Part shown: one piece after another, positions 1 through 50,460 of the stretch | Layout: the number at the start of each line of letters is the position of its first letter | How positions within the stretch are numbered: position 1 is the first letter of the stretch | Assembly: GCA_947624775.1 (NCBI GenBank) | Contig: CANQLT010000008.1 | Span: forward strand, 1-50,460 | Reading direction: 5' to 3' | Length of the DNA stretch: 50,460 bases | Origin: an uncultured Monoglobus sp. | GTDB lineage: Bacteria; Bacillota; Clostridia; Monoglobales; Monoglobaceae | The notes under the pieces: model-generated | What the model was told of the DNA's origin: nothing | Seen by the model: only the letters and a program-made list of their open reading frames with translations | The model's database searches: none | Made by a program: the position numbers and the translations under genes

Positions 1-2302
1 TGGGTTCGGCCGTTGTGTCAGGCTCTTTAGAGGGTTCGGCTGTTGAGCCGCCGGGCACCGCGCGAACCGATATGCCGGCAATATTTATGTCGCCCATCGG
101 GCCCGCGATATAGAGCGCGGAGCCAACATTCTCAAAGTGATAAGTGAACGAGTAGTCGCCGCCGCCGTGGTCGGGAACGCACACCGCATCAGGCTCGCCC
201 GAGGGGTTCAGATGCAGACCCAGCGTGTTTTTGCCGTTTGAGTAAAAGTAAACGGTGATCATGCACTCGCTTTCGGGAATGATATAGAATGAGCGGCTGT
301 CTACGCTCTTTGCCTGATAGCCTCTTGTTATCGAAATCCCATCCACGCTGAAACTGTTGCTCTTGTAGCTGTTGCCGCCGCCTTTGTAGCAGCCTACATA
401 TCCGTCTGCGGATATGTCGCCCGCCGACATACTCTGTCCGCCGTTCCAGTCTTTGGCATAGCTGTCCGTACCGACGGGTATCGGCTTAACATCTCCCTCT
501 GGAGGCGCAACGGGCGCGCTTGTGGGCTTTGCCGTGGCGCTTGGGTCGGCTGTGATAGAAGGGTCGGGCGTCGCGGTCGGTTCGGGCTCGGGCGGGATCA
601 GCGGAAGTCCGCCGCCTACCGAGACCACGCTCGATTTGTAGTTCGTTATCTTGTCAAGCAGAGCCTGGTTTATGCCGTGGTGAGAGTCATCGATCGCGTT
701 GTCAAACGTCCACTCAAAGTCTCCGCCCTCAACGCGTCCCGCGTATTTCTTAACGGTATTGACCGCCTCTTCCGCTGATTCCGATGTATATTCATACATA
801 ACGTCGGGATTTGTGTCAAAGTTGTTGTAAACGCCTTTGCCTCGGTCGTCGCCGACTTTTGCCTGCACAGTGTCGGGAACTGTCTCATTGCGGTCTTTGA
901 CTGTATAAACGTCAAACTCGCCTGTGTCTTTTTCATTTCCATAAGGCCACCAGTTTTTCTGAGGCGTTATAAACACATCGCCCCAAGACTTTACCATGCC
1001 GCCCATCTGACCCGAAAGCGTGCCCTTTTCGGGATAGGTGTCAGTCGTGCTGTCATAGACGTCGCTGCCCTGAGAGGCTATTATTATCGGCCGCGGCACA
1101 TTGCGGTAGTAGTTGCACTCGGAGAAAACCGAGGTTTTCATCGCCGCGCCTATGCCGTACATGGCAACTCCGTCATAGTAGTTGTTGTAAACATGGTTGT
1201 CGCCCACCACACAGCGAGGCATACGCGCGTCTCCGTGATCGAACCAGTTGTGGTGGTATGTGGCGTAGTAGTGCGATTTTTCGCTGTACATATTGCTGTT
1301 TTCGTTCGGGCCGCCAGAGACAAAGTTTTTGCCCAGATCCCACATATGGTTATACGAGACCGTCACATAGCTTGAGCCCGATTTGAACGCCACCGCGCCG
1401 TCGCCTTTCGCTTGGTCGGCGTCCTTTCCGGGCGCGTTGTACAAAAAGTCGCAGTTGTGTACCCAGATGTTAAAGTTGTCGGTGTCCATTTCTATTGAGG
1501 ACGCCTCGGCTCCCTCTCCGGCGTACATAACCGCAAGGTTTCGTATCTCAACGTTGACCATGCGTTTCAGGCACATCAGCCAGCCGTACACCGCGGCATC
1601 GTCTCCCACGCCCTCGATCGTAAGGCTCTGGCCTACCATGGGTGTGGTTTTCTGCTCCCAGCCCTGTATCTGGACAGTGTGGCGCGTAAGCCCCGCGGGG
1701 TCCTCGACCCTGCCTATAAGGCGCACCGCCAGAGGCTTGGTGATTTTTTTCTGCTGGCGGTAGTGCAGTATCTCGGGCAGTCCTATTCCCTGCGAGGGGT
1801 CGCCGTTTACCGTCACCGTGTCCTTGTTGCCGTTTGTGACATAGATCACGTCGGCGGTTTCTTTTAATGTTCCGTCGTCGTTATAGGCTCCGCTCGCGGT
1901 GCCGACGGGCGAATTTTTCGAAAACGCGAATCCGCTTCTGTCATACGCCGAAACTGTGAGATTCTCGGTCTCCGCCGCCGCGTCCGCGATCTCAGCGCCG
2001 CCCTTTACCGGGACGATTTTAAGCGTATATTCGCCGGCAGAGAGTCCGAGCGCGTCGGCGCGGAAATAATCGGGATACTCGCGCACAAGCGGAGCGTCCA
2101 GCTTAACATACTCGCCGCCCGATTTTTTGCTGTAAACGTTGTAGCCGTCGGCTCCGTCAATCGGCGTCCACTCGGCGTAGGCCGATTCAAGCCAGCCGTT
2201 TGAGGCCGTTATCACGACCGTGTTCGCCGCGCCGACGATCCCGCAGGGAACCGACGCCAAAATCATGAGCATTGACAAAATCAAACATATCTTCTTTTTC
2301 AT
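1..2302 (-). CDS. Secreted pectate lyase, PL1 family (C-terminus cut by window edge)
   Basis: Open from ATG 2302 (GGAGG ribosome site nine bases upstream) through the left edge, so about 767 residues are visible and the C-terminus is missing. A signal peptide (MKKKICLILSMLMILASV...) is followed by a Fn3-like N-terminal segment and a right-handed beta-helix core. The PL1 signature TYHHNWFDHGDARMPR (coded near 1220-1265) holds the arginine expected to act as base in calcium-dependent trans-elimination of polygalacturonate. IWVHN and VSYNHMWD repeats of the helix precede it. After the core come a Pro/Thr linker (PEPEPTATPDPS), a beta-rich probable carbohydrate-binding module and a second TAEPSKEPDTTAEP linker reaching the edge, so at least one more module probably lies outside. 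It is a paralogue of the next gene upstream (19 bases away) and is probably translated from the same transcript. Family assignment is firm; exact substrate (pectate versus methylated pectin) is inferred. Confidence 0.9.
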   Translation of the reverse strand, partial: MKKKICLILSMLMILASVPCGIVGAANTVVITASNGWLESAYAEWTPIDGADGYNVYSKKSGGEYVKLDAPLVREYPDYFRADALGLSAGEYTLKIVPVKGGAEIADAAAETENLTVSAYDRSGFAFSKNSPVGTASGAYNDDGTLKETADVIYVTNGNKDTVTVNGDPSQGIGLPEILHYRQQKKITKPLAVRLIGRVEDPAGLTRHTVQIQGWEQKTTPMVGQSLTIEGVGDDAAVYGWLMCLKRMVNVEIRNLAVMYAGEGAEASSIEMDTDNFNIWVHNCDFLYNAPGKDADQAKGDGAVAFKSGSSYVTVSYNHMWDLGKNFVSGGPNENSNMYSEKSHYYATYHHNWFDHGDARMPRCVVGDNHVYNNYYDGVAMYGIGAAMKTSVFSECNYYRNVPRPIIIASQGSDVYDSTTDTYPEKGTLSGQMGGMVKSWGDVFITPQKNWWPYGNEKDTGEFDVYTVKDRNETVPDTVQAKVGDDRGKGVYNNFDTNPDVMYEYTSESAEEAVNTVKKYAGRVEGGDFEWTFDNAIDDSHHGINQALLDKITNYKSSVVSVGGGLPLIPPEPEPTATPDPSITADPSATAKPTSAPVAPPEGDVKPIPVGTDSYAKDWNGGQSMSAGDISADGYVGCYKGGGNSYKSNSFSVDGISITRGYQAKSVDSRSFYIIPESECMITVYFYSNGKNTLGLHLNPSGEPDAVCVPDHGGGDYSFTYHFENVGSALYIAGPMGDINIAGISVRAVPGGSTAEPSKEPDTTAEP

Positions 2303-2321
2303 TTCAATACCTCCGTTTATA

Positions 2322-5204
2322 TTAATTATTATTTATTTCAAATTTTTCACACAGCGGCTTTATCTTGTCGGTATCGCTCCAAATAAACAAAACGATGTTT
2401 TCGCCGTTTTGTGCCGCGAAGTTTTCGATAAAGTATTCGCCGCTTCCGTTTAATTCAACCGTGTCACTAAAGGCGGTAAGCGCGCCGTTTTTGTATTTCG
2501 CGGCAAGCAGCTTGGCCTTCGGCGCCGCACCTGTACCGCTGTATTCCACAGCCGCGGTCAGACCGCTGTTTGAACTGTCGACTCCTTTTATCGAATATCC
2601 GCTGTTTTTCGGTTCCTCGGTCGGCGCTTCAGTCGGTGGAGCGTCGCTCGGCTCGGTTGTTGTCGCGGGCTCCTCGGTTGGCGGAGCGTCGGTCGGCGCA
2701 GCGTCAAGAGTCAGCGCCATGTAGTATATAAGCTGCTCGCCGCTGTTTTTGGTGATCTTATAACTCTCGCCGCTCTTTACGGGAAACGTCAGTGTGTTTC
2801 CGCTGCCCGTCAAAGCCGTACCGTTGAGCTTTACCGTCGGCGTGCTCGATGTGCCGAAAACCAAAAGCATTTCGCCGTCTTTTGGAGCGGTGAAGCTTAT
2901 GCTTGAACTGCTTCCCAGCTTAAAAGCGTTTGTGAGCGTCATGCCGCCGTATTCCAAAGAACCTCTGTCCTTTGATGTTGCGCCGCTTATTGTGTAAAAA
3001 TCGCTCCGCATATCGCTTTCGGTGAAATTATGTATATATCCGCCGCTTGCGGGAATATCGGGAGAGTCTCCGCTCGGTGTTTGTGTCGGATCACCCGGTT
3101 TCGCGGTGGGCGCGGTTGTGGGCGCCTGCGTGGGGAGCGGCGTTATCATCGGGCTGTTCGGGTCATATTCCAGAACCAGATAGAACAGATACGAAACGCT
3201 GTCTCGAGTGATGTTATACGTCACGCCGGGCTCGACGTTAAATTGTATAAGCCCCGTTTCATGGTCTCCGCGGACGACCTCGTTGTTCACTTTGACGTTG
3301 ACCGAACCGCGGTACGGATTGGTGAGCAGGGTCATGATACCGCGCTGTACCGCCGTGAATTTTATATATGAGCTGCCCTCGAATTTGAGAGATTTTGTCA
3401 AATTGACCGCGTCGTACCGCATTATGCCGAAAAGGTCGGTAATCGAGCCTTTTATTTCAAACACGCCGCTCGCGGTGCCTTGGGTCGTAAAGTTATGCGT
3501 AATCCTGTCGTCTGACGGCTCGGGCGGCTGTTCGAGAACGAGCGACGCGTCTCCGCCGACTTTGGAAATCGGCGGATCATAGTTTTCAACCAAGGTCTGA
3601 AGCTCGGGTATCGTGTCATAATTTTTGTCCTGAATCGAATTGTCGAATGTGTATTCAAAATCTCCGCCGTTCATTCGGCCCGCGTATTTTTTAACGGTCT
3701 CAACGGCGCTTTCGGCTGTCTCGGCGTTGTAGCCATACATATCCGCCGCGGTGTCAAAGTTGTCGTACACGGCGCCGCCTTTTAGCGCTTTGACGGTATC
3801 GGGAACCTTTTCGTCTCGGCTTGAGACAAGATAGCAGTCAAAATGACCGGCGTTGCCGACGCCCGGAGCCAAGTCGCTCGGAGTGTCAAGCTGAGTGAAA
3901 AATCTTTCATATTCTCCCATATGATTGCCGAAGGATTTTATCATTCCGCCCGACTGGCCCGACAGCGTGCCGTCGCCGCTGTAATTCTTTTTGCTCGAGC
4001 TATAAATGTCGCTGCCCTGACTTGAGATTATCATGGGCCTGGCGCAGTATCTGAAATAATTGTTCTCGGCGAATATGCACGAGCCCTTGGCCGCGCCTAT
4101 GCCGTATTTTGAAACGCCGTCATAATAGTTGTTGTACATATGAACGTCGCTTCCCACGCATCTGGGGTGGCGCGAATCCGAGTGGTCAAAGTGGTTGTGG
4201 TGATAGGTGACGTGCGTTTTGTCAGAGGCGCCGTCGGGGCTGTCGGTAAATGTAGTTTTTCCAGAATCCCAGAAATGATTGTATGAGATCGTCACATAGT
4301 CTGACTGATTTTTCATGTCAATGCTGCCGTCGCCTTTGCCCTGATCCTCGTCGGGGCCGTGAGCGCCGTAGAAGTATTCAAGGTTATGTATCCAGATATT
4401 GTCGTTGTTTCCGTCAAGGGCCGTGGCGTCGCTGTCGGTGCCGCCGCCGTACCACATTATCGCAAAGTTGCGCAGCTCAATATTCGAGGATTCCTTGAAC
4501 GTTATTCCCCACCCGTGTATAGCCGCGTCCTCGCCGACGCCTTCTATTGTCACATTTTTGGTGTTGCGGATACCGAGCAGATATTTTTGCATGCCCTCGG
4601 GCATGTCAACTCTGCCGATAAGGCGCACGATCAGCGGCGTGGTGATCTTGTTCCGCTCGCGGAAGTCGAATATGCTCACAAGTCCGACGCCGTCTTTGGG
4701 TATCCCGTCTATCATAACGCGGTCTTTGTTGCCGTTTGAGACGTAGATTATGTCCGCGCCGTCTTTGGGCGTTCCGTCAGGCTTATAGCCGCCGCTCGCG
4801 TCCTTTTCGGGGGATTGCGAGCTGAAAGCGAATCCCTCTCTCGGGAAAGATCCGACCGAGAGTATTTCGGTTTCCGCCGCGAGACTTTCGTCCTCGGCGC
4901 CGTTCTCCGCGGGAACTATTTTTATTCGATAGCTTCCTGCCGAAAGCCCGACCGCGTCAACGCGGCAGGTTCCGTTTTTGTATTCGCGCAAAAGCTCGCG
5001 GTCGATAGGCGCGTATTCGCCTCCCTCGGGTTTGATATATGCGTTCACGGCGTCGATGCCCAATCCGCTCCACTCGGCGTAAGCCGATTCAAACCAGCCT
5101 GAGGCTTCGGTAATCGTCACGGCTTCGGTTTCCGAAAACACCGCCCGCGGCGCGGCCGAGACCGCCAAGATCAAACACAGCATTGCGGATAATATTTTTC
5201 TCAT
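2322..5204 (-). CDS. Secreted multidomain pectate lyase, PL1 family
   Basis: 960 residues from ATG 5204, chosen because AGGGGGT lies just upstream and the product then begins with a clean signal peptide (MRKILSAMLCLILAVSAAP, cleavage near residue 22). An earlier ATG at 5234 would sit on the promoter -10 box. Residues 27-118 look Fn3-like; 150-520 form the PL1 beta-helix with HVTYHHNHFDHSDSRHPR at 331-348, R345 being the likely catalytic arginine. Two related modules of about 110 residues, each starting HNFT (570-680 and 725-834), look like carbohydrate-binding beta-sandwiches; Thr/Pro linkers separate them. The last 90 residues (870-958) form a third beta module that resembles the C-terminus of the PL9 lyase at 18.9 kb. 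No SLH or sortase signal is seen, so it is probably released. It leads a two-gene operon with the partial PL1 gene. Confidence 0.93.
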   Translation of the reverse strand: MRKILSAMLCLILAVSAAPRAVFSETEAVTITEASGWFESAYAEWSGLGIDAVNAYIKPEGGEYAPIDRELLREYKNGTCRVDAVGLSAGSYRIKIVPAENGAEDESLAAETEILSVGSFPREGFAFSSQSPEKDASGGYKPDGTPKDGADIIYVSNGNKDRVMIDGIPKDGVGLVSIFDFRERNKITTPLIVRLIGRVDMPEGMQKYLLGIRNTKNVTIEGVGEDAAIHGWGITFKESSNIELRNFAIMWYGGGTDSDATALDGNNDNIWIHNLEYFYGAHGPDEDQGKGDGSIDMKNQSDYVTISYNHFWDSGKTTFTDSPDGASDKTHVTYHHNHFDHSDSRHPRCVGSDVHMYNNYYDGVSKYGIGAAKGSCIFAENNYFRYCARPMIISSQGSDIYSSSKKNYSGDGTLSGQSGGMIKSFGNHMGEYERFFTQLDTPSDLAPGVGNAGHFDCYLVSSRDEKVPDTVKALKGGAVYDNFDTAADMYGYNAETAESAVETVKKYAGRMNGGDFEYTFDNSIQDKNYDTIPELQTLVENYDPPISKVGGDASLVLEQPPEPSDDRITHNFTTQGTASGVFEIKGSITDLFGIMRYDAVNLTKSLKFEGSSYIKFTAVQRGIMTLLTNPYRGSVNVKVNNEVVRGDHETGLIQFNVEPGVTYNITRDSVSYLFYLVLEYDPNSPMITPLPTQAPTTAPTAKPGDPTQTPSGDSPDIPASGGYIHNFTESDMRSDFYTISGATSKDRGSLEYGGMTLTNAFKLGSSSSISFTAPKDGEMLLVFGTSSTPTVKLNGTALTGSGNTLTFPVKSGESYKITKNSGEQLIYYMALTLDAAPTDAPPTEEPATTTEPSDAPPTEAPTEEPKNSGYSIKGVDSSNSGLTAAVEYSGTGAAPKAKLLAAKYKNGALTAFSDTVELNGSGEYFIENFAAQNGENIVLFIWSDTDKIKPLCEKFEINNN

Positions 5205-5225
5205 AGAAATACCCCCTATGATAAT

Positions 5226-5255
5226 ATTATACAAGCATTTTAAGCCGGGGGTAAA
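5226..5255 (-). promoter_or_regulatory. Sigma-A-type promoter of the PL1 operon
   Basis: Minus-strand -10 TATAAT (5226-5231) and a weak -35 TTTACC (5250-5255), 18 bases apart. Transcription would start near 5219, leaving a very short leader before ATG 5204. The poor -35 fits a promoter that needs an activator. Confidence 0.5.
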
Positions 5256-5288
5256 GTAGCAGATAACAAAAATTTTTATGGTAGCAGA
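5256..5288 (-). promoter_or_regulatory. Candidate activator site: two GTAGCAGA direct repeats
   Basis: GTAGCAGA occurs on the + strand at 5256-5263 and again at 5281-5288, 25 bases apart, directly upstream of the weak -35. The outer copy is part of ATGGTAGCAGA (5278-5288). The PL9 lyase promoter carries ATGGGAGCAGA (21252-21262) at the same distance from its -35. Function as a shared regulator site is inferred. Confidence 0.4.
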
Positions 5289-5320
5289 AAAACAATTTTA
5301 AAGTAGATTTAATAAAAATC

Positions 5321-5349
5321 TTGACAAAATCAAAACGATAATATATAAT
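5321..5349 (+). promoter_or_regulatory. Consensus promoter of the small RNA in peptide/RNA element 1
   Basis: TTGACA (5321-5326), a 17-base spacer and TATAAT (5344-5349) match the sigma-A consensus at every position. Start would be near 5356, just before the terminal repeat. The same arrangement is found in element 2 at 41.9 kb. Confidence 0.8.
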
Positions 5350-5355
5350 AATAAA

Positions 5356-5451
5356 AGAGAAACGGCAGAGCGTAAAAACGGTTTGGCCGCTTCAGATTTG
5401 TTTAGTAAACAACCGATCCTTGGCGGCTAAACTTTGGATCGGTTGTTTTTT
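5356..5451 (+). ncRNA. Predicted antisense-type small RNA of element 1
   Basis: A transcript of about 95 nt is expected from the consensus promoter at 5321 to the terminator T-run ending at 5451, which abuts the stop codon of the convergent 27-residue peptide gene. Its 5' part is the terminal repeat (5364-5393), followed by a spacer and the terminator hairpin. It has no reading frame of note. It is complementary to any peptide mRNA that reads through past its stop codon. The copy at 41.8 kb keeps the promoter, the GGCAGAGCGTAAAAACGGT start and the hairpin. An antitoxin role is inferred from the layout. Confidence 0.6.
5408..5451 (+). terminator. Intrinsic terminator of the element 1 small RNA
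   Basis: A perfect 12-bp stem (5408-5419 with 5436-5447), a 16-base loop containing GCTAAACT, and a T-run to 5451. On the opposite strand the T-tract is weak, so the peptide mRNA may read through. Confidence 0.8.
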
Positions 5452-5533
5452 ATTGCACCACAGGCGCAAACGCTATAAGTATTATAACGATAACAAACAG
5501 CATTACCGCTGCTTTTAAAGCCCAATGTTTCAT
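5450..5533 (-). CDS. 27-residue hydrophobic peptide, candidate type I toxin (copy 1)
   Basis: Too short for routine calling. ATG 5533 has GGAGG nine bases upstream; an in-frame ATG at 5539 would add two residues but leaves too little spacing. The product begins MKHWALKAAVML, continues as a single hydrophobic membrane segment (FVIVIILIAFA) and ends PVVQ. The second copy at 41691 also encodes exactly 27 residues, with M1, K2, K7, L12, V14, I15, F22, A23, V26 and Q27 identical and the rest hydrophobic. Selection on the protein is implied, because most codons differ. Membrane-active toxin function is inferred from size, hydrophobicity and the convergent RNA, as in the Ibs, Fst and TxpA families, which it does not clearly belong to. 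Confidence 0.65.
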   Translation of the reverse strand: MKHWALKAAVMLFVIVIILIAFAPVVQ

Positions 5534-5624
5534 AGGCATCGTCCTCCTTCGTAAGCTGAAACAATTATGTTTCGCAAAGAAGAAGCGGCCAACCGTCCTT
5601 ACGTTTCTATGTCTGCCTTTTAAA

Positions 5625-5647
5625 TTGACATATTTTATTTACATCAA
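5625..5647 (-). promoter_or_regulatory. Conserved AATAAAA-loop hairpin in the element 1 peptide mRNA leader
   Basis: In the minus-strand RNA an 8-bp stem (two G-U pairs) closes the loop AATAAAA. Element 2 has a 7-bp GC stem of unrelated sequence closing the identical loop (41570-41590), which is covariation evidence for a real RNA structure. Confidence 0.6.
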
Positions 5648-5699
5648 AGTGTTTCTCCGCACGGAATATACCGCACTTGCAGCAAAAACTGCCAATTAC

Positions 5700-5728
5700 A
5701 TAATACCACAGTATTACAATTTTTTCAA
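5700..5728 (-). promoter_or_regulatory. Promoter of the element 1 peptide mRNA
   Basis: Minus-strand TTGAAA (5723-5728), 17 bases, TATTAT (5700-5705). The spacer start AAATTGT is shared with the element 2 promoter, TTGAAA-17-TATCAT. The transcript would have a leader of about 160 nt. Confidence 0.65.
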
Positions 5729-5758
5729 ATTAAAATTCGGTTACACAAATAGGCGGTG

Positions 5759-7126
5759 TTAAATCGACGACCAGATGTCGAGGAGCTTGTTTGCTCCGAG
5801 GATTATGTCCTCGTCCGACAGCTCGCCGAAGCCTAAGATAAAAAGTTTGTCCGAGATTATCGGGTTGGGCTTTTCGAGGGCGTTTTTGATGAATGAGAGC
5901 TTAACGCCGTTTTGGTGGGCGATATCTATCAAAAATTCCTCGTCCGCGTCGATGAGCGGCCTGAGCAGCAGCGTTGTGCCGCAATCGGCGTTTATAATCT
6001 CAATGTTTTTGCCGAACGGATGACGCTTTATCGCGCCGATCAGGAGGTCCCTTTTTTTCTTGTATATCCTGCGCAGGCGGTTTATGTTTGAGTAATAGCT
6101 GCCGTCTCTTATGATTTCGGCGATAAACGCCTGGTCCTGCCTGCCGACGCATGAATGATAGGTGTAGAACACTCTTTTCCATTTCGCCAGCATAAACTCG
6201 GGCAGTACCATGTACGCGGCGCTCAGCGATGGCGAGATGGTCCGCGTAAAATCCCCCGCGAAAATGACGTTTTTGTTTTCGGTCATGGAGAAAAGCGGCT
6301 CCGACGGATTTGAGTAAACAAAGTCCATATCGTAGTTATATTCTATTATGTATCTCTCGTCTCCCGCCCGGTCAAGAACCGCGCGCTTTTGCTCATAGCT
6401 CATTTTATAGTAGAGTGGGTAGTGGTGGAAAGGCATCAGGAAGAGAACATCGGCGTCAAAGTTCTTGAGCGTTTCGGCATTTATGCCGCTCTCCGGGATA
6501 TTGAGGTAATTCACCTTGTGGGCTCCCAGGTTCATAAACTGCGCAATTTTGTTGTAGGCGGGATTTTCGAGCCCGAAAACCGAATCGCCGCCGATAACGC
6601 GCATCAGGCAGTCCAAAAGTCTGGTTATGTCGGTGCCTATTATTATCTGAACAGGGCTCGCCTTTATTCCCTGTGTTTTGTTCAGCATATATGAGATCTG
6701 CTTGCGCAGGTCATAGTCTCCGTTATAGTCGGGATATGTGAATTTGTTCTCGTCAAGCCTCGCGGTCTGTCTGTAGGCGCGCCGAAAAGCCGAGGGAATA
6801 CTCAGGTCAGTTCCGTTTCGGCTGAAGTTATAAACATAAGGCGCATTGCTGCGCCACAGGCGGTCGGGCACGTCGGCGGTCTTTTCCGCGCTCTTGACAT
6901 AATAGCCCGAGCGTTCCGCCGCCGAGACATATCCGTACTGCGCCAGCATATTATAAGCGTTCGTTATCGTGTTGACCGACACGCTCATATCCCTTGCCAT
7001 TTGCCGCTGCGACGGCAGCTTTGAGCCGGGCTCTATCTCGCCGTGATTTATTTTGTCCGCTAGTTGGGTGAACGCCTGTATATAAAGCGGCTCGCCCGAG
7101 GCTTTGTCAAAATTAATGTAGATCAT
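5759..7126 (-). CDS. MocR/GntR-type regulator with a degenerate aminotransferase domain
   Basis: 455 residues. Residues 1-75 are a GntR winged helix (LPSQRQMARDMSVSVNTITNAY). Residues 110-450 follow the fold-type I aminotransferase pattern of MocR proteins such as GabR and PdxR. In that family the PLP Schiff-base lysine lies in an FSKT motif; here the codon is CGG, giving FTRT with R295. The acidic DDYD motif that contacts the PLP ring nitrogen is YNYD (263-266). The domain therefore probably cannot bind PLP covalently and may sense another ligand or none. It lies 14 bases downstream of the sir2 gene and is probably cotranscribed with it. A palindrome at 7986-8011, at the operon start site, is a candidate operator. 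The target pathway is unknown. Confidence 0.85.
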   Translation of the reverse strand: MIYINFDKASGEPLYIQAFTQLADKINHGEIEPGSKLPSQRQMARDMSVSVNTITNAYNMLAQYGYVSAAERSGYYVKSAEKTADVPDRLWRSNAPYVYNFSRNGTDLSIPSAFRRAYRQTARLDENKFTYPDYNGDYDLRKQISYMLNKTQGIKASPVQIIIGTDITRLLDCLMRVIGGDSVFGLENPAYNKIAQFMNLGAHKVNYLNIPESGINAETLKNFDADVLFLMPFHHYPLYYKMSYEQKRAVLDRAGDERYIIEYNYDMDFVYSNPSEPLFSMTENKNVIFAGDFTRTISPSLSAAYMVLPEFMLAKWKRVFYTYHSCVGRQDQAFIAEIIRDGSYYSNINRLRRIYKKKRDLLIGAIKRHPFGKNIEIINADCGTTLLLRPLIDADEEFLIDIAHQNGVKLSFIKNALEKPNPIISDKLFILGFGELSDEDIILGANKLLDIWSSI

Positions 7127-7140
7127 GCTGAAATATCGCG

Positions 7141-7884
7141 CTAACTGTTTTTCACGATTTCCATCGCCTCGCCCATGACTTCGGCTATGGGCTCGCGGAT
7201 TACTATGTCGGCGCGGGAATCGGCGGGGGTGGCGCTCTTGTTTATTAAAATAAGAGTGTGGCCCGAAAAATCGTGGATAAGTCCCGCGGCGGGGTACACG
7301 TTGAGTGACGTGCCGCCGATTATCATGGTGTCGGCCTTGCGGATGGCGCGCACCGAGCCGTCTATGACCTTTCCGTCAAGGCCTTCCTCGTAGAGCACAA
7401 CGTCGGGCTTTATTACCGCTCCGCATTTTTCGCATTTGGGTATGACCTCTTTTGAGTTCACGATCGCGTCAAGACCGTAAAAGGTTCCGCATTTTGTGCA
7501 GTAGTTGCGATGTATGCTGCCGTGGAGCTCGAACACGTTTTTGCTGCCCGCCGCCTGGTGCAGGCCGTCGATGTTCTGGGTTATGACCGCCTTGAGCTTG
7601 CCCATATTTTCAAGCTCCGCCAGCGCGATGTGCGCCTTGTTGGGTTTCGCGTCCTCGTATATCATTTTTTCTTTGTAAAACTCATAAAATATCTCGGGGC
7701 TGTACACAAAAAAAGTGTGGCTCACGATCTGCTCAGGCGGATAGCGGTATTTCTGATTGTAGATTCCGCCGCTGCTGCGGAAATCGGGGATCCCGCTCTC
7801 GGTGGAAACGCCCGCGCCGCCGAAAAATACCATGTTATTTGACTTTTTTATTGCCTCTGCAAGAAGTTTAGCGCTTTCGTTCAT
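7141..7884 (-). CDS. cobB: NAD-dependent protein deacetylase, Sir2 family
   Basis: 247 residues, the normal size for bacterial sirtuins. It removes acyl groups from lysine using NAD+, giving nicotinamide and O-acyl-ADP-ribose, in the cytoplasm. Seen motifs are [15 protein letters not shown] (NAD binding), [12 protein letters not shown], the catalytic histidine in ELHGS, two CxxC pairs (YCTKCG and KCEKCG) for structural zinc, and [14 protein letters not shown] 7884 follows AAGGAGA. It is the first gene of a two-gene operon with the MocR-type regulator. The gene symbol is by family; some clostridial members are named srtN. Confidence 0.92.
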
Positions 7885-7985
7885 AAAGACATCTCCTTTT
7901 AATTTAAAGAAAGAGGGGCAACACCCCCAGGCGGCATTGCCCCAATCCGAAGAAAATTTTAATATTTAAGGTTTCATTAAAATGT

Positions 7986-8011
7986 AATGCCAATTTTATT
8001 AAATTGACATT
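7986..8011. promoter_or_regulatory. 26-bp palindrome at the sir2-MocR transcription start
   Basis: Arms AATGCCAATTT (7986-7996) and AAATTGACATT (8001-8011) with one mismatch and a 4-base centre. It covers roughly +1 to +25 of the minus-strand transcript, a usual place for a repressor site. Autoregulation by the neighbouring regulator is inferred. A further GGGGCAA/TTGCCCC hairpin lies in the leader near 7916-7946. Confidence 0.45.
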
Positions 8012-8014
8012 AAT

Positions 8015-8043
8015 ATAATACACCAAAAAAATTAAACAGTCAA
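8015..8043 (-). promoter_or_regulatory. Promoter of the sir2-MocR operon
   Basis: Minus-strand TTGACT (8038-8043), 17-base spacer, TATTAT (8015-8020). The leader to ATG 7884 would be about 120 nt. The rest of the 7885-8272 spacer shows AT-rich sequence and no convincing gene. Confidence 0.65.
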
Positions 8044-8163
8044 TACCCTTTATGCTTATAATAAAAATTTGTAATTTTTTTACAATATATGCGCCCGATA
8101 ATGCCGCGGCGGCGCAGGTTTTTTGGATATTTTTTAATAATTTAAAAAATTTTGAAAAAAGGC

Positions 8164-8199
8164 TTGACAAATGGTTACTACAAGTGTAAGATAGTAGTA
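8164..8199 (+). promoter_or_regulatory. blaI promoter with embedded BlaI/CopY-type operator
   Basis: TTGACA (8164-8169), 17 bases, TAAGAT (8187-8192). The spacer and -10 contain TACAAGTGTA (8179-8188), an exact TACAnnTGTA box, inside wider TACTAC (8176-8181) and GTAGTA (8194-8199) arms. This is the known operator form of BlaI/MecI/CopY repressors, so autorepression of the operon is very likely. Confidence 0.8.
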
Positions 8200-8272
8200 T
8201 GAGATTTACGCTCGTAATTAGATAAAATTATAATAAAAATAAATAATAAATTTTAATGAAAGGGGAATAATC

Positions 8273-8641
8273 ATGTCAAAATTACCGCAAATTTCTCCGG
8301 CCGAGCTTGAGGTCATGAATGTGCTCTGGAAGCACGGCAGTCTCATGGGAACCGAGATAGTTAACATAGTCTCTGAGACCAACGACTGGAACGACAAAAC
8401 GATAAGAACGTTTATTAACCGTCTTGTTGCCAAAAAAGCTCTTTCGATCGAGAAGATCAACGGACGCGCGTTCCGTTATTCGGCGGCGATCGACGAGGAG
8501 GAGTACAAGTCAAATGCCACCAAGAATTTTATCAACAAGATGTATGACGGCTCGCTCAATATGATGCTGACCGGATTCATCAAAGACAACGACCTTGACA
8601 AGGAAGAGATCGACGAGCTCAAAAAAATTCTTGAGGGATAA
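8273..8641 (+). CDS. blaI: BlaI/MecI-family transcriptional repressor
   Basis: 122 residues with the family's N-terminal winged helix (PQISPAELEVMNVLWKHGS...NDKTIRTFINRLVAKKAL) and C-terminal dimerisation segment. In this family the M56 membrane protease triggers cleavage of the repressor, which frees the promoter. The gene is followed directly by a BlaR1-type protease, and its own promoter holds a TACAnnTGTA operator. The name reflects the family; nothing here shows that beta-lactams are the signal. The ATG follows AAAGGGG. Confidence 0.93.
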   Translation: MSKLPQISPAELEVMNVLWKHGSLMGTEIVNIVSETNDWNDKTIRTFINRLVAKKALSIEKINGRAFRYSAAIDEEEYKSNATKNFINKMYDGSLNMMLTGFIKDNDLDKEEIDELKKILEG

Positions 8642-8659
8642 TCCCACCGGGTGAATGAT

Positions 8660-10330
8660 ATGATTATAAAACAACTTTTTTTGCTGTGTCTAAGCGCGGC
8701 TCTGTACGGCACTATCATGGGCGCCATAGTCTGGGCTTTGGGCAAGCTTTTGAAAAAACAGCTGCCCGCCTCGGCGATGTTCATGTTCTGGGTTATAGTG
8801 ACCGTTAGGTTTTTGTTGCCTTTCGCGCCCGAAAGTCGATTCAGCATGTTCAATCTGCTGCCCGGCGGCGCGGAGACGGCGAATTTGAAAACGGGCAGCC
8901 GCGTCCTTGAGAGCGCGGGAATATCCGCTGCAGCGCCTGTCGGCGTGCCTGTTGTGACGGTGTGCGCCGTGATTTGGTTTGTTGTGTGCGCGGCTGTTTT
9001 CCTGTGGTTCGCGGTGCCGCAGATCATCATGCAGATACAAATGAGTATGCGTCCTTCGGGCGGCGACGGCAGGATATCGAAAATTCTGGACGAATGCTCA
9101 AAGCGGCTCCATATAAGCCGCCGCGTTTCGTATGTGTTCCAGACGCGCTTTAAGACCCCGGCCCTGATCGGTTTTTTTAGACCTAAAATCCTGCTCACCG
9201 AGGAGGTTCTCGATTTTCCCGACGAGGAAATAAAGTACATATTTATGCACGAGCTGTGTCACATGAAGCGCCGCGATATTCTCTATAAATATCTGGTGAT
9301 CATCGTGCGCAGCCTTCATTGGTTCAACCCGCTTGTGTGGCACTTCACGGCCTGCGCCATGCGCGATGCGGAGCTTGCCACTGATGAGAAGGTCATGATG
9401 TACATCGGCGCGGGCGAGAACAAGGACTACGGCAGAGCGCTGATAAACACCTCGGCGCGGCTTTCGATCCACAATTTTGGCGCCGTTATGGGCATGGCCG
9501 ACAAAAGGAGCAATCTGCGCCGCAGGATAATTAAAATTTCGAAATTTAAACGGCCCTGTGCCGCGCTGCGAATCATCGGAGTGACGGCTGTTCTTGTGCT
9601 GGGATTCACCGGGCTTACCAACGCCAAGCTTCCCGAGGCGCTGCAGCCCGAGCCGTTGTTCGGAGGGATAGCCAAAAGCTTTTCGCCCGACGAGCGCGAG
9701 TTTTCGCCGCAGGAGCCGATAGGCGCCGAGAGCGAACCGCAGCGAGAGACCGAGCTCTATGCTTTTATCGACGAAACGGAGGAAGAACCGTATTATGAGG
9801 AAGCATCGGTCAAAAAAACGGTTTCGGTCCCCGACGGCGGCCAAGCGCATTCGGGTCCGAATTCGGGTGCGGCGGACATTTCCGCGCATACGTGGGAGAC
9901 GGTTCCGCAAACCGCGGACGGCTCGCGGACCGAGGAACGCACAACGGTTATAGATACCGAGGCCGACGAGGAGACCCAAACACAGGACGACGCGAACTCG
10001 GTTTTCGCGTCCAGAAACGATCTGCTCCCGGGCACCACGATCGACGATGTTGAGAGCGAGCACCGGGGCGCCAAACGTCGGACCGTAACAGCGGGAGACA
10101 ACAGCATCGGCGTTAAAAGCGGCGCCGACGGAACGATCAATTTCTATATCGACAGCCGCACTTCGGATATGATAGGAGCGCGTATCGTCTCCGGCTCGGG
10201 CGAGACGCTCAACAGAATATATTTTACTCCCAGAGCCTACAATTCATACACGATAAAAGGCCTCAGTCCGGGCGGAAGCTATACTCTTGAAATACACACA
10301 TCCGCAAGGGCCGAGATATTATATTACTGA
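8660..10330 (+). CDS. BlaR1-type M56 membrane metallopeptidase with an unusual sensor tail
   Basis: 556 residues from ATG 8660, preferred over GTG 8651 because GGGTGA lies five bases before it, as it also does in the next gene. Transmembrane helices lie near residues 5-30, 40-55 and 100-125, and another near 300. The zinc motif HELCH (197-201) and a downstream E238 in the DAELATDE segment mark an active M56 peptidase. In BlaR1 the extracellular C-terminus is a penicillin-binding sensor; here it is an acidic, low-complexity stretch (about 320-470) followed by a short beta-rich domain (SGADGTINFYIDSRTSD to the end). No SxxK or KTG motif was seen. The signal is therefore probably not a beta-lactam. 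It is cotranscribed with blaI and the WG-repeat gene. Confidence 0.88.
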   Translation: MIIKQLFLLCLSAALYGTIMGAIVWALGKLLKKQLPASAMFMFWVIVTVRFLLPFAPESRFSMFNLLPGGAETANLKTGSRVLESAGISAAAPVGVPVVTVCAVIWFVVCAAVFLWFAVPQIIMQIQMSMRPSGGDGRISKILDECSKRLHISRRVSYVFQTRFKTPALIGFFRPKILLTEEVLDFPDEEIKYIFMHELCHMKRRDILYKYLVIIVRSLHWFNPLVWHFTACAMRDAELATDEKVMMYIGAGENKDYGRALINTSARLSIHNFGAVMGMADKRSNLRRRIIKISKFKRPCAALRIIGVTAVLVLGFTGLTNAKLPEALQPEPLFGGIAKSFSPDEREFSPQEPIGAESEPQRETELYAFIDETEEEPYYEEASVKKTVSVPDGGQAHSGPNSGAADISAHTWETVPQTADGSRTEERTTVIDTEADEETQTQDDANSVFASRNDLLPGTTIDDVESEHRGAKRRTVTAGDNSIGVKSGADGTINFYIDSRTSDMIGARIVSGSGETLNRIYFTPRAYNSYTIKGLSPGGSYTLEIHTSARAEILYY

Positions 10331-10344
10331 GGGGGTGAGCTGAT

Positions 10345-12342
10345 ATGAGATTCAAAAAACTTATCGCGGCGTCGGCGGCGCTGGCGCTGGCGGCAGCAGC
10401 GGCAATTCCGGCGTTCGCGGGCTCCGAGGCTGACAGATATATAGAGTGCAGCCTGAGCCGAGGCGGCAGCGTCAATCTTGTCAACGCCGAGCGCTATATC
10501 GAGGAAAAGGCCGCGGAGCCGATCTTCACGCAGGGCGAGGACGGAAAATACGGCCTCAAAATAGGCGATAAAATAATTTGCGAAAACGAGTGGGACGATA
10601 TCCAGCTCAACACTTCGGTCGGCAGGCTGCTCGCCTCGCTGGGAAGTGAGAATCCCAAGCAGAGTGGCGCGTCCGCCTCACTCCAGGGTGATTTTGAGTC
10701 CGACCCCGAGACTGTTTCGGTCAAAAGGGACGGCATGTGGGGCGCAGTCAGCAAATCAGATGGCGGACTTTTGATCGCGCCTCGGTATAACGAGGTCTGC
10801 GAGGTCAACGGAATAATCCGCATTATGGATTTCAATGGCAACTACGGCTACGCCGCCAAGGACGGACAAGTTATTATCGAGCCGAAATACGATTATGTTT
10901 CGGCCTTTTCACGCTCTCAGCTGGCGGAGTTCGACGGCGATTATTCCTGCGACACTACCGTGGTCGGCAGAGACTACGGCTACACGGTGCTTGACCTGAG
11001 AAACGGCGAAGAGATAATCCCGCTGACGACCGACACGATCAAGATACTCAGCAACGACTATTTCACGGTCACAAACGAGGATGAATTCGTGTCCAAGCTG
11101 TACGACAGTGAGGGCAGTCTCCTGCTTGAGCTCGACGGCTGCGCGGGAATAGAAATGGTGCGCGACGACAGATTTCTCGCGGCGATGCTGACGTTTTCCG
11201 AAAGCGAAAGCGGCGAAAAAACAATCGGCGGCGAGAACGATATGCTCATAGACTCAAAGGGCGATGTTATACTGGACGGAAGCGAATATTATTCGCTGAA
11301 CTATGTCGGCCTTGGCGGTTCGCGGCCCGCGTTGGTTTGGGCTGACGGCGCGGAGGCTCGGCCTGTGTTCTTTGCGGGCCGCAGAGGAAGCGAAATGACC
11401 GAGACGCCCGACGGTACGGCCTTGTCGGGATATGACCTGCTTGACACCGACGGAAACCTTTTGACCGCCGTTGACGCGGGAGAGGCGAGCGTGAACTGCG
11501 GAACGATACGGGTCTATAATAGCGGCAAATGGGGCCTGATCGGAACCGACGGACAGGAGATACTGCCCTGTGAATATGACGGGATAAGCTTCCCGTTTGT
11601 AATGAAAGACGGAAAAATCGGCGTGACCGACAACGCGGGAAATATTATAATCGAGCCCACATGGGAGACCGACAGACTTTCGGGCTGCCGCGTGATCGAC
11701 CTTTCGGGCAGAGTGTTTTTCACGTTCCGCGCGGAGGATGGCGGCATGTATCTTGCTGACGCGCGCGGAGAGGTCATAGCGGGCCCGTATACCGATATAA
11801 GCTCGAAGGACGGACGGCTGCTTATCAGTCTGCCCGTTTCGGGTTACAAGGTGCTGGCCGACGTGGCGGAGGAGCCCGTGCCGGTTCCGATGGTCGATAT
11901 GGCCGACGAGGCGTTTTCCGAGACAGAGGAGTATCTGAAAGAGCTTGATATTATTGACGGAGCGGCTCCCGAGACCGTCACCAAAGGCGAGTTTATAAAA
12001 ATGCTCGGCAAGGCCGCCGGGCAGGGCGATATCGCCGCGGCCGACGTTTCGGGCATGGACGAGCCTTTGACCGAGGGCGATGCGCTGAGCATAGCTGCGG
12101 ATTATATAAGAATTGGCAAGTCGACCTTCGGCTTGGATGCGCAGATACAAAAGAGCGAGATAGAGCCGTATGTTTCGTGCTATATGCCGACGGATTTCGC
12201 GGCCGACCCCGACAGAGCCGCCGAGCCCGAGCACGCGCTGGGACTGATCCAGGCGTACGAGCTTTCGATGGGCAGCCTGAGAGACGAAAAGACCGATTCC
12301 GAAAACCCCATAGAGAACATAATCGCGTATTATTTCTTCTAA
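10345..12342 (+). CDS. Secreted WG-repeat protein
   Basis: 665 residues with an Ala-rich signal peptide (residues 1-25). WG repeats, short beta units with the pattern W/YG-x(n)-G-x-I-x-P-x-Y, are visible near 131 (GMWGAVS...IAPRYNEV), 168 (NYGYAAKDGQVIIEPKYD), 393 (KWGLIGTDGQEILPCEYD) and 418 (KIGVTDNAGNIIIEPTWE). Weaker units lie between. The C-terminal 140 residues (ETEEYLKELDIIDGAAPETVTKGEF...) resemble a degenerate SLH-type or surface-binding segment, which would tie it to the wall; this is weak. It starts 14 bases after the M56 protease gene with an identical GGGTGAGCTGAT-type ribosome site, so it is the operon's likely output or co-sensor. WG-repeat function is generally unknown. Confidence 0.8.
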   Translation: MRFKKLIAASAALALAAAAAIPAFAGSEADRYIECSLSRGGSVNLVNAERYIEEKAAEPIFTQGEDGKYGLKIGDKIICENEWDDIQLNTSVGRLLASLGSENPKQSGASASLQGDFESDPETVSVKRDGMWGAVSKSDGGLLIAPRYNEVCEVNGIIRIMDFNGNYGYAAKDGQVIIEPKYDYVSAFSRSQLAEFDGDYSCDTTVVGRDYGYTVLDLRNGEEIIPLTTDTIKILSNDYFTVTNEDEFVSKLYDSEGSLLLELDGCAGIEMVRDDRFLAAMLTFSESESGEKTIGGENDMLIDSKGDVILDGSEYYSLNYVGLGGSRPALVWADGAEARPVFFAGRRGSEMTETPDGTALSGYDLLDTDGNLLTAVDAGEASVNCGTIRVYNSGKWGLIGTDGQEILPCEYDGISFPFVMKDGKIGVTDNAGNIIIEPTWETDRLSGCRVIDLSGRVFFTFRAEDGGMYLADARGEVIAGPYTDISSKDGRLLISLPVSGYKVLADVAEEPVPVPMVDMADEAFSETEEYLKELDIIDGAAPETVTKGEFIKMLGKAAGQGDIAAADVSGMDEPLTEGDALSIAADYIRIGKSTFGLDAQIQKSEIEPYVSCYMPTDFAADPDRAAEPEHALGLIQAYELSMGSLRDEKTDSENPIENIIAYYFF

Positions 12343-12373
12343 CGTAGGGAATATAGCCCGCTCATTTTTTATA

Positions 12374-12402
12374 TTGACACGAACCTTATTTTGGGGTATC
12401 AT
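12374..12402 (+). promoter_or_regulatory. galE promoter
   Basis: TTGACA (12374-12379), 17 bases, TATCAT (12397-12402), giving a leader of about 40 nt. Confidence 0.75.
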
Positions 12403-12449
12403 GGTTATACTGAAAATATGGCGTATTATAATATGAAAGGATGACAAAA

Positions 12450-13463
12450 ATGAATATACTTTTAACCGGCGGCGCGGGATATATCGGCTCGCATACCGCG
12501 ATCGAGCTGCTCGACATGGGTCACAGCGTTGTGATAGCCGACAACTTTTCAAACTCCAAGCCAGAGGCATTGAACCGAATCAAAGAGATCACGGGTAAGG
12601 ACTTCGTGTTCTGCGAGATCGACGTCTGCGACAGCGAGGCCGTGGACAAGCTGTTCTCGGAAAACAAGATCGACTGCGTTATCCATTTCGCGGGTTTAAA
12701 GGCGGTGGGCGAGAGCTGCAAAATACCGCTCAGGTACTACAGAAATAATATCGACTCGACCCTGACTCTGCTTGAAGCTATGGAAAAGCACGGTGTGAAT
12801 AACTTCGTTTTCAGCTCGTCCGCCACGGTGTACGGCGATTCCGACAAGATGCCGCTGACCGAGGATATGCCGACGCTCACCAGCGGCAGCCCCTACGGCA
12901 GGACCAAGCTGATGATAGAGCAGATACTGACCGACGCCTGCGCGGCGAATCCCGAACTGAGCGTCGTGCTGCTGAGATACTTCAATCCCATCGGCGCGCA
13001 CAAGAGTGGCAGGATAGGCGAGGACCCTGACGGCATACCCAACAATCTTATGCCCTATATCTCACAGGTAGCGGTCGGCAAGCTGCCCAAGCTGGGAATT
13101 TTCGGCAATGATTATCCGACGCCCGACGGCACCTGCGTCCGCGACTATATCCATGTTGTCGATCTCGCCAAGGGTCACGCCAAAGCCATAGACTACGCGG
13201 CAGCGCACAAGGGTGCCGAGGCGTTCAACCTGGGCACCGGAGTGGGCTACAGCGTGCTCGACATAGTAAAGAGCTTTATCAAAGTCAACGATATTGACTT
13301 GAATTACGAGATGCAGCCTCGTCGCCCGGGCGATATTCCCGAGTGCTACTCCGACCCGTCAAAGGCGGAGCGCTGCTTGGGCTGGAAGGCCGAGCTCACC
13401 ATAGAGGACATGTGCCGCGACACCTGGAACTGGCAGAAAAACAACCCCAATGGCTTGAATTAG
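12450..13463 (+). CDS. galE: UDP-glucose 4-epimerase
   Basis: 337 residues. It interconverts UDP-glucose and UDP-galactose with bound NAD+, serving galactose use and polysaccharide synthesis. The N-terminal GGAGYIGSH is the Rossmann NAD motif; SSSATVYGD and the YGRTK pair (Y-x3-K) give the catalytic site; RYFNPIGAH and RRPGDIPECYSDPSKAE are typical of GalE. ATG 12450 is preferred to ATG 12441, because AAAGGA is correctly spaced only for the later one and the product then starts MNILLTGG. It has its own promoter and terminator. Confidence 0.95.
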   Translation: MNILLTGGAGYIGSHTAIELLDMGHSVVIADNFSNSKPEALNRIKEITGKDFVFCEIDVCDSEAVDKLFSENKIDCVIHFAGLKAVGESCKIPLRYYRNNIDSTLTLLEAMEKHGVNNFVFSSSATVYGDSDKMPLTEDMPTLTSGSPYGRTKLMIEQILTDACAANPELSVVLLRYFNPIGAHKSGRIGEDPDGIPNNLMPYISQVAVGKLPKLGIFGNDYPTPDGTCVRDYIHVVDLAKGHAKAIDYAAAHKGAEAFNLGTGVGYSVLDIVKSFIKVNDIDLNYEMQPRRPGDIPECYSDPSKAERCLGWKAELTIEDMCRDTWNWQKNNPNGLN

Positions 13464-13467
13464 GACG

Positions 13468-13496
13468 AAAAAGGCTCCCATAATCGGGAGCCTTTT
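13468..13496. terminator. Bidirectional terminator between galE and the lipoprotein gene
   Basis: Stem GGCTCCC/GGGAGCC (13473-13479, 13486-13492) with an A-run on the left and a T-run on the right serves both converging genes. Confidence 0.85.
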
Positions 13497-13508
13497 GATA
13501 TGTTATTT

Positions 13509-14312
13509 TTAATCGGTAACCGAGATGAACACGTCGGCGCGGTCGAAGTCATCGTAGCAGACGGATGGCAGGGTAATATTTTCGCCCGCTTTGAGATTCG
13601 GCAGATCGTTTGAGTCAAAGCCTGTCATGCTGCTGCCGTCAAAAAATATCACAAGATATTTCAGGTCGTCGGCATCGTCGGCGCCGTTGTTGGTGACGGT
13701 CAGATTAACGCCGCCCTGCGCTCTTGCCGCCCTCGCGCCTATCTCGCTTATATGCGTGCCGCGCAGCGAGCTTTCCTTGTAATCAACGGTGCGCACGATC
13801 GTATCCGTGTCCTTGTCCAGCTCAAATCCGACATAGCTGCGCTGGCCGCTTTCCAGATTTTTGAGGGTCTTGCTGTCCTTGCCGAGATTTTTGTCACTTG
13901 AGTCTTTGCACTCGATAGAAATATCTGCATCAACGTCAAAGGCCGAATCGTTGTCAAACACAAAGAACGCGAACTTTTTGCCGTCGTCGTCCAGATAATC
14001 ATACTCAATGACGTCAATATCCTCGCCCACGGTGTCGGAGTCGAATTTTTCTTTGCTCTTGTCGTCATCGTCGGAGTCTCTGTCATCGCGATCTGGCTGC
14101 TCGGTGGGTCTTGGGGTGGCCTTTGAGGCTCTGTTTGAACCCGACGACGCAGTGTTTGGAATATCCGTGCCGTACATATCCTCAAGAGCCGCGACCCGCT
14201 CCTTCAGGCTGTTGAATTCCGACTTCGAAACTCCGCAGCCGCTGAGAGACGCAACGGCCACCGCCGCCGCCATAACAATAGCGGCGGTCTTAGAAATTAA
14301 TTTTAGTTTCAT
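13509..14312 (-). CDS. Lipoprotein of unknown function
   Basis: 267 residues. A signal sequence ends in the lipobox LSGC (cysteine near residue 26), so the protein should be anchored to the outer face of the membrane. A short coiled segment (SEFNSLKERVAALEDMYG) and a very acidic low-complexity stretch (DRDDRDSDDDDK) follow. The second half is beta-rich (FAFFVFDNDSAFDVDADISIECKDSSD...) like FxLYD-type extracellular domains, but I cannot assign it to a family. It lies 19 bases downstream of the nitroreductase gene and is probably cotranscribed. Confidence 0.75.
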   Translation of the reverse strand: MKLKLISKTAAIVMAAAVAVASLSGCGVSKSEFNSLKERVAALEDMYGTDIPNTASSGSNRASKATPRPTEQPDRDDRDSDDDDKSKEKFDSDTVGEDIDVIEYDYLDDDGKKFAFFVFDNDSAFDVDADISIECKDSSDKNLGKDSKTLKNLESGQRSYVGFELDKDTDTIVRTVDYKESSLRGTHISEIGARAARAQGGVNLTVTNNGADDADDLKYLVIFFDGSSMTGFDSNDLPNLKAGENITLPSVCYDDFDRADVFISVTD

Positions 14313-14331
14313 AACATAACCTCCATAGGGT

Positions 14332-14862
14332 TTAATCCCAAATTATATAGTTTTCCTTGCGCGGCTTGGGCTCGGGGTATTCGCAGTCGCGATAGCCCAG
14401 AACGCAGTTGCCGACGCCGACGAAGTTTTCGTCAAGTCCCCATTTTTTGAGCATTTCTATGCCCTCGGGAGTTTTGAAAGTCTCGGTGGCGCGGTTTATC
14501 CAGCACGAGTCGACGCCCAGCGAGTGTGCGGCCAGCATCAGATTGCCCATAACAAGGCTGCCGTCCTGCATCGCGTTGTTCCCCGAAAGGCGCGTGTCCG
14601 CCAGAACCACGATCACGGTTTTAGCGCCGTAGAACGGGTGTTCATTCGCGGTAAAGCTCGCGTTGATTTTTTCCATTTTGTCGATCATTTCGGGGTCGGT
14701 CACGACCACCATGACGGGCGCCTGTCTGCCCATAGCGGTCGGCGCGTAGGTTCCCGCCTCAAGGATCGCGTCAAGCTTGTCCTTCTCGATCGGGTCGGGC
14801 TTAAACTTGCGAATACTGCGGCGGGATATGATTGTTTTAATGGTTTCGTTCACATTTATCAC
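14332..14862 (-). CDS. Nitroreductase-family flavoprotein
   Basis: 176 residues. The N-terminal SRRSIRKFKPDPIEKDKLDAI and the APTAMGRQAP segment are the FMN-binding signatures of small clostridial nitroreductases, and the HSLGVDSCWINR motif is also typical. It should reduce nitro or quinone compounds with NAD(P)H in the cytoplasm. It is first in a two-gene operon with the lipoprotein. Physiological substrate is unknown. Confidence 0.9.
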   Translation of the reverse strand: MINVNETIKTIISRRSIRKFKPDPIEKDKLDAILEAGTYAPTAMGRQAPVMVVVTDPEMIDKMEKINASFTANEHPFYGAKTVIVVLADTRLSGNNAMQDGSLVMGNLMLAAHSLGVDSCWINRATETFKTPEGIEMLKKWGLDENFVGVGNCVLGYRDCEYPEPKPRKENYIIWD

Positions 14863-14927
14863 TCCGTTTCAGAATATATATGATAATTATAACATAATTC
14901 GATAAATATTTCAATGGTTTTGTGCAA

Positions 14928-14951
14928 GAAAAAAGAGCAGCGGCGCTGCTC
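14928..14951 (-). terminator. Probable terminator downstream of rpsT
   Basis: GAGCAGC/GCTGCTC stem (14935-14951) followed, on the minus strand, by a run of seven Ts (14928-14934). GC-rich inverted sequence between it and rpsT (about 14985-15055) may add structure. Confidence 0.65.
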
Positions 14952-15059
14952 CGTGTTTGTAGAGTTTGTGATGACTTCAAGTGTCAGATGCCGCGCTCCT
15001 TGCGGCGCGGGCGTGAAGTCGAATTATTCGCGGCGTTTGCCCCGCCGCGGGGGTTTAAG

Positions 15060-15320
15060 CTACGAGAGCTTGTTCATCATGTTTGCGTACTGACTCTTTC
15101 TGCGGGCGGCGGTGTTCTTGTGCAGAATACCCTTTGCCACGGCCTGGTCAGTCTTTTTAACAACCGCTTTATAAGCTTCGGAGGCAGCGTCCTTGCCCTG
15201 CTTCAAAGAATCCTCAAACTTCTTGACAGCGGTCTTGAGCTGAGACTTGTTCATTTTATTTCTGAGAGTCTTTGTCGCGATAACCTTAACTCTTTTTTTA
15301 GCTGATTTAATGTTAGGCAT
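15060..15320 (-). CDS. rpsT: 30S ribosomal protein S20
   Basis: 86 residues, the normal S20 length. The product begins MPNIKSAKKRVKVI and is rich in lysine with the helical pattern of S20, which binds 16S rRNA and helps early 30S assembly. ATG 15320 follows GGAGGTGA; an upstream in-frame ATG at 15338 would precede that site and is rejected. Single-gene unit with its own promoter. Confidence 0.96.
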   Translation of the reverse strand: MPNIKSAKKRVKVIATKTLRNKMNKSQLKTAVKKFEDSLKQGKDAASEAYKAVVKKTDQAVAKGILHKNTAARRKSQYANMMNKLS

Positions 15321-15370
15321 TTTTTCACCTCCAGACAAATTTCAATTTGATTTTTACATCAGTAACTGGT

Positions 15371-15399
15371 ATTATACCACTATATTTTAAAGATTGCAA
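15371..15399 (-). promoter_or_regulatory. rpsT promoter
   Basis: Minus-strand TTGCAA (15394-15399), 17 bases, TATAAT (15371-15376). Confidence 0.7.
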
Positions 15400-15518
15400 G
15401 AGTTTTTTGAAAAAATTTTGCAATATTTTTCCGCGCCGCGAGTACCGCTTTACAATATAATGTATAAAAACCGCGCCTGCGGGCTCTCAAAAATTTACAC
15501 CCGAGGCGAAAAAACCAT

Positions 15519-15547
15519 TTGACATAATAAGGATAATGTCATATAAT
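15519..15547 (+). promoter_or_regulatory. Promoter of the asd-dapA-dapB operon
   Basis: Perfect TTGACA (15519-15524), 17 bases, TATAAT (15542-15547). The leader is about 28 nt, too short for a lysine riboswitch. Confidence 0.85.
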
Positions 15548-15582
15548 TATATATACGAATGATTCAAGGAGGAATATAAGTT

Positions 15583-16683
15583 TTGAAACAGTTTAACGTT
15601 GGAATTATCGGAGCCACGGGAATGGTGGGACAGCGGTTCATCACCCTGCTTTATAACCATCCCTGGTTTAATATAAAGCTGCTGGCCGCCTCGCCGAGAA
15701 GCGCCGGCAAAAAGTATACCGAGGCGGTCGGAAAACGTTGGTCAATGCCCGTTGATATCCCCGAGTCGGTGCGCGATATGGTCGTGTATGACGCGGCGGC
15801 GGACGTTGAAAAGATCGCCGAGCAGGTCGATTTCGTGTTCTGCGCGGTCGATATGAAAAAGGACGAGATCAAGGCGCTTGAAGAAAAATACGCCAAGGCC
15901 GAGTGCCCTGTTGTTTCAAACAACTCGGCTCACCGCCACACTCCCGACGTGCCGATGATTATTCCCGAGATCAATCCGCAGCACCTTGAGATAATAGAGG
16001 CACAGAAAAAACGTCTGGGCACCAAGCGCGGCTTTATCGCGGTCAAGTCCAACTGCTCATTGCAGTCATATCTGCCCGCTCTGGCGGTCATAAACGAGAA
16101 GTATCCGATCGACAAGGCGCTTGTTACCACGTATCAGGCGATATCGGGCGCGGGCAAGACGTTTGAGAGCTGGCCCGAGATGGTAGACAACCTGATTCCC
16201 TATATCGGCGGAGAGGAAATGAAGTCTGAGGTCGAGCCCAACAAGATACTGGGCGAGATCAAGGACGGCGAGATAGTGCCATCAGACAAGCTGAGCATCG
16301 AGTGCCAGACCTACAGAGTGCCCGTTTCGGACGGTCACACGGCCGCGATATTCTTCAGCTTTAAAGACAGCGCAAACAAGCCCTCGGTTGAGGAGATAGA
16401 GAACATGTGGAGAGAGTTTGAGGGCGAGCCGCAGAAACTTGAGCTGCCTCACGCTCCCAAGCATTTCATATATGTGTACACGGAGAAAGACGAGCCCGAT
16501 ATGCCTCAGATCAAAGAGGCCCGCGAGATAGACGGCGGAATGGCCGTATCCTGCGGCAGACTGAGAGAGTCGTCGCAGTACGACTACAAAATGGTTTCGA
16601 TGAGCCACAACACTCTGCGCGGCGCGGCCGGCGGAGCGGTGCTCATGGCGGAGCTGCTTGCCGCCAAGGGTTATTTGGACTGA
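15583..16683 (+). CDS. asd: Aspartate-semialdehyde dehydrogenase, archaeal/fungal-type
   Basis: 366 residues from TTG 15583, with AGGAGGAA upstream. It reduces aspartyl phosphate to aspartate semialdehyde with NADPH, the second step to lysine, diaminopimelate, threonine and methionine. [13 protein letters not shown] is the nucleotide loop, SNCSLQ carries the catalytic C158, and SDGHTAA the active-site histidine. The length and the SNCSLQSY context fit the shorter-loop archaeal/fungal branch rather than the usual bacterial Asd; this type is common in Clostridia. It leads the diaminopimelate operon. Confidence 0.94.
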
Positions 16684-16729
16684 TATATTTTTGACTGATA
16701 TATTATATAATAAGAAAGGATTTTCGTAT

Positions 16730-17623
16730 ATGAAAGAGCCTATTTTCACCGGCAGCGGCGTGGCGATAATCACGCCGTTCACCGAAAACGGAGTTAATTA
16801 TGACAAGATGGGCGAGCTGATCGAGATGCACATCGCTCAGGGGACCGACGCGATCATCGTGTGCGGCACCACGGGCGAGTCGGCCACCATGCCCGACGAT
16901 GAGCACAAGGAGGTTATCCGCTACACGGTCGAGAAGGCCGCGGGCAGGATCCCGATCATTGCCGGCACCGGCAGCAATGACACGGCTCACGCGGTCGAGT
17001 TGAGCAAATACGCCGAGAGCGTTGGAGCCGACGGACTTCTTATCGTCACTCCGTATTATAACAAGACGACCCAGAAGGGACTTTACGAGCACACAAAGCT
17101 GATCGCCGAAAGCGTTAAGCTCCCGATAATACTTTACAATATCCCGAGCAGAACGGGCGGCCTCGGATTCAAGATTGAGACGCTCAAAAAGCTGGCGCAG
17201 CTGCCCAACGTCAACGCCATCAAGGAAGCCACGGGCGACCTGGCGTTTGTGGCCGAAGTTGCCGCCGAGACCGACCTCAACATCTACGCGGGCAACGACG
17301 ATATAATCGTTCCGGTTATGTCGCTCGGAGGCAAGGGCGTTATTTCCGTTCTCGCCAACATACTGCCCAAGGAGACCCACGACATATGCGCCCTGTTCGA
17401 GGGCGGCGAGCTCGAAAAATCCAGAGAGCTGTTTTTAAAGCATCTTGATTTGATACACAAGCTGTTCATCGAGGTAAATCCCATTCCGATAAAGACGGCC
17501 ATGAACATGCTGGGCTACGGCGCGGGACCGCTCAGAATGCCGCTCTGCGACATGGTGGACGACAACAAGGCGGTTCTTGAGGACGCGCTCAAGAGCATGG
17601 GCGTCAGCTGCAAATTAAATTAA
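16730..17623 (+). CDS. dapA: 4-hydroxy-tetrahydrodipicolinate synthase
   Basis: 297 residues. It condenses aspartate semialdehyde with pyruvate, the first step dedicated to diaminopimelate and lysine. GTTGESAT, Y136 in LYNIPSRTG and the Schiff-base K165 in AIKEATGD are all present. ATG 16730 is chosen for AAAGGA upstream; the longer frame from 16658 would overlap asd and has no ribosome site. Second gene of the operon. Confidence 0.96.
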   Translation: MKEPIFTGSGVAIITPFTENGVNYDKMGELIEMHIAQGTDAIIVCGTTGESATMPDDEHKEVIRYTVEKAAGRIPIIAGTGSNDTAHAVELSKYAESVGADGLLIVTPYYNKTTQKGLYEHTKLIAESVKLPIILYNIPSRTGGLGFKIETLKKLAQLPNVNAIKEATGDLAFVAEVAAETDLNIYAGNDDIIVPVMSLGGKGVISVLANILPKETHDICALFEGGELEKSRELFLKHLDLIHKLFIEVNPIPIKTAMNMLGYGAGPLRMPLCDMVDDNKAVLEDALKSMGVSCKLN

Positions 17624-17640
17624 TTCCCGGGGTGATACAA

Positions 17641-18399
17641 ATGACAAAGATTTTACTTAGCGGAGCGGGCGGCCACATGGGAAAAGCTGTGGCGAGAGTC
17701 TGCGAGAAAACCTCCGGCGTTGAGATCACTGCCGGATGCGACATACATACCGACGGCAGCGAAAAGTTCCCGGTTTACTCAAAACCGAGCGAGGTCAAAG
17801 AGGAGTTTGACGTTATCATCGACTTTTCACACCCGTCGGCGTTTGACGGGATAATCGACTGCGCGGTCAGCACAAACACTCCCGCGGTCATCTGCACCAC
17901 GGGCCTCAGCGACGAGCAGAAGGCCAAAATGGCCGAGGCGGCAAAGTCGGCGCCCATATTCTTTTCGGCAAACATGTCGATCGGGATAAATCTTCTGATC
18001 GACTTGGCCTGCAAGGCGGCGAGGCTGCTTGAAAACAACTTTGATATAGAGATAATAGAAAAGCACCACAACCAGAAGCTGGACGCGCCCAGCGGCACGG
18101 CGCTGGCGATAGCCGACGCGATATCCGAATCCGTGAGCATGAGCCCCGAATATGTCTACGACCGCCATTCGGTGCGCCAAAAGAGAGGCAAGACCGAGAT
18201 CGGCCTCCACGCGGTGCGCGGCGGAACAATTGTAGGCGAGCACGACGTGATCTTCGCGGGTACCGACGAGGTGATCGAGCTTAAGCACTCGGCAGCTTCA
18301 AAAGAAGTTTTCGCGGTGGGAGCCGTCAAGGCGGCGGCGTTCATGAAGGGCAAGCCCGCCGGCATGTACAGCATGAAGGATCTGATTAAAAACTCTTAA
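17641..18399 (+). CDS. dapB: 4-hydroxy-tetrahydrodipicolinate reductase
   Basis: 252 residues. It reduces hydroxy-tetrahydrodipicolinate to tetrahydrodipicolinate with NAD(P)H. SGAGGHMGKAV is the nucleotide loop; EKHHNQKLDAPSGTAL holds the catalytic His-His and lysine. ATG 17641 lies five bases after GGGGTGA, so the GTG at 17632 inside that site is not the start. Third gene of the operon. Confidence 0.96.
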   Translation: MTKILLSGAGGHMGKAVARVCEKTSGVEITAGCDIHTDGSEKFPVYSKPSEVKEEFDVIIDFSHPSAFDGIIDCAVSTNTPAVICTTGLSDEQKAKMAEAAKSAPIFFSANMSIGINLLIDLACKAARLLENNFDIEIIEKHHNQKLDAPSGTALAIADAISESVSMSPEYVYDRHSVRQKRGKTEIGLHAVRGGTIVGEHDVIFAGTDEVIELKHSAASKEVFAVGAVKAAAFMKGKPAGMYSMKDLIKNS

Positions 18400-18415
18400 T
18401 TCAGGAGGTTATATT

Positions 18416-18871
18416 ATGATAAAAACCATCACAGATATTAAATTTTTCTCGGGCATCGCTATCGTGACGCTCAACAACGTTCCCAACGACCCGAGCAGCG
18501 TGGCACGCATTTTGGAAATAATCGCCGAGAACGGCATAAGCATTGATATGATAAGCCAGACTGCGCCCTATAAGGACAGCATCAACCTGTCGTTCACTTT
18601 GTCGGAGGACGACCTGGCTGCGGTGATCGGCCTCACGGGCAAATTTAAGTCACTGTCGCCCAAGGTTTCGGCTGACATAAACGGCAACAACACCAAAATC
18701 CTGCTCAGCGGCGAGGGAATGCGCAGCGAGGCAGGCGTGGCGGCGCAGCTGTTTGCGCAGCTTGCTGAGGAGGATATAAGGGTCAAGCTGATAACCACGG
18801 CCGAGACCGAGATATCATGCCTGATAGACATCAAAGACGCCGAGACCGCCAAAAAGATTCTGGAAAAATAA
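18416..18871 (+). CDS. Stand-alone tandem ACT-domain protein
   Basis: 151 residues made of two ACT domains (about 13-75 and 83-150) like the regulatory end of aspartokinase: VPNDPSSVARILEIIAENGISIDMISQ and GEGMRSEAGVAAQLFAQLAEEDIRVKLITTAETEISCLI. The catalytic kinase domain is absent. It lies 16 bases after dapB with AGGAGG upstream, as fourth gene of the operon, so it may act as a separate lysine- or threonine-sensing subunit of an aspartokinase encoded elsewhere. That partnership is inferred. Confidence 0.85.
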   Translation: MIKTITDIKFFSGIAIVTLNNVPNDPSSVARILEIIAENGISIDMISQTAPYKDSINLSFTLSEDDLAAVIGLTGKFKSLSPKVSADINGNNTKILLSGEGMRSEAGVAAQLFAQLAEEDIRVKLITTAETEISCLIDIKDAETAKKILEK

Positions 18872-18880
18872 TCACAAAAC

Positions 18881-18916
18881 AAAAGCGGCATACCGAATTT
18901 TTTCGGTATGCCTTTT
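18881..18916. terminator. Bidirectional terminator between the dap operon and the PL9 gene
   Basis: 11-bp stem GGCATACCGAA/TTCGGTATGCC (18887-18897, 18902-18912) with a TTTT loop, an A-run before it and a T-run after it. Confidence 0.85.
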
Positions 18917-18919
18917 GTA

Positions 18920-21163
18920 TTATTTTTTAAATTCAACGCAGTCGGTGAGCGGTATCGGATTTTCGTAATTTTTCAGAGCGAATATCCTGATTATATCAAA
19001 GTCTCCGTTTTTCGCGGCGCCGCTTAATGATATGTTAAAATTCTCCGCGCCGCCGTCGGCGGTTATCATCTCGTCCTCAAAATCCACAAGCAGCTCGTTT
19101 CCGTCTATTATCTTATACGCGGCGGCCGCTATGTACGGCTCGATCTGCGCGTCGGTGTTGTTTTCAAAACGCACGTTGAACATGCCTTCGGTCTCGTCGT
19201 CGGCAGCGGCCGAGAGAACATATTTAGCGCTCGGCTCGGCTGTAGGAGCCGCTGTAAAGCTCGGTTCCGGTGTGGGAGTTTCCGTGGCGCTCGGTTCGGG
19301 TGACGCGGTCGGATAATCGATCGGCGCTCCCGAGAGGTCGGCGCCTATGTTTTTCTCACGGAACACTGTGCCCTCGGCTGTTTTAAGAAAATCGCCCAGA
19401 TTTATCGAGCCGTCCTCGTTTCTCCAGAGCTTGTGGACGTCGGCGCCGAGAGGCGGAGCCTCGACCGAAACGAACGTTGATTCCGAGACGGTGTCCATTG
19501 TGTCCGAGGGCAGGACTTCGCCCAGCTTGTCGTTCCAGTTGGTGATCGGCGGAAAATCCTCATAGTAGTAATAAAGGCCCTTGCTGTTGTTGTACACGAC
19601 CGAGTTCTTTATCGTGCCCAAAAACTTGTCCGCCGCTATCTTCTGTGAGGTGTAGGACAGGCAGTTTTCAATCGTGTTGTTTGAATTTTCTTTATCTCTG
19701 GCAAAGTCAAAATTGCTTTTGTTTGTGCCGCCCTTGAGCGCGTTGTTGAAAGAGGTGCAGTTGTAAAGATATATCGGGCCGGGGTTCGAGTTGTCGGTAA
19801 AGCCGTGGTTGGCGTTTTCAAACGAGATGCAGTTGTACATGTAGTGGGTGACCGCTATTTTCGCGCCGCCCATCTTAAAGCCGTTGCCGTCGCTGTTGTC
19901 GGTGAAAGCTCCGTCGGTGGTCTGTCCGTTGCGGAACGACACGCAGTTGCGGAATACCAGAGTTCCGATCGGGCCGGTCTCCGATTTGGTATAGCAGTCC
20001 CAGCCGTCGTCGCAGTTGTTGTAGGCGATGCAGCCGTCAAACACGTTGCCGTTTCCGCAGGTCAGCTTGGCGGCAAAGCCGTCGGCGTTCTCGCCCGTGT
20101 CCGGGTCAAAGCTGTTATAAGACGTGCAGTTCAAGATCAGATTGTCGCTCGGCCAGTCGCCAAAGTTAGATTGGTCGGAGGAGCGGCGGCTGATTTGTAT
20201 TCCGGTGTCGCGGTTGGCGTTGCCGCGGCACAGTTCAAGCGTGTTGTGCTTGCCCGTCACATAAAACCCGTTGTCCGCTGCCATGTAGACCTCAAGCCCC
20301 TTGATGTGCCAGTAGTCGCCGTCCATTTGCAGGCCTCGGGCGCTGCCGTTGCCGCCGTAGGGCTCATAGGAAAAGTCAAACACAGTGCCGTCGGGGCACT
20401 CGATGCGCTTTTCGGCGCCCTCCACGCCGTTGTTGCCGAACGGGATATAAAGGCAGTCGTTAAACATATATCTGCCCTCGCAGTATATAACTCCGCCGGG
20501 CGCGATGTTGGCGATTGCCGAGGCCACGCTCATCGGCTCATCCTTGGTGCCCTTTCCGTTTGCGGGCGCCAGCGGCGCGGTGTATATCTCGCTCAGCTGC
20601 TCGCCCGTCACGGGCTTTAAGTCCTCAAAATCCGGGTCGGGCTCGGGCAGGTCATAGGACAGCTTTAAATAATATATGTTGATTCCGCCGCCTTCGCTTA
20701 CAAAGGCGTAGTCTCCGGCCTCCTGCACAAAGAATTTGTAGTATGCCATGCCGGGCAGAACCTCTTTTGATTCAATAACATTGTTATTGCTGTCGATAAT
20801 CTTGCCGGTGCGGCTGTCCTTGCTGTTGGCCGAGCCGCAGTCGAGATAAAGCACCGCGGGACCCTCGGTCGAAAAGCGTACGGCGCGGTTGGTATAGCTG
20901 CCGGTCGCGCCGGTCTTTAGGCGCTTGGTGTACTTGATCTTTGTCACCGAGCCGGTCTTTTTGCTGCCGTCGATCTTGACGACTTCTTTGCCGCCGTCGG
21001 TGGCGGGAATTATCGTGAAACCGCCCATCGGCGTTTCCTCGGTTATGTTGGCGGAGGCCATGTCCGACACGTTGTATTCCGAGTCGGGCGGGTACGCCGC
21101 CGCGGGCAGCGCAGGAACGATCAGCGCGATACACAAAATTGCTATTAAAAACAGACGTTTCAT
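18920..21163 (-). CDS. Secreted pectate lyase, PL9 family
   Basis: 747 residues with signal peptide (MKRLFLIAILCIALIVPALPAAA) after GGGGAGATG. Residues 200-550 form the PL9 beta-helix. D361, D385, D386 and D389 (in NADGFAAKLT and NNCDDGWD) have exactly the spacing of the calcium ligands of Pel9A, and K430 in GNGFKMGG matches the catalytic lysine. It should cleave polygalacturonate by beta-elimination outside the cell. Residues 40-170 are a probable binding module; a Thr/Pro linker (620-645) leads to a C-terminal beta module resembling the last 90 residues of the PL1 enzyme at 5.2 kb. Single-gene unit, with a promoter motif shared with the PL1 operon. Confidence 0.92.
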   Translation of the reverse strand: MKRLFLIAILCIALIVPALPAAAYPPDSEYNVSDMASANITEETPMGGFTIIPATDGGKEVVKIDGSKKTGSVTKIKYTKRLKTGATGSYTNRAVRFSTEGPAVLYLDCGSANSKDSRTGKIIDSNNNVIESKEVLPGMAYYKFFVQEAGDYAFVSEGGGINIYYLKLSYDLPEPDPDFEDLKPVTGEQLSEIYTAPLAPANGKGTKDEPMSVASAIANIAPGGVIYCEGRYMFNDCLYIPFGNNGVEGAEKRIECPDGTVFDFSYEPYGGNGSARGLQMDGDYWHIKGLEVYMAADNGFYVTGKHNTLELCRGNANRDTGIQISRRSSDQSNFGDWPSDNLILNCTSYNSFDPDTGENADGFAAKLTCGNGNVFDGCIAYNNCDDGWDCYTKSETGPIGTLVFRNCVSFRNGQTTDGAFTDNSDGNGFKMGGAKIAVTHYMYNCISFENANHGFTDNSNPGPIYLYNCTSFNNALKGGTNKSNFDFARDKENSNNTIENCLSYTSQKIAADKFLGTIKNSVVYNNSKGLYYYYEDFPPITNWNDKLGEVLPSDTMDTVSESTFVSVEAPPLGADVHKLWRNEDGSINLGDFLKTAEGTVFREKNIGADLSGAPIDYPTASPEPSATETPTPEPSFTAAPTAEPSAKYVLSAAADDETEGMFNVRFENNTDAQIEPYIAAAAYKIIDGNELLVDFEDEMITADGGAENFNISLSGAAKNGDFDIIRIFALKNYENPIPLTDCVEFKK

Positions 21164-21200
21164 AAATACATCTCCCCGATATTATTAATTTCCAAATTAA

Positions 21201-21229
21201 ATTATATCACCGCCGCGCCGACTATGCAA
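21201..21229 (-). promoter_or_regulatory. PL9 lyase promoter
   Basis: Minus-strand TTGCAT (21224-21229), 17 bases, TATAAT (21201-21206). Confidence 0.65.
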
Positions 21230-21251
21230 GGCGCAGATCCGCAATTTTTTC

Positions 21252-21262
21252 ATGGGAGCAGA
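21252..21262 (-). promoter_or_regulatory. Candidate shared pectinase regulator site
   Basis: ATGGGAGCAGA on the + strand matches ATGGTAGCAGA at the PL1 operon in 10 of 11 bases. Its GnAGCAGA core begins 26 bases from the outer edge of the -35 in both promoters, and both are preceded by T-runs. Confidence 0.4.
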
Positions 21263-21268
21263 TAAAAA

Positions 21269-21544
21269 TTAAAACAAGTCGCTGTGCGTTCCGGTACGCG
21301 TCAAAGTAAGCGTCAATATATCCTGTTCGATTTTATAGATCAACAGCCAATCGGAAGTTATATGACATTCCCGATGTCCGACGTATTCGCCTTTTAAAGC
21401 GTGATCACGATATTTTTGCGGCAGGGGAGTTTGATCTTGCAGCAGCATAACAACTTCTCTAAAGAGATTTTGGTCATAGCCGCGCTTAATAACTGCAAGT
21501 TTATAATCTTTTTTAAATTTGTTTGAAAATCTGACTTTAAGCAT
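21269..21544 (-). CDS. YafQ-family mRNA interferase toxin
   Basis: 91 residues, the usual YafQ size. H48, H61, D65 and H87 (in RDHALKG, RECHITSDW and TGTHSDLF) match the catalytic residues of E. coli YafQ, a ribosome-dependent endoribonuclease of the RelE fold. Its start overlaps the antitoxin gene by eight bases, so the two are translationally coupled. Confidence 0.92.
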   Translation of the reverse strand: MLKVRFSNKFKKDYKLAVIKRGYDQNLFREVVMLLQDQTPLPQKYRDHALKGEYVGHRECHITSDWLLIYKIEQDILTLTLTRTGTHSDLF

Positions 21545-21803
21545 TTAAATCCCTCATTAACTCGTCGATATTGTCATAGGCCTTACTGAGATTCCTGTGG
21601 TTGTTCACATCGTCGATCGCGGCGAGGGTTTCGGGGTTGGGCTTTTCGGCCGCAAGCTCAAAGGGGATTTTGCCGCGCATTACCGCCTGGCGGCAGAAAA
21701 CGCCGACAGCCGTGGAAAAGCTCAGTCCGAGCACCGAGAACAATTCATCCGCCTGATTTTTTAAGTCCTTGTCCATTCTGATAGTGACATTTGTCGATGC
21801 CAT
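21537..21803 (-). CDS. DinJ/RelB-family antitoxin
   Basis: 88 residues from ATG 21803, which has AAAGGAG nine bases upstream; a TTG nine bases earlier falls next to that site and is rejected. ASTNVTIRMDKDLKNQADELFSVLGLSFSTAVGVF is the ribbon-helix-helix DNA-binding part typical of DinJ; the C-terminus would wrap and block the YafQ toxin. The pair should repress its own promoter. Confidence 0.92.
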   Translation of the reverse strand: MASTNVTIRMDKDLKNQADELFSVLGLSFSTAVGVFCRQAVMRGKIPFELAAEKPNPETLAAIDDVNNHRNLSKAYDNIDELMRDLNA

Positions 21804-21835
21804 AAAAATCAACTCCTTTAAAATTTAGTATTTAT

Positions 21836-21864
21836 ATTATAATACATATTATGCGCAATGTCAA
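21836..21864 (-). promoter_or_regulatory. Promoter of the antitoxin-toxin pair
   Basis: Minus-strand TTGACA (21859-21864), 17 bases, TATAAT (21836-21841), about 25 bases before the ribosome site. Confidence 0.8.
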
Positions 21865-21940
21865 TAGCTTGCAAATAAAATTATCGTTTATTGTCCGATT
21901 TTACAGGTATTTAATATGAAAAATTAAATTATTTATAATC

Positions 21941-22138
21941 TTGACAATTATAATAAAATATGATAAAGTTATATTGCCGTACTAATTGAATAATATGCTT
22001 TGATTGGAACAAGCTTTTTGTAGCAAAAAATGCTTGCTCTTTATAACGCTTGTTCTATTCAATGCTAAATACGGTTAGTACGGCAACTACCCGGAGCGAA
22101 GCGTTTTTTGGCGCGGCGCTTCGGCGGCGCGCTTTTTC
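21941..22138 (+). ncRNA. Candidate structured small RNA
   Basis: The 21813-22213 spacer has no gene but holds a promoter-like TTGACA (21941-21946), 17 bases, TAAAGT (21964-21969). The predicted start falls at a near-palindrome whose outer arms are TTGCCGTACTAA and TTAGTACGGCAA (about 21975-21986 and 22075-22086). Inside are further arms TTGAATA/TATTCAA, AACAAGC/GCTTGTT and TTTTTG/CAAAAA, so one long hairpin of about 110 nt can form. A weaker GC hairpin with TTTTT follows at about 22112-22135. Alternatives are a palindromic repeat or a protein-binding cruciform. Confidence 0.4.
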
Positions 22139-22173
22139 AGTTAAAGCGGCTTGGTTGCAGCACAAATTTAACC

Positions 22174-22202
22174 AAAAGCCGGCCCCCTGAAGGGGGCCGG
22201 CT
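22174..22202 (-). terminator. hpf terminator
   Basis: Perfect 12-bp stem AGCCGGCCCCCT/AGGGGGCCGGCT (22177-22188, 22191-22202); on the minus strand it is followed by TTTT. Confidence 0.75.
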
Positions 22203-22213
22203 GTGTATTCCGA

Positions 22214-22753
22214 TTATTCGTCAAGCTCGATCAGGGCGTAGTTTCCGTCCTTTCTCTTGTAGACGATGTTGGGCGTCATTGTGTCGGGATTATTGAAGAT
22301 AAAGAACGAGTGGCCCAGCATGTTCATCTGGAGGATGGCCTCCTCGGGCATCATCGGCTTGGCGGAGATCCTCTTGGTCTTGATGATCTTAAACTCGGTC
22401 TCTTCCTCGACCGGTTCGGGCTCGGGCGTTATGGCCACATACTCGTCGAATCCGCCGCCGCGGAGACGCTTTGAGAGCTTGGTCTTGTTCTTTCTGATCT
22501 GTCTGTCGATGGCGCTGAGACAGTCGTCAACCGCGGTCAGCAGGTCGCGGTTCTTGTCCTCGGCGCGGATAATGAATCCCTTGTAGCGGAAGGTGATCTC
22601 AACGATTATGTCGTCCTTAAACTCCGAAACTATGATCTTGCACTCGTTGGAGTTATCGTCAAAAAACTTGTCCAGCCTCTTAACCTTCGAGAGGATCTTG
22701 TTTTTGCTGGTATCCGACAAACTGAATTTCTTTGTAATAATGTTGTAAGTCAT
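22214..22753 (-). CDS. hpf: Ribosome hibernation-promoting factor, long form
   Basis: 179 residues, the length of long HPF. The N-terminal domain (1-100) has the S30AE fold pattern and binds the 30S decoding site; the C-terminal domain (about 118-179, KTKRISAKPMMPEEAILQMNMLGHSFFIFNN) mediates 70S dimerisation into 100S particles. An acidic PEPEPVEEE linker joins them. GGAGG precedes ATG 22753. Usually induced on entry to stationary phase. Confidence 0.95.
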   Translation of the reverse strand: MTYNIITKKFSLSDTSKNKILSKVKRLDKFFDDNSNECKIIVSEFKDDIIVEITFRYKGFIIRAEDKNRDLLTAVDDCLSAIDRQIRKNKTKLSKRLRGGGFDEYVAITPEPEPVEEETEFKIIKTKRISAKPMMPEEAILQMNMLGHSFFIFNNPDTMTPNIVYKRKDGNYALIELDE

Positions 22754-22941
22754 GATAATACCTCCGGTCTGTTGTATAATTTAACTAATAAACTTTTTTT
22801 GCAAGCTTTTGTTATGTTCATATTATATAATATTTTTGCGCAAATAGCAATAGTAAATTATAAAATTTTTGAAAATTTTTAAATATTTGGTTTTTTGTTG
22901 CATGAGACGCGGCGTTATGATATAATATTTTTAATAATGCT

Positions 22942-23388
22942 TTATTGAGCCGCGGTCATGAGCGAAACGTCGGAGATCGGCGCGGTGCTTCCGCCGGGCG
23001 AGATGTCCGAGATGTCAGCCGCGATTATGTCCGACCTGTACACAAAGACGTCGGCGCGTATCCTGCCTTTGTCCGAGCCGCTGTGATTTGTGACCTTATA
23101 GGAGTAGCGGGTGACGGTCTTGCCGCGGTAATCGGTGAGCGAGCTGCCGCCGACCGCCGAGATCTCCGAGTGTATCAGATACACGCCGCCCATATCCTCG
23201 GGCACGGTCATGTGCGATATGTCCGCCGGCGCGCTGTCCACGCGCCAGCCGAACGACTCGATAAACTCGATGTTGCGGCGGTTCTCGGCGCCGTCCACCG
23301 AAAACAGCGCGAAGATCACCGCGATCAAAGCCGCAGCGGCCGCGATGAATATCAGCTTGTACTTATACTTTTTGAGAAATTTTTTCAT
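22942..23388 (-). CDS. DUF4830-type membrane-anchored protein
   Basis: 148 residues from ATG 23388 (AAGGAG eight bases upstream). A lysine-rich start and one transmembrane helix (about 12-30) lead to an outside domain with NIEFIESFGWRVDSAPADISHMTVPED and TDYRGKTVTRYSYKVTN, the pattern of DUF4830 proteins of Clostridia. Function is unknown. It stands alone, divergent from the pseudouridine synthase gene. Confidence 0.75.
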   Translation of the reverse strand: MKKFLKKYKYKLIFIAAAAALIAVIFALFSVDGAENRRNIEFIESFGWRVDSAPADISHMTVPEDMGGVYLIHSEISAVGGSSLTDYRGKTVTRYSYKVTNHSGSDKGRIRADVFVYRSDIIAADISDISPGGSTAPISDVSLMTAAQ

Positions 23389-23499
23389 GAGCCGCACTCC
23401 TTTGCAAACGGCGTATAGCTCGGCGCCGTATATAAATTAGTATATTGAATTTTCGGCAAAAATATGATAACGGCGGAAGTATATAAATAAGGATATAAA

Positions 23500-24201
23500 A
23501 TGAGACTTGATAAATATTTGTCCTCTCTGGGGCTCGGCTCCCGAAAGGACGTCAAGAAAATGATAAAGGGCGGCAGGGTACGCGTTGAGGGCAGAGAAAA
23601 AATATCGCCCGAGACAAGCGTCGACCCTCAGCGCGACAAAATATACGCCGACGGAGCTCTCACGGTCTACCGCGAGTTTGTGTATATAATGCTCAACAAG
23701 CCCAAGGGCTGTGTGTCCGCCGCTTGGGACAAAAAATATCCAACGGTTATCGACTTTGTTCCCGAGGAACTGAGGCATTTGAGCCTGTTCCCCGCGGGGC
23801 GGCTGGATATCGACACCGAGGGTCTGTGTCTTATCACCAACGACGGCGCTCTGGCGCACAGGATACTCAGTCCCAAAAGCCATGTTCCGAAAACGTATAT
23901 CGCCGAGCTCGATGCCGCGGTGACGGAATCGGACATAGCGGCGTTTGAGCGCGGCGTGACCCTTGACGATGGTTATGTCTGCAAGCCCGCGGAGCTTGAA
24001 CCGATTGGCGGCCTGTCCGCGCGCATAGTTATATACGAGGGCAAATTTCATCAGGTGAAGCGCATGTTCGCGGCGGTTGGCAAAAACGTTTTGAGCCTGA
24101 GGCGGGTCAAAATGGGCGGCCTCAGCCTTGATGAGAGACTGAGACCCGGCGAGGCGCGCGAGCTTACCGAGAGCGAGCTGCGGTCGATTGAAAACAATTA
24201 A
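23500..24201 (+). CDS. RsuA/RluB-family rRNA pseudouridine synthase
   Basis: 233 residues. An S4 RNA-binding domain (1-50, RLDKYLSSLGLGSRKDVKKMI) precedes the synthase domain with LNKPKG and the catalytic D103 in GRLDIDTEGL; KFHQVKRMFAAVG and RVKMG are further family motifs. It isomerises uridine in rRNA, probably in the 16S rRNA as RsuA does; the exact site cannot be told from sequence. It heads a run of plus-strand housekeeping genes. Confidence 0.92.
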   Translation: MRLDKYLSSLGLGSRKDVKKMIKGGRVRVEGREKISPETSVDPQRDKIYADGALTVYREFVYIMLNKPKGCVSAAWDKKYPTVIDFVPEELRHLSLFPAGRLDIDTEGLCLITNDGALAHRILSPKSHVPKTYIAELDAAVTESDIAAFERGVTLDDGYVCKPAELEPIGGLSARIVIYEGKFHQVKRMFAAVGKNVLSLRRVKMGGLSLDERLRPGEARELTESELRSIENN

Positions 24202-24219
24202 GATTGGAGACATAATATA

Positions 24220-25119
24220 ATGGAAAACAAAATACACAACGCGATACCGCGGGTCTGCGCGGTGCATGACCTGTCGGGATTCGGCAAGGTCTCGCTGACC
24301 GAGGTCATCCCGATCATATCCGCGATGGGGATCGAGGTCTGTCCGCTGCCGACGGCGGTGCTGTCGACCCACACATATGAGTTCAAGGACTACACCTTCT
24401 GCGACCTGACCGGGCAGATGCGCGGCATAATTGACCACTGGAACAAACTCGGCCTCAGGTTCGACGCGGTATACAGCGGATATATGGGCAGCCCCGAGCA
24501 GCTCGGCATACTTATGGACTTTATGAAACAGGCCAAGGGCTACGGCGCGCTGACCGTGGTCGATCCCGTCATGGGCGACAGCGAGCTTGTAAACAACGGA
24601 TTTTATTCAGAGAGCGTGGCGGCGCTGCTGGACGGTATGAAGGAGCTGTGCGGCGCGGTGGACGTGATAACGCCCAACGTCACCGAGGCTTGCCTGCTGA
24701 TAGACGAGAAATATCCGGGAAGACCCGTAGGAAATGCAATGATAAAGCATTACTTGAAAAAGCTGTCGGAGCTCGGCGCCAAGCACGTCGCGATAACAAG
24801 CGTGATGGATTCCGAGAACTCGATGTGTGTGGCGGTGTACGACGGAGACACGGGTAAGTGCTACAAGGTGGACTGCGGATATGTGAACCGCCTGTTCCAC
24901 GGCACGGGCGACGTGTATACCTCGGTGCTGACCGGCGCTTTGCTCAAGGGCGAGAGCATAATCGAGGCGGCGAACATAGCCGCCGGATTCGTGTACAAGG
25001 CGATACAAGCCACGATCCGTCATCCGGAGATCAAGATACGCGAGGGTGTGCTGTTTGAGCCCGTGCTGGCGAGCTACTTCAACAAAACCGAATACGATAA
25101 GAGATACGTTGAGATATAG
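24220..25119 (+). CDS. pdxY: Pyridoxal/pyridoxamine kinase
   Basis: 299 residues of the ribokinase-like PdxK/PdxY group. It phosphorylates B6 vitamers with ATP. HDLSGFGKVSL at the start, VDPVMGDSE, TPNVTEACLL and FHGTGDVYTSVL (anion hole and catalytic Asp) are visible. It starts 18 bases after the pseudouridine synthase gene. The symbol is by family, since PdxK and PdxY are hard to separate by sequence. Confidence 0.88.
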   Translation: MENKIHNAIPRVCAVHDLSGFGKVSLTEVIPIISAMGIEVCPLPTAVLSTHTYEFKDYTFCDLTGQMRGIIDHWNKLGLRFDAVYSGYMGSPEQLGILMDFMKQAKGYGALTVVDPVMGDSELVNNGFYSESVAALLDGMKELCGAVDVITPNVTEACLLIDEKYPGRPVGNAMIKHYLKKLSELGAKHVAITSVMDSENSMCVAVYDGDTGKCYKVDCGYVNRLFHGTGDVYTSVLTGALLKGESIIEAANIAAGFVYKAIQATIRHPEIKIREGVLFEPVLASYFNKTEYDKRYVEI

Positions 25120-25133
25120 AGGACGGTGAAAAC

Positions 25134-26666
25134 ATGATTACAAAAATCAACAGCTGCGGTCTCAGGGGCATGGACGGCTACATAATCAGCGTCGAGACGA
25201 GCGTGAGCGGCGGATTTCCCGCGTGGGAGATCGTCGGTCTGCCCGACGCGCCCGTGCGAGAGTCCAAGGAGCGCATCAGAAGCGCGATGAACACCGCGGG
25301 CTATGTGGTGCCGGGCAAGCGTATTGTGATAAATTTGGCGCCCGCGGACGTCAAAAAAGAGGGAGCCTGCCTCGATCTTCCTATAACGGTCGGACTGCTT
25401 ACCGCGTCTGAGCAGGTTTTCTGCGGAAATCTTTCAAAGGCGATGTTTTTGGGCGAGCTCTCGCTGGACGGAGCGGTTCGCGGAGTGGACGGCGTGCTGC
25501 CTATGGTTATAAAGGCCTACCAGTCCGGCATGAACGAGGTGTACGTGCCCAAGGCCAACGCCGAGGAGGCGGCGGTCGTTGAGGGCGTCACCGTGTACGG
25601 CGTGAAAAATCTCAAACAACTGGCCGACCACCTGACTGGCCGCGCGCGAATCAGGCCCACAACGATAGATATAAAAGAAATTTTCGGCAGGGCTGCGGCT
25701 CACCCTTATGATTTTTCCGAGGTCAAGGGTCAGGAGAATGTAAAGCGCGCCATGGAGGTGGCCGCTGCGGGCGGACACAATATTCTGCTTATCGGACCTC
25801 CGGGCTCGGGCAAAACCATGCTCGCCCAGAGACTTCCCACTATCCTGCCAGACCTGACGTTTGACGAGGCGCTTGAGGCTACAAAGATACACAGCATAGC
25901 GGGCAAGATGCCCAAAGGCGCGCCTATGATAATGACGCGTCCGTTCCGCAGTCCGCACCACACGGTTTCGGCGGTGGCGCTGTCGGGAGGCGGCAGCAAC
26001 CCCAAGCCCGGCGAGATCAGCCTGTCGCACAACGGCGTGCTGTTTCTGGACGAGCTGCCCGAGTTCCGCAAGGACGCTCTTGAGGTAATGCGCCAGCCGC
26101 TGGAGGATGGCGTTGTGACGATAACCAGGGTTCAGGGCTCGTTCTCGTACCCCTGCAACATCATGCTGGTAGCGTCCATGAATCCGTGTCCCTGCGGCTA
26201 TCACGGCGACAGGAAGCACGACTGCACCTGCACCCCGAAAAAGATACAGCATTATCTGAGCAAGATAAGCGGCCCGCTGCTCGACAGGATCGACCTGCAT
26301 ATCGAAGTCCCCGCCGTTGAGTACGACGATCTGGACAGCAGAGTAAAGCCCGAATCCTCGGCTTCCATCAAGGAGAGGGTGAACCGCGCGAGGCAGATAC
26401 AGACCGAGCGTTTCAGAGGCAGCGGAATATATTCAAACAGCGGCCTGACGCCGGCCATGTGCGAAAAATACTGCGTCTTGAGCCGCGAGGCGAACTCGAT
26501 GCTCAGAGCCGCCTTTGACAGCATGGGCATGAGCGGCAGAGCCTACAACAGGGTGCTCAAGGTGGCGCGCACCATCGCGGACCTCGGCGGCAGCGAGAGG
26601 ATCGAGGCGGAGCATATAGCCGAGGCGATCCAGTACCGCTCGCTCGACCGCAAATTCTGGGCATAA
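25134..26666 (+). CDS. YifB/ComM-family Mg-chelatase-like AAA+ ATPase
   Basis: 510 residues. Residues 1-170 form the Lon-like N-terminal domain; 190-400 the ATPase with Walker A GPPGSGKTML, FRSPHHTVS, Walker B LFLDELPEF; 410-510 the Mg-chelatase C-terminal part. A cysteine-rich insert CPCGYHGDRKHDCTC is typical. ComM in Gram-negatives is a branch-migration helicase in transformation; the role in Clostridia is less clear. Starts 14 bases after the B6 kinase gene. Confidence 0.92.
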   Translation: MITKINSCGLRGMDGYIISVETSVSGGFPAWEIVGLPDAPVRESKERIRSAMNTAGYVVPGKRIVINLAPADVKKEGACLDLPITVGLLTASEQVFCGNLSKAMFLGELSLDGAVRGVDGVLPMVIKAYQSGMNEVYVPKANAEEAAVVEGVTVYGVKNLKQLADHLTGRARIRPTTIDIKEIFGRAAAHPYDFSEVKGQENVKRAMEVAAAGGHNILLIGPPGSGKTMLAQRLPTILPDLTFDEALEATKIHSIAGKMPKGAPMIMTRPFRSPHHTVSAVALSGGGSNPKPGEISLSHNGVLFLDELPEFRKDALEVMRQPLEDGVVTITRVQGSFSYPCNIMLVASMNPCPCGYHGDRKHDCTCTPKKIQHYLSKISGPLLDRIDLHIEVPAVEYDDLDSRVKPESSASIKERVNRARQIQTERFRGSGIYSNSGLTPAMCEKYCVLSREANSMLRAAFDSMGMSGRAYNRVLKVARTIADLGGSERIEAEHIAEAIQYRSLDRKFWA

Positions 26667-26690
26667 TTTTATAAAACGGAGATGTGAGAT

Positions 26691-27203
26691 TTGAAACTTC
26701 ATATAGTGCTGGTGGAGCCGGAGATCCCGTCGAACACCGGCAATATTTCAAGAACCTGCAGCGTTATCGGAGCGGCGCTGCATCTGGTGCATCCGCTGGG
26801 GTTCGACATAAGTGAAAAACGCGTGCGCCGCGCCGGACTTGACTATTGGTCCGAGCTTGAACTCTATGAGTACGGCTCGTTCGACGAGGTGCTTGAAAAA
26901 TATCCGAGCGGCAGCTTTTACTACTGCACCACAAAAGGCAGATTGACTTATTCGGACGTTGACTACAAGGCGGAGACCGACAAGGGAAAAGAGATTTTTC
27001 TGGTTTTCGGCAAGGAGACCAAGGGCCTGCCGGAGCCGCTGCTGAAAAAGCATTACAAAAGGTGTATCAGGATTCCGATGCGGAATAAAATGCGCTCGCT
27101 GAATCTGTCAAACGCGGCCGCGATAATAGCATACGAGGTCCTGCGGCAGCATGATTTCGCGAACCTGCGGACCAAAGGAAAGCTGCGCGGACAGAAAAAA
27201 TAA
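26691..27203 (+). CDS. trmL: tRNA (cytidine/uridine(34)-2'-O)-methyltransferase
   Basis: 170 residues from TTG 26691 (GGAG upstream). A short SPOUT methyltransferase: HIVLVEPEIPSNTGNISRTC at the start, FGKETKGLPE and RIPMRNKMRSLNLSNAAAI form the knotted SAM site. It methylates the wobble ribose of tRNA-Leu isoacceptors in the characterised family member. Same-strand neighbours are 24 and 14 bases away. Confidence 0.93.
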   Translation: MKLHIVLVEPEIPSNTGNISRTCSVIGAALHLVHPLGFDISEKRVRRAGLDYWSELELYEYGSFDEVLEKYPSGSFYYCTTKGRLTYSDVDYKAETDKGKEIFLVFGKETKGLPEPLLKKHYKRCIRIPMRNKMRSLNLSNAAAIIAYEVLRQHDFANLRTKGKLRGQKK

Positions 27204-27217
27204 AAAGGAGAAAAACA

Positions 27218-28084
27218 ATGATAAAATTAATGATTGACAGAGGAGCGGACATACCGGTCGAGCTTCTTGAAAAATACGATATTCGCGTGCTGCCGTTCAC
27301 GGTGAATTTAGACGGCAAAAGCATAACCGCGGGCGGCGACTTTGAGGCCGAAGAGTTTTATGAAATGGTAAGAGGCAGTGAAAACGTGCCCACCACCAGC
27401 CAGATGTCTCCCGAGGATATGGAGGCGATGTTCCGCGAGATCGGCAAAGAGAATCAGATAATATATGTCTCGATCTCCGCAAACGGCAGCGGCATAAACA
27501 ACACAGCCCACATGATAGCCGACAGCCTAAAAGATGAGGGCTTTGACATCTCGATAGTAAATTCAGAGATGTACACCATGGCGATTGGCATGCCGGTCCT
27601 TGCGGCCGCCGAGATGATAAAAGACGGCGCTTCAAAGGATGAGGTCGTTGAATTTTTGGAGAATACATACAAGCGCGACACGGCCTACTTCGTGGTCGAC
27701 GATCTGACGTTCCTCAAAAAGGGCGGCAGGATCAAGGCGACCACCATGGCGATCAGCGCGCTGCTCGACATCAAGCCGATACTAATGATAACCGACGGTC
27801 TGGTCGAGGCGTGTAAAAAGGTGCGCGGCCTCAAAAAGGCGATGTCGGTCCTCGTGGGCTACGCCGAGGAGCGCATGGACAGCCCAGGGGAGAACGAGGT
27901 CATAGTTATGGACACCGACGCGCCCGAAAAGGTGGAGATAGTGAAAAATCTGCTCCGCGAGCGGGTTGCCCCCGCCAAGATCACCCACTACAAGATCGGT
28001 CCCGTGATCACGGCGCACGCGGGCTTGGGACTTGTGGGAATATATTTTAAGCACAAGCAGCCCTACACCGAGTATGATAAATAA
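27218..28084 (+). CDS. DegV-family fatty-acid-binding protein
   Basis: 288 residues. DegV proteins bind a fatty acid and present it to the FakA kinase. The sequence has the family's MIDRGADIPVELLEKYDI start, the TTSQMSPEDME ligand-site motif, ISANGSGINNTA and FVVDDLTFLKKGGRI. FakA is not in the window. Well placed AAGGAG before ATG. Confidence 0.9.
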   Translation: MIKLMIDRGADIPVELLEKYDIRVLPFTVNLDGKSITAGGDFEAEEFYEMVRGSENVPTTSQMSPEDMEAMFREIGKENQIIYVSISANGSGINNTAHMIADSLKDEGFDISIVNSEMYTMAIGMPVLAAAEMIKDGASKDEVVEFLENTYKRDTAYFVVDDLTFLKKGGRIKATTMAISALLDIKPILMITDGLVEACKKVRGLKKAMSVLVGYAEERMDSPGENEVIVMDTDAPEKVEIVKNLLRERVAPAKITHYKIGPVITAHAGLGLVGIYFKHKQPYTEYDK

Positions 28085-28104
28085 TTTAATGTTTGGTGAT
28101 TAAT

Positions 28105-28632
28105 ATGTTTTTGGAAAAAGATGAAATGAAATTCGCGATCCTCTACACGCTGAGGCAGTATCCGCACCCTCTGTCGCTGACGAGGCTTACGGAATTGCTG
28201 ACCTGGGACGAGAACGTGATGAGCTATTTTGACCTGACAATCATGCTCGGCGAGCTGATCGATGACGGCTTTATTGAGCGGCTGTTTTACAAAAACAGCG
28301 AGTGCGTGAAGCTGACGGGCCGCGGTATAAACACCGACGATTTTTTCAGCGGCAGGGTCCCGGCCAGCATACGAAAAAAGATAACCTCGGCCGCGAGACG
28401 CGAGGAATTTGAGAATCTTGTGAATCCCAACGGCGTAACCGCGGAGGTAATTCCCGCGGGCGGAGGGCGGCACACTGCGGCGATCACCATGCTTGACGGA
28501 GGCTCGCCGATACTTGAGCTTAAAATAGATGCGGGACACAGACTTCAGGCGGTCAGAACTGCCGAGGCGCTCAAGGAGCATGCCGCCGAAATTTACAAGT
28601 ATATCTGCAAAACTATTGACGGGGACAAATAA
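28105..28632 (+). CDS. DUF4364 family protein
   Basis: 175 residues from ATG 28105, which has GGTGA five bases upstream; the frame extends to a TTG at 28093 that is not favoured. The N-terminal winged-helix-like part (FAILYTLRQYPHPLSLTRLTELL...SYFDLTIMLGELIDDGFIE) is the DUF4364 signature. Function is not established; DNA binding is suggested by the fold. The alaS promoter overlaps its 3' end. Confidence 0.8.
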   Translation: MFLEKDEMKFAILYTLRQYPHPLSLTRLTELLTWDENVMSYFDLTIMLGELIDDGFIERLFYKNSECVKLTGRGINTDDFFSGRVPASIRKKITSAARREEFENLVNPNGVTAEVIPAGGGRHTAAITMLDGGSPILELKIDAGHRLQAVRTAEALKEHAAEIYKYICKTIDGDK

Positions 28633-28644
28633 AATTGGTATAAT
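28616..28644 (+). promoter_or_regulatory. alaS promoter overlapping the DUF4364 stop
   Basis: TTGACG (28616-28621), 17 bases, TATAAT (28639-28644). Starts a leader of about 38 nt; no T-box was seen. Confidence 0.7.
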
Positions 28645-28688
28645 ATCTATTTAGTGAAATTTATAATTTGAAGCAAGAGGTAGATAAA

Positions 28689-31331
28689 ATGGAAAAATTA
28701 GGTTTAAACGAAATACGCGAAAAGTTTTTGAGCTTTTTTGAGAGCAAGGGTCATCTGCGCCTGCCCTCGTTTCCGCTGGTTCCGCAGAACGACGCCAGCC
28801 TGCTGCTGATAAACGCCGGCATGGCGCCTCTGAAGCCCTACTTCACTGGCAAGGAAGTGCCGCCCGCGAAGCGCGTTACCACCTGCCAGAAGTGCATCAG
28901 AACGCCGGATATCGAGCAGGTGGGCCTCACGTCGCGCCACGGCACATTTTTTGAAATGCTGGGCAATTTCTCGTTCGGCGATTATTTCAAGATGGACGCC
29001 ACCAAGTGGGCGTGGGAGTTTATTACAGAGGTTCTGGAGATACCCAAGGATCGTCTCTGGGTCAGCGTCTATGAGGACGATTACGAGGCCGAGGACATCT
29101 GGGTGAACCATGTCGGAGTTTCAAAGGACAGGATCGTGCATCTTGGCAAGGATGACAATTTCTGGGAGATAGGCACCGGCCCCTGCGGACCCTGCTCCGA
29201 AATATACTACGACCGCGGCGAGGAATACGGCTGCGGCAGTCCCGATTGCGCGGTTGGCTGCGACTGCGATAGATACGTTGAGTTCTGGAACCTGGTCTTC
29301 ACTCAGTTCGACAAGGACGAGAACGGCACGTACAACAAGCTTGACCATCCCAATATCGACACCGGTATGGGTCTTGAAAGAATAGCCTGCATTATGCAGG
29401 GCACCACGTCGATCTTCGAGGTCGACACCATAAGGCGCGTGCTTGACGCGGCTGCCGAGATGGCGGGCGTCAAATACGGCGAGGACAAACACACCGACAC
29501 CTCGCTCCGCGTTATAACCGACCATATCCGCAGCACCGTGTTCATGACGGCCGACGGCGTGCTTCCCTCCAACGAGGGCAGAGGCTATGTGCTGCGCAGA
29601 CTTTTGCGCAGAGCCGCGCGCCACGGCAGACTGCTGGGCATAGAGGGCACGTTCCTGTATAAGCTGGCGAGAGTCGTCGCCAACGAGTCGATGAGCGCGT
29701 ATCCCGAGCTTGACACCAACTTCGAGTATATCGAGAGCGTTATCAAGAGCGAGGAGGAGCGTTTCAACAACACCATCGACCAGGGCATGCAGATAATCAA
29801 GTCCTATATAGAAGAAATGAAGGAGAGCGGCATAAGCGAGCTTGACGGCGAGAGAGCGTTTAAGCTTTACGACACCTACGGATTCCCGATTGACCTGACC
29901 CGCGAGATCATGGGTGAGAACGGATTTGTGGTGGCCGAGACCATGTTCAAAGAACTGCTCAACAAGCAGCGCACAACCTCAAAGACCGCCCGCGGCAACA
30001 ACGACGACACGGCCTGGGAAAACGACATATTCATCGACATAAAGGACGCCACGATATTCGAGGGCTATCAGAAATTTAACGGAAAATCCAAGCTGCTTGC
30101 TATCGCCAAGGGCGACGAGCGCGTTCAAAAGGCCGAGAAGGACGACGAGGTCGTTATCGTGCTTGACCGCTCGGTGCTCTATGCCGAGAGCGGCGGACAG
30201 GTGGGCGACACGGGTTATATAAACACCGACGCCGCGTCGGTGCGCGTTAATGACGTCACCAAAAAGAACGGCAAATTCCACCATCACTGCGTTGTCCAGA
30301 ACGGCGAGATCTCGGTGGGCGAGACGGTCAGCGTCAGCGTCGATGCCGAACGCCGCAAGGCGATCATGCGCAACCACTCGGCGGTGCATCTGGTTCAGGC
30401 GGCGCTCAGACAGGTGCTCGGCAAGCACGTGGCTCAGGCAGGCTCGTATGTAGACGAGCACAGGTTCCGCTTTGACTTCTCGCATTTTCAGGCTATGACG
30501 ATCGAGGAGCAGCTCAAGGTCGGAACATTGGTAAACGACAAGATAATGGAGTGCATAAAGATAGACTGCTTCGAGGAGGATATCGCCACCGCCAGGACTA
30601 TGGGCGCGATGGCGTTGTTCAGTGAGAAGTACGGCAAGCGCGTCCGCGTTGTCCGCATGGGCGATTTCAGTATTGAATTGTGCGGAGGAACCCACGCCGC
30701 CAACACCGGAAACCTGGGAATCATGAGAATACTCAGCGAGTCGGGAGTGGCTGCGGGCGTGAGACGTATCGAGGGCACTACGGGACACAACGTTATTGAG
30801 CTGTGCCGCAACCAGTCGCTGTTGCTCTACGATGTGGCAAAGACCTTAAAGACAGGACAGGCCGACCTGCTCGGCCGCGCCGAGGGCGTGATGAACGAGC
30901 TGCGCGACCAAAGACATGAGATAGAGAGCTTAAAGAGCAAGCTCGCCAAAAGCAGCCTCGGCAACGTTCTTGAGGACGCCGAGGAAGTGGACGGCATCAA
31001 GGTAGTGACCCAGTTGCTGGACGACGGCGTTGATATGAACACCATGCGCGAGATAGGCGACAACCTCAAGGCCAAGCTGCCCAACTCGCTGATCGTGCTG
31101 GCGTCAAAGGCCGGCGAAAAGGTCAACCTTATCTCGATGACCTCAAAAGAGGCTATCGAAAAGGGCGCCCACGCCGGAAAGGTAATTTCCGAGGTCGCAA
31201 AAGAACTTGGAGGAGGCGGAGGCGGAAGACCCGACAGCGCCCAGGCCGGAGGCCGCCTGCCCGAAAAGGTCGAGGAAGCCCTGAAAAACGTCAGAAGCAT
31301 ACTTGAAAAACACATCAAGAAAGATAAATAA
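28689..31331 (+). CDS. alaS: Alanyl-tRNA synthetase
   Basis: 880 residues from ATG 28689 (GAGGT upstream). It charges tRNA-Ala. The class II catalytic core is at the N-terminus (FLSFFESKGHLRLPSFPLVP, TPDIEQVGLTSRHGTFFEMLGNFSFGDYF). The editing domain has HSAVHLVQAALRQVLG and CGGTHAANTG, which hold the zinc and catalytic residues that clear Ser- and Gly-tRNA. The C-terminal glycine-rich GGGGGGRPDSAQAGG marks the C-Ala domain. Full length, no oddities. Confidence 0.97.
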   Translation: MEKLGLNEIREKFLSFFESKGHLRLPSFPLVPQNDASLLLINAGMAPLKPYFTGKEVPPAKRVTTCQKCIRTPDIEQVGLTSRHGTFFEMLGNFSFGDYFKMDATKWAWEFITEVLEIPKDRLWVSVYEDDYEAEDIWVNHVGVSKDRIVHLGKDDNFWEIGTGPCGPCSEIYYDRGEEYGCGSPDCAVGCDCDRYVEFWNLVFTQFDKDENGTYNKLDHPNIDTGMGLERIACIMQGTTSIFEVDTIRRVLDAAAEMAGVKYGEDKHTDTSLRVITDHIRSTVFMTADGVLPSNEGRGYVLRRLLRRAARHGRLLGIEGTFLYKLARVVANESMSAYPELDTNFEYIESVIKSEEERFNNTIDQGMQIIKSYIEEMKESGISELDGERAFKLYDTYGFPIDLTREIMGENGFVVAETMFKELLNKQRTTSKTARGNNDDTAWENDIFIDIKDATIFEGYQKFNGKSKLLAIAKGDERVQKAEKDDEVVIVLDRSVLYAESGGQVGDTGYINTDAASVRVNDVTKKNGKFHHHCVVQNGEISVGETVSVSVDAERRKAIMRNHSAVHLVQAALRQVLGKHVAQAGSYVDEHRFRFDFSHFQAMTIEEQLKVGTLVNDKIMECIKIDCFEEDIATARTMGAMALFSEKYGKRVRVVRMGDFSIELCGGTHAANTGNLGIMRILSESGVAAGVRRIEGTTGHNVIELCRNQSLLLYDVAKTLKTGQADLLGRAEGVMNELRDQRHEIESLKSKLAKSSLGNVLEDAEEVDGIKVVTQLLDDGVDMNTMREIGDNLKAKLPNSLIVLASKAGEKVNLISMTSKEAIEKGAHAGKVISEVAKELGGGGGGRPDSAQAGGRLPEKVEEALKNVRSILEKHIKKDK

Positions 31332-31346
31332 ACGGAGGTATAATAT

Positions 31347-31691
31347 ATGTCGGATTGCTTATTTTGCAAGATAATCGCGGGCGAAGTCCCGTCCACAAAG
31401 GTGTATGAAGACGACAGCGTCTACGCGTTTTTGGACATCGCGCCCCAGGCGCCCGAGCATATTGTGATCGTGCCCAAAAATCACATAAGCTCGACCAACG
31501 AGATCACCGCCGAAAACTCGGCTGTGATAGGCAAAATATTCGAGGCCGCGGCCAAAATAGCCGCGGAGCGCGGATTTGCCGAAAAGGGCTACAGAATAGT
31601 CAACAACTGCGGAGAGGACGGGGGCCAGACCGTCGGCCACCTGCATTTCCATATGCTGGCCGGCCGAAATCTGCAATGGCCGCCGGGCTGA
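31347..31691 (+). CDS. HIT-family (HinT-like) nucleotide hydrolase
   Basis: 114 residues. CLFCKIIAGEVPSTKVYEDD starts the protein and the histidine triad is in GHLHFHMLAGR near the C-terminus. HinT-type proteins cleave adenosine phosphoramidates and can hydrolyse aminoacyl-adenylates, which suits its place 15 bases after alaS. Confidence 0.93.
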   Translation: MSDCLFCKIIAGEVPSTKVYEDDSVYAFLDIAPQAPEHIVIVPKNHISSTNEITAENSAVIGKIFEAAAKIAAERGFAEKGYRIVNNCGEDGGQTVGHLHFHMLAGRNLQWPPG

Positions 31692-31717
31692 GCGGCGGAA
31701 ATCCCTACGCTTATTCA

Positions 31718-31858
31718 TGCCGCCGCAAAGCGGCGGCACTCACCCGCTTCGGGTTTCCGCCGCTTTCCCACGAAACGCGCTTCGCGGGAGCCCTGGCATA
31801 AAACAGGCTCCCCCTTGGGGGAGCTGGCTGCGGCCGGAGCTGCGCAGCGGGTTCGTGG
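31718..31858. repeat. Hairpin-rich intergenic repeat
   Basis: The 31692-31950 spacer contains TGCCGCCGC/GCGGCGGCA (31718-31738), a CTCCCCCTTGGGGGAG hairpin near 31808-31823, and outer arms CCACGAA/TTCGTGG (31768-31774, 31852-31858). It has the look of decayed, dispersed non-coding repeats of gut Clostridia. No gene seen. Confidence 0.5.
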
Positions 31859-31950
31859 CACTATCGTATTCCGATTGCACAAATAAACGAGGCCACAAAT
31901 CATTAACGTAAGCGGATATGGGGCGTATGCCCGCCTGAGGGGGGAACCGA

Positions 31951-32910
31951 TTGAACTGGATAAAAATTAACATAATCACAACGTCCGAGGGGCTCGATCC
32001 GGTCTGCGACGCTCTGACCGATTTGGGCATAACCGGGGTCGAGATCTCCGACAAGGTCGACTTTATCGAATTTCTCGAAAACAACCGAAAATACTGGGAC
32101 TATGTGGACGAGGAGCTCGAGAGGCTCAAGACCGCCGACACGAAGATCACTGCCTATGTTGCGGACGACAGCGACGGTCTTTTGACCCTATCCGAAATCG
32201 AAAAGAAAATGGCGGACATGAGAGCAGCCGATAAAGAGCAAAAATTAGGCGCGCTTAAAATCGTCACCGCGCAGGTCAAAGACGAGGACTGGTCCGAGAA
32301 CTGGAAACAGTATTTTAAACCCATTGAGATTGGAGCCAGGGTCCTGATACAGCCCGAGTGGCTCTCGCTTGAAAAAGAGACCGACAGGGTGGTTTTCCGC
32401 GTCAATCCCGGTATGACGTTCGGCACAGGCACCCACGACAGTACCAGATTCTGCATCGAGGCGATCGAGGAAAATCTAAAGCCCGGAGACACCATGCTCG
32501 ATCTGGGCTGCGGCAGCGGCATTTTGTCGATCATCGCGCTGCTGCTCGGCGCCTCCCATTGCGACGCGGTGGATATTGACCCCGCCGCGGTGGATGTGGC
32601 CTACGACAATCTGGCCCTAAATAATTTGGACCGCGGCTTGTACAGCGTGAGCAGCGGTGATATAATCGCAAATAAAAAGGTGCGGGATCGCTTTGGCAAG
32701 TACGATTTGGTTGCCGCCAACATTGTCGCCGATGTTATAATTGCACTCGCGCCCTTTGTTCGAAGCTTTATGAAACCGGACGGAATATTCATATGTTCGG
32801 GAATTATTAACGAAAGAGCGAATGAGGTAAAATCCGCGCTTGAGGCCGCGGGATTGGAAATTATCAAGGAAAAACGGTCAAATGAATGGACGGCCTATAC
32901 TTGTGCGTGA
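31951..32910 (+). CDS. prmA: Ribosomal protein L11 methyltransferase
   Basis: 319 residues from TTG 31951 with GAGGGGGGAA upstream. The N-terminal substrate-recognition domain begins NWIKINIITTSEGLDPVCDALTDLGI. The SAM domain has GTGTHDSTR, LDLGCGSGILSI and AANIVADVI. It trimethylates L11 at several sites. It follows a repeat-filled gap after the HIT gene, so it may have a separate promoter. Confidence 0.94.
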   Translation: MNWIKINIITTSEGLDPVCDALTDLGITGVEISDKVDFIEFLENNRKYWDYVDEELERLKTADTKITAYVADDSDGLLTLSEIEKKMADMRAADKEQKLGALKIVTAQVKDEDWSENWKQYFKPIEIGARVLIQPEWLSLEKETDRVVFRVNPGMTFGTGTHDSTRFCIEAIEENLKPGDTMLDLGCGSGILSIIALLLGASHCDAVDIDPAAVDVAYDNLALNNLDRGLYSVSSGDIIANKKVRDRFGKYDLVAANIVADVIIALAPFVRSFMKPDGIFICSGIINERANEVKSALEAAGLEIIKEKRSNEWTAYTCA

Positions 32911-32958
32911 TTATGTTAATAAAATAACAAAATCAGTCAACTATTTGTTAAATTGCTG

Positions 32959-32987
32959 TTGACAATTGCAGAAAATTGTTATACAAT
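32959..32987 (+). promoter_or_regulatory. Promoter of the L,D-transpeptidase gene
   Basis: TTGACA (32959-32964), 17 bases, TACAAT (32982-32987). Confidence 0.7.
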
Positions 32988-33027
32988 AAGTATAATAGAA
33001 AATAGCAATAAAATTTGGAGAAAATAA

Positions 33028-34476
33028 ATGAAAAACAGATTAGTGATTTTTTTGACGATTGTGGTTTTGGCTCTGGCCCCGTTCGGTATGATCTCGTACG
33101 CCGATGAGACCGACGCGGAGTCTTTGCCGATTGAAACGTTGGCCCCCGAGGTTTTGCCTCCCGAGGAGACGCAAAATTCACCCGAAATTGTTCCTCCCGC
33201 GGAAGCGGCGGAGGAAATACCTCTCGCGGACGGAGAATATGACGCTGAGGAATTGCCTCTCGCTTCGGAAGAACCCGAGGTTTCCGAGGCTGAAGGCGAT
33301 GCAGCTTCGGAGGCGCCCGTGCAGGAGGCGGTCGGCGCGAACCGGATAACAAGCTACACGGTTAATTTCACCGCGGCTCTTGACGGCTGGCCCAGATACG
33401 ATTACGCGGTGTTTAATCTCTACTCGGCAAACGATGAGCTTTTGGGCTCACACACGGAATACATAAACAGTCTTGACGGTTTCAGTCTCACTTATGATGT
33501 ACCCGCGGCGCCTGTCGGCACGGTGTATTATCTGGACGTGTCGGGTATAGACTCGATCGACTATTATGCCGATAACTACACGCTGCCGCTTTCGGAGAAG
33601 CTGCCGCTTTACACATATGTGAACGACGACGGCTCGGTATCAAGCCATGCCGACATGACGGCTCACATAAGAACGCAGGACCCGATAAACATTTACGTTG
33701 ACGGAAAATATGTGCCGCTCACGTCGCCCGCAATTTTTGAGGGCTCGTCGATCATCGCGCCTCTCTCCGAGGTGGCCGAGGCGATCGGGATAACCGACTG
33801 CACCTATTATCCTCAGTATGACAGCGTTAAGGTAAAGACCGGCGACAATGAGATGCTGGTCAATATAGGTTACAGTTATATAACGGTTTTCGGCGAGGAC
33901 AAATCGCTGAATGTTCCGGTCTCAAACATCAACAGTCTGACATATATCGAGCTTCGTCCCTTTGTTGAGAGCTTCGGAAGCGCTCTGGAGTATTTCGACG
34001 CGGGCGAGTACATAGACATTCATCTGACAAAATCACCCATGGCGCTTGAGTCGATAGCGGCTCTTGAGAAAAGAGCGAACGAGAGCGGAGTGGGAAGCTC
34101 CACAAACTACATGATCTGGGTAAACAAGCAGAAATTCAGATGCACGGTTTTTGAGGGTTCAAAAGGAAATTGGAAATGGGTCAAGGATTTCACGGTCGGA
34201 ATCGGAGCCGAGGGCAGCGAGACGGTCACGGGCACGTTTGAGTATTTCCAGGCGCAGGACAGATGGGCCTACGCGAATTACTATGTGGGTCCCGTAATGG
34301 TTTTCTACGGAAATTACGCGCTTCATTCGACGCTGCTGAGATACGACGGAACTCCGTATAACAATAATGTAGGTGTTAAATTATCATTGGGCTGCGTGCG
34401 CTGCCAGGCTAAGTACATAAACTGGCTGTCCGCCAACATGCCCTTTGGAACACGAGTATATATTACAGAATCGTAA
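33028..34476 (+). CDS. Secreted L,D-transpeptidase (YkuD) with a copper-amine-oxidase-like N domain
   Basis: 482 residues. A signal peptide (1-25) is followed by a Pro/Glu-rich stretch (30-100), a beta domain (105-205), a copper-amine-oxidase N-terminal-like domain (about 220-335; VDGKYVPLTSPAIFEGSSIIAPLSEVAEAIG and later YIELRPFVESFG) and a C-terminal YkuD domain. H433 and C456 (in SLGCVRC) are the expected catalytic pair; the usual SHGC histidine is replaced by leucine, a known variant. It should form 3-3 crosslinks in peptidoglycan or attach proteins to the wall. A second cysteine, C459, is unusual. Confidence 0.88.
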   Translation: MKNRLVIFLTIVVLALAPFGMISYADETDAESLPIETLAPEVLPPEETQNSPEIVPPAEAAEEIPLADGEYDAEELPLASEEPEVSEAEGDAASEAPVQEAVGANRITSYTVNFTAALDGWPRYDYAVFNLYSANDELLGSHTEYINSLDGFSLTYDVPAAPVGTVYYLDVSGIDSIDYYADNYTLPLSEKLPLYTYVNDDGSVSSHADMTAHIRTQDPINIYVDGKYVPLTSPAIFEGSSIIAPLSEVAEAIGITDCTYYPQYDSVKVKTGDNEMLVNIGYSYITVFGEDKSLNVPVSNINSLTYIELRPFVESFGSALEYFDAGEYIDIHLTKSPMALESIAALEKRANESGVGSSTNYMIWVNKQKFRCTVFEGSKGNWKWVKDFTVGIGAEGSETVTGTFEYFQAQDRWAYANYYVGPVMVFYGNYALHSTLLRYDGTPYNNNVGVKLSLGCVRCQAKYINWLSANMPFGTRVYITES

Positions 34477-34491
34477 AAAGGAGGTATTGAG

Positions 34492-34830
34492 ATGGACGAC
34501 TTGACAATGCTTATAAAGCAGGAGATCAAGAAGCAGTACCGCAGTGTGCGTCAGTTCGCGTTCAGCGTGGGTATCGCTCAGACAACTGTGGTAAGCGCTC
34601 TCAAAAACGGCATTTCGGGCACAGGTTTTAACACTGTTATGAAGATGTGTAAAGCTCTTAATATCAAAGTGTTCGACTATGAAATCCCGCTTGTTATTGA
34701 TGACAGCGTTGTCACACTTGTGCAAAAGTATAACGCTCTTGACAAACTCGCAGAGCATACTGTTCAGACTGTTCTTGACGTTGAGTATGAACGCTGTAAG
34801 GCGGACGCCGTTAAAAGCCCGGCGAAGTAG
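34492..34830 (+). CDS. Small XRE-type helix-turn-helix protein
   Basis: 112 residues with GGAGG before the ATG. Residues 10-60 (IKKQYRSVRQFAFSVGIAQTTVVSALKNGISGTGFNTVMKMCKALNI) fit a Cro/CI-type HTH. The rest is helical with no known motif. It starts 15 bases after the transpeptidase gene and shares its terminator, so it is probably cotranscribed. Codon use is richer in GTT, CTT and AAA than in the neighbours, which may point to transfer. Targets unknown. Confidence 0.8.
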   Translation: MDDLTMLIKQEIKKQYRSVRQFAFSVGIAQTTVVSALKNGISGTGFNTVMKMCKALNIKVFDYEIPLVIDDSVVTLVQKYNALDKLAEHTVQTVLDVEYERCKADAVKSPAK

Positions 34831-34923
34831 TTTTGGAGTGCGCTTTTGCGTGTACGGGAAGGCGTTATGGTATTACGCTTTCAGACTTGAAAAACGAAAT
34901 AACAACTCACCAAAAGAAACAGA

Positions 34924-34954
34924 GCGGAAGCATTTTGCTTCCGCCTTTTCTTTT
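34924..34954 (+). terminator. Terminator of the transpeptidase-HTH unit
   Basis: 9-bp stem GCGGAAGCA/TGCTTCCGC (34924-34932, 34936-34944) with a TTT loop, then a broken T-run. Confidence 0.85.
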
Positions 34955-34973
34955 GCATTTTTTGCCGCGCCGA

Positions 34974-36128
34974 TTATTTTTTCGCCGCTTCCGCAACTGC
35001 CTTCGCCACGGCTTTGGCGATCCTCGGGTCAAAGGCCTTCGGAATGATATATTCCTCGCTCAGCTCGTCGTCTGAGATAAGTCCCGCGATGGCGCGGCAG
35101 GCGGCTGTTTTCATTTCCTCGGTTATGGCCTTTGCTCTCGCGTCCAGCGCGCCTCGGAAGATCCCGGGAAACGCGATAACGTTGTTTATCTGATTGGGGA
35201 AGTCGGAGCGTCCGGTGCCCACGATCCTGGCGCCTGCCTCTTTGGCGAGGTCGGGCATGATCTCGGGCGTGGGATTCGCCATAGCGAAAACTATCGCGTC
35301 ATCCGCCATTGATTCCACCATGTCCTTGCTGACTATATTCGGCGCCGAGACGCCGATAAACACGTCGGCTCCGATCATCACGTCGGCAAGGCTGCCCGAC
35401 TTTTTGCCTCTGTTGGTTATTTTCGACATTTTTTCCTGCTCGGGGTTCAGCCCGTCCATTCCCTCGCATATCGCGCCGATCTTGTCGACCAGAACAATAT
35501 TCTTGGCGCCCATGTTCATCAACATTTTGCAGATCGCGATACCCGCGCTGCCCGCGCCGTTTATAACAATGTTCACGTCCTCGATCTTTTTGTTCACAAC
35601 GCGAAGCGCGTTGATGATACCCGCCGACACCACGATCGCGGTCCCGTGCTGGTCGTCGTGGAAAACGGGAATATCCAGCGCTTCCTTGAGTCTGCGCTCC
35701 ACCTCAAAGCAGCGGGGCGCCGCGATGTCCTCAAGGTTGATGCCGCCGAAACCGGGCGCTATGTTTTTGACCGTCTCGACGATCTCGTCGGTGTCCTGCG
35801 TGTCAAGGCAGATAGGGAACGCGTCGATGTCGGCGAAGTTTTTAAACAGCACGCACTTGCCCTCCATAACCGGCATGCCCGCCTCGGGGCCTATGTTGCC
35901 GAGGCCCAGAACCGCGCTGCCGTCGGTCACCACAGCCACCAGATTGCCCTTTCGGGTGTAGTCGTAAACCAGACTCTTGTCCTTGGCGATTTCGCGGCAG
36001 GGCTCGGCCACGCCCGGAGTGTAGGCGACCGAAAGCTCGTCTTTGTTGGTCGTGGCCGCCCGCGACGCGACCTCTATTTTTCCTTTCAGCTCCTTGTGGA
36101 GTTTTAGCGCTTCTTTGTTGTAGTCCAT
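34974..36128 (-). CDS. Malic enzyme, NAD(P)-dependent
   Basis: 384 residues, the short bacterial form without the phosphotransacetylase domain. It oxidatively decarboxylates malate to pyruvate. SVAYTPGVAEPC, DGSAVLGLGNIGPEAGMPVMEGK (Tyr/Lys region), FHDDQHGTA (metal aspartates) and NGAGSAGIA (nucleotide loop) are intact. Last gene of a three-gene minus-strand operon, 14 bases after coaX, with AAGGAG upstream. Cofactor choice cannot be read with certainty. Confidence 0.94.
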   Translation of the reverse strand: MDYNKEALKLHKELKGKIEVASRAATTNKDELSVAYTPGVAEPCREIAKDKSLVYDYTRKGNLVAVVTDGSAVLGLGNIGPEAGMPVMEGKCVLFKNFADIDAFPICLDTQDTDEIVETVKNIAPGFGGINLEDIAAPRCFEVERRLKEALDIPVFHDDQHGTAIVVSAGIINALRVVNKKIEDVNIVINGAGSAGIAICKMLMNMGAKNIVLVDKIGAICEGMDGLNPEQEKMSKITNRGKKSGSLADVMIGADVFIGVSAPNIVSKDMVESMADDAIVFAMANPTPEIMPDLAKEAGARIVGTGRSDFPNQINNVIAFPGIFRGALDARAKAITEEMKTAACRAIAGLISDDELSEEYIIPKAFDPRIAKAVAKAVAEAAKK

Positions 36129-36142
36129 TTTATTTCTCCTTT

Positions 36143-36913
36143 TTATTTCTCTTTGTTTTTGTCGTAAAGTATTTTAAGTCCGTCAACTGTCAGCATGCTG
36201 TCGACGATATCTATCTCTTCGGATTCCTGCGCGATCATTTTCGCCAGTCCGCCCGTGGCGATAACCGAGGCGTCCTCGCCTATTTCTTTTTTAATCCTGC
36301 GCACAATGCTGTCGGTCATGCCCGCGTGGCCGTAGAGCGCGCCGCTCTGTATCGAGTTCACCGTGTTTTTTCCAATCGGCGAGGGCGGCTTAACTATCTC
36401 CACCTTGGGCAGCTTGGCGGTGCGCTCAAACAGCGCGTCCATCGAGATCTTCATGCCCGCGGTGATAACTCCGCCCACATAGCAGCCGCTTCGGTCGATA
36501 GAGCAGAATGTGGTGGCGGTGCCGAAGTCCACGATTATCAGCGGCGGCTTGTATTTGTTTATCGCCGCCACAGCGTTCACTATCCTGTCGGCGCCCAGCT
36601 CTCTCGGGTTGTCCATTTTTATGTTCATTCCGGTCTTGATCCCCGGCCCCACTATCATGGGCTTGCAGCCTAAATATCGCTTGACCGCGTTTGTCAGCGA
36701 GTGCATGACCGTCGGCACTACCGAGGCGATCATAACGTCGTCGATTTGATCGGGCTTTGTGTTTTCACTCCTCAAAAGCTGGCACAGCAGTATTCCGTAT
36801 TCGTCGCTGGCCTTGTTGATATCGGTGGCGATCCTCCAGCTGCGGATAAAATTATCCCCGTCGTAGAGCGCCGCCACAATGTTTGTGTTTCCTACGTCAA
36901 TAGCAAGCAGCAT
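36143..36913 (-). CDS. coaX: Type III pantothenate kinase
   Basis: 256 residues. It phosphorylates pantothenate, the first step to coenzyme A, and unlike CoaA is not inhibited by CoA. DVGNTNIVAAL (phosphate loop), GADRIVNAVAA and DFGTATTFCSID are family motifs, and the length is normal. Middle gene of the operon. Confidence 0.95.
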   Translation of the reverse strand: MLLAIDVGNTNIVAALYDGDNFIRSWRIATDINKASDEYGILLCQLLRSENTKPDQIDDVMIASVVPTVMHSLTNAVKRYLGCKPMIVGPGIKTGMNIKMDNPRELGADRIVNAVAAINKYKPPLIIVDFGTATTFCSIDRSGCYVGGVITAGMKISMDALFERTAKLPKVEIVKPPSPIGKNTVNSIQSGALYGHAGMTDSIVRRIKKEIGEDASVIATGGLAKMIAQESEEIDIVDSMLTVDGLKILYDKNKEK

Positions 36914-36946
36914 AATATTTACCTCGTTATTATAAAATATGTTATA

Positions 36947-37420
36947 TCAAAGAGTTTTCTTTATCTCGGCCTTGGCGTGTCCGTTTTCGTCCACCTCCAG
37001 CACCGCGTAGCTCATCCACGCGCTGCCCGGGTTCAGCATCAGCACTCCCGAGACCTTCTCAAGATACGGGCGGTGGGTGTGGCCGAAAACGCAGATGTCG
37101 GCGCCTTGCTCCCTCGCCTTTAGCAGCAGAGTATTCAGCCCGTACTTCACATGGTACTTGTGGCCGTGTGTCATGAACACCCGTTTGCCCGCGAACGTGA
37201 ACGTCACGTCAAAGGGCACGTCCCGAACCGACCAGTCGTTGTTGCCGAGAACGACCGCGACGGGTATCCTCGGGTACTCCCGCCTGATGGCGTCCGCGTC
37301 GCGCTGCACGTCCCCCGCGAACATTATCATTGAAACTCCGCCGTTTTTTATTTCGGCGTCGACCGCTTTTTTAAGCTCGCCGAAGCTGCCGTGGGAATCG
37401 CTGAGAACTACCGCCTTCAT
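36947..37420 (-). CDS. YfcE/MJ0936-family metallophosphodiesterase
   Basis: 157 residues with the calcineurin-like metal motifs DSHG, GDVQRD, GNNDW, THGHKYH and GHTHRPY in order. Homologues hydrolyse phosphodiesters with manganese; the true substrate is unknown. AAAGGAGG precedes ATG 37420. First gene of the operon, behind a leader hairpin. Confidence 0.9.
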   Translation of the reverse strand: MKAVVLSDSHGSFGELKKAVDAEIKNGGVSMIMFAGDVQRDADAIRREYPRIPVAVVLGNNDWSVRDVPFDVTFTFAGKRVFMTHGHKYHVKYGLNTLLLKAREQGADICVFGHTHRPYLEKVSGVLMLNPGSAWMSYAVLEVDENGHAKAEIKKTL

Positions 37421-37436
37421 AAAGCCAACCTCCTTT

Positions 37437-37492
37437 GGTAACTACTGATCAAATACCGCCTTGCGACGCACCATATTTAATCAGTACTTACC
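37437..37492 (-). promoter_or_regulatory. Leader hairpin upstream of the yfcE-coaX-malic enzyme operon
   Basis: Two 19-base arms (37437-37455 and 37474-37492) pair at 17 positions around an 18-base loop. The 3' arm in the transcript ends directly before AAAGGAGG. Position suggests control of translation or mRNA stability. No known riboswitch consensus was recognised. Confidence 0.55.
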
Positions 37493-37526
37493 TATGTAGC
37501 CACCGGAAAAATTATCCGACTGACCC

Positions 37527-37555
37527 ATTATATCACATAAATATTTTTTTGTCAC
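37527..37555 (-). promoter_or_regulatory. Promoter of the yfcE-coaX-malic enzyme operon
   Basis: Minus-strand GTGACA (37550-37555), 17 bases, TATAAT (37527-37532). The leader is about 100 nt and contains the hairpin at 37437-37492. Confidence 0.7.
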
Positions 37556-37617
37556 TATTTTTATAAAAATACATAGAATGTACTGTAGTATAATTTGATC
37601 CGAAAGGCGGAATGTTT

Positions 37618-37875
37618 ATGAACATAAACGATATGACAAAAAATCTTGACAAAAACAAGCTTAATTCCATGCTCGGCGCTCTTGGCGGCTCGCTGTCCAA
37701 AGAGGATATGAGCGCGCTCAAAAAGGCGCTGGAGAGCCCCGACCTCGGCAAAAATCTGAGCAAGCTCAGTGCGGCGGATTTAAACAAGGCGGTGAGCGAA
37801 AACAGCGGCGTCAAAAAAGCTCTGAACTCAAACCCCGAGCTGATGAGAAATTTAAACGCTTTTCTTAAAAAATAA
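37618..37875 (+). CDS. Small helical protein of unknown function (cassette gene 1)
   Basis: 85 residues from ATG 37618; ATG 37612 in frame is nearly as good, as both follow AAAGGCGG. Predicted all-helical, charged, with repeats of the form LSKEDMSALKKALESPDLGKNLSKLSAADLNKAV. No family recognised. TATAAT at 37589-37594 is a likely -10. First of three closely spaced small genes. Confidence 0.7.
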   Translation: MNINDMTKNLDKNKLNSMLGALGGSLSKEDMSALKKALESPDLGKNLSKLSAADLNKAVSENSGVKKALNSNPELMRNLNAFLKK

Positions 37876-37902
37876 CGGAATACATATAAGGGCGGTGATT
37901 TG

Positions 37903-38271
37903 ATGAGCGGCGAGCTTGACCTGAGCGGCGCGGTTGAAAAGCTGAAAGAGATGATGAGCAGCGGCGAGGGCCGCGAGCAGATAAGCGGCATAATAAGTGC
38001 GCTATCGGGCTCTGAGGGCAGCGACGAGAAACCGCCCGAACGGACGCCGATGGAAGAGGACGCGGCGGATTTTGAGATGATGGTGAAAATGGGAAAGGTC
38101 CTTGAGAGTGTAAAGCGGCGCGACACGGGCCGTGAGGCCGAACTGCTCTACGCGCTGAAGCCGTATCTTCGCGAATCGCGCCGCAAGAAAACCGACACCG
38201 CCGTCAGGATCATGGGAATGATCAAGGCTTTTTCGGTTCTGCGGGAAAATGGGTTCGATTTCGGATTTTAG
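37903..38271 (+). CDS. Small acidic helical protein of unknown function (cassette gene 2)
   Basis: 122 residues from ATG 37903, with GGTGA upstream. The start GELDLSGAVEKLKEMMSSGEGREQISGIISAL resembles the short LxxLMSxPEG-type helical motif found in clostridial hypothetical proteins, and an acidic middle is followed by a basic helix (AELLYALKPYLRESRRKKTDTAVRIMGMIKAFSVL). No enzyme motif. 27 bases after gene 1. Confidence 0.72.
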   Translation: MSGELDLSGAVEKLKEMMSSGEGREQISGIISALSGSEGSDEKPPERTPMEEDAADFEMMVKMGKVLESVKRRDTGREAELLYALKPYLRESRRKKTDTAVRIMGMIKAFSVLRENGFDFGF

Positions 38272-38280
38272 GAGGCCGCT

Positions 38281-38670
38281 ATGTACAGACGTTATAATTC
38301 AAACAGTCCGCCCCGCGGCGGAGGTTCCGCGCCGCAGGCAAATCTTCGGGATTCTTCCCGCGGAGCGCAAGGCAGAGGTGCGGAATCGCCGCGGACGGGA
38401 AATGCGCAGGCAAAAAATTCCGATCGCGCAAAGCGAGAGCCGGAGCACTATGCCGCGCCGCCTCATGCTGAACGGACCCCGGAGAGCGGTTTTCTCGATT
38501 CGCTGCTGGATATTCTGCCAAACGAACTGTATAACCGCCGCACAAAAAAGATACTCGGCCTGGTAACGGCCGAGGATCTGCTGCTTTTGGCACTTATCCT
38601 GCTTGTCGCCGACAGCGACGACGCCGACAAGGCGCTTATTTTCGCTTTGCTCTATATTCTCGCGGGGTGA
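38281..38670 (+). CDS. Small membrane-associated protein of unknown function (cassette gene 3)
   Basis: 129 residues. The first 65 are disordered, rich in Gly, Pro, Arg and Ser; the rest (PNELYNRRTKKILGLVTAEDLLLLALILLVADSDDADKALIFALLYILAG) has two short hydrophobic helices split by acidic residues. It starts nine bases after gene 2 with AGGAGG. The three genes probably act together. A spore or envelope role is only a guess from lineage. Confidence 0.72.
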   Translation: MYRRYNSNSPPRGGGSAPQANLRDSSRGAQGRGAESPRTGNAQAKNSDRAKREPEHYAAPPHAERTPESGFLDSLLDILPNELYNRRTKKILGLVTAEDLLLLALILLVADSDDADKALIFALLYILAG

Positions 38671-38713
38671 ATCTCCGCGCGAGAAAATGTTAGAAATTTG
38701 TAATATTTTTGTG

Positions 38714-38741
38714 TTGACACGGTGCACTGTTATGATATAAT
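38714..38741 (+). promoter_or_regulatory. Promoter of the polysaccharide deacetylase gene
   Basis: TTGACA (38714-38719), 16 bases, TATAAT (38736-38741). Confidence 0.7.
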
Positions 38742-38804
38742 AATATTAGTTATACTTATTGCTAATAATTGTGATATTATTCGATAAATTCGGAGGGTTT
38801 ACAA

Positions 38805-39920
38805 ATGAAAAAAATAGTAGCATGCGTTTTGCTTGCTGTGGTGCTGATAGTTTGCATGGGCATGAAGGGAATTGTTCCTGTGGACGTCAGCGACACAAGC
38901 GGCGAGGAAATGGTGACAATGTACACCGAGGACGGCCGCAGCGAGCAGTTCACGCCCAGCGAGGCGGAGGAACAAAAGACTGTCGGCTGGTACGATAATT
39001 TCAATGATGTTCTCACCACTATGTGGAAAGAGGACGGCAGCAGTATTGTCGTGTATAACGCCGACGTTAACGAATATGAAAAGAACGGTTACACCTCAAA
39101 CTACTCGTCCATATTCGCGAAGGTGTTTAATCCCGAGACCGAGGAGGTCAAGGACGTGCTCAAGAGCGAGGTGCAGTCCTATGTGGACAGCGGCTGGAAG
39201 CGCGGCAACGGCAAAATCGATCCCGACGCTCCGATGATAGCGCTGACCTTTGACGACGGCCCCGGCGCAGAGACCACTAAGCGCCTGCTTGACGCGCTGG
39301 AGGAAAACAACGCCCGCGCCACATTCTTTATGCTGGGCGACCACATGAAAGGCGCGGCTGACACCATAAAGCGCATGCAGTCTCTGGGCTGCGATACGGC
39401 CAGCCACACCTACGACCACACGCAGCTCACATCTCTTTCGGGCGACTCACTCAAGAGCCAGTTCGAAAAGAGCACAAATAATTTAAAAGACATCATCGGC
39501 GAGGGTCCGTCCACCGTGCGCCCGCCCTACGGCTCGTATAACGACTCGGTAAAGAGCATCGCCAAGGAGTATGATCAGCCGATAATCCTCTGGTCGGTCG
39601 ACACTCTCGACTGGAAGTCCAAGAACGCCGACGCGGTGTACAGCAACGTTATGTCAACCGTTCAGGATGGAGACATTATTCTGTTCCATGATATTTACGA
39701 TTCGACCATCGACGCGGTGGTGCGTCTGATACCCGCACTTATGGACGAGGGCTATCAGCTTGTCACCGTGACCGAGATGGGCGAGGCGAAGGTAGGCGGT
39801 TTGGAGCCCGGCAAGGTTTACACCGATTTATGGCCGTCGACCGTCAAGTCGATCACAGGCTCATCGACATCGGGCGGCTCGGAAAAATCCGAAACTTCAG
39901 AAAAGACAAATAATAACTAA
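38805..39920 (+). CDS. Secreted or membrane-anchored polysaccharide deacetylase, CE4 family
   Basis: 371 residues. A hydrophobic N-terminus (KIVACVLLAVVLIVCMGM) is a signal or anchor. Residues 145-335 are the NodB domain: D150/D151 in TFDDG, H201 and H205 in SHTYDH, RPPYGSYN, DTLDW and H295 in LFHDI, a complete catalytic and metal set. It should remove acetyl groups from peptidoglycan or chitin-like N-acetylglucosamine. The N-terminal 140 residues and the Ser/Thr-rich tail are not recognised. GGAGGG precedes the ATG. Confidence 0.93.
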   Translation: MKKIVACVLLAVVLIVCMGMKGIVPVDVSDTSGEEMVTMYTEDGRSEQFTPSEAEEQKTVGWYDNFNDVLTTMWKEDGSSIVVYNADVNEYEKNGYTSNYSSIFAKVFNPETEEVKDVLKSEVQSYVDSGWKRGNGKIDPDAPMIALTFDDGPGAETTKRLLDALEENNARATFFMLGDHMKGAADTIKRMQSLGCDTASHTYDHTQLTSLSGDSLKSQFEKSTNNLKDIIGEGPSTVRPPYGSYNDSVKSIAKEYDQPIILWSVDTLDWKSKNADAVYSNVMSTVQDGDIILFHDIYDSTIDAVVRLIPALMDEGYQLVTVTEMGEAKVGGLEPGKVYTDLWPSTVKSITGSSTSGGSEKSETSEKTNNN

Positions 39921-39944
39921 ATAAATAAAACTAAAACCAAACCA

Positions 39945-39983
39945 AAAAATCGCCGCTTCGGGACATTTTCCGGAGCGGCTTTT
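39945..39983 (+). terminator. Terminator of the deacetylase gene
   Basis: Stem GCCGCT/AGCGGC (39952-39957, 39974-39979), extended inside by a CGG/CCG pairing, followed by TTTT. Confidence 0.7.
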
Positions 39984-40032
39984 AACAATCAAAAGCGGTA
40001 TATTTATCGCTTGCGGCGGGAGATAAGAGAAA

Positions 40033-41439
40033 TTGAAGCAAATAATAAACATAAGCGAGAGCGGAACGCCGCGGGTCAAGGAAATGATGCTCACCGTTAT
40101 AAGGCTGAGCATTCCCGCGATCATGGCGCAGATAAGCTCTATAATCATGCAGTATATAGACGCGGCGATGGTGGGAAGCCTCGGCGAGAGCGCCACCGCC
40201 TCGATAGGCCTGATAAGCACCACAATGTGGCTGATCGGCGGGCTGTGCGTTTCGCTCGCCACGGGCTTTTCTGTCCAGATAGCCCAGCTCGCGGGCGCGA
40301 GGGACAACGAGGGCGCGAGGAGCGTATTTCGCCAGGGCCTTATCGCAGCGCTTATGTTCGGCGCGCTTATATCGGCGGCCGCTCTGTCGATAAGCCGCTC
40401 GCTGCCCGTTTGGCTGGGCGGCGTCGAGGGCGTGACCCAAAATTCGACGCGCTACTTTTTCATATACGCCTGCGCGCTGCCGATCATGCAGATCAGAATG
40501 TTGTGCTCAAGCTCGCTCCAGTGCGGCGGCGATCTGAAAACGCCCGGACTGCTCAATATCCTGATGTGCGTGCTTGATGTTGTGTTCAATTTTATATTTA
40601 TTTTCCCGACCCGCGCGCTTTCTGTTTTCGGCGCGCCCGTCCGTCTGTTCGGCTTCGATCTCGGCGTCGCGGGAGCGGCTCTGGGCACGGCCTGCGCCGA
40701 GCTGTGCGCCGCGGCTCTGATGTTTTATTCGGCGGCCTTCCGTTCCGAAATATTGTCGCTCAGGCTCAAGGGCTCGTGGAAAATCAGGCTCAAGTGCATA
40801 AAGGCGGCGCTGCGCATCTCTATTCCCGCGGCGTTTGAGCACACGGTAATGTGCGGCGCTCAGGTGGTCACCACCTTGATCGTGGCTCCGCTGGGAACCG
40901 CGGCGGTCGCCGCCAACTCTCTGGCGATCACGGCCGAGAGTCTGTGCTACATGCCGGGCTACGGCATAGGAACCGCGGCCACCACGCTGGTCGGCCGGAG
41001 CATAGGGGCTGATCGCAAGGATATTGCCAAGCGTTTCGCCGTGACAGCGGTGGTTCTGGGCGTCGCGATAATGTCGGCCGCGGCGGTGCTGATGTACGCG
41101 GCGGCACCGTTTATGTTTTCGATGCTCACGCCGTCCGAGCAGGTCCGCGCGTTGGGAACAGAGATCCTGCGCATCGAGGCTTTTGCCGAACCGATGTACG
41201 CCGCGTCGATAGTCTGCTCGGGAGCGCTCCGCGGCGCGGGCGACACGCTGGTGCCAAGTCTTTTGAACCTGCTCACCATGTGGGGCGTCAGGATCACGCT
41301 GGCGTTTGCGCTTGTGCCGCGGCTCGGTTTGCGCGGAGCGTGGATCGCGATGTGCGTCGAGCTATGCGTCAGAGGAATTTTATTCCTTATCCGCCTCATG
41401 CGTGAAAAATGGCTCGAAAACAATATCATGCAGGGCTAA
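40033..41439 (+). CDS. MATE-family efflux transporter
   Basis: 468 residues from TTG 40033, with about 12 predicted membrane helices in two similar halves, as expected for MATE proteins. It should export cationic compounds in exchange for sodium ions or protons. Family patterns are SIPAIMAQISSIIMQYIDAAMVGSLGESATASIGL and, in the second half, GIGTAATTLVGRSIGA plus CSGALRGAGDTLVP. The ribosome site (GGGAG) is rather far from the start, so a slightly different start is possible. Confidence 0.92.
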   Translation: MKQIINISESGTPRVKEMMLTVIRLSIPAIMAQISSIIMQYIDAAMVGSLGESATASIGLISTTMWLIGGLCVSLATGFSVQIAQLAGARDNEGARSVFRQGLIAALMFGALISAAALSISRSLPVWLGGVEGVTQNSTRYFFIYACALPIMQIRMLCSSSLQCGGDLKTPGLLNILMCVLDVVFNFIFIFPTRALSVFGAPVRLFGFDLGVAGAALGTACAELCAAALMFYSAAFRSEILSLRLKGSWKIRLKCIKAALRISIPAAFEHTVMCGAQVVTTLIVAPLGTAAVAANSLAITAESLCYMPGYGIGTAATTLVGRSIGADRKDIAKRFAVTAVVLGVAIMSAAAVLMYAAAPFMFSMLTPSEQVRALGTEILRIEAFAEPMYAASIVCSGALRGAGDTLVPSLLNLLTMWGVRITLAFALVPRLGLRGAWIAMCVELCVRGILFLIRLMREKWLENNIMQG

Positions 41440-41486
41440 ATTATTTTACAAAAAACGGGAACTTTTCGCTGTAACCGATTTGTTAC

Positions 41487-41515
41487 TTGAAAAAATTGTC
41501 ATAGTATGTTATCAT
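41487..41515 (+). promoter_or_regulatory. Promoter of the element 2 peptide mRNA
   Basis: TTGAAA (41487-41492), 17 bases, TATCAT (41510-41515). The first seven spacer bases (AAATTGT) are the same as in element 1. Confidence 0.65.
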
Positions 41516-41569
41516 ATATGTGGTAGCAAAAACTGCAAGTGCGGATCTGTTTCGCGCGGAGAAACACCT

Positions 41570-41590
41570 TTGCGCGAATAAAACGCGCAA
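41570..41590 (+). promoter_or_regulatory. Conserved AATAAAA-loop hairpin in the element 2 peptide mRNA leader
   Basis: TTGCGCG/CGCGCAA stem around the loop AATAAAA. The loop is identical to that of element 1 while the stem is different in sequence. Confidence 0.6.
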
Positions 41591-41637
41591 TCGTAAAAGG
41601 CAGAACTAAAGACGTAGAGACGGTTGGTCGCTTCATT

Positions 41638-41680
41638 CCTTTCTAAACACTTAACATCGTGTTTAAGACGCAAAGAAAGG
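41638..41680 (+). promoter_or_regulatory. Leader structure that can hide the ribosome site of the element 2 peptide
   Basis: CCTTTCT (41638-41644) can pair with AGAAAGG (41674-41680), which contains the ribosome site. It encloses a TAAACAC/GTGTTTA stem (41644-41650, 41659-41665). Element 1 has a GAAACA/TGTTTC hairpin and CTTC/GAAG pairing in the same place. Confidence 0.5.
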
Positions 41681-41690
41681 GGTGATGTCG

Positions 41691-41774
41691 ATGAAAGATT
41701 TTATTTTTAAAGTTTTAATTGCATTGCTTGTGATTATCGTATTATTTGCGATTTTTGCATCGCCTGTGCAATAA
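41691..41774 (+). CDS. 27-residue hydrophobic peptide, candidate type I toxin (copy 2)
   Basis: ATG 41691 has AAAGGGGTGA about eight bases upstream; an in-frame ATG at 41685 overlaps that site. The peptide starts MKDFIFKVLIALL, has one membrane segment (VIIVLFAIFA) and ends SPVQ. It equals copy 1 in length, has ten identical residues in register and keeps hydrophobic character elsewhere. A predicted convergent RNA ends at its stop codon. Likely membrane peptide; toxicity is inferred only. Confidence 0.65.
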   Translation: MKDFIFKVLIALLVIIVLFAIFASPVQ

Positions 41775-41819
41775 AAAATAACAACCGCTCTTATAGTTTA
41801 GCAAGCTAAGGCGGCTGTT
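41773..41819 (-). terminator. Intrinsic terminator of the element 2 small RNA
   Basis: On the minus strand a TAACAGCCGC/GCGGTTGTTA stem (one G-U) is followed by six Ts over the peptide stop codon. The loop shares GCTAAACT with element 1, while the lower stem differs. Confidence 0.75.
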
Positions 41820-41872
41820 AAATTATTCGCCGAAGCGGCTGACCGTTTTTACGCTCTGCCGTTTCTCTTTCT
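41773..41872 (-). ncRNA. Predicted antisense-type small RNA of element 2
   Basis: A transcript of about 98 nt from the consensus promoter at 41879-41907 to the T-run at the peptide stop codon. Its 5' end carries the same GAGAAACGGCAGAGCG start as the element 1 RNA, the terminal repeat and the terminator hairpin. It would be complementary to the 3' end of a read-through peptide mRNA. An antitoxin role is inferred. Confidence 0.6.
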
Positions 41873-41878
41873 ATAATT

Positions 41879-41907
41879 ATTATATATCATTATTGCGCCT
41901 TTGTCAA
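41879..41907 (-). promoter_or_regulatory. Consensus promoter of the element 2 small RNA
   Basis: Minus-strand TTGACA (41902-41907), 17 bases, TATAAT (41879-41884), a full consensus match. Confidence 0.8.
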
Positions 41908-42038
41908 GAGATTTATGTAAATCATATATAAATTGCGCAACAGGTTACTATTCTATTATGTATACCCAAAATTAAACTAAAATTATTTATTGTTAAAAAA
42001 CCGACGCTCATTTTGTGAAATTATATACATTTTAGCTA

Positions 42039-42067
42039 TTGCAATTCATGTTAATGCCTGTTACAAT
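42039..42067 (+). promoter_or_regulatory. Promoter of the ankyrin-GH43 gene
   Basis: TTGCAA (42039-42044), 17 bases, TACAAT (42062-42067). The AT-rich sequence between 41908 and 42038 shows no gene; no copy of the pectate lyase promoter motif is present. Confidence 0.6.
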
Positions 42068-42109
42068 ATCTTATGTATATTTCAGAAACTATAGCATTGA
42101 GGTGCGAAC

Positions 42110-44041
42110 ATGAGTGAATTTATTGATCTGATAAAACGGCGGGATATGGACGGCGTCAAGGAGATGCTCTCCCACAGCGCCAGACTTGTGGACGAGTGTG
42201 ACGAAAATGGTATATCCGCGGCGTTCCATATGATAAGGACCGGCGATATGAAGTGGGTGAAGTTTTTGGTTGAATACACTTTCGCCAGCTTTAACGAGTG
42301 CGATTTCAGGCATCGCGGCGCGCTGCACGAGGCGGTCATGACCGGCGATCTTGAAATAGTCAAATACTTTGTGGAGCGCGTGGGCCTTGACCCCTGCCAG
42401 GGCGACAGACATCTGATAACGCCGTTTGAGCTGGCAAGGGAGCACGGCTTTGCCGATATAGAAAAATATTTTGAACAGGTTGTCGGCTGCAAATTCGAGG
42501 ATATGTACCAAAACCCCGTGCGCCGCGGATTTTACGCCGACCCTTCGATAGTGCGCGTTGGCGAGGACTACTACATGGTGAACTCGTCGTTCGTGTTCTT
42601 CCCCTGCATACCGATCTCCCACTCGACCGATCTGGTGCATTGGCAGAGCATAGGCCACGCCATAACCAACCCCGAGTGGGCGCACCTTGACGGTCTCGAG
42701 GGAGGCAGAGGCTACTGGGCGCCCGATATATCATACCACAACGGAAAGTTCTACATAACGGCCACCCTGCGCTACAACGACAGCGAGAAAGTGAAGCGCA
42801 GACAGATAATTGTGTCGTCCGAAAAGCCCGAGGGCCCGTATTCCGAGCCCGTGTTTATCGACGAGGACGGCATCGACCCGTCTCTGTTCACCGATGTGGA
42901 CGGCAGACGCTACATGCTGCTGAACCGCGGCGCGAGAATTTTTGAGCTCAACGAGGACGCCACCGAAAAGATCTCCGAGGCGAAGCTCCTCTATTACGGC
43001 GACAACAAGCGTGCTCCCGAGGGCCCGCATTTGATACACAAGGACGGGTACTACTATCTGTTCCAGGCCGAGGGCGGCACAGGGGAGCAGCACTGCGTGA
43101 CCGTTTCGCGCAGCAAGACGCTGATGGGCGTGTATGAGCCTTGCCCTTATAACCCGATACTGACGCAGCGCGACTACACCGCGCCTATCACCTGCGCGGG
43201 CCACGCAAAGCCGGTGCAGACTCAGGACGGCGACTGGTACGTGGTGTACCTCTGCAACAGGAGCCTTGACGGAAAATACGCCATGCTCGGCCGCGAGACC
43301 TGCCTCGACCCTATCACATGGACGCCCGACGGCTGGCCGATCGTTAATAATCTGAACGGCCCCAGCACTCTCCAGAAAAAGCCCAAGCTGAAACCCGCGC
43401 CCAATGAGCCCGGAGCCAGCTACGACAGCTTTGACGACGGAAAGATAAAGCCGTTCTGGATGTTCTCGGGAATCCCCGAGGAGGACGGATTCAGGCTTGA
43501 GAACAGCAGACTGTACATAAAGGGCTCAAGAGAGCCGCTCAGCTCCAGAAAAGCGACTAACTTTATTGTGCGCCGCCAGCCCGACTTCAACTTCGACGTT
43601 ATCTGCAAGATGGACGTCCTGCCCGATCTTGACTACGAGCAGAACTACGGCCTGACAGGATACTACGACGAGCTGACCTACTTTACATTCGGAATTTACA
43701 GAAACGGCGAAAGAGGCTACGCGCTCAAGCTGTTCGAGAAGATAGACGATGTGGAGCGGTTCACCCACTATGTGGGTCTGCCGGGCCTCACCGACACCAT
43801 ATATTTAAAGATCGAGACCGACGGCCTGCGCCGCGTGTTCTCATACAGCATAGACGGAACGAATTACAGAAAAGTATACACAGCGGACAACATTTACTAC
43901 CTTTGCGCCCAGGCGATCAAAAAGGGCAAGCGCTTCACGGGCGCTATGGTTGGCATGTACGCCTACAGCGGAAAGGACGAGCCCATATACGCCGCTTTTG
44001 ATGAGTTCCGCTGCATCAGGAGACATTTCAGAGATGAATAA
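42110..44041 (+). CDS. Ankyrin-repeat/GH43 fusion glycoside hydrolase, probably cytoplasmic
   Basis: 643 residues with no signal peptide. Residues 1-125 are ankyrin-like repeats (DMDGVKEMLSHSARLVDECDENGISAAFHMI; GALHEAVMTGDLEIVKYFVE). Residues 135-430 are a five-bladed GH43 domain with D144 (base, FYADPS), D256 (pKa modulator, DGIDPS), E304 (acid, APEGPH) and H364 near the calcium site. Residues 435-640 are a beta-sandwich of the type found at the C-terminus of beta-xylosidase-like GH43 enzymes. It should release arabinose or xylose from oligosaccharides taken into the cell. An ankyrin N-terminus on GH43 is unusual and suggests docking to another protein. The ATG follows GAGGTG and overlaps are with the next gene only. 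Confidence 0.88.
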   Translation: MSEFIDLIKRRDMDGVKEMLSHSARLVDECDENGISAAFHMIRTGDMKWVKFLVEYTFASFNECDFRHRGALHEAVMTGDLEIVKYFVERVGLDPCQGDRHLITPFELAREHGFADIEKYFEQVVGCKFEDMYQNPVRRGFYADPSIVRVGEDYYMVNSSFVFFPCIPISHSTDLVHWQSIGHAITNPEWAHLDGLEGGRGYWAPDISYHNGKFYITATLRYNDSEKVKRRQIIVSSEKPEGPYSEPVFIDEDGIDPSLFTDVDGRRYMLLNRGARIFELNEDATEKISEAKLLYYGDNKRAPEGPHLIHKDGYYYLFQAEGGTGEQHCVTVSRSKTLMGVYEPCPYNPILTQRDYTAPITCAGHAKPVQTQDGDWYVVYLCNRSLDGKYAMLGRETCLDPITWTPDGWPIVNNLNGPSTLQKKPKLKPAPNEPGASYDSFDDGKIKPFWMFSGIPEEDGFRLENSRLYIKGSREPLSSRKATNFIVRRQPDFNFDVICKMDVLPDLDYEQNYGLTGYYDELTYFTFGIYRNGERGYALKLFEKIDDVERFTHYVGLPGLTDTIYLKIETDGLRRVFSYSIDGTNYRKVYTADNIYYLCAQAIKKGKRFTGAMVGMYAYSGKDEPIYAAFDEFRCIRRHFRDE

Positions 44042-44831
44042 GACAGGATTTATCGGTGCCGGCAAAGTCGGCACCGCTTTCGGTAGTTATATTAAATCGC
44101 GGGGCGCGGATCTCGCGGGTTATTATTCGCGGACGCGCTCTCACGCGGAGGCGGCGGCCGAATACACGGACAGCCGCGCCTATGAGAGCATGGGCGCCCT
44201 TATCGCGGACTGCGATATGATATTTGTCACGGTCGCCGACGGCGCGATAGAGGAGGTCGCGGAAAATATCGCCGCGCTTGATCTGAGTCTCGGCGGCAAA
44301 ACATTCTGCCACACCTCGGGCGCGCTTTCAAGCGAGGTCTTGCGGGAGCTGAAAGAGCGCGGAGCTGAGACCGCGAGCGCCCACATGCTGCTGGCGGTGA
44401 GCGATCGGAGCTGCGATTTTTCGGACGCGTTTTTCACCATTGAGGGAGACTGCGAAAAGGCGGCGGCTCTGCTCGACGTCTGCGGAAATAAATATAAGAT
44501 AATCAAGCCCGAGAGCAAGGTGCTCTACCACGCGGCGGCGGTGTTTGCCAGTAATTTCGCGGTGGGTCTTTCGGATATCGCCTGCGGGCTTTTGGGAGAC
44601 TGCGGCTTTTCGGACGGCGAGGCTCTCGCCGCGCTGTCGCCGCTGATTATAAACAACGCGCGGAACATAACCGAAAAAGGCCCCAAAGCGGCGCTGACGG
44701 GCCCCGTGGCGCGCGGCGACTTCGGCACGGTCAAGCGCCACCTTGACTGCCTGTCAACCGCCCCACTCGCCAAAGAGGTATACGAGATAATGACAAAGGT
44801 TTTGATAAAAATGACACAACGTAGTGATTAG
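44034..44831 (+). CDS. DUF2520-type Rossmann-fold oxidoreductase
   Basis: 265 residues. NKTGFIGAGKVGTAFG is a nucleotide-binding loop; residues 1-120 form the Rossmann domain and the rest a helical domain (YHAAAVFASNFAVGLSDIACGLL, LTGPVARGDFGTVKRHL), the pattern of DUF2520 proteins related to 6-phosphogluconate dehydrogenase-like enzymes. The substrate is unknown. It begins eight bases inside the GH43 gene, so the two are translationally coupled. Confidence 0.85.
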   Translation: MNKTGFIGAGKVGTAFGSYIKSRGADLAGYYSRTRSHAEAAAEYTDSRAYESMGALIADCDMIFVTVADGAIEEVAENIAALDLSLGGKTFCHTSGALSSEVLRELKERGAETASAHMLLAVSDRSCDFSDAFFTIEGDCEKAAALLDVCGNKYKIIKPESKVLYHAAAVFASNFAVGLSDIACGLLGDCGFSDGEALAALSPLIINNARNITEKGPKAALTGPVARGDFGTVKRHLDCLSTAPLAKEVYEIMTKVLIKMTQRSD

Positions 44832-44885
44832 CGAATTACGGTTGTAGGGGACGGCTGTGGCCGCCTGATTCGCAAATCCCCGTAG

Positions 44886-45045
44886 GGCCGGATGCCAACA
44901 TCCGGCCGGCGGCATGTGGGCATGCCGCCCTACACCATTAAATACAATCACGCAAAAAATGCCGTAGGGGACGACGCCCCCGACGTCCTGGCTCGCCCTC
45001 TTTGAAGAGGGAGAGCTGTCAGCGAAGCTGACTGAGAGGGAGATG
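44886..45045. repeat. GTAGGG-type hairpin repeats
   Basis: Two abutting perfect 9-bp hairpins, GGCCGGATG/CATCCGGCC (44886-44907) and GGCGGCATG/CATGCCGCC (44908-44929), are flanked by GTAGGG and CCCTAC. A further GTAGGGGACGACGCCCCC stretch and a GAGGGAGAGCTGTCAGCGAA stretch continue to about 45045. These are of the dispersed non-coding repeat type common in gut Clostridia. No gene in 44832-45091. Confidence 0.55.
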
Positions 45046-45091
45046 TGAAAAATTTATAAAAGCGCCGCAAGGGCGATAAAGGAGATTTCTT

Positions 45092-45382
45092 ATGATAACA
45101 ACAAAACAGCGGGCGTATCTGCGCGGGCTTGCCAACCGCGTTCCCGCCCTGTACCAAATAGGAAAAGACGGCATAAACGAGAACGTGATAAAACAGACTC
45201 TTGACGCTCTTGAGGCGAGAGAGCTGATAAAATTCCACGTTCTCGACAGCGCGTTCATGACCGCGCGCGAGGCGGCGGGCGAGCTTATGGAGGCCACCGA
45301 CTCGGACGTGGTGCAGGTCATAGGCAACAAATTCGTGCTGTACAAAGAATCAAAAGACCACAAGCAGATAGTGCTTGACTGA
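45092..45382 (+). CDS. yhbY: YhbY-family CRM-domain RNA-binding protein
   Basis: 96 residues, whole-length CRM domain: TTKQRAYLRGLANRVPALYQIGKDGINENV and VVQVIGNKFVLYKESKD. Bacterial YhbY associates with pre-50S subunits. GGAG precedes the ATG; sbcD follows after 13 bases. Confidence 0.93.
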   Translation: MITTKQRAYLRGLANRVPALYQIGKDGINENVIKQTLDALEARELIKFHVLDSAFMTAREAAGELMEATDSDVVQVIGNKFVLYKESKDHKQIVLD

Positions 45383-45395
45383 CGGAGCTGATAAT

Positions 45396-46532
45396 ATGAA
45401 AATCATTCATCTGTCCGACCTGCATCTGGGAAAGCGGGTAAACGAGTTTTCGATGATGCAAGAGCAGGAAAACGCAATAGAACAAATTATAAAAATAACC
45501 CGTGACGAAAAACCCGACGCGGTGATAATCGCGGGCGACGTGTACGACAAGTCGCAGCCTTCTGCCGAGGCAGTGCGCCTTTTCGACAGGCTGATCTGCG
45601 GCCTGTCGGATATCTGCGCCCACGTTTTTGTCATCAGCGGGAACCACGACTCGGCGGAGCGCATAGCCTTCGGCGGCAGGATAATGGAGCGCGGCGGCGT
45701 GCATCTGTCGCCCGTGTATGACGGAAAAACCGAGCCTCATACCCTGCGCGACGAATACGGCGAGGTGGATTTTTTCATGCTGCCTTTTATAAAGCCGTCG
45801 CATGTGCGCGCGGTTTTTGAGGACCCGGACATAAGCTCGTATACCGACGCGGTTCGATGCGCAGTTGAGGCCATGAGAGTGAGACCCGACCACCGCAGCG
45901 TGCTGATAACTCACCAGTTCGTCACAGGCGCAGGCACCTGCGATTCCGAGGAAATTTCGGTGGGCGGCAGCGATAATGTGGACGCGTCGGTGTTCGAGCC
46001 GTTCGACTATGTGGCTCTCGGTCATATCCACGGCCCGCAGCATATAGGCAGAGAGACGATCCGATACTGCGGAACGCCGCTTAAATACTCGTTTTCCGAG
46101 GAGAACCATAAAAAGTCCGTGACGATAGTTGAGCTTAAAGAAAAGGGCGACGCGCGGATCAGCACGGTGCCGATCGTTCCGATACACGATATGCGAAGCA
46201 TAAAGGGCAAATACGACGAGCTGATGTCGAGGGAATTTTATGAGGGCACCCGAAAGGACGACTACCTCAGGGTCACGCTCACCGACGAGCGCGACATACC
46301 GAACGCGGTGTCGAGACTTAGAACGGTGTACCCCAATATAATGCGGCTGGATTACGACAATTCCCGCTCGCGCGCCGGAGCCGCGGAGCTTAAGGCGGCG
46401 GAAGCCGAGCTGAGGACGCCCGCGGAGCTGTTCGCCGAGCTTTTCAAAAAGCAGAACAACAAAGAAATGACCGACGAGCAGAAGGAGATCCTCGGCGGCA
46501 TGATCGAAAAAATATGGGAGGGTGAGCGATGA
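45396..46532 (+). CDS. sbcD: Exonuclease SbcD, nuclease subunit
   Basis: 378 residues from ATG 45396 (GGAG upstream); the longer frame from 45375 has no ribosome site. Metal motifs HLSDLHLGK, GDVYDKS, SGNHDS, THQF and GHIHGP define an Mre11-type nuclease. With SbcC it opens DNA hairpins and protein-blocked ends. Its stop overlaps sbcC by four bases. Confidence 0.95.
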   Translation: MKIIHLSDLHLGKRVNEFSMMQEQENAIEQIIKITRDEKPDAVIIAGDVYDKSQPSAEAVRLFDRLICGLSDICAHVFVISGNHDSAERIAFGGRIMERGGVHLSPVYDGKTEPHTLRDEYGEVDFFMLPFIKPSHVRAVFEDPDISSYTDAVRCAVEAMRVRPDHRSVLITHQFVTGAGTCDSEEISVGGSDNVDASVFEPFDYVALGHIHGPQHIGRETIRYCGTPLKYSFSEENHKKSVTIVELKEKGDARISTVPIVPIHDMRSIKGKYDELMSREFYEGTRKDDYLRVTLTDERDIPNAVSRLRTVYPNIMRLDYDNSRSRAGAAELKAAEAELRTPAELFAELFKKQNNKEMTDEQKEILGGMIEKIWEGER

Positions 46533-49285
46533 GACCTCTTAAACTGACCGTTTCGGCGTTCGGCCCCTACGCCGAAAAGACCGAGATAGACATGGAGGCG
46601 CTGGGCGAGCGCGGCCTGTATTTGATAACAGGCGACACGGGCGCGGGCAAGACCACTATCTTTGACGCGATAACCTACGCGCTGTACGGCGCGGCCAGCG
46701 GCGAGAACCGCGACCCGTCTATGATGCGCTCAAAATATGCCGAGCCTGACACTCCGACCTACGTGAAGCTTGTGTTTGAGTACGGCGGAAAAGTGTATAC
46801 CGTGAAAAGGAACCCCGAATACACGCGTCAGGCAAAGCGCGGCGGCGGCACCGCGACGCAGCGGGCGGAGGTCGAGCTGCGTCTGCCCGACGACAGGATA
46901 ATTACCAAAAACAAAGAGGTTTCAGACGAAATACGGAACATAATCGGGCTTGACCAAGAGCAGTTTTCAAAAATAGCCATGATAGCCCAGGGCGACTTTT
47001 TGAAGCTGCTGCTGGCGCCCACTTCGGAGCGGCAGATAATATTCCGCGATATATTCAAAACCGAGCGTTTCAGCGATTTGCAGAACGAGCTCAAAAACGC
47101 GGCCTCGGCCGCCTATGCCGAGTGCGAAAGGCTGAGCGGCGAGATCAGGCGCTGCGCCGATTCGGCGGTCTATGACGATGAGAAATACGGCGAGATTTTC
47201 GGCGCGGAATATATCAGAGTCGACGCGGCTGTCGAGGCGCTCGGCGAGATAATCGAGGCGGACGAGGCGAAAAGCGAAAACTTAGCGAGCGAGACGGAGC
47301 GGCTCGCGAAGAAACTTGAGGATATGAACCGCCGAATCGGAAAGGCGGAGGAAACCGAGGCGGCGCGTAAGGCGCTTGCCGACGCGGAGACGAAGCTCAA
47401 AGAGGCCGAGCCCAAACTCGCGCTGCTGAAAAACAATCTGGACGCCGAACGCGCCAAACAGCCCGAGCGGACCAAGCTCGAGTCGGAGGCGGCTGTGCTT
47501 GAGAGCGCCCTGCCCGATTACGACGAGTCCGACAAAATATCGGAAGTTCTAAAAACAAAACAAAGCGATGCGGCGAATGAAAATCAAAAAGCCGACGCGC
47601 TTAAAAATAAAATAAATGAGATAACCGAAAATTTAAGCGGGCTTAAACTTGAGAGGGAAAAGCTTTCGGGCGCGGGAGAGCGGTGCGAAAGGTTGGCGGC
47701 CGACATTGATAAAACCGAAACGCGCGAAAAGCGTTTGAAAGAGCTCAAAGACAGAACAGATAAACTGACAAAGCTCAAAAACACGCTGAAAAGCGCTCGG
47801 GAGAAATACCAAAAATTCGCGGCGGAGACCGACGAGTTCAAGCGGACTTCCGATCTGATGAACCGAGCATATTTAAACGAGCAGGCGGGAGTTCTCGCTG
47901 AAAATTTGGAGGACGGAGAGCCCTGTCCCGTGTGCGGTTCGCCGACACATCCGACGCCCGCCGTCAAGTCCGAGACAGCGCCGACCGAGGCGGAGCTCGA
48001 CGAGATCGGCGAGCGGCTCGAGAGCGCGGAGCGAGCGGAGCGGCAGGCATATGAGGCGGTCACCGAAATGCAGAGCCGCAAGGCGTCTCTTTCGGAGGAG
48101 TGCGAAAATCAAGGCTCGGAGCTGATGAATACCGCCGATTTGGACGAGATCGCGGAGCGTCTGCCCGAAACGCTCGGAGAGGCGGAGGAAGAGCTCAAAC
48201 GGCTGAGAACGGAGCTTAAAATCGAAAAATCCCGCGCGGCGCGGGCGGCGGAGCTTGAAAATCTGATCCCCGAAACCGAGAAAAGCCTGCGCGAGGCCGA
48301 GGCGGGATTGGCTGATTCCGAAAAGAAGATCGCGGCTCTCGGCGCCGAGATCGAAGAAAAGAGCGGCGCTCTCAAAAAACTGAGCGAAAAGCTCAAATAT
48401 GACAGCCGCGCTGACGCGGAAAAGCGGCTTTTAAAAATCGGCTCCGAGATCGGAAATATCGAGGCGGCGCTGAAATCTGCCGAAGAGAGCTTTGACAAAA
48501 AATCAACGGAGGTGTCGGCGCTGCGCGGCAGTGTCAAGTCGCTGTCTGAGCGTTTAAGTGGCGCGCCTGTTATCGACCTTGAAAAGTTGGCCGCCGAAAA
48601 GGCGGAGCTTGACCGCGAGTCGGCAAGGCTGAGAGAAACTTCAGCGGACATCGCGCTTGCCATAAAGACAAACAGAACGGCGAGAGACGGGATCGTGGGT
48701 TCAGCGGAAAAACTCGCGTCCGCCGAAAAAAGATATACCGCGGTGCGCGAAATGGCCGATACCGCGGGCGGAACCTTGAGAGGGCGCGAAAAAGTCATGC
48801 TCGAGACCTATGTCCAGGCCGCGTATTTTGACAAGATAATCGCCTGCGCCAACACCCGTTTGCTGATCATGACCGACGGCAGATACGAGCTCAGGCGCCA
48901 GGCGGAGGCGGACAACAACCGCAGCCAAAGCGGACTTGAACTCAGCGTGGTCGACCACTGGAGCGGCACCGAGCGCAGCGTGAAAACTCTGTCGGGCGGC
49001 GAGTCGTTCATGGCGTCGCTGGCATTGGCGCTTGGGCTTTCGGACGAGGTGCAGGCCTCGGCGGGAGGAATAGCCCTTGGCACAATGTTTGTAGACGAGG
49101 GCTTCGGCTCGCTTGATGAGGATTCCCTGCGTCAGGCGATAAACGCGCTGAGCGGTCTCACCGAGGGCAACCGCCTTGTGGGTATTATCTCGCATGTCGG
49201 AGAGCTAAAGCAGCGGATAGACAAGCAGATCATAGTAACCAAACAAAAAAGCGGCGGCAGCCGCGTGAAGATAGTGTGCGATTAA
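46529..49285 (+). CDS. sbcC: Exonuclease SbcC, ATPase subunit
   Basis: 918 residues, a Rad50-like ATPase. Walker A GDTGAGKTTI near residue 35, a long coiled coil broken by the zinc-hook CPVCGS near residue 468, signature TLSGGESFMASLALALG and Walker B GTMFVDEGFGSLD near the C-terminus. The overlap ATGA with sbcD indicates coupled translation of the complex. Confidence 0.95.
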   Translation: MRPLKLTVSAFGPYAEKTEIDMEALGERGLYLITGDTGAGKTTIFDAITYALYGAASGENRDPSMMRSKYAEPDTPTYVKLVFEYGGKVYTVKRNPEYTRQAKRGGGTATQRAEVELRLPDDRIITKNKEVSDEIRNIIGLDQEQFSKIAMIAQGDFLKLLLAPTSERQIIFRDIFKTERFSDLQNELKNAASAAYAECERLSGEIRRCADSAVYDDEKYGEIFGAEYIRVDAAVEALGEIIEADEAKSENLASETERLAKKLEDMNRRIGKAEETEAARKALADAETKLKEAEPKLALLKNNLDAERAKQPERTKLESEAAVLESALPDYDESDKISEVLKTKQSDAANENQKADALKNKINEITENLSGLKLEREKLSGAGERCERLAADIDKTETREKRLKELKDRTDKLTKLKNTLKSAREKYQKFAAETDEFKRTSDLMNRAYLNEQAGVLAENLEDGEPCPVCGSPTHPTPAVKSETAPTEAELDEIGERLESAERAERQAYEAVTEMQSRKASLSEECENQGSELMNTADLDEIAERLPETLGEAEEELKRLRTELKIEKSRAARAAELENLIPETEKSLREAEAGLADSEKKIAALGAEIEEKSGALKKLSEKLKYDSRADAEKRLLKIGSEIGNIEAALKSAEESFDKKSTEVSALRGSVKSLSERLSGAPVIDLEKLAAEKAELDRESARLRETSADIALAIKTNRTARDGIVGSAEKLASAEKRYTAVREMADTAGGTLRGREKVMLETYVQAAYFDKIIACANTRLLIMTDGRYELRRQAEADNNRSQSGLELSVVDHWSGTERSVKTLSGGESFMASLALALGLSDEVQASAGGIALGTMFVDEGFGSLDEDSLRQAINALSGLTEGNRLVGIISHVGELKQRIDKQIIVTKQKSGGSRVKIVCD

Positions 49286-49305
49286 TTTTTTAGGAGGGAG
49301 CTAAA

Positions 49306-49935
49306 ATGAAAAAAATTTTCGGAGTTGTTGTGGGAGGAATAATGGCGGGTTTCACGCTTTCGATAAGCTGCGCCGTTAAGCTCTCGGTCGAAAACGGTGT
49401 CATCGGCGCGTTTTTGTTCAGCCTCGGCCTGTTCACGATCATAACATTCGGGTTCGGGCTGTACACGGGCAAGGCGGGATATATAGCGACAAATCCGCCA
49501 TCGTACATAGGCGAGGTCGCGTTGGTGCTGCTGGGCAACTTTATCGGCTCGGCGATCGGCGGCACGTTGCTGGGGGCGACAAGGCCCGGAGCGGCGCTTA
49601 TCCCAAAGGCGGCCGAGCTGATGAGCGGAAAAATGGGCGACGGATTTATAAGCGTTTTTGTGCTCGCGGTGTTCTGCGGCATGCTTATGTTCATCGCGGT
49701 CGACGGCAGCCGCCGCCTGCGCGAGGCGAAAAATTTCACCGGCGCGCTGTTTATAGTCTGCCTGCCGGTGATGGTGTTTATCCTGTGCGGCTTTAACCAC
49801 AGCATAGCCGATATGGGATACTTTTTCATAAGCCGCTGCGCGAATGTAGCCAAGGCGCCGCTGTATTTTGTTTTGGCAATACTTGGCAACGCCCTCGGCT
49901 GCATGTTGATACCTTTGGCCGAAAAAGTTTCGTAA
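49306..49935 (+). CDS. Formate/nitrite transporter-family membrane protein
   Basis: 209 residues with six predicted membrane helices, somewhat shorter than the usual 250-280. CGFNHSIADM corresponds to the FNT pore motif (x-F-x-H-S-I-x-N-M), with the central histidine kept; LGNFIGSAIGG is also typical. It probably moves formate, nitrite or a similar small anion. It is 20 bases after sbcC with GGAGGGAG upstream. Close to hydE, which suits a formate- and hydrogen-producing metabolism. Confidence 0.88.
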   Translation: MKKIFGVVVGGIMAGFTLSISCAVKLSVENGVIGAFLFSLGLFTIITFGFGLYTGKAGYIATNPPSYIGEVALVLLGNFIGSAIGGTLLGATRPGAALIPKAAELMSGKMGDGFISVFVLAVFCGMLMFIAVDGSRRLREAKNFTGALFIVCLPVMVFILCGFNHSIADMGYFFISRCANVAKAPLYFVLAILGNALGCMLIPLAEKVS

Positions 49936-49940
49936 AAATA

Positions 49941-50056
49941 CACCTCATCAGTCAAGCTTCGCTTGACAGCTTCCCCTCAATGGGAAGCCTATATTTGCCT
50001 TCCCCTTGAGGGGAAGGTGGGTTTTTGCCCGTTCGGGCAAAAAGTCGGATGAGGTG
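49941..50056. repeat. MITE-like hairpin element with CACCTCATC ends
   Basis: About 116 bp bounded by CACCTCATC (49941-49949) and GATGAGGTG (50048-50056). Inside lie GTCAAGC/GCTTGAC (49951-49967), CCTTCCCC/GGGGAAGG (49998-50017) and TTTTTGCCC/GGGCAAAAA (50022-50043). The last can terminate transcription in either direction, which would serve the converging transporter and hydE genes. Confidence 0.65.
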
Positions 50057-50075
50057 GGAACCTATTCCCTAGTTC

Positions 50076-50460
50076 CTATTTCCTAATCTCTACGTTGTCC
50101 CCACGGTCTACTACTATTCTGTAGCCCGCGGCTCTTACTCTTTGTTCAAGGCAGCCGCGGCATTCGGCGGCCTCCTCGCCGGTGCATATCTTGTTTTCAT
50201 AAAGCTCGTATTTTTTCCTGACCGACACGGGCGACAGGTTGGGCATAACCACGTTGGCGCCCGCTTTGAGCCCCATCTCGCGCCCCAGCGGATGTATGGT
50301 GCCGAGGGCTGTGGTGGCGGGGATCAGAGCAGTGGGAAACATGAGCCGCAGAATAGAGATAAGGCGAAGCGTCAGCTCAAGGCTGCCGCTTTTTTTGTCC
50401 TTAAACGGCGTGTCCTTGTGGGTGATATACGGGCCTATCCCGATCATGTGGGGCACCAGC
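50076..50460 (-). CDS. hydE: [FeFe]-hydrogenase maturase HydE, C-terminal part
   Basis: The frame is open to the right edge, so only the last 127 or so residues of a protein of about 350 are visible. MIGIGPYITHKDTPF, LIPATTALGTIHPLGREMGLKAGANVVMPNLSP and LYENKICTGEEAAECRGC are HydE signatures. HydE is a radical SAM enzyme that helps to build the dithiolate bridge of the H-cluster. Its presence implies a [FeFe]-hydrogenase in this organism. Confidence 0.9.
   Translation of the reverse strand, partial: LVPHMIGIGPYITHKDTPFKDKKSGSLELTLRLISILRLMFPTALIPATTALGTIHPLGREMGLKAGANVVMPNLSPVSVRKKYELYENKICTGEEAAECRGCLEQRVRAAGYRIVVDRGDNVEIRK

Follow-up and report, generated by a model that had tools for sequence, protein, structure and literature searches.

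A probable type I toxin-antitoxin family of gut Clostridia whose antitoxin RNA begins with a copy of its toxin mRNA leader

Among described type I toxin-antitoxin systems, bsrG/SR4 of the Bacillus subtilis prophage SPbeta, together with txpA/RatA and bsrE/SR5, most closely resembles the element analysed here. According to reviews, SR4 binds the 3' end of the bsrG mRNA yet lengthens the stem hiding the Shine-Dalgarno (SD) sequence from 4 to 8 bp, and the duplex is cut by RNase III (PMC6562991; PMC4147584). Shared with our element are convergent genes overlapping at their 3' ends, an antitoxin terminator at the toxin stop codon, a hidden SD, and an antitoxin region that repeats the mRNA leader in the sense orientation; a helix between the two mRNA ends is predicted for bsrG and proposed for our element. 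In phage SPbeta (L278), the bsrG leader (CTGTACATAAAG...CAAGGGAGTCTTGCTC) was found to possess such a sense copy within the antisense region with a score of 34 (shuffled mean 19, p = 0.002), and the predicted bsrG mRNA fold contains 33 pairs of 5'-3' helix. The two systems differ in their peptides, which are unrelated (38 residues, versus 27 here), in an extra hairpin (H3) lying within the helix of our element, and in its many chromosomal copies under one promoter box. The Rfam bsrG model (RF01412), which detected the B. subtilis control, identified no match in the element's genome and only a chance-level match (E = 3) to the element itself.

The par_pAD1/Fst system of Enterococcus is similar in its convergent promoters, SD-hiding hairpin and structured 5' end, and in a hairpin common to both RNAs, although termination on the mRNA side at this hairpin is uncertain in our element. 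Direct repeats corresponding to DRa/DRb are absent from the element, its common 5' block being an inverted repeat, and inspection of its peptides revealed neither the PXXXG motif of Fst nor a charged tail; membership in the Fst/par family was rejected on the basis of the repeats and the peptide motif. Type I modules of Clostridioides difficile (CD2907.1-RCd9 and others) are found next to CRISPR arrays and within prophages, and their toxins, which carry a lysine-rich tail, are in most cases 47-53 residues long, whereas the peptides described here comprise 27 residues ending in VQ, and the small RNA (sRNA) motif was not found in the viral collection, nor was there a plasmid match.

The window, a 50,460-nt stretch of an uncultured Monoglobus sp. 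genome, carries two copies of the element, of which copy 2 is organized as follows:

41470-41907, + strand: whole element, copy 2
41470-41492, + strand: conserved box TGTAAC-N6-TTAC-TTGAAA, reaching into the toxin-promoter -35 (supported by genome-wide box sites upstream of modules)
41487-41515, + strand: toxin mRNA promoter TTGAAA-17-TATCAT, conserved across copies
near 41522, + strand: predicted transcription start of the toxin mRNA
41523-41590, + strand: leader hairpins H1 (41523-41536), H2 (about 41539-41558) and H3 (41570-41590), with covarying pairs
41558-41634, + strand: 5' strand of the proposed closing helix, consisting of GGAGAAAC (41558-41565) and GGCAGA...CGCTTC (41599-41634) with H3 between (sense copy in the sRNA, wobble-directed differences, fold)
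41633-41685, + strand: stem hiding the SD sequence (covariation, predicted folds)
41691-41774, + strand: peptide frame MKDFIFKVLIALLVIIVLFAIFASPVQ plus stop (omega 0.37-0.42 over 42 homologues, profile match)
41780-41819, no strand assigned: hairpin 3' of the stop codon, terminator of the sRNA and possibly of both RNAs (stem covariation on the sRNA strand)
41772-41873, - strand: antitoxin sRNA of about 100 nt (covariance-model match, E = 2e-23, the model having been built including this sequence)
41828-41868, + strand: proposed 3' strand of the closing helix on the mRNA, complementary to the sRNA 5' end (folds, wobble-directed differences; presence in the mRNA predicted)
41879-41907, - strand: sRNA promoter TTGACA-17-TATAAT

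All parts named in the original prediction were located in copy 2 where it had placed them, including the toxin promoter (41487-41515), which carries an extended -10 TG, the full-consensus convergent promoter (41907-41879) and the 27-codon peptide frame (41691-41771 plus stop). Only the extent required amendment: rather than beginning at 41487, the element begins with the TGTAAC box at 41470, and the stretch from there to the toxin-promoter -35 is conserved. The T-tract of the hairpin following the stop codon is stronger on the sRNA side. The next gene in the window (42110-44041), into which the toxin mRNA of copy 2 could read, encodes an unusual pairing of ankyrin repeats with a GH43 glycosidase bearing a C2 domain.

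Copy 1, at 5.3 kb, mirrors this layout on the opposite strand:

5700-5745, - strand: box (5745-5723) and toxin promoter TTGAAA-17-TATTAT (5728-5700)
5450-5533, - strand: peptide frame MKHWALKAAVMLFVIVIILIAFAPVVQ plus stop (profile match)
5351-5455, + strand: antitoxin sRNA (covariance-model match, E = 6e-25)
5321-5349, + strand: sRNA promoter TTGACA-17-TATAAT

The two copies align at 69% identity over 423 bp (E = 1.4e-29), and the window contains the sRNA motif at exactly two sites, where 0.07 would be expected. Described originally as the second of a pair, copy 2 does have its counterpart at 5.3 kb, but is in fact one of four copies in the genome (contig C8 twice, C20 and C137). An exact scan of an 84,980-species collection for the sRNA 5' motif identified 67 stretches, 4 of them chance matches in unrelated genomes; nearly all belong to assemblies, of Monoglobus and further uncultured Clostridia, whose isolate names start with Lapin (rabbit). 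The motif reaches up to ten copies in some relatives and is also present in two genomes of another Clostridia family, and it is absent from a single-contig genome of the same genus (G009). In total 69 distinct elements were collected, nearly all from gut Clostridia assemblies. Searches of Rfam, Pfam, NCBIfam, PADLOC, plasmid and viral resources returned no relevant match to the element; judged from sequence, it appears to represent an undescribed type I toxin-antitoxin family with new peptide and RNA families.

Phylogenetic reconstruction of 36 elements placed the window copies in separate clades, one of 7 and one of 29 rows, at 100/100 support, each including copies from other Monoglobus species, which bears out the proposal that the two are old paralogues. 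The further proposal that they are kept by selection agrees with the constraint on the peptide frame (omega about 0.4): among 42 homologous frames of 27 codons, pooled pN is lower than pS, the corrected ratio being 0.37 and 0.38 within the two clades and 0.42 overall, and changes are commonest at third codon positions. Orthologues of copy 1 with matching flanks were found at L049 and L073. At the loci orthologous to copy 2 (L009, L010) the leader is 96% identical and the frame only 62-64%, showing that peptide-terminator cassettes have been exchanged between copies; simple vertical paralogy therefore does not describe them. The peptide itself is a single hydrophobic segment in which M1 and L12 are invariant and I15, F22, A23, V26 and Q27 nearly so, with Lys/Arg at position 7 and, in all sequences but one, at position 2. 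No match to it was found in the protein family libraries searched (Pfam, NCBIfam), and we regard it as a probable membrane toxin.

Folding of 36 leaders with RNAalifold predicted hairpins H1, H2 and H3, an X region and the SD-hiding stem, with 15 of the 33 pairs, including some in the SD stem, showing change on both sides. Covariation is clearest for H3, the stem of which varies between GCGCG/CGCGC, GCATA/TATGC and similar pairs around an AATAAAA loop. The sRNA terminator also covaries, and the sRNA 5' hairpin shows few changes, mostly pairing-preserving. The leader blocks that had been noted as common to both copies were confirmed, and are explained by repeats within each element: the sRNA starts with AGAGAAAC-GGCAGAG and its 5' hairpin ends in GCCGCUUC, and the mRNA leader carries GGAGAAAC-H3-GGCAGA and GGCCGCUUC. 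Locus by locus, and within the transcript only, the first ~35 nt of the sRNA copy the leader of its own toxin mRNA; because the blocks are alike in sense, they are inverted in the DNA. Across 21 loci from three families with unlike peptides (A, that of the element; B, from the same genome; and C, from across Clostridia, the latter two being sister groups reached through promoter matches and covariance models), sRNA 5' ends matched their own leaders with a mean score of 33.2, compared to 21.0 for other leaders (permutation p <= 1e-4), and antisense similarity showed no cognate excess at these loci. Cognate similarity was absent from the promoters (p = 0.86) and present in the transcribed parts (p = 1e-4), a comparison to which some visibly wrong promoter picks add noise. 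Selection for this identity therefore acts on the RNA. Two other pairings were considered and set aside: the sRNA 5' end as a plain antisense to the leader, where pairing is possible and not clearly cognate-specific, and the mRNA 5' block with its own anti-SD arm, for which no cognate signal was found.

A toxin mRNA long enough to cover the sRNA gene would have a 3' end complementary to the start of the sRNA, and this end could pair with the mRNA's own leader. For such a helix, a leader G in place of an sRNA A, or a leader U in place of an sRNA C, keeps a G-U pair, while the reverse breaks it. Wobble-compatible differences outnumbered incompatible ones by 106:6, 19:6 and 25:3 in families A, B and C, respectively, with much of the bias in family A coming from two loop positions (leader GG, sRNA AA). 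Counted by locus, in a sample of two family A representatives plus the B, C and bsrG loci, 20 lean in the predicted direction and 1 in the other (sign p = 1e-5), although relatedness among loci means that such counts overstate independence. Extended mRNAs are predicted to form 29-42 long-range pairs in seven family A loci and 31 in a family B locus. Seven of nine family B modules examined carry a strong terminator in the mRNA direction over the sRNA -35 box (-13.6 to -18.7 kcal/mol), such that the family B mRNA should span the whole sRNA; a search for an mRNA terminator beyond the sRNA in family A found none, so that there the extension is conjectural and the mRNA may end at the shared hairpin. 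The folds assign the CGCUUC leader end to both the closing helix and the SD stem. Forbidding the 3' pairing, to mimic a bound antitoxin, raised the mean number of pairs holding the SD region from 7.6 to 13.6 (36/36 loci) and lowered SD exposure in 31/36; this effect is a prediction, obtained under a constraint that by design favours local stems.

We consider it likely that the element belongs to an undescribed family of type I toxin-antitoxin modules and works in a manner similar to bsrG/SR4. The weaker promoter would drive the mRNA for the 27-residue membrane peptide. From the opposite strand, the consensus promoter would produce an antitoxin RNA, roughly 100 nt long and ending at the toxin stop codon. 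Reading into the sRNA gene, the mRNA would close on itself, its leader blocks GGAGAAAC and then GGCAGA...CGCUUC pairing with its own 3' extension. The antitoxin would take the 3' strand and release the 5' strand, of which the CGCUUC end could then join and lengthen the stem that sequesters the ribosome-binding site; RNase III could cut the long duplex. Such competition for the same 3' strand would explain why the antitoxin starts with a copy of the leader blocks.

The distribution of toxin and antitoxin genes is markedly one-sided. A peptide profile search, independent of the sRNA, identified 36 copies in seven genomes, and comparison of coordinates placed every one (36/36) next to an sRNA. 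As the same genomes contain 44 strong sRNA matches, each toxin being paired with one, 8 of the 44 sRNAs lack a toxin. A search with the mRNA leader recovered 30 readable loci, comprising 28 intact toxins, all with an sRNA, and two loci lacking the sRNA, each with a broken frame. Toxin loss takes varied forms, with the leader and most of the frame gone in L079, L086 and L098, the leader and frame start lost in L102, the entire toxin part lost in L051, L056 and L106, and the toxin part replaced in L087, L088 and L099; the sRNA promoter, 5' hairpin and terminator are retained in all of them. Some toxinless loci share descent, and independent losses therefore number fewer than 8. Loss in the opposite direction, with the toxin kept and the sRNA gone, was not found among these loci. 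The parts of the element thus do not always stay together, the toxin being repeatedly lost where the sRNA is retained; homologues lacking the frame, named in advance as evidence against the original prediction, do exist and count partly against it, but only in the direction predicted for a toxin-antitoxin pair. As in type I modules generally, we find a small hydrophobic peptide under selection (27 residues, omega about 0.4), a toxin never kept without its antitoxin (36/36) and, at the level of the DNA, an antitoxin RNA opposite the toxin mRNA with its own promoter and terminator. The toxinless copies L051, L056, L106 and L079, L086, L098 have the same flanks in several species, the latter three lying beside a skipping-rope RNA (Rfam RF02924). 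Conservation showed no clear difference between toxinless sRNAs and their flanks. These sRNAs may target, in trans, toxin mRNAs whose terminators are of the same class.

Other readings of the element were weighed against the bsrG/SR4-like one. Two-point pairing of the par_pAD1/Fst kind, in which the shared hairpin terminates both RNAs and the antitoxin makes direct contact with the leader through its 5' end (at the anti-SD arm and at block X, on its 3' arm), is suggested by the convergent layout and hidden SD, as in par, by duplexes possible at the leader site in most loci, and by a slightly better match of the sRNA 5' tail to the anti-SD arm in cognate pairs of family A (p = 0.003). Yet this cognate excess is weak across families (p = 0.07 and 0.15), direct repeats are lacking and the common block is inverted in the DNA, the direction of the wobble differences goes unexplained, and binding of the anti-SD arm would free the SD; we therefore judge it unlikely. 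Less probable again is that the peptide is a small membrane protein with another job, its expression tuned by antisense RNA. While any peptide of use to the cell might be constrained and present in many copies, it never occurs without the sRNA, which often occurs without it, toxin deletion has been repeated, and a weak promoter and hidden SD stand opposite a consensus promoter. That the inverted repeats are the ends of a MITE-like mobile element, with promoters riding along, seems very improbable: it would fit the presence of several copies scattered through each genome, the inverted repeats that the element contains and the exchange of cassettes between copies, but the differences are directional with respect to wobble pairing, and copies 1 and 2 have orthologous flanks in other species. 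Mobile-element ends, as well as homogenisation by template switching, were also rejected as sources of the repeat identity, which stops at the transcription start and is absent from promoters.

Closer examination of the promoter region placed the element, taken as a bsrG/SR4-like module, in a larger set. Allowing up to two mismatches, the 23-bp box pattern TGTAACNNNNTNTTAAYTTGAAA occurs 12 times in the element's own genome, and all 12 occurrences precede a module of family A or B, in which a small hydrophobic frame faces a convergent sRNA; at one (L240) the start codon reads ACG. Five further sites have three mismatches, of which one (L244) is such a module. The genome thus probably holds at least a dozen module copies of the two families sharing a promoter switch. 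Family B (e.g. VKYALRILFIVSLIHIFFAIFAKTVI), under the same box, is represented at L232, L234-L240, L242 and L244, on contigs C10, C35, C80, C141, C146, C173, C16, C26, C61 and C39. In its relatives L212, L217, L218 and L226 the toxin frame ends in a sequence (AGCACAAAAGC) similar to the 5' block of the sRNA (about GCACAAAAGG), so that the two ends of the sRNA could pair. A dispersed repeat of ~100-130 bp with a terminator-like hairpin (AAAAAATCGCCTGCGATTTTTT) was also observed at corresponding leader positions in the two families (L035, L046, L050, L083, L091, L092, L109; also L212, L224, L232, L235), and could silence the toxin through premature termination. Family C (L182-L192, L201-L230) comprises a wide set of convergent small-peptide modules in Clostridia, with a variant of CGGTTAGCC present in the leader and again in the sRNA; the loci tested had no Rfam match at gathering score. 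Matches to model R2 were found in 61 of 291 Clostridia genomes, these including loci without a recognisable toxin and not all being real modules.

New here are the peptide and RNA families, their copy number, the common box and the explanation proposed for the leader copy, and together they add to gut Clostridia a probable family of type I toxins, present in multiple copies and overlooked by annotation libraries. An antitoxin starting with a copy of its own toxin mRNA leader provides a signature that finds modules despite unrelated peptides; it linked three families and also fits bsrG/SR4. What triggers chromosomal type I toxins is a long-open question which the shared promoter box makes directly testable, since one and the same factor would be expected at a dozen sites in the genome. 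The repetition of TAAC about 11 bp apart would, we presume, suit a regulator of the OmpR/PhoB type. We suggest tentatively, and with more doubt than confidence, that the box TGTAAC-N5/6-TTAAYTTGAAA is the target of a single regulator, through which twelve or more toxin modules from at least two families are switched together in the same cell, with toxinless antitoxins protecting in trans. If true, these modules would constitute a coordinated toxin regulon rather than isolated addiction modules.
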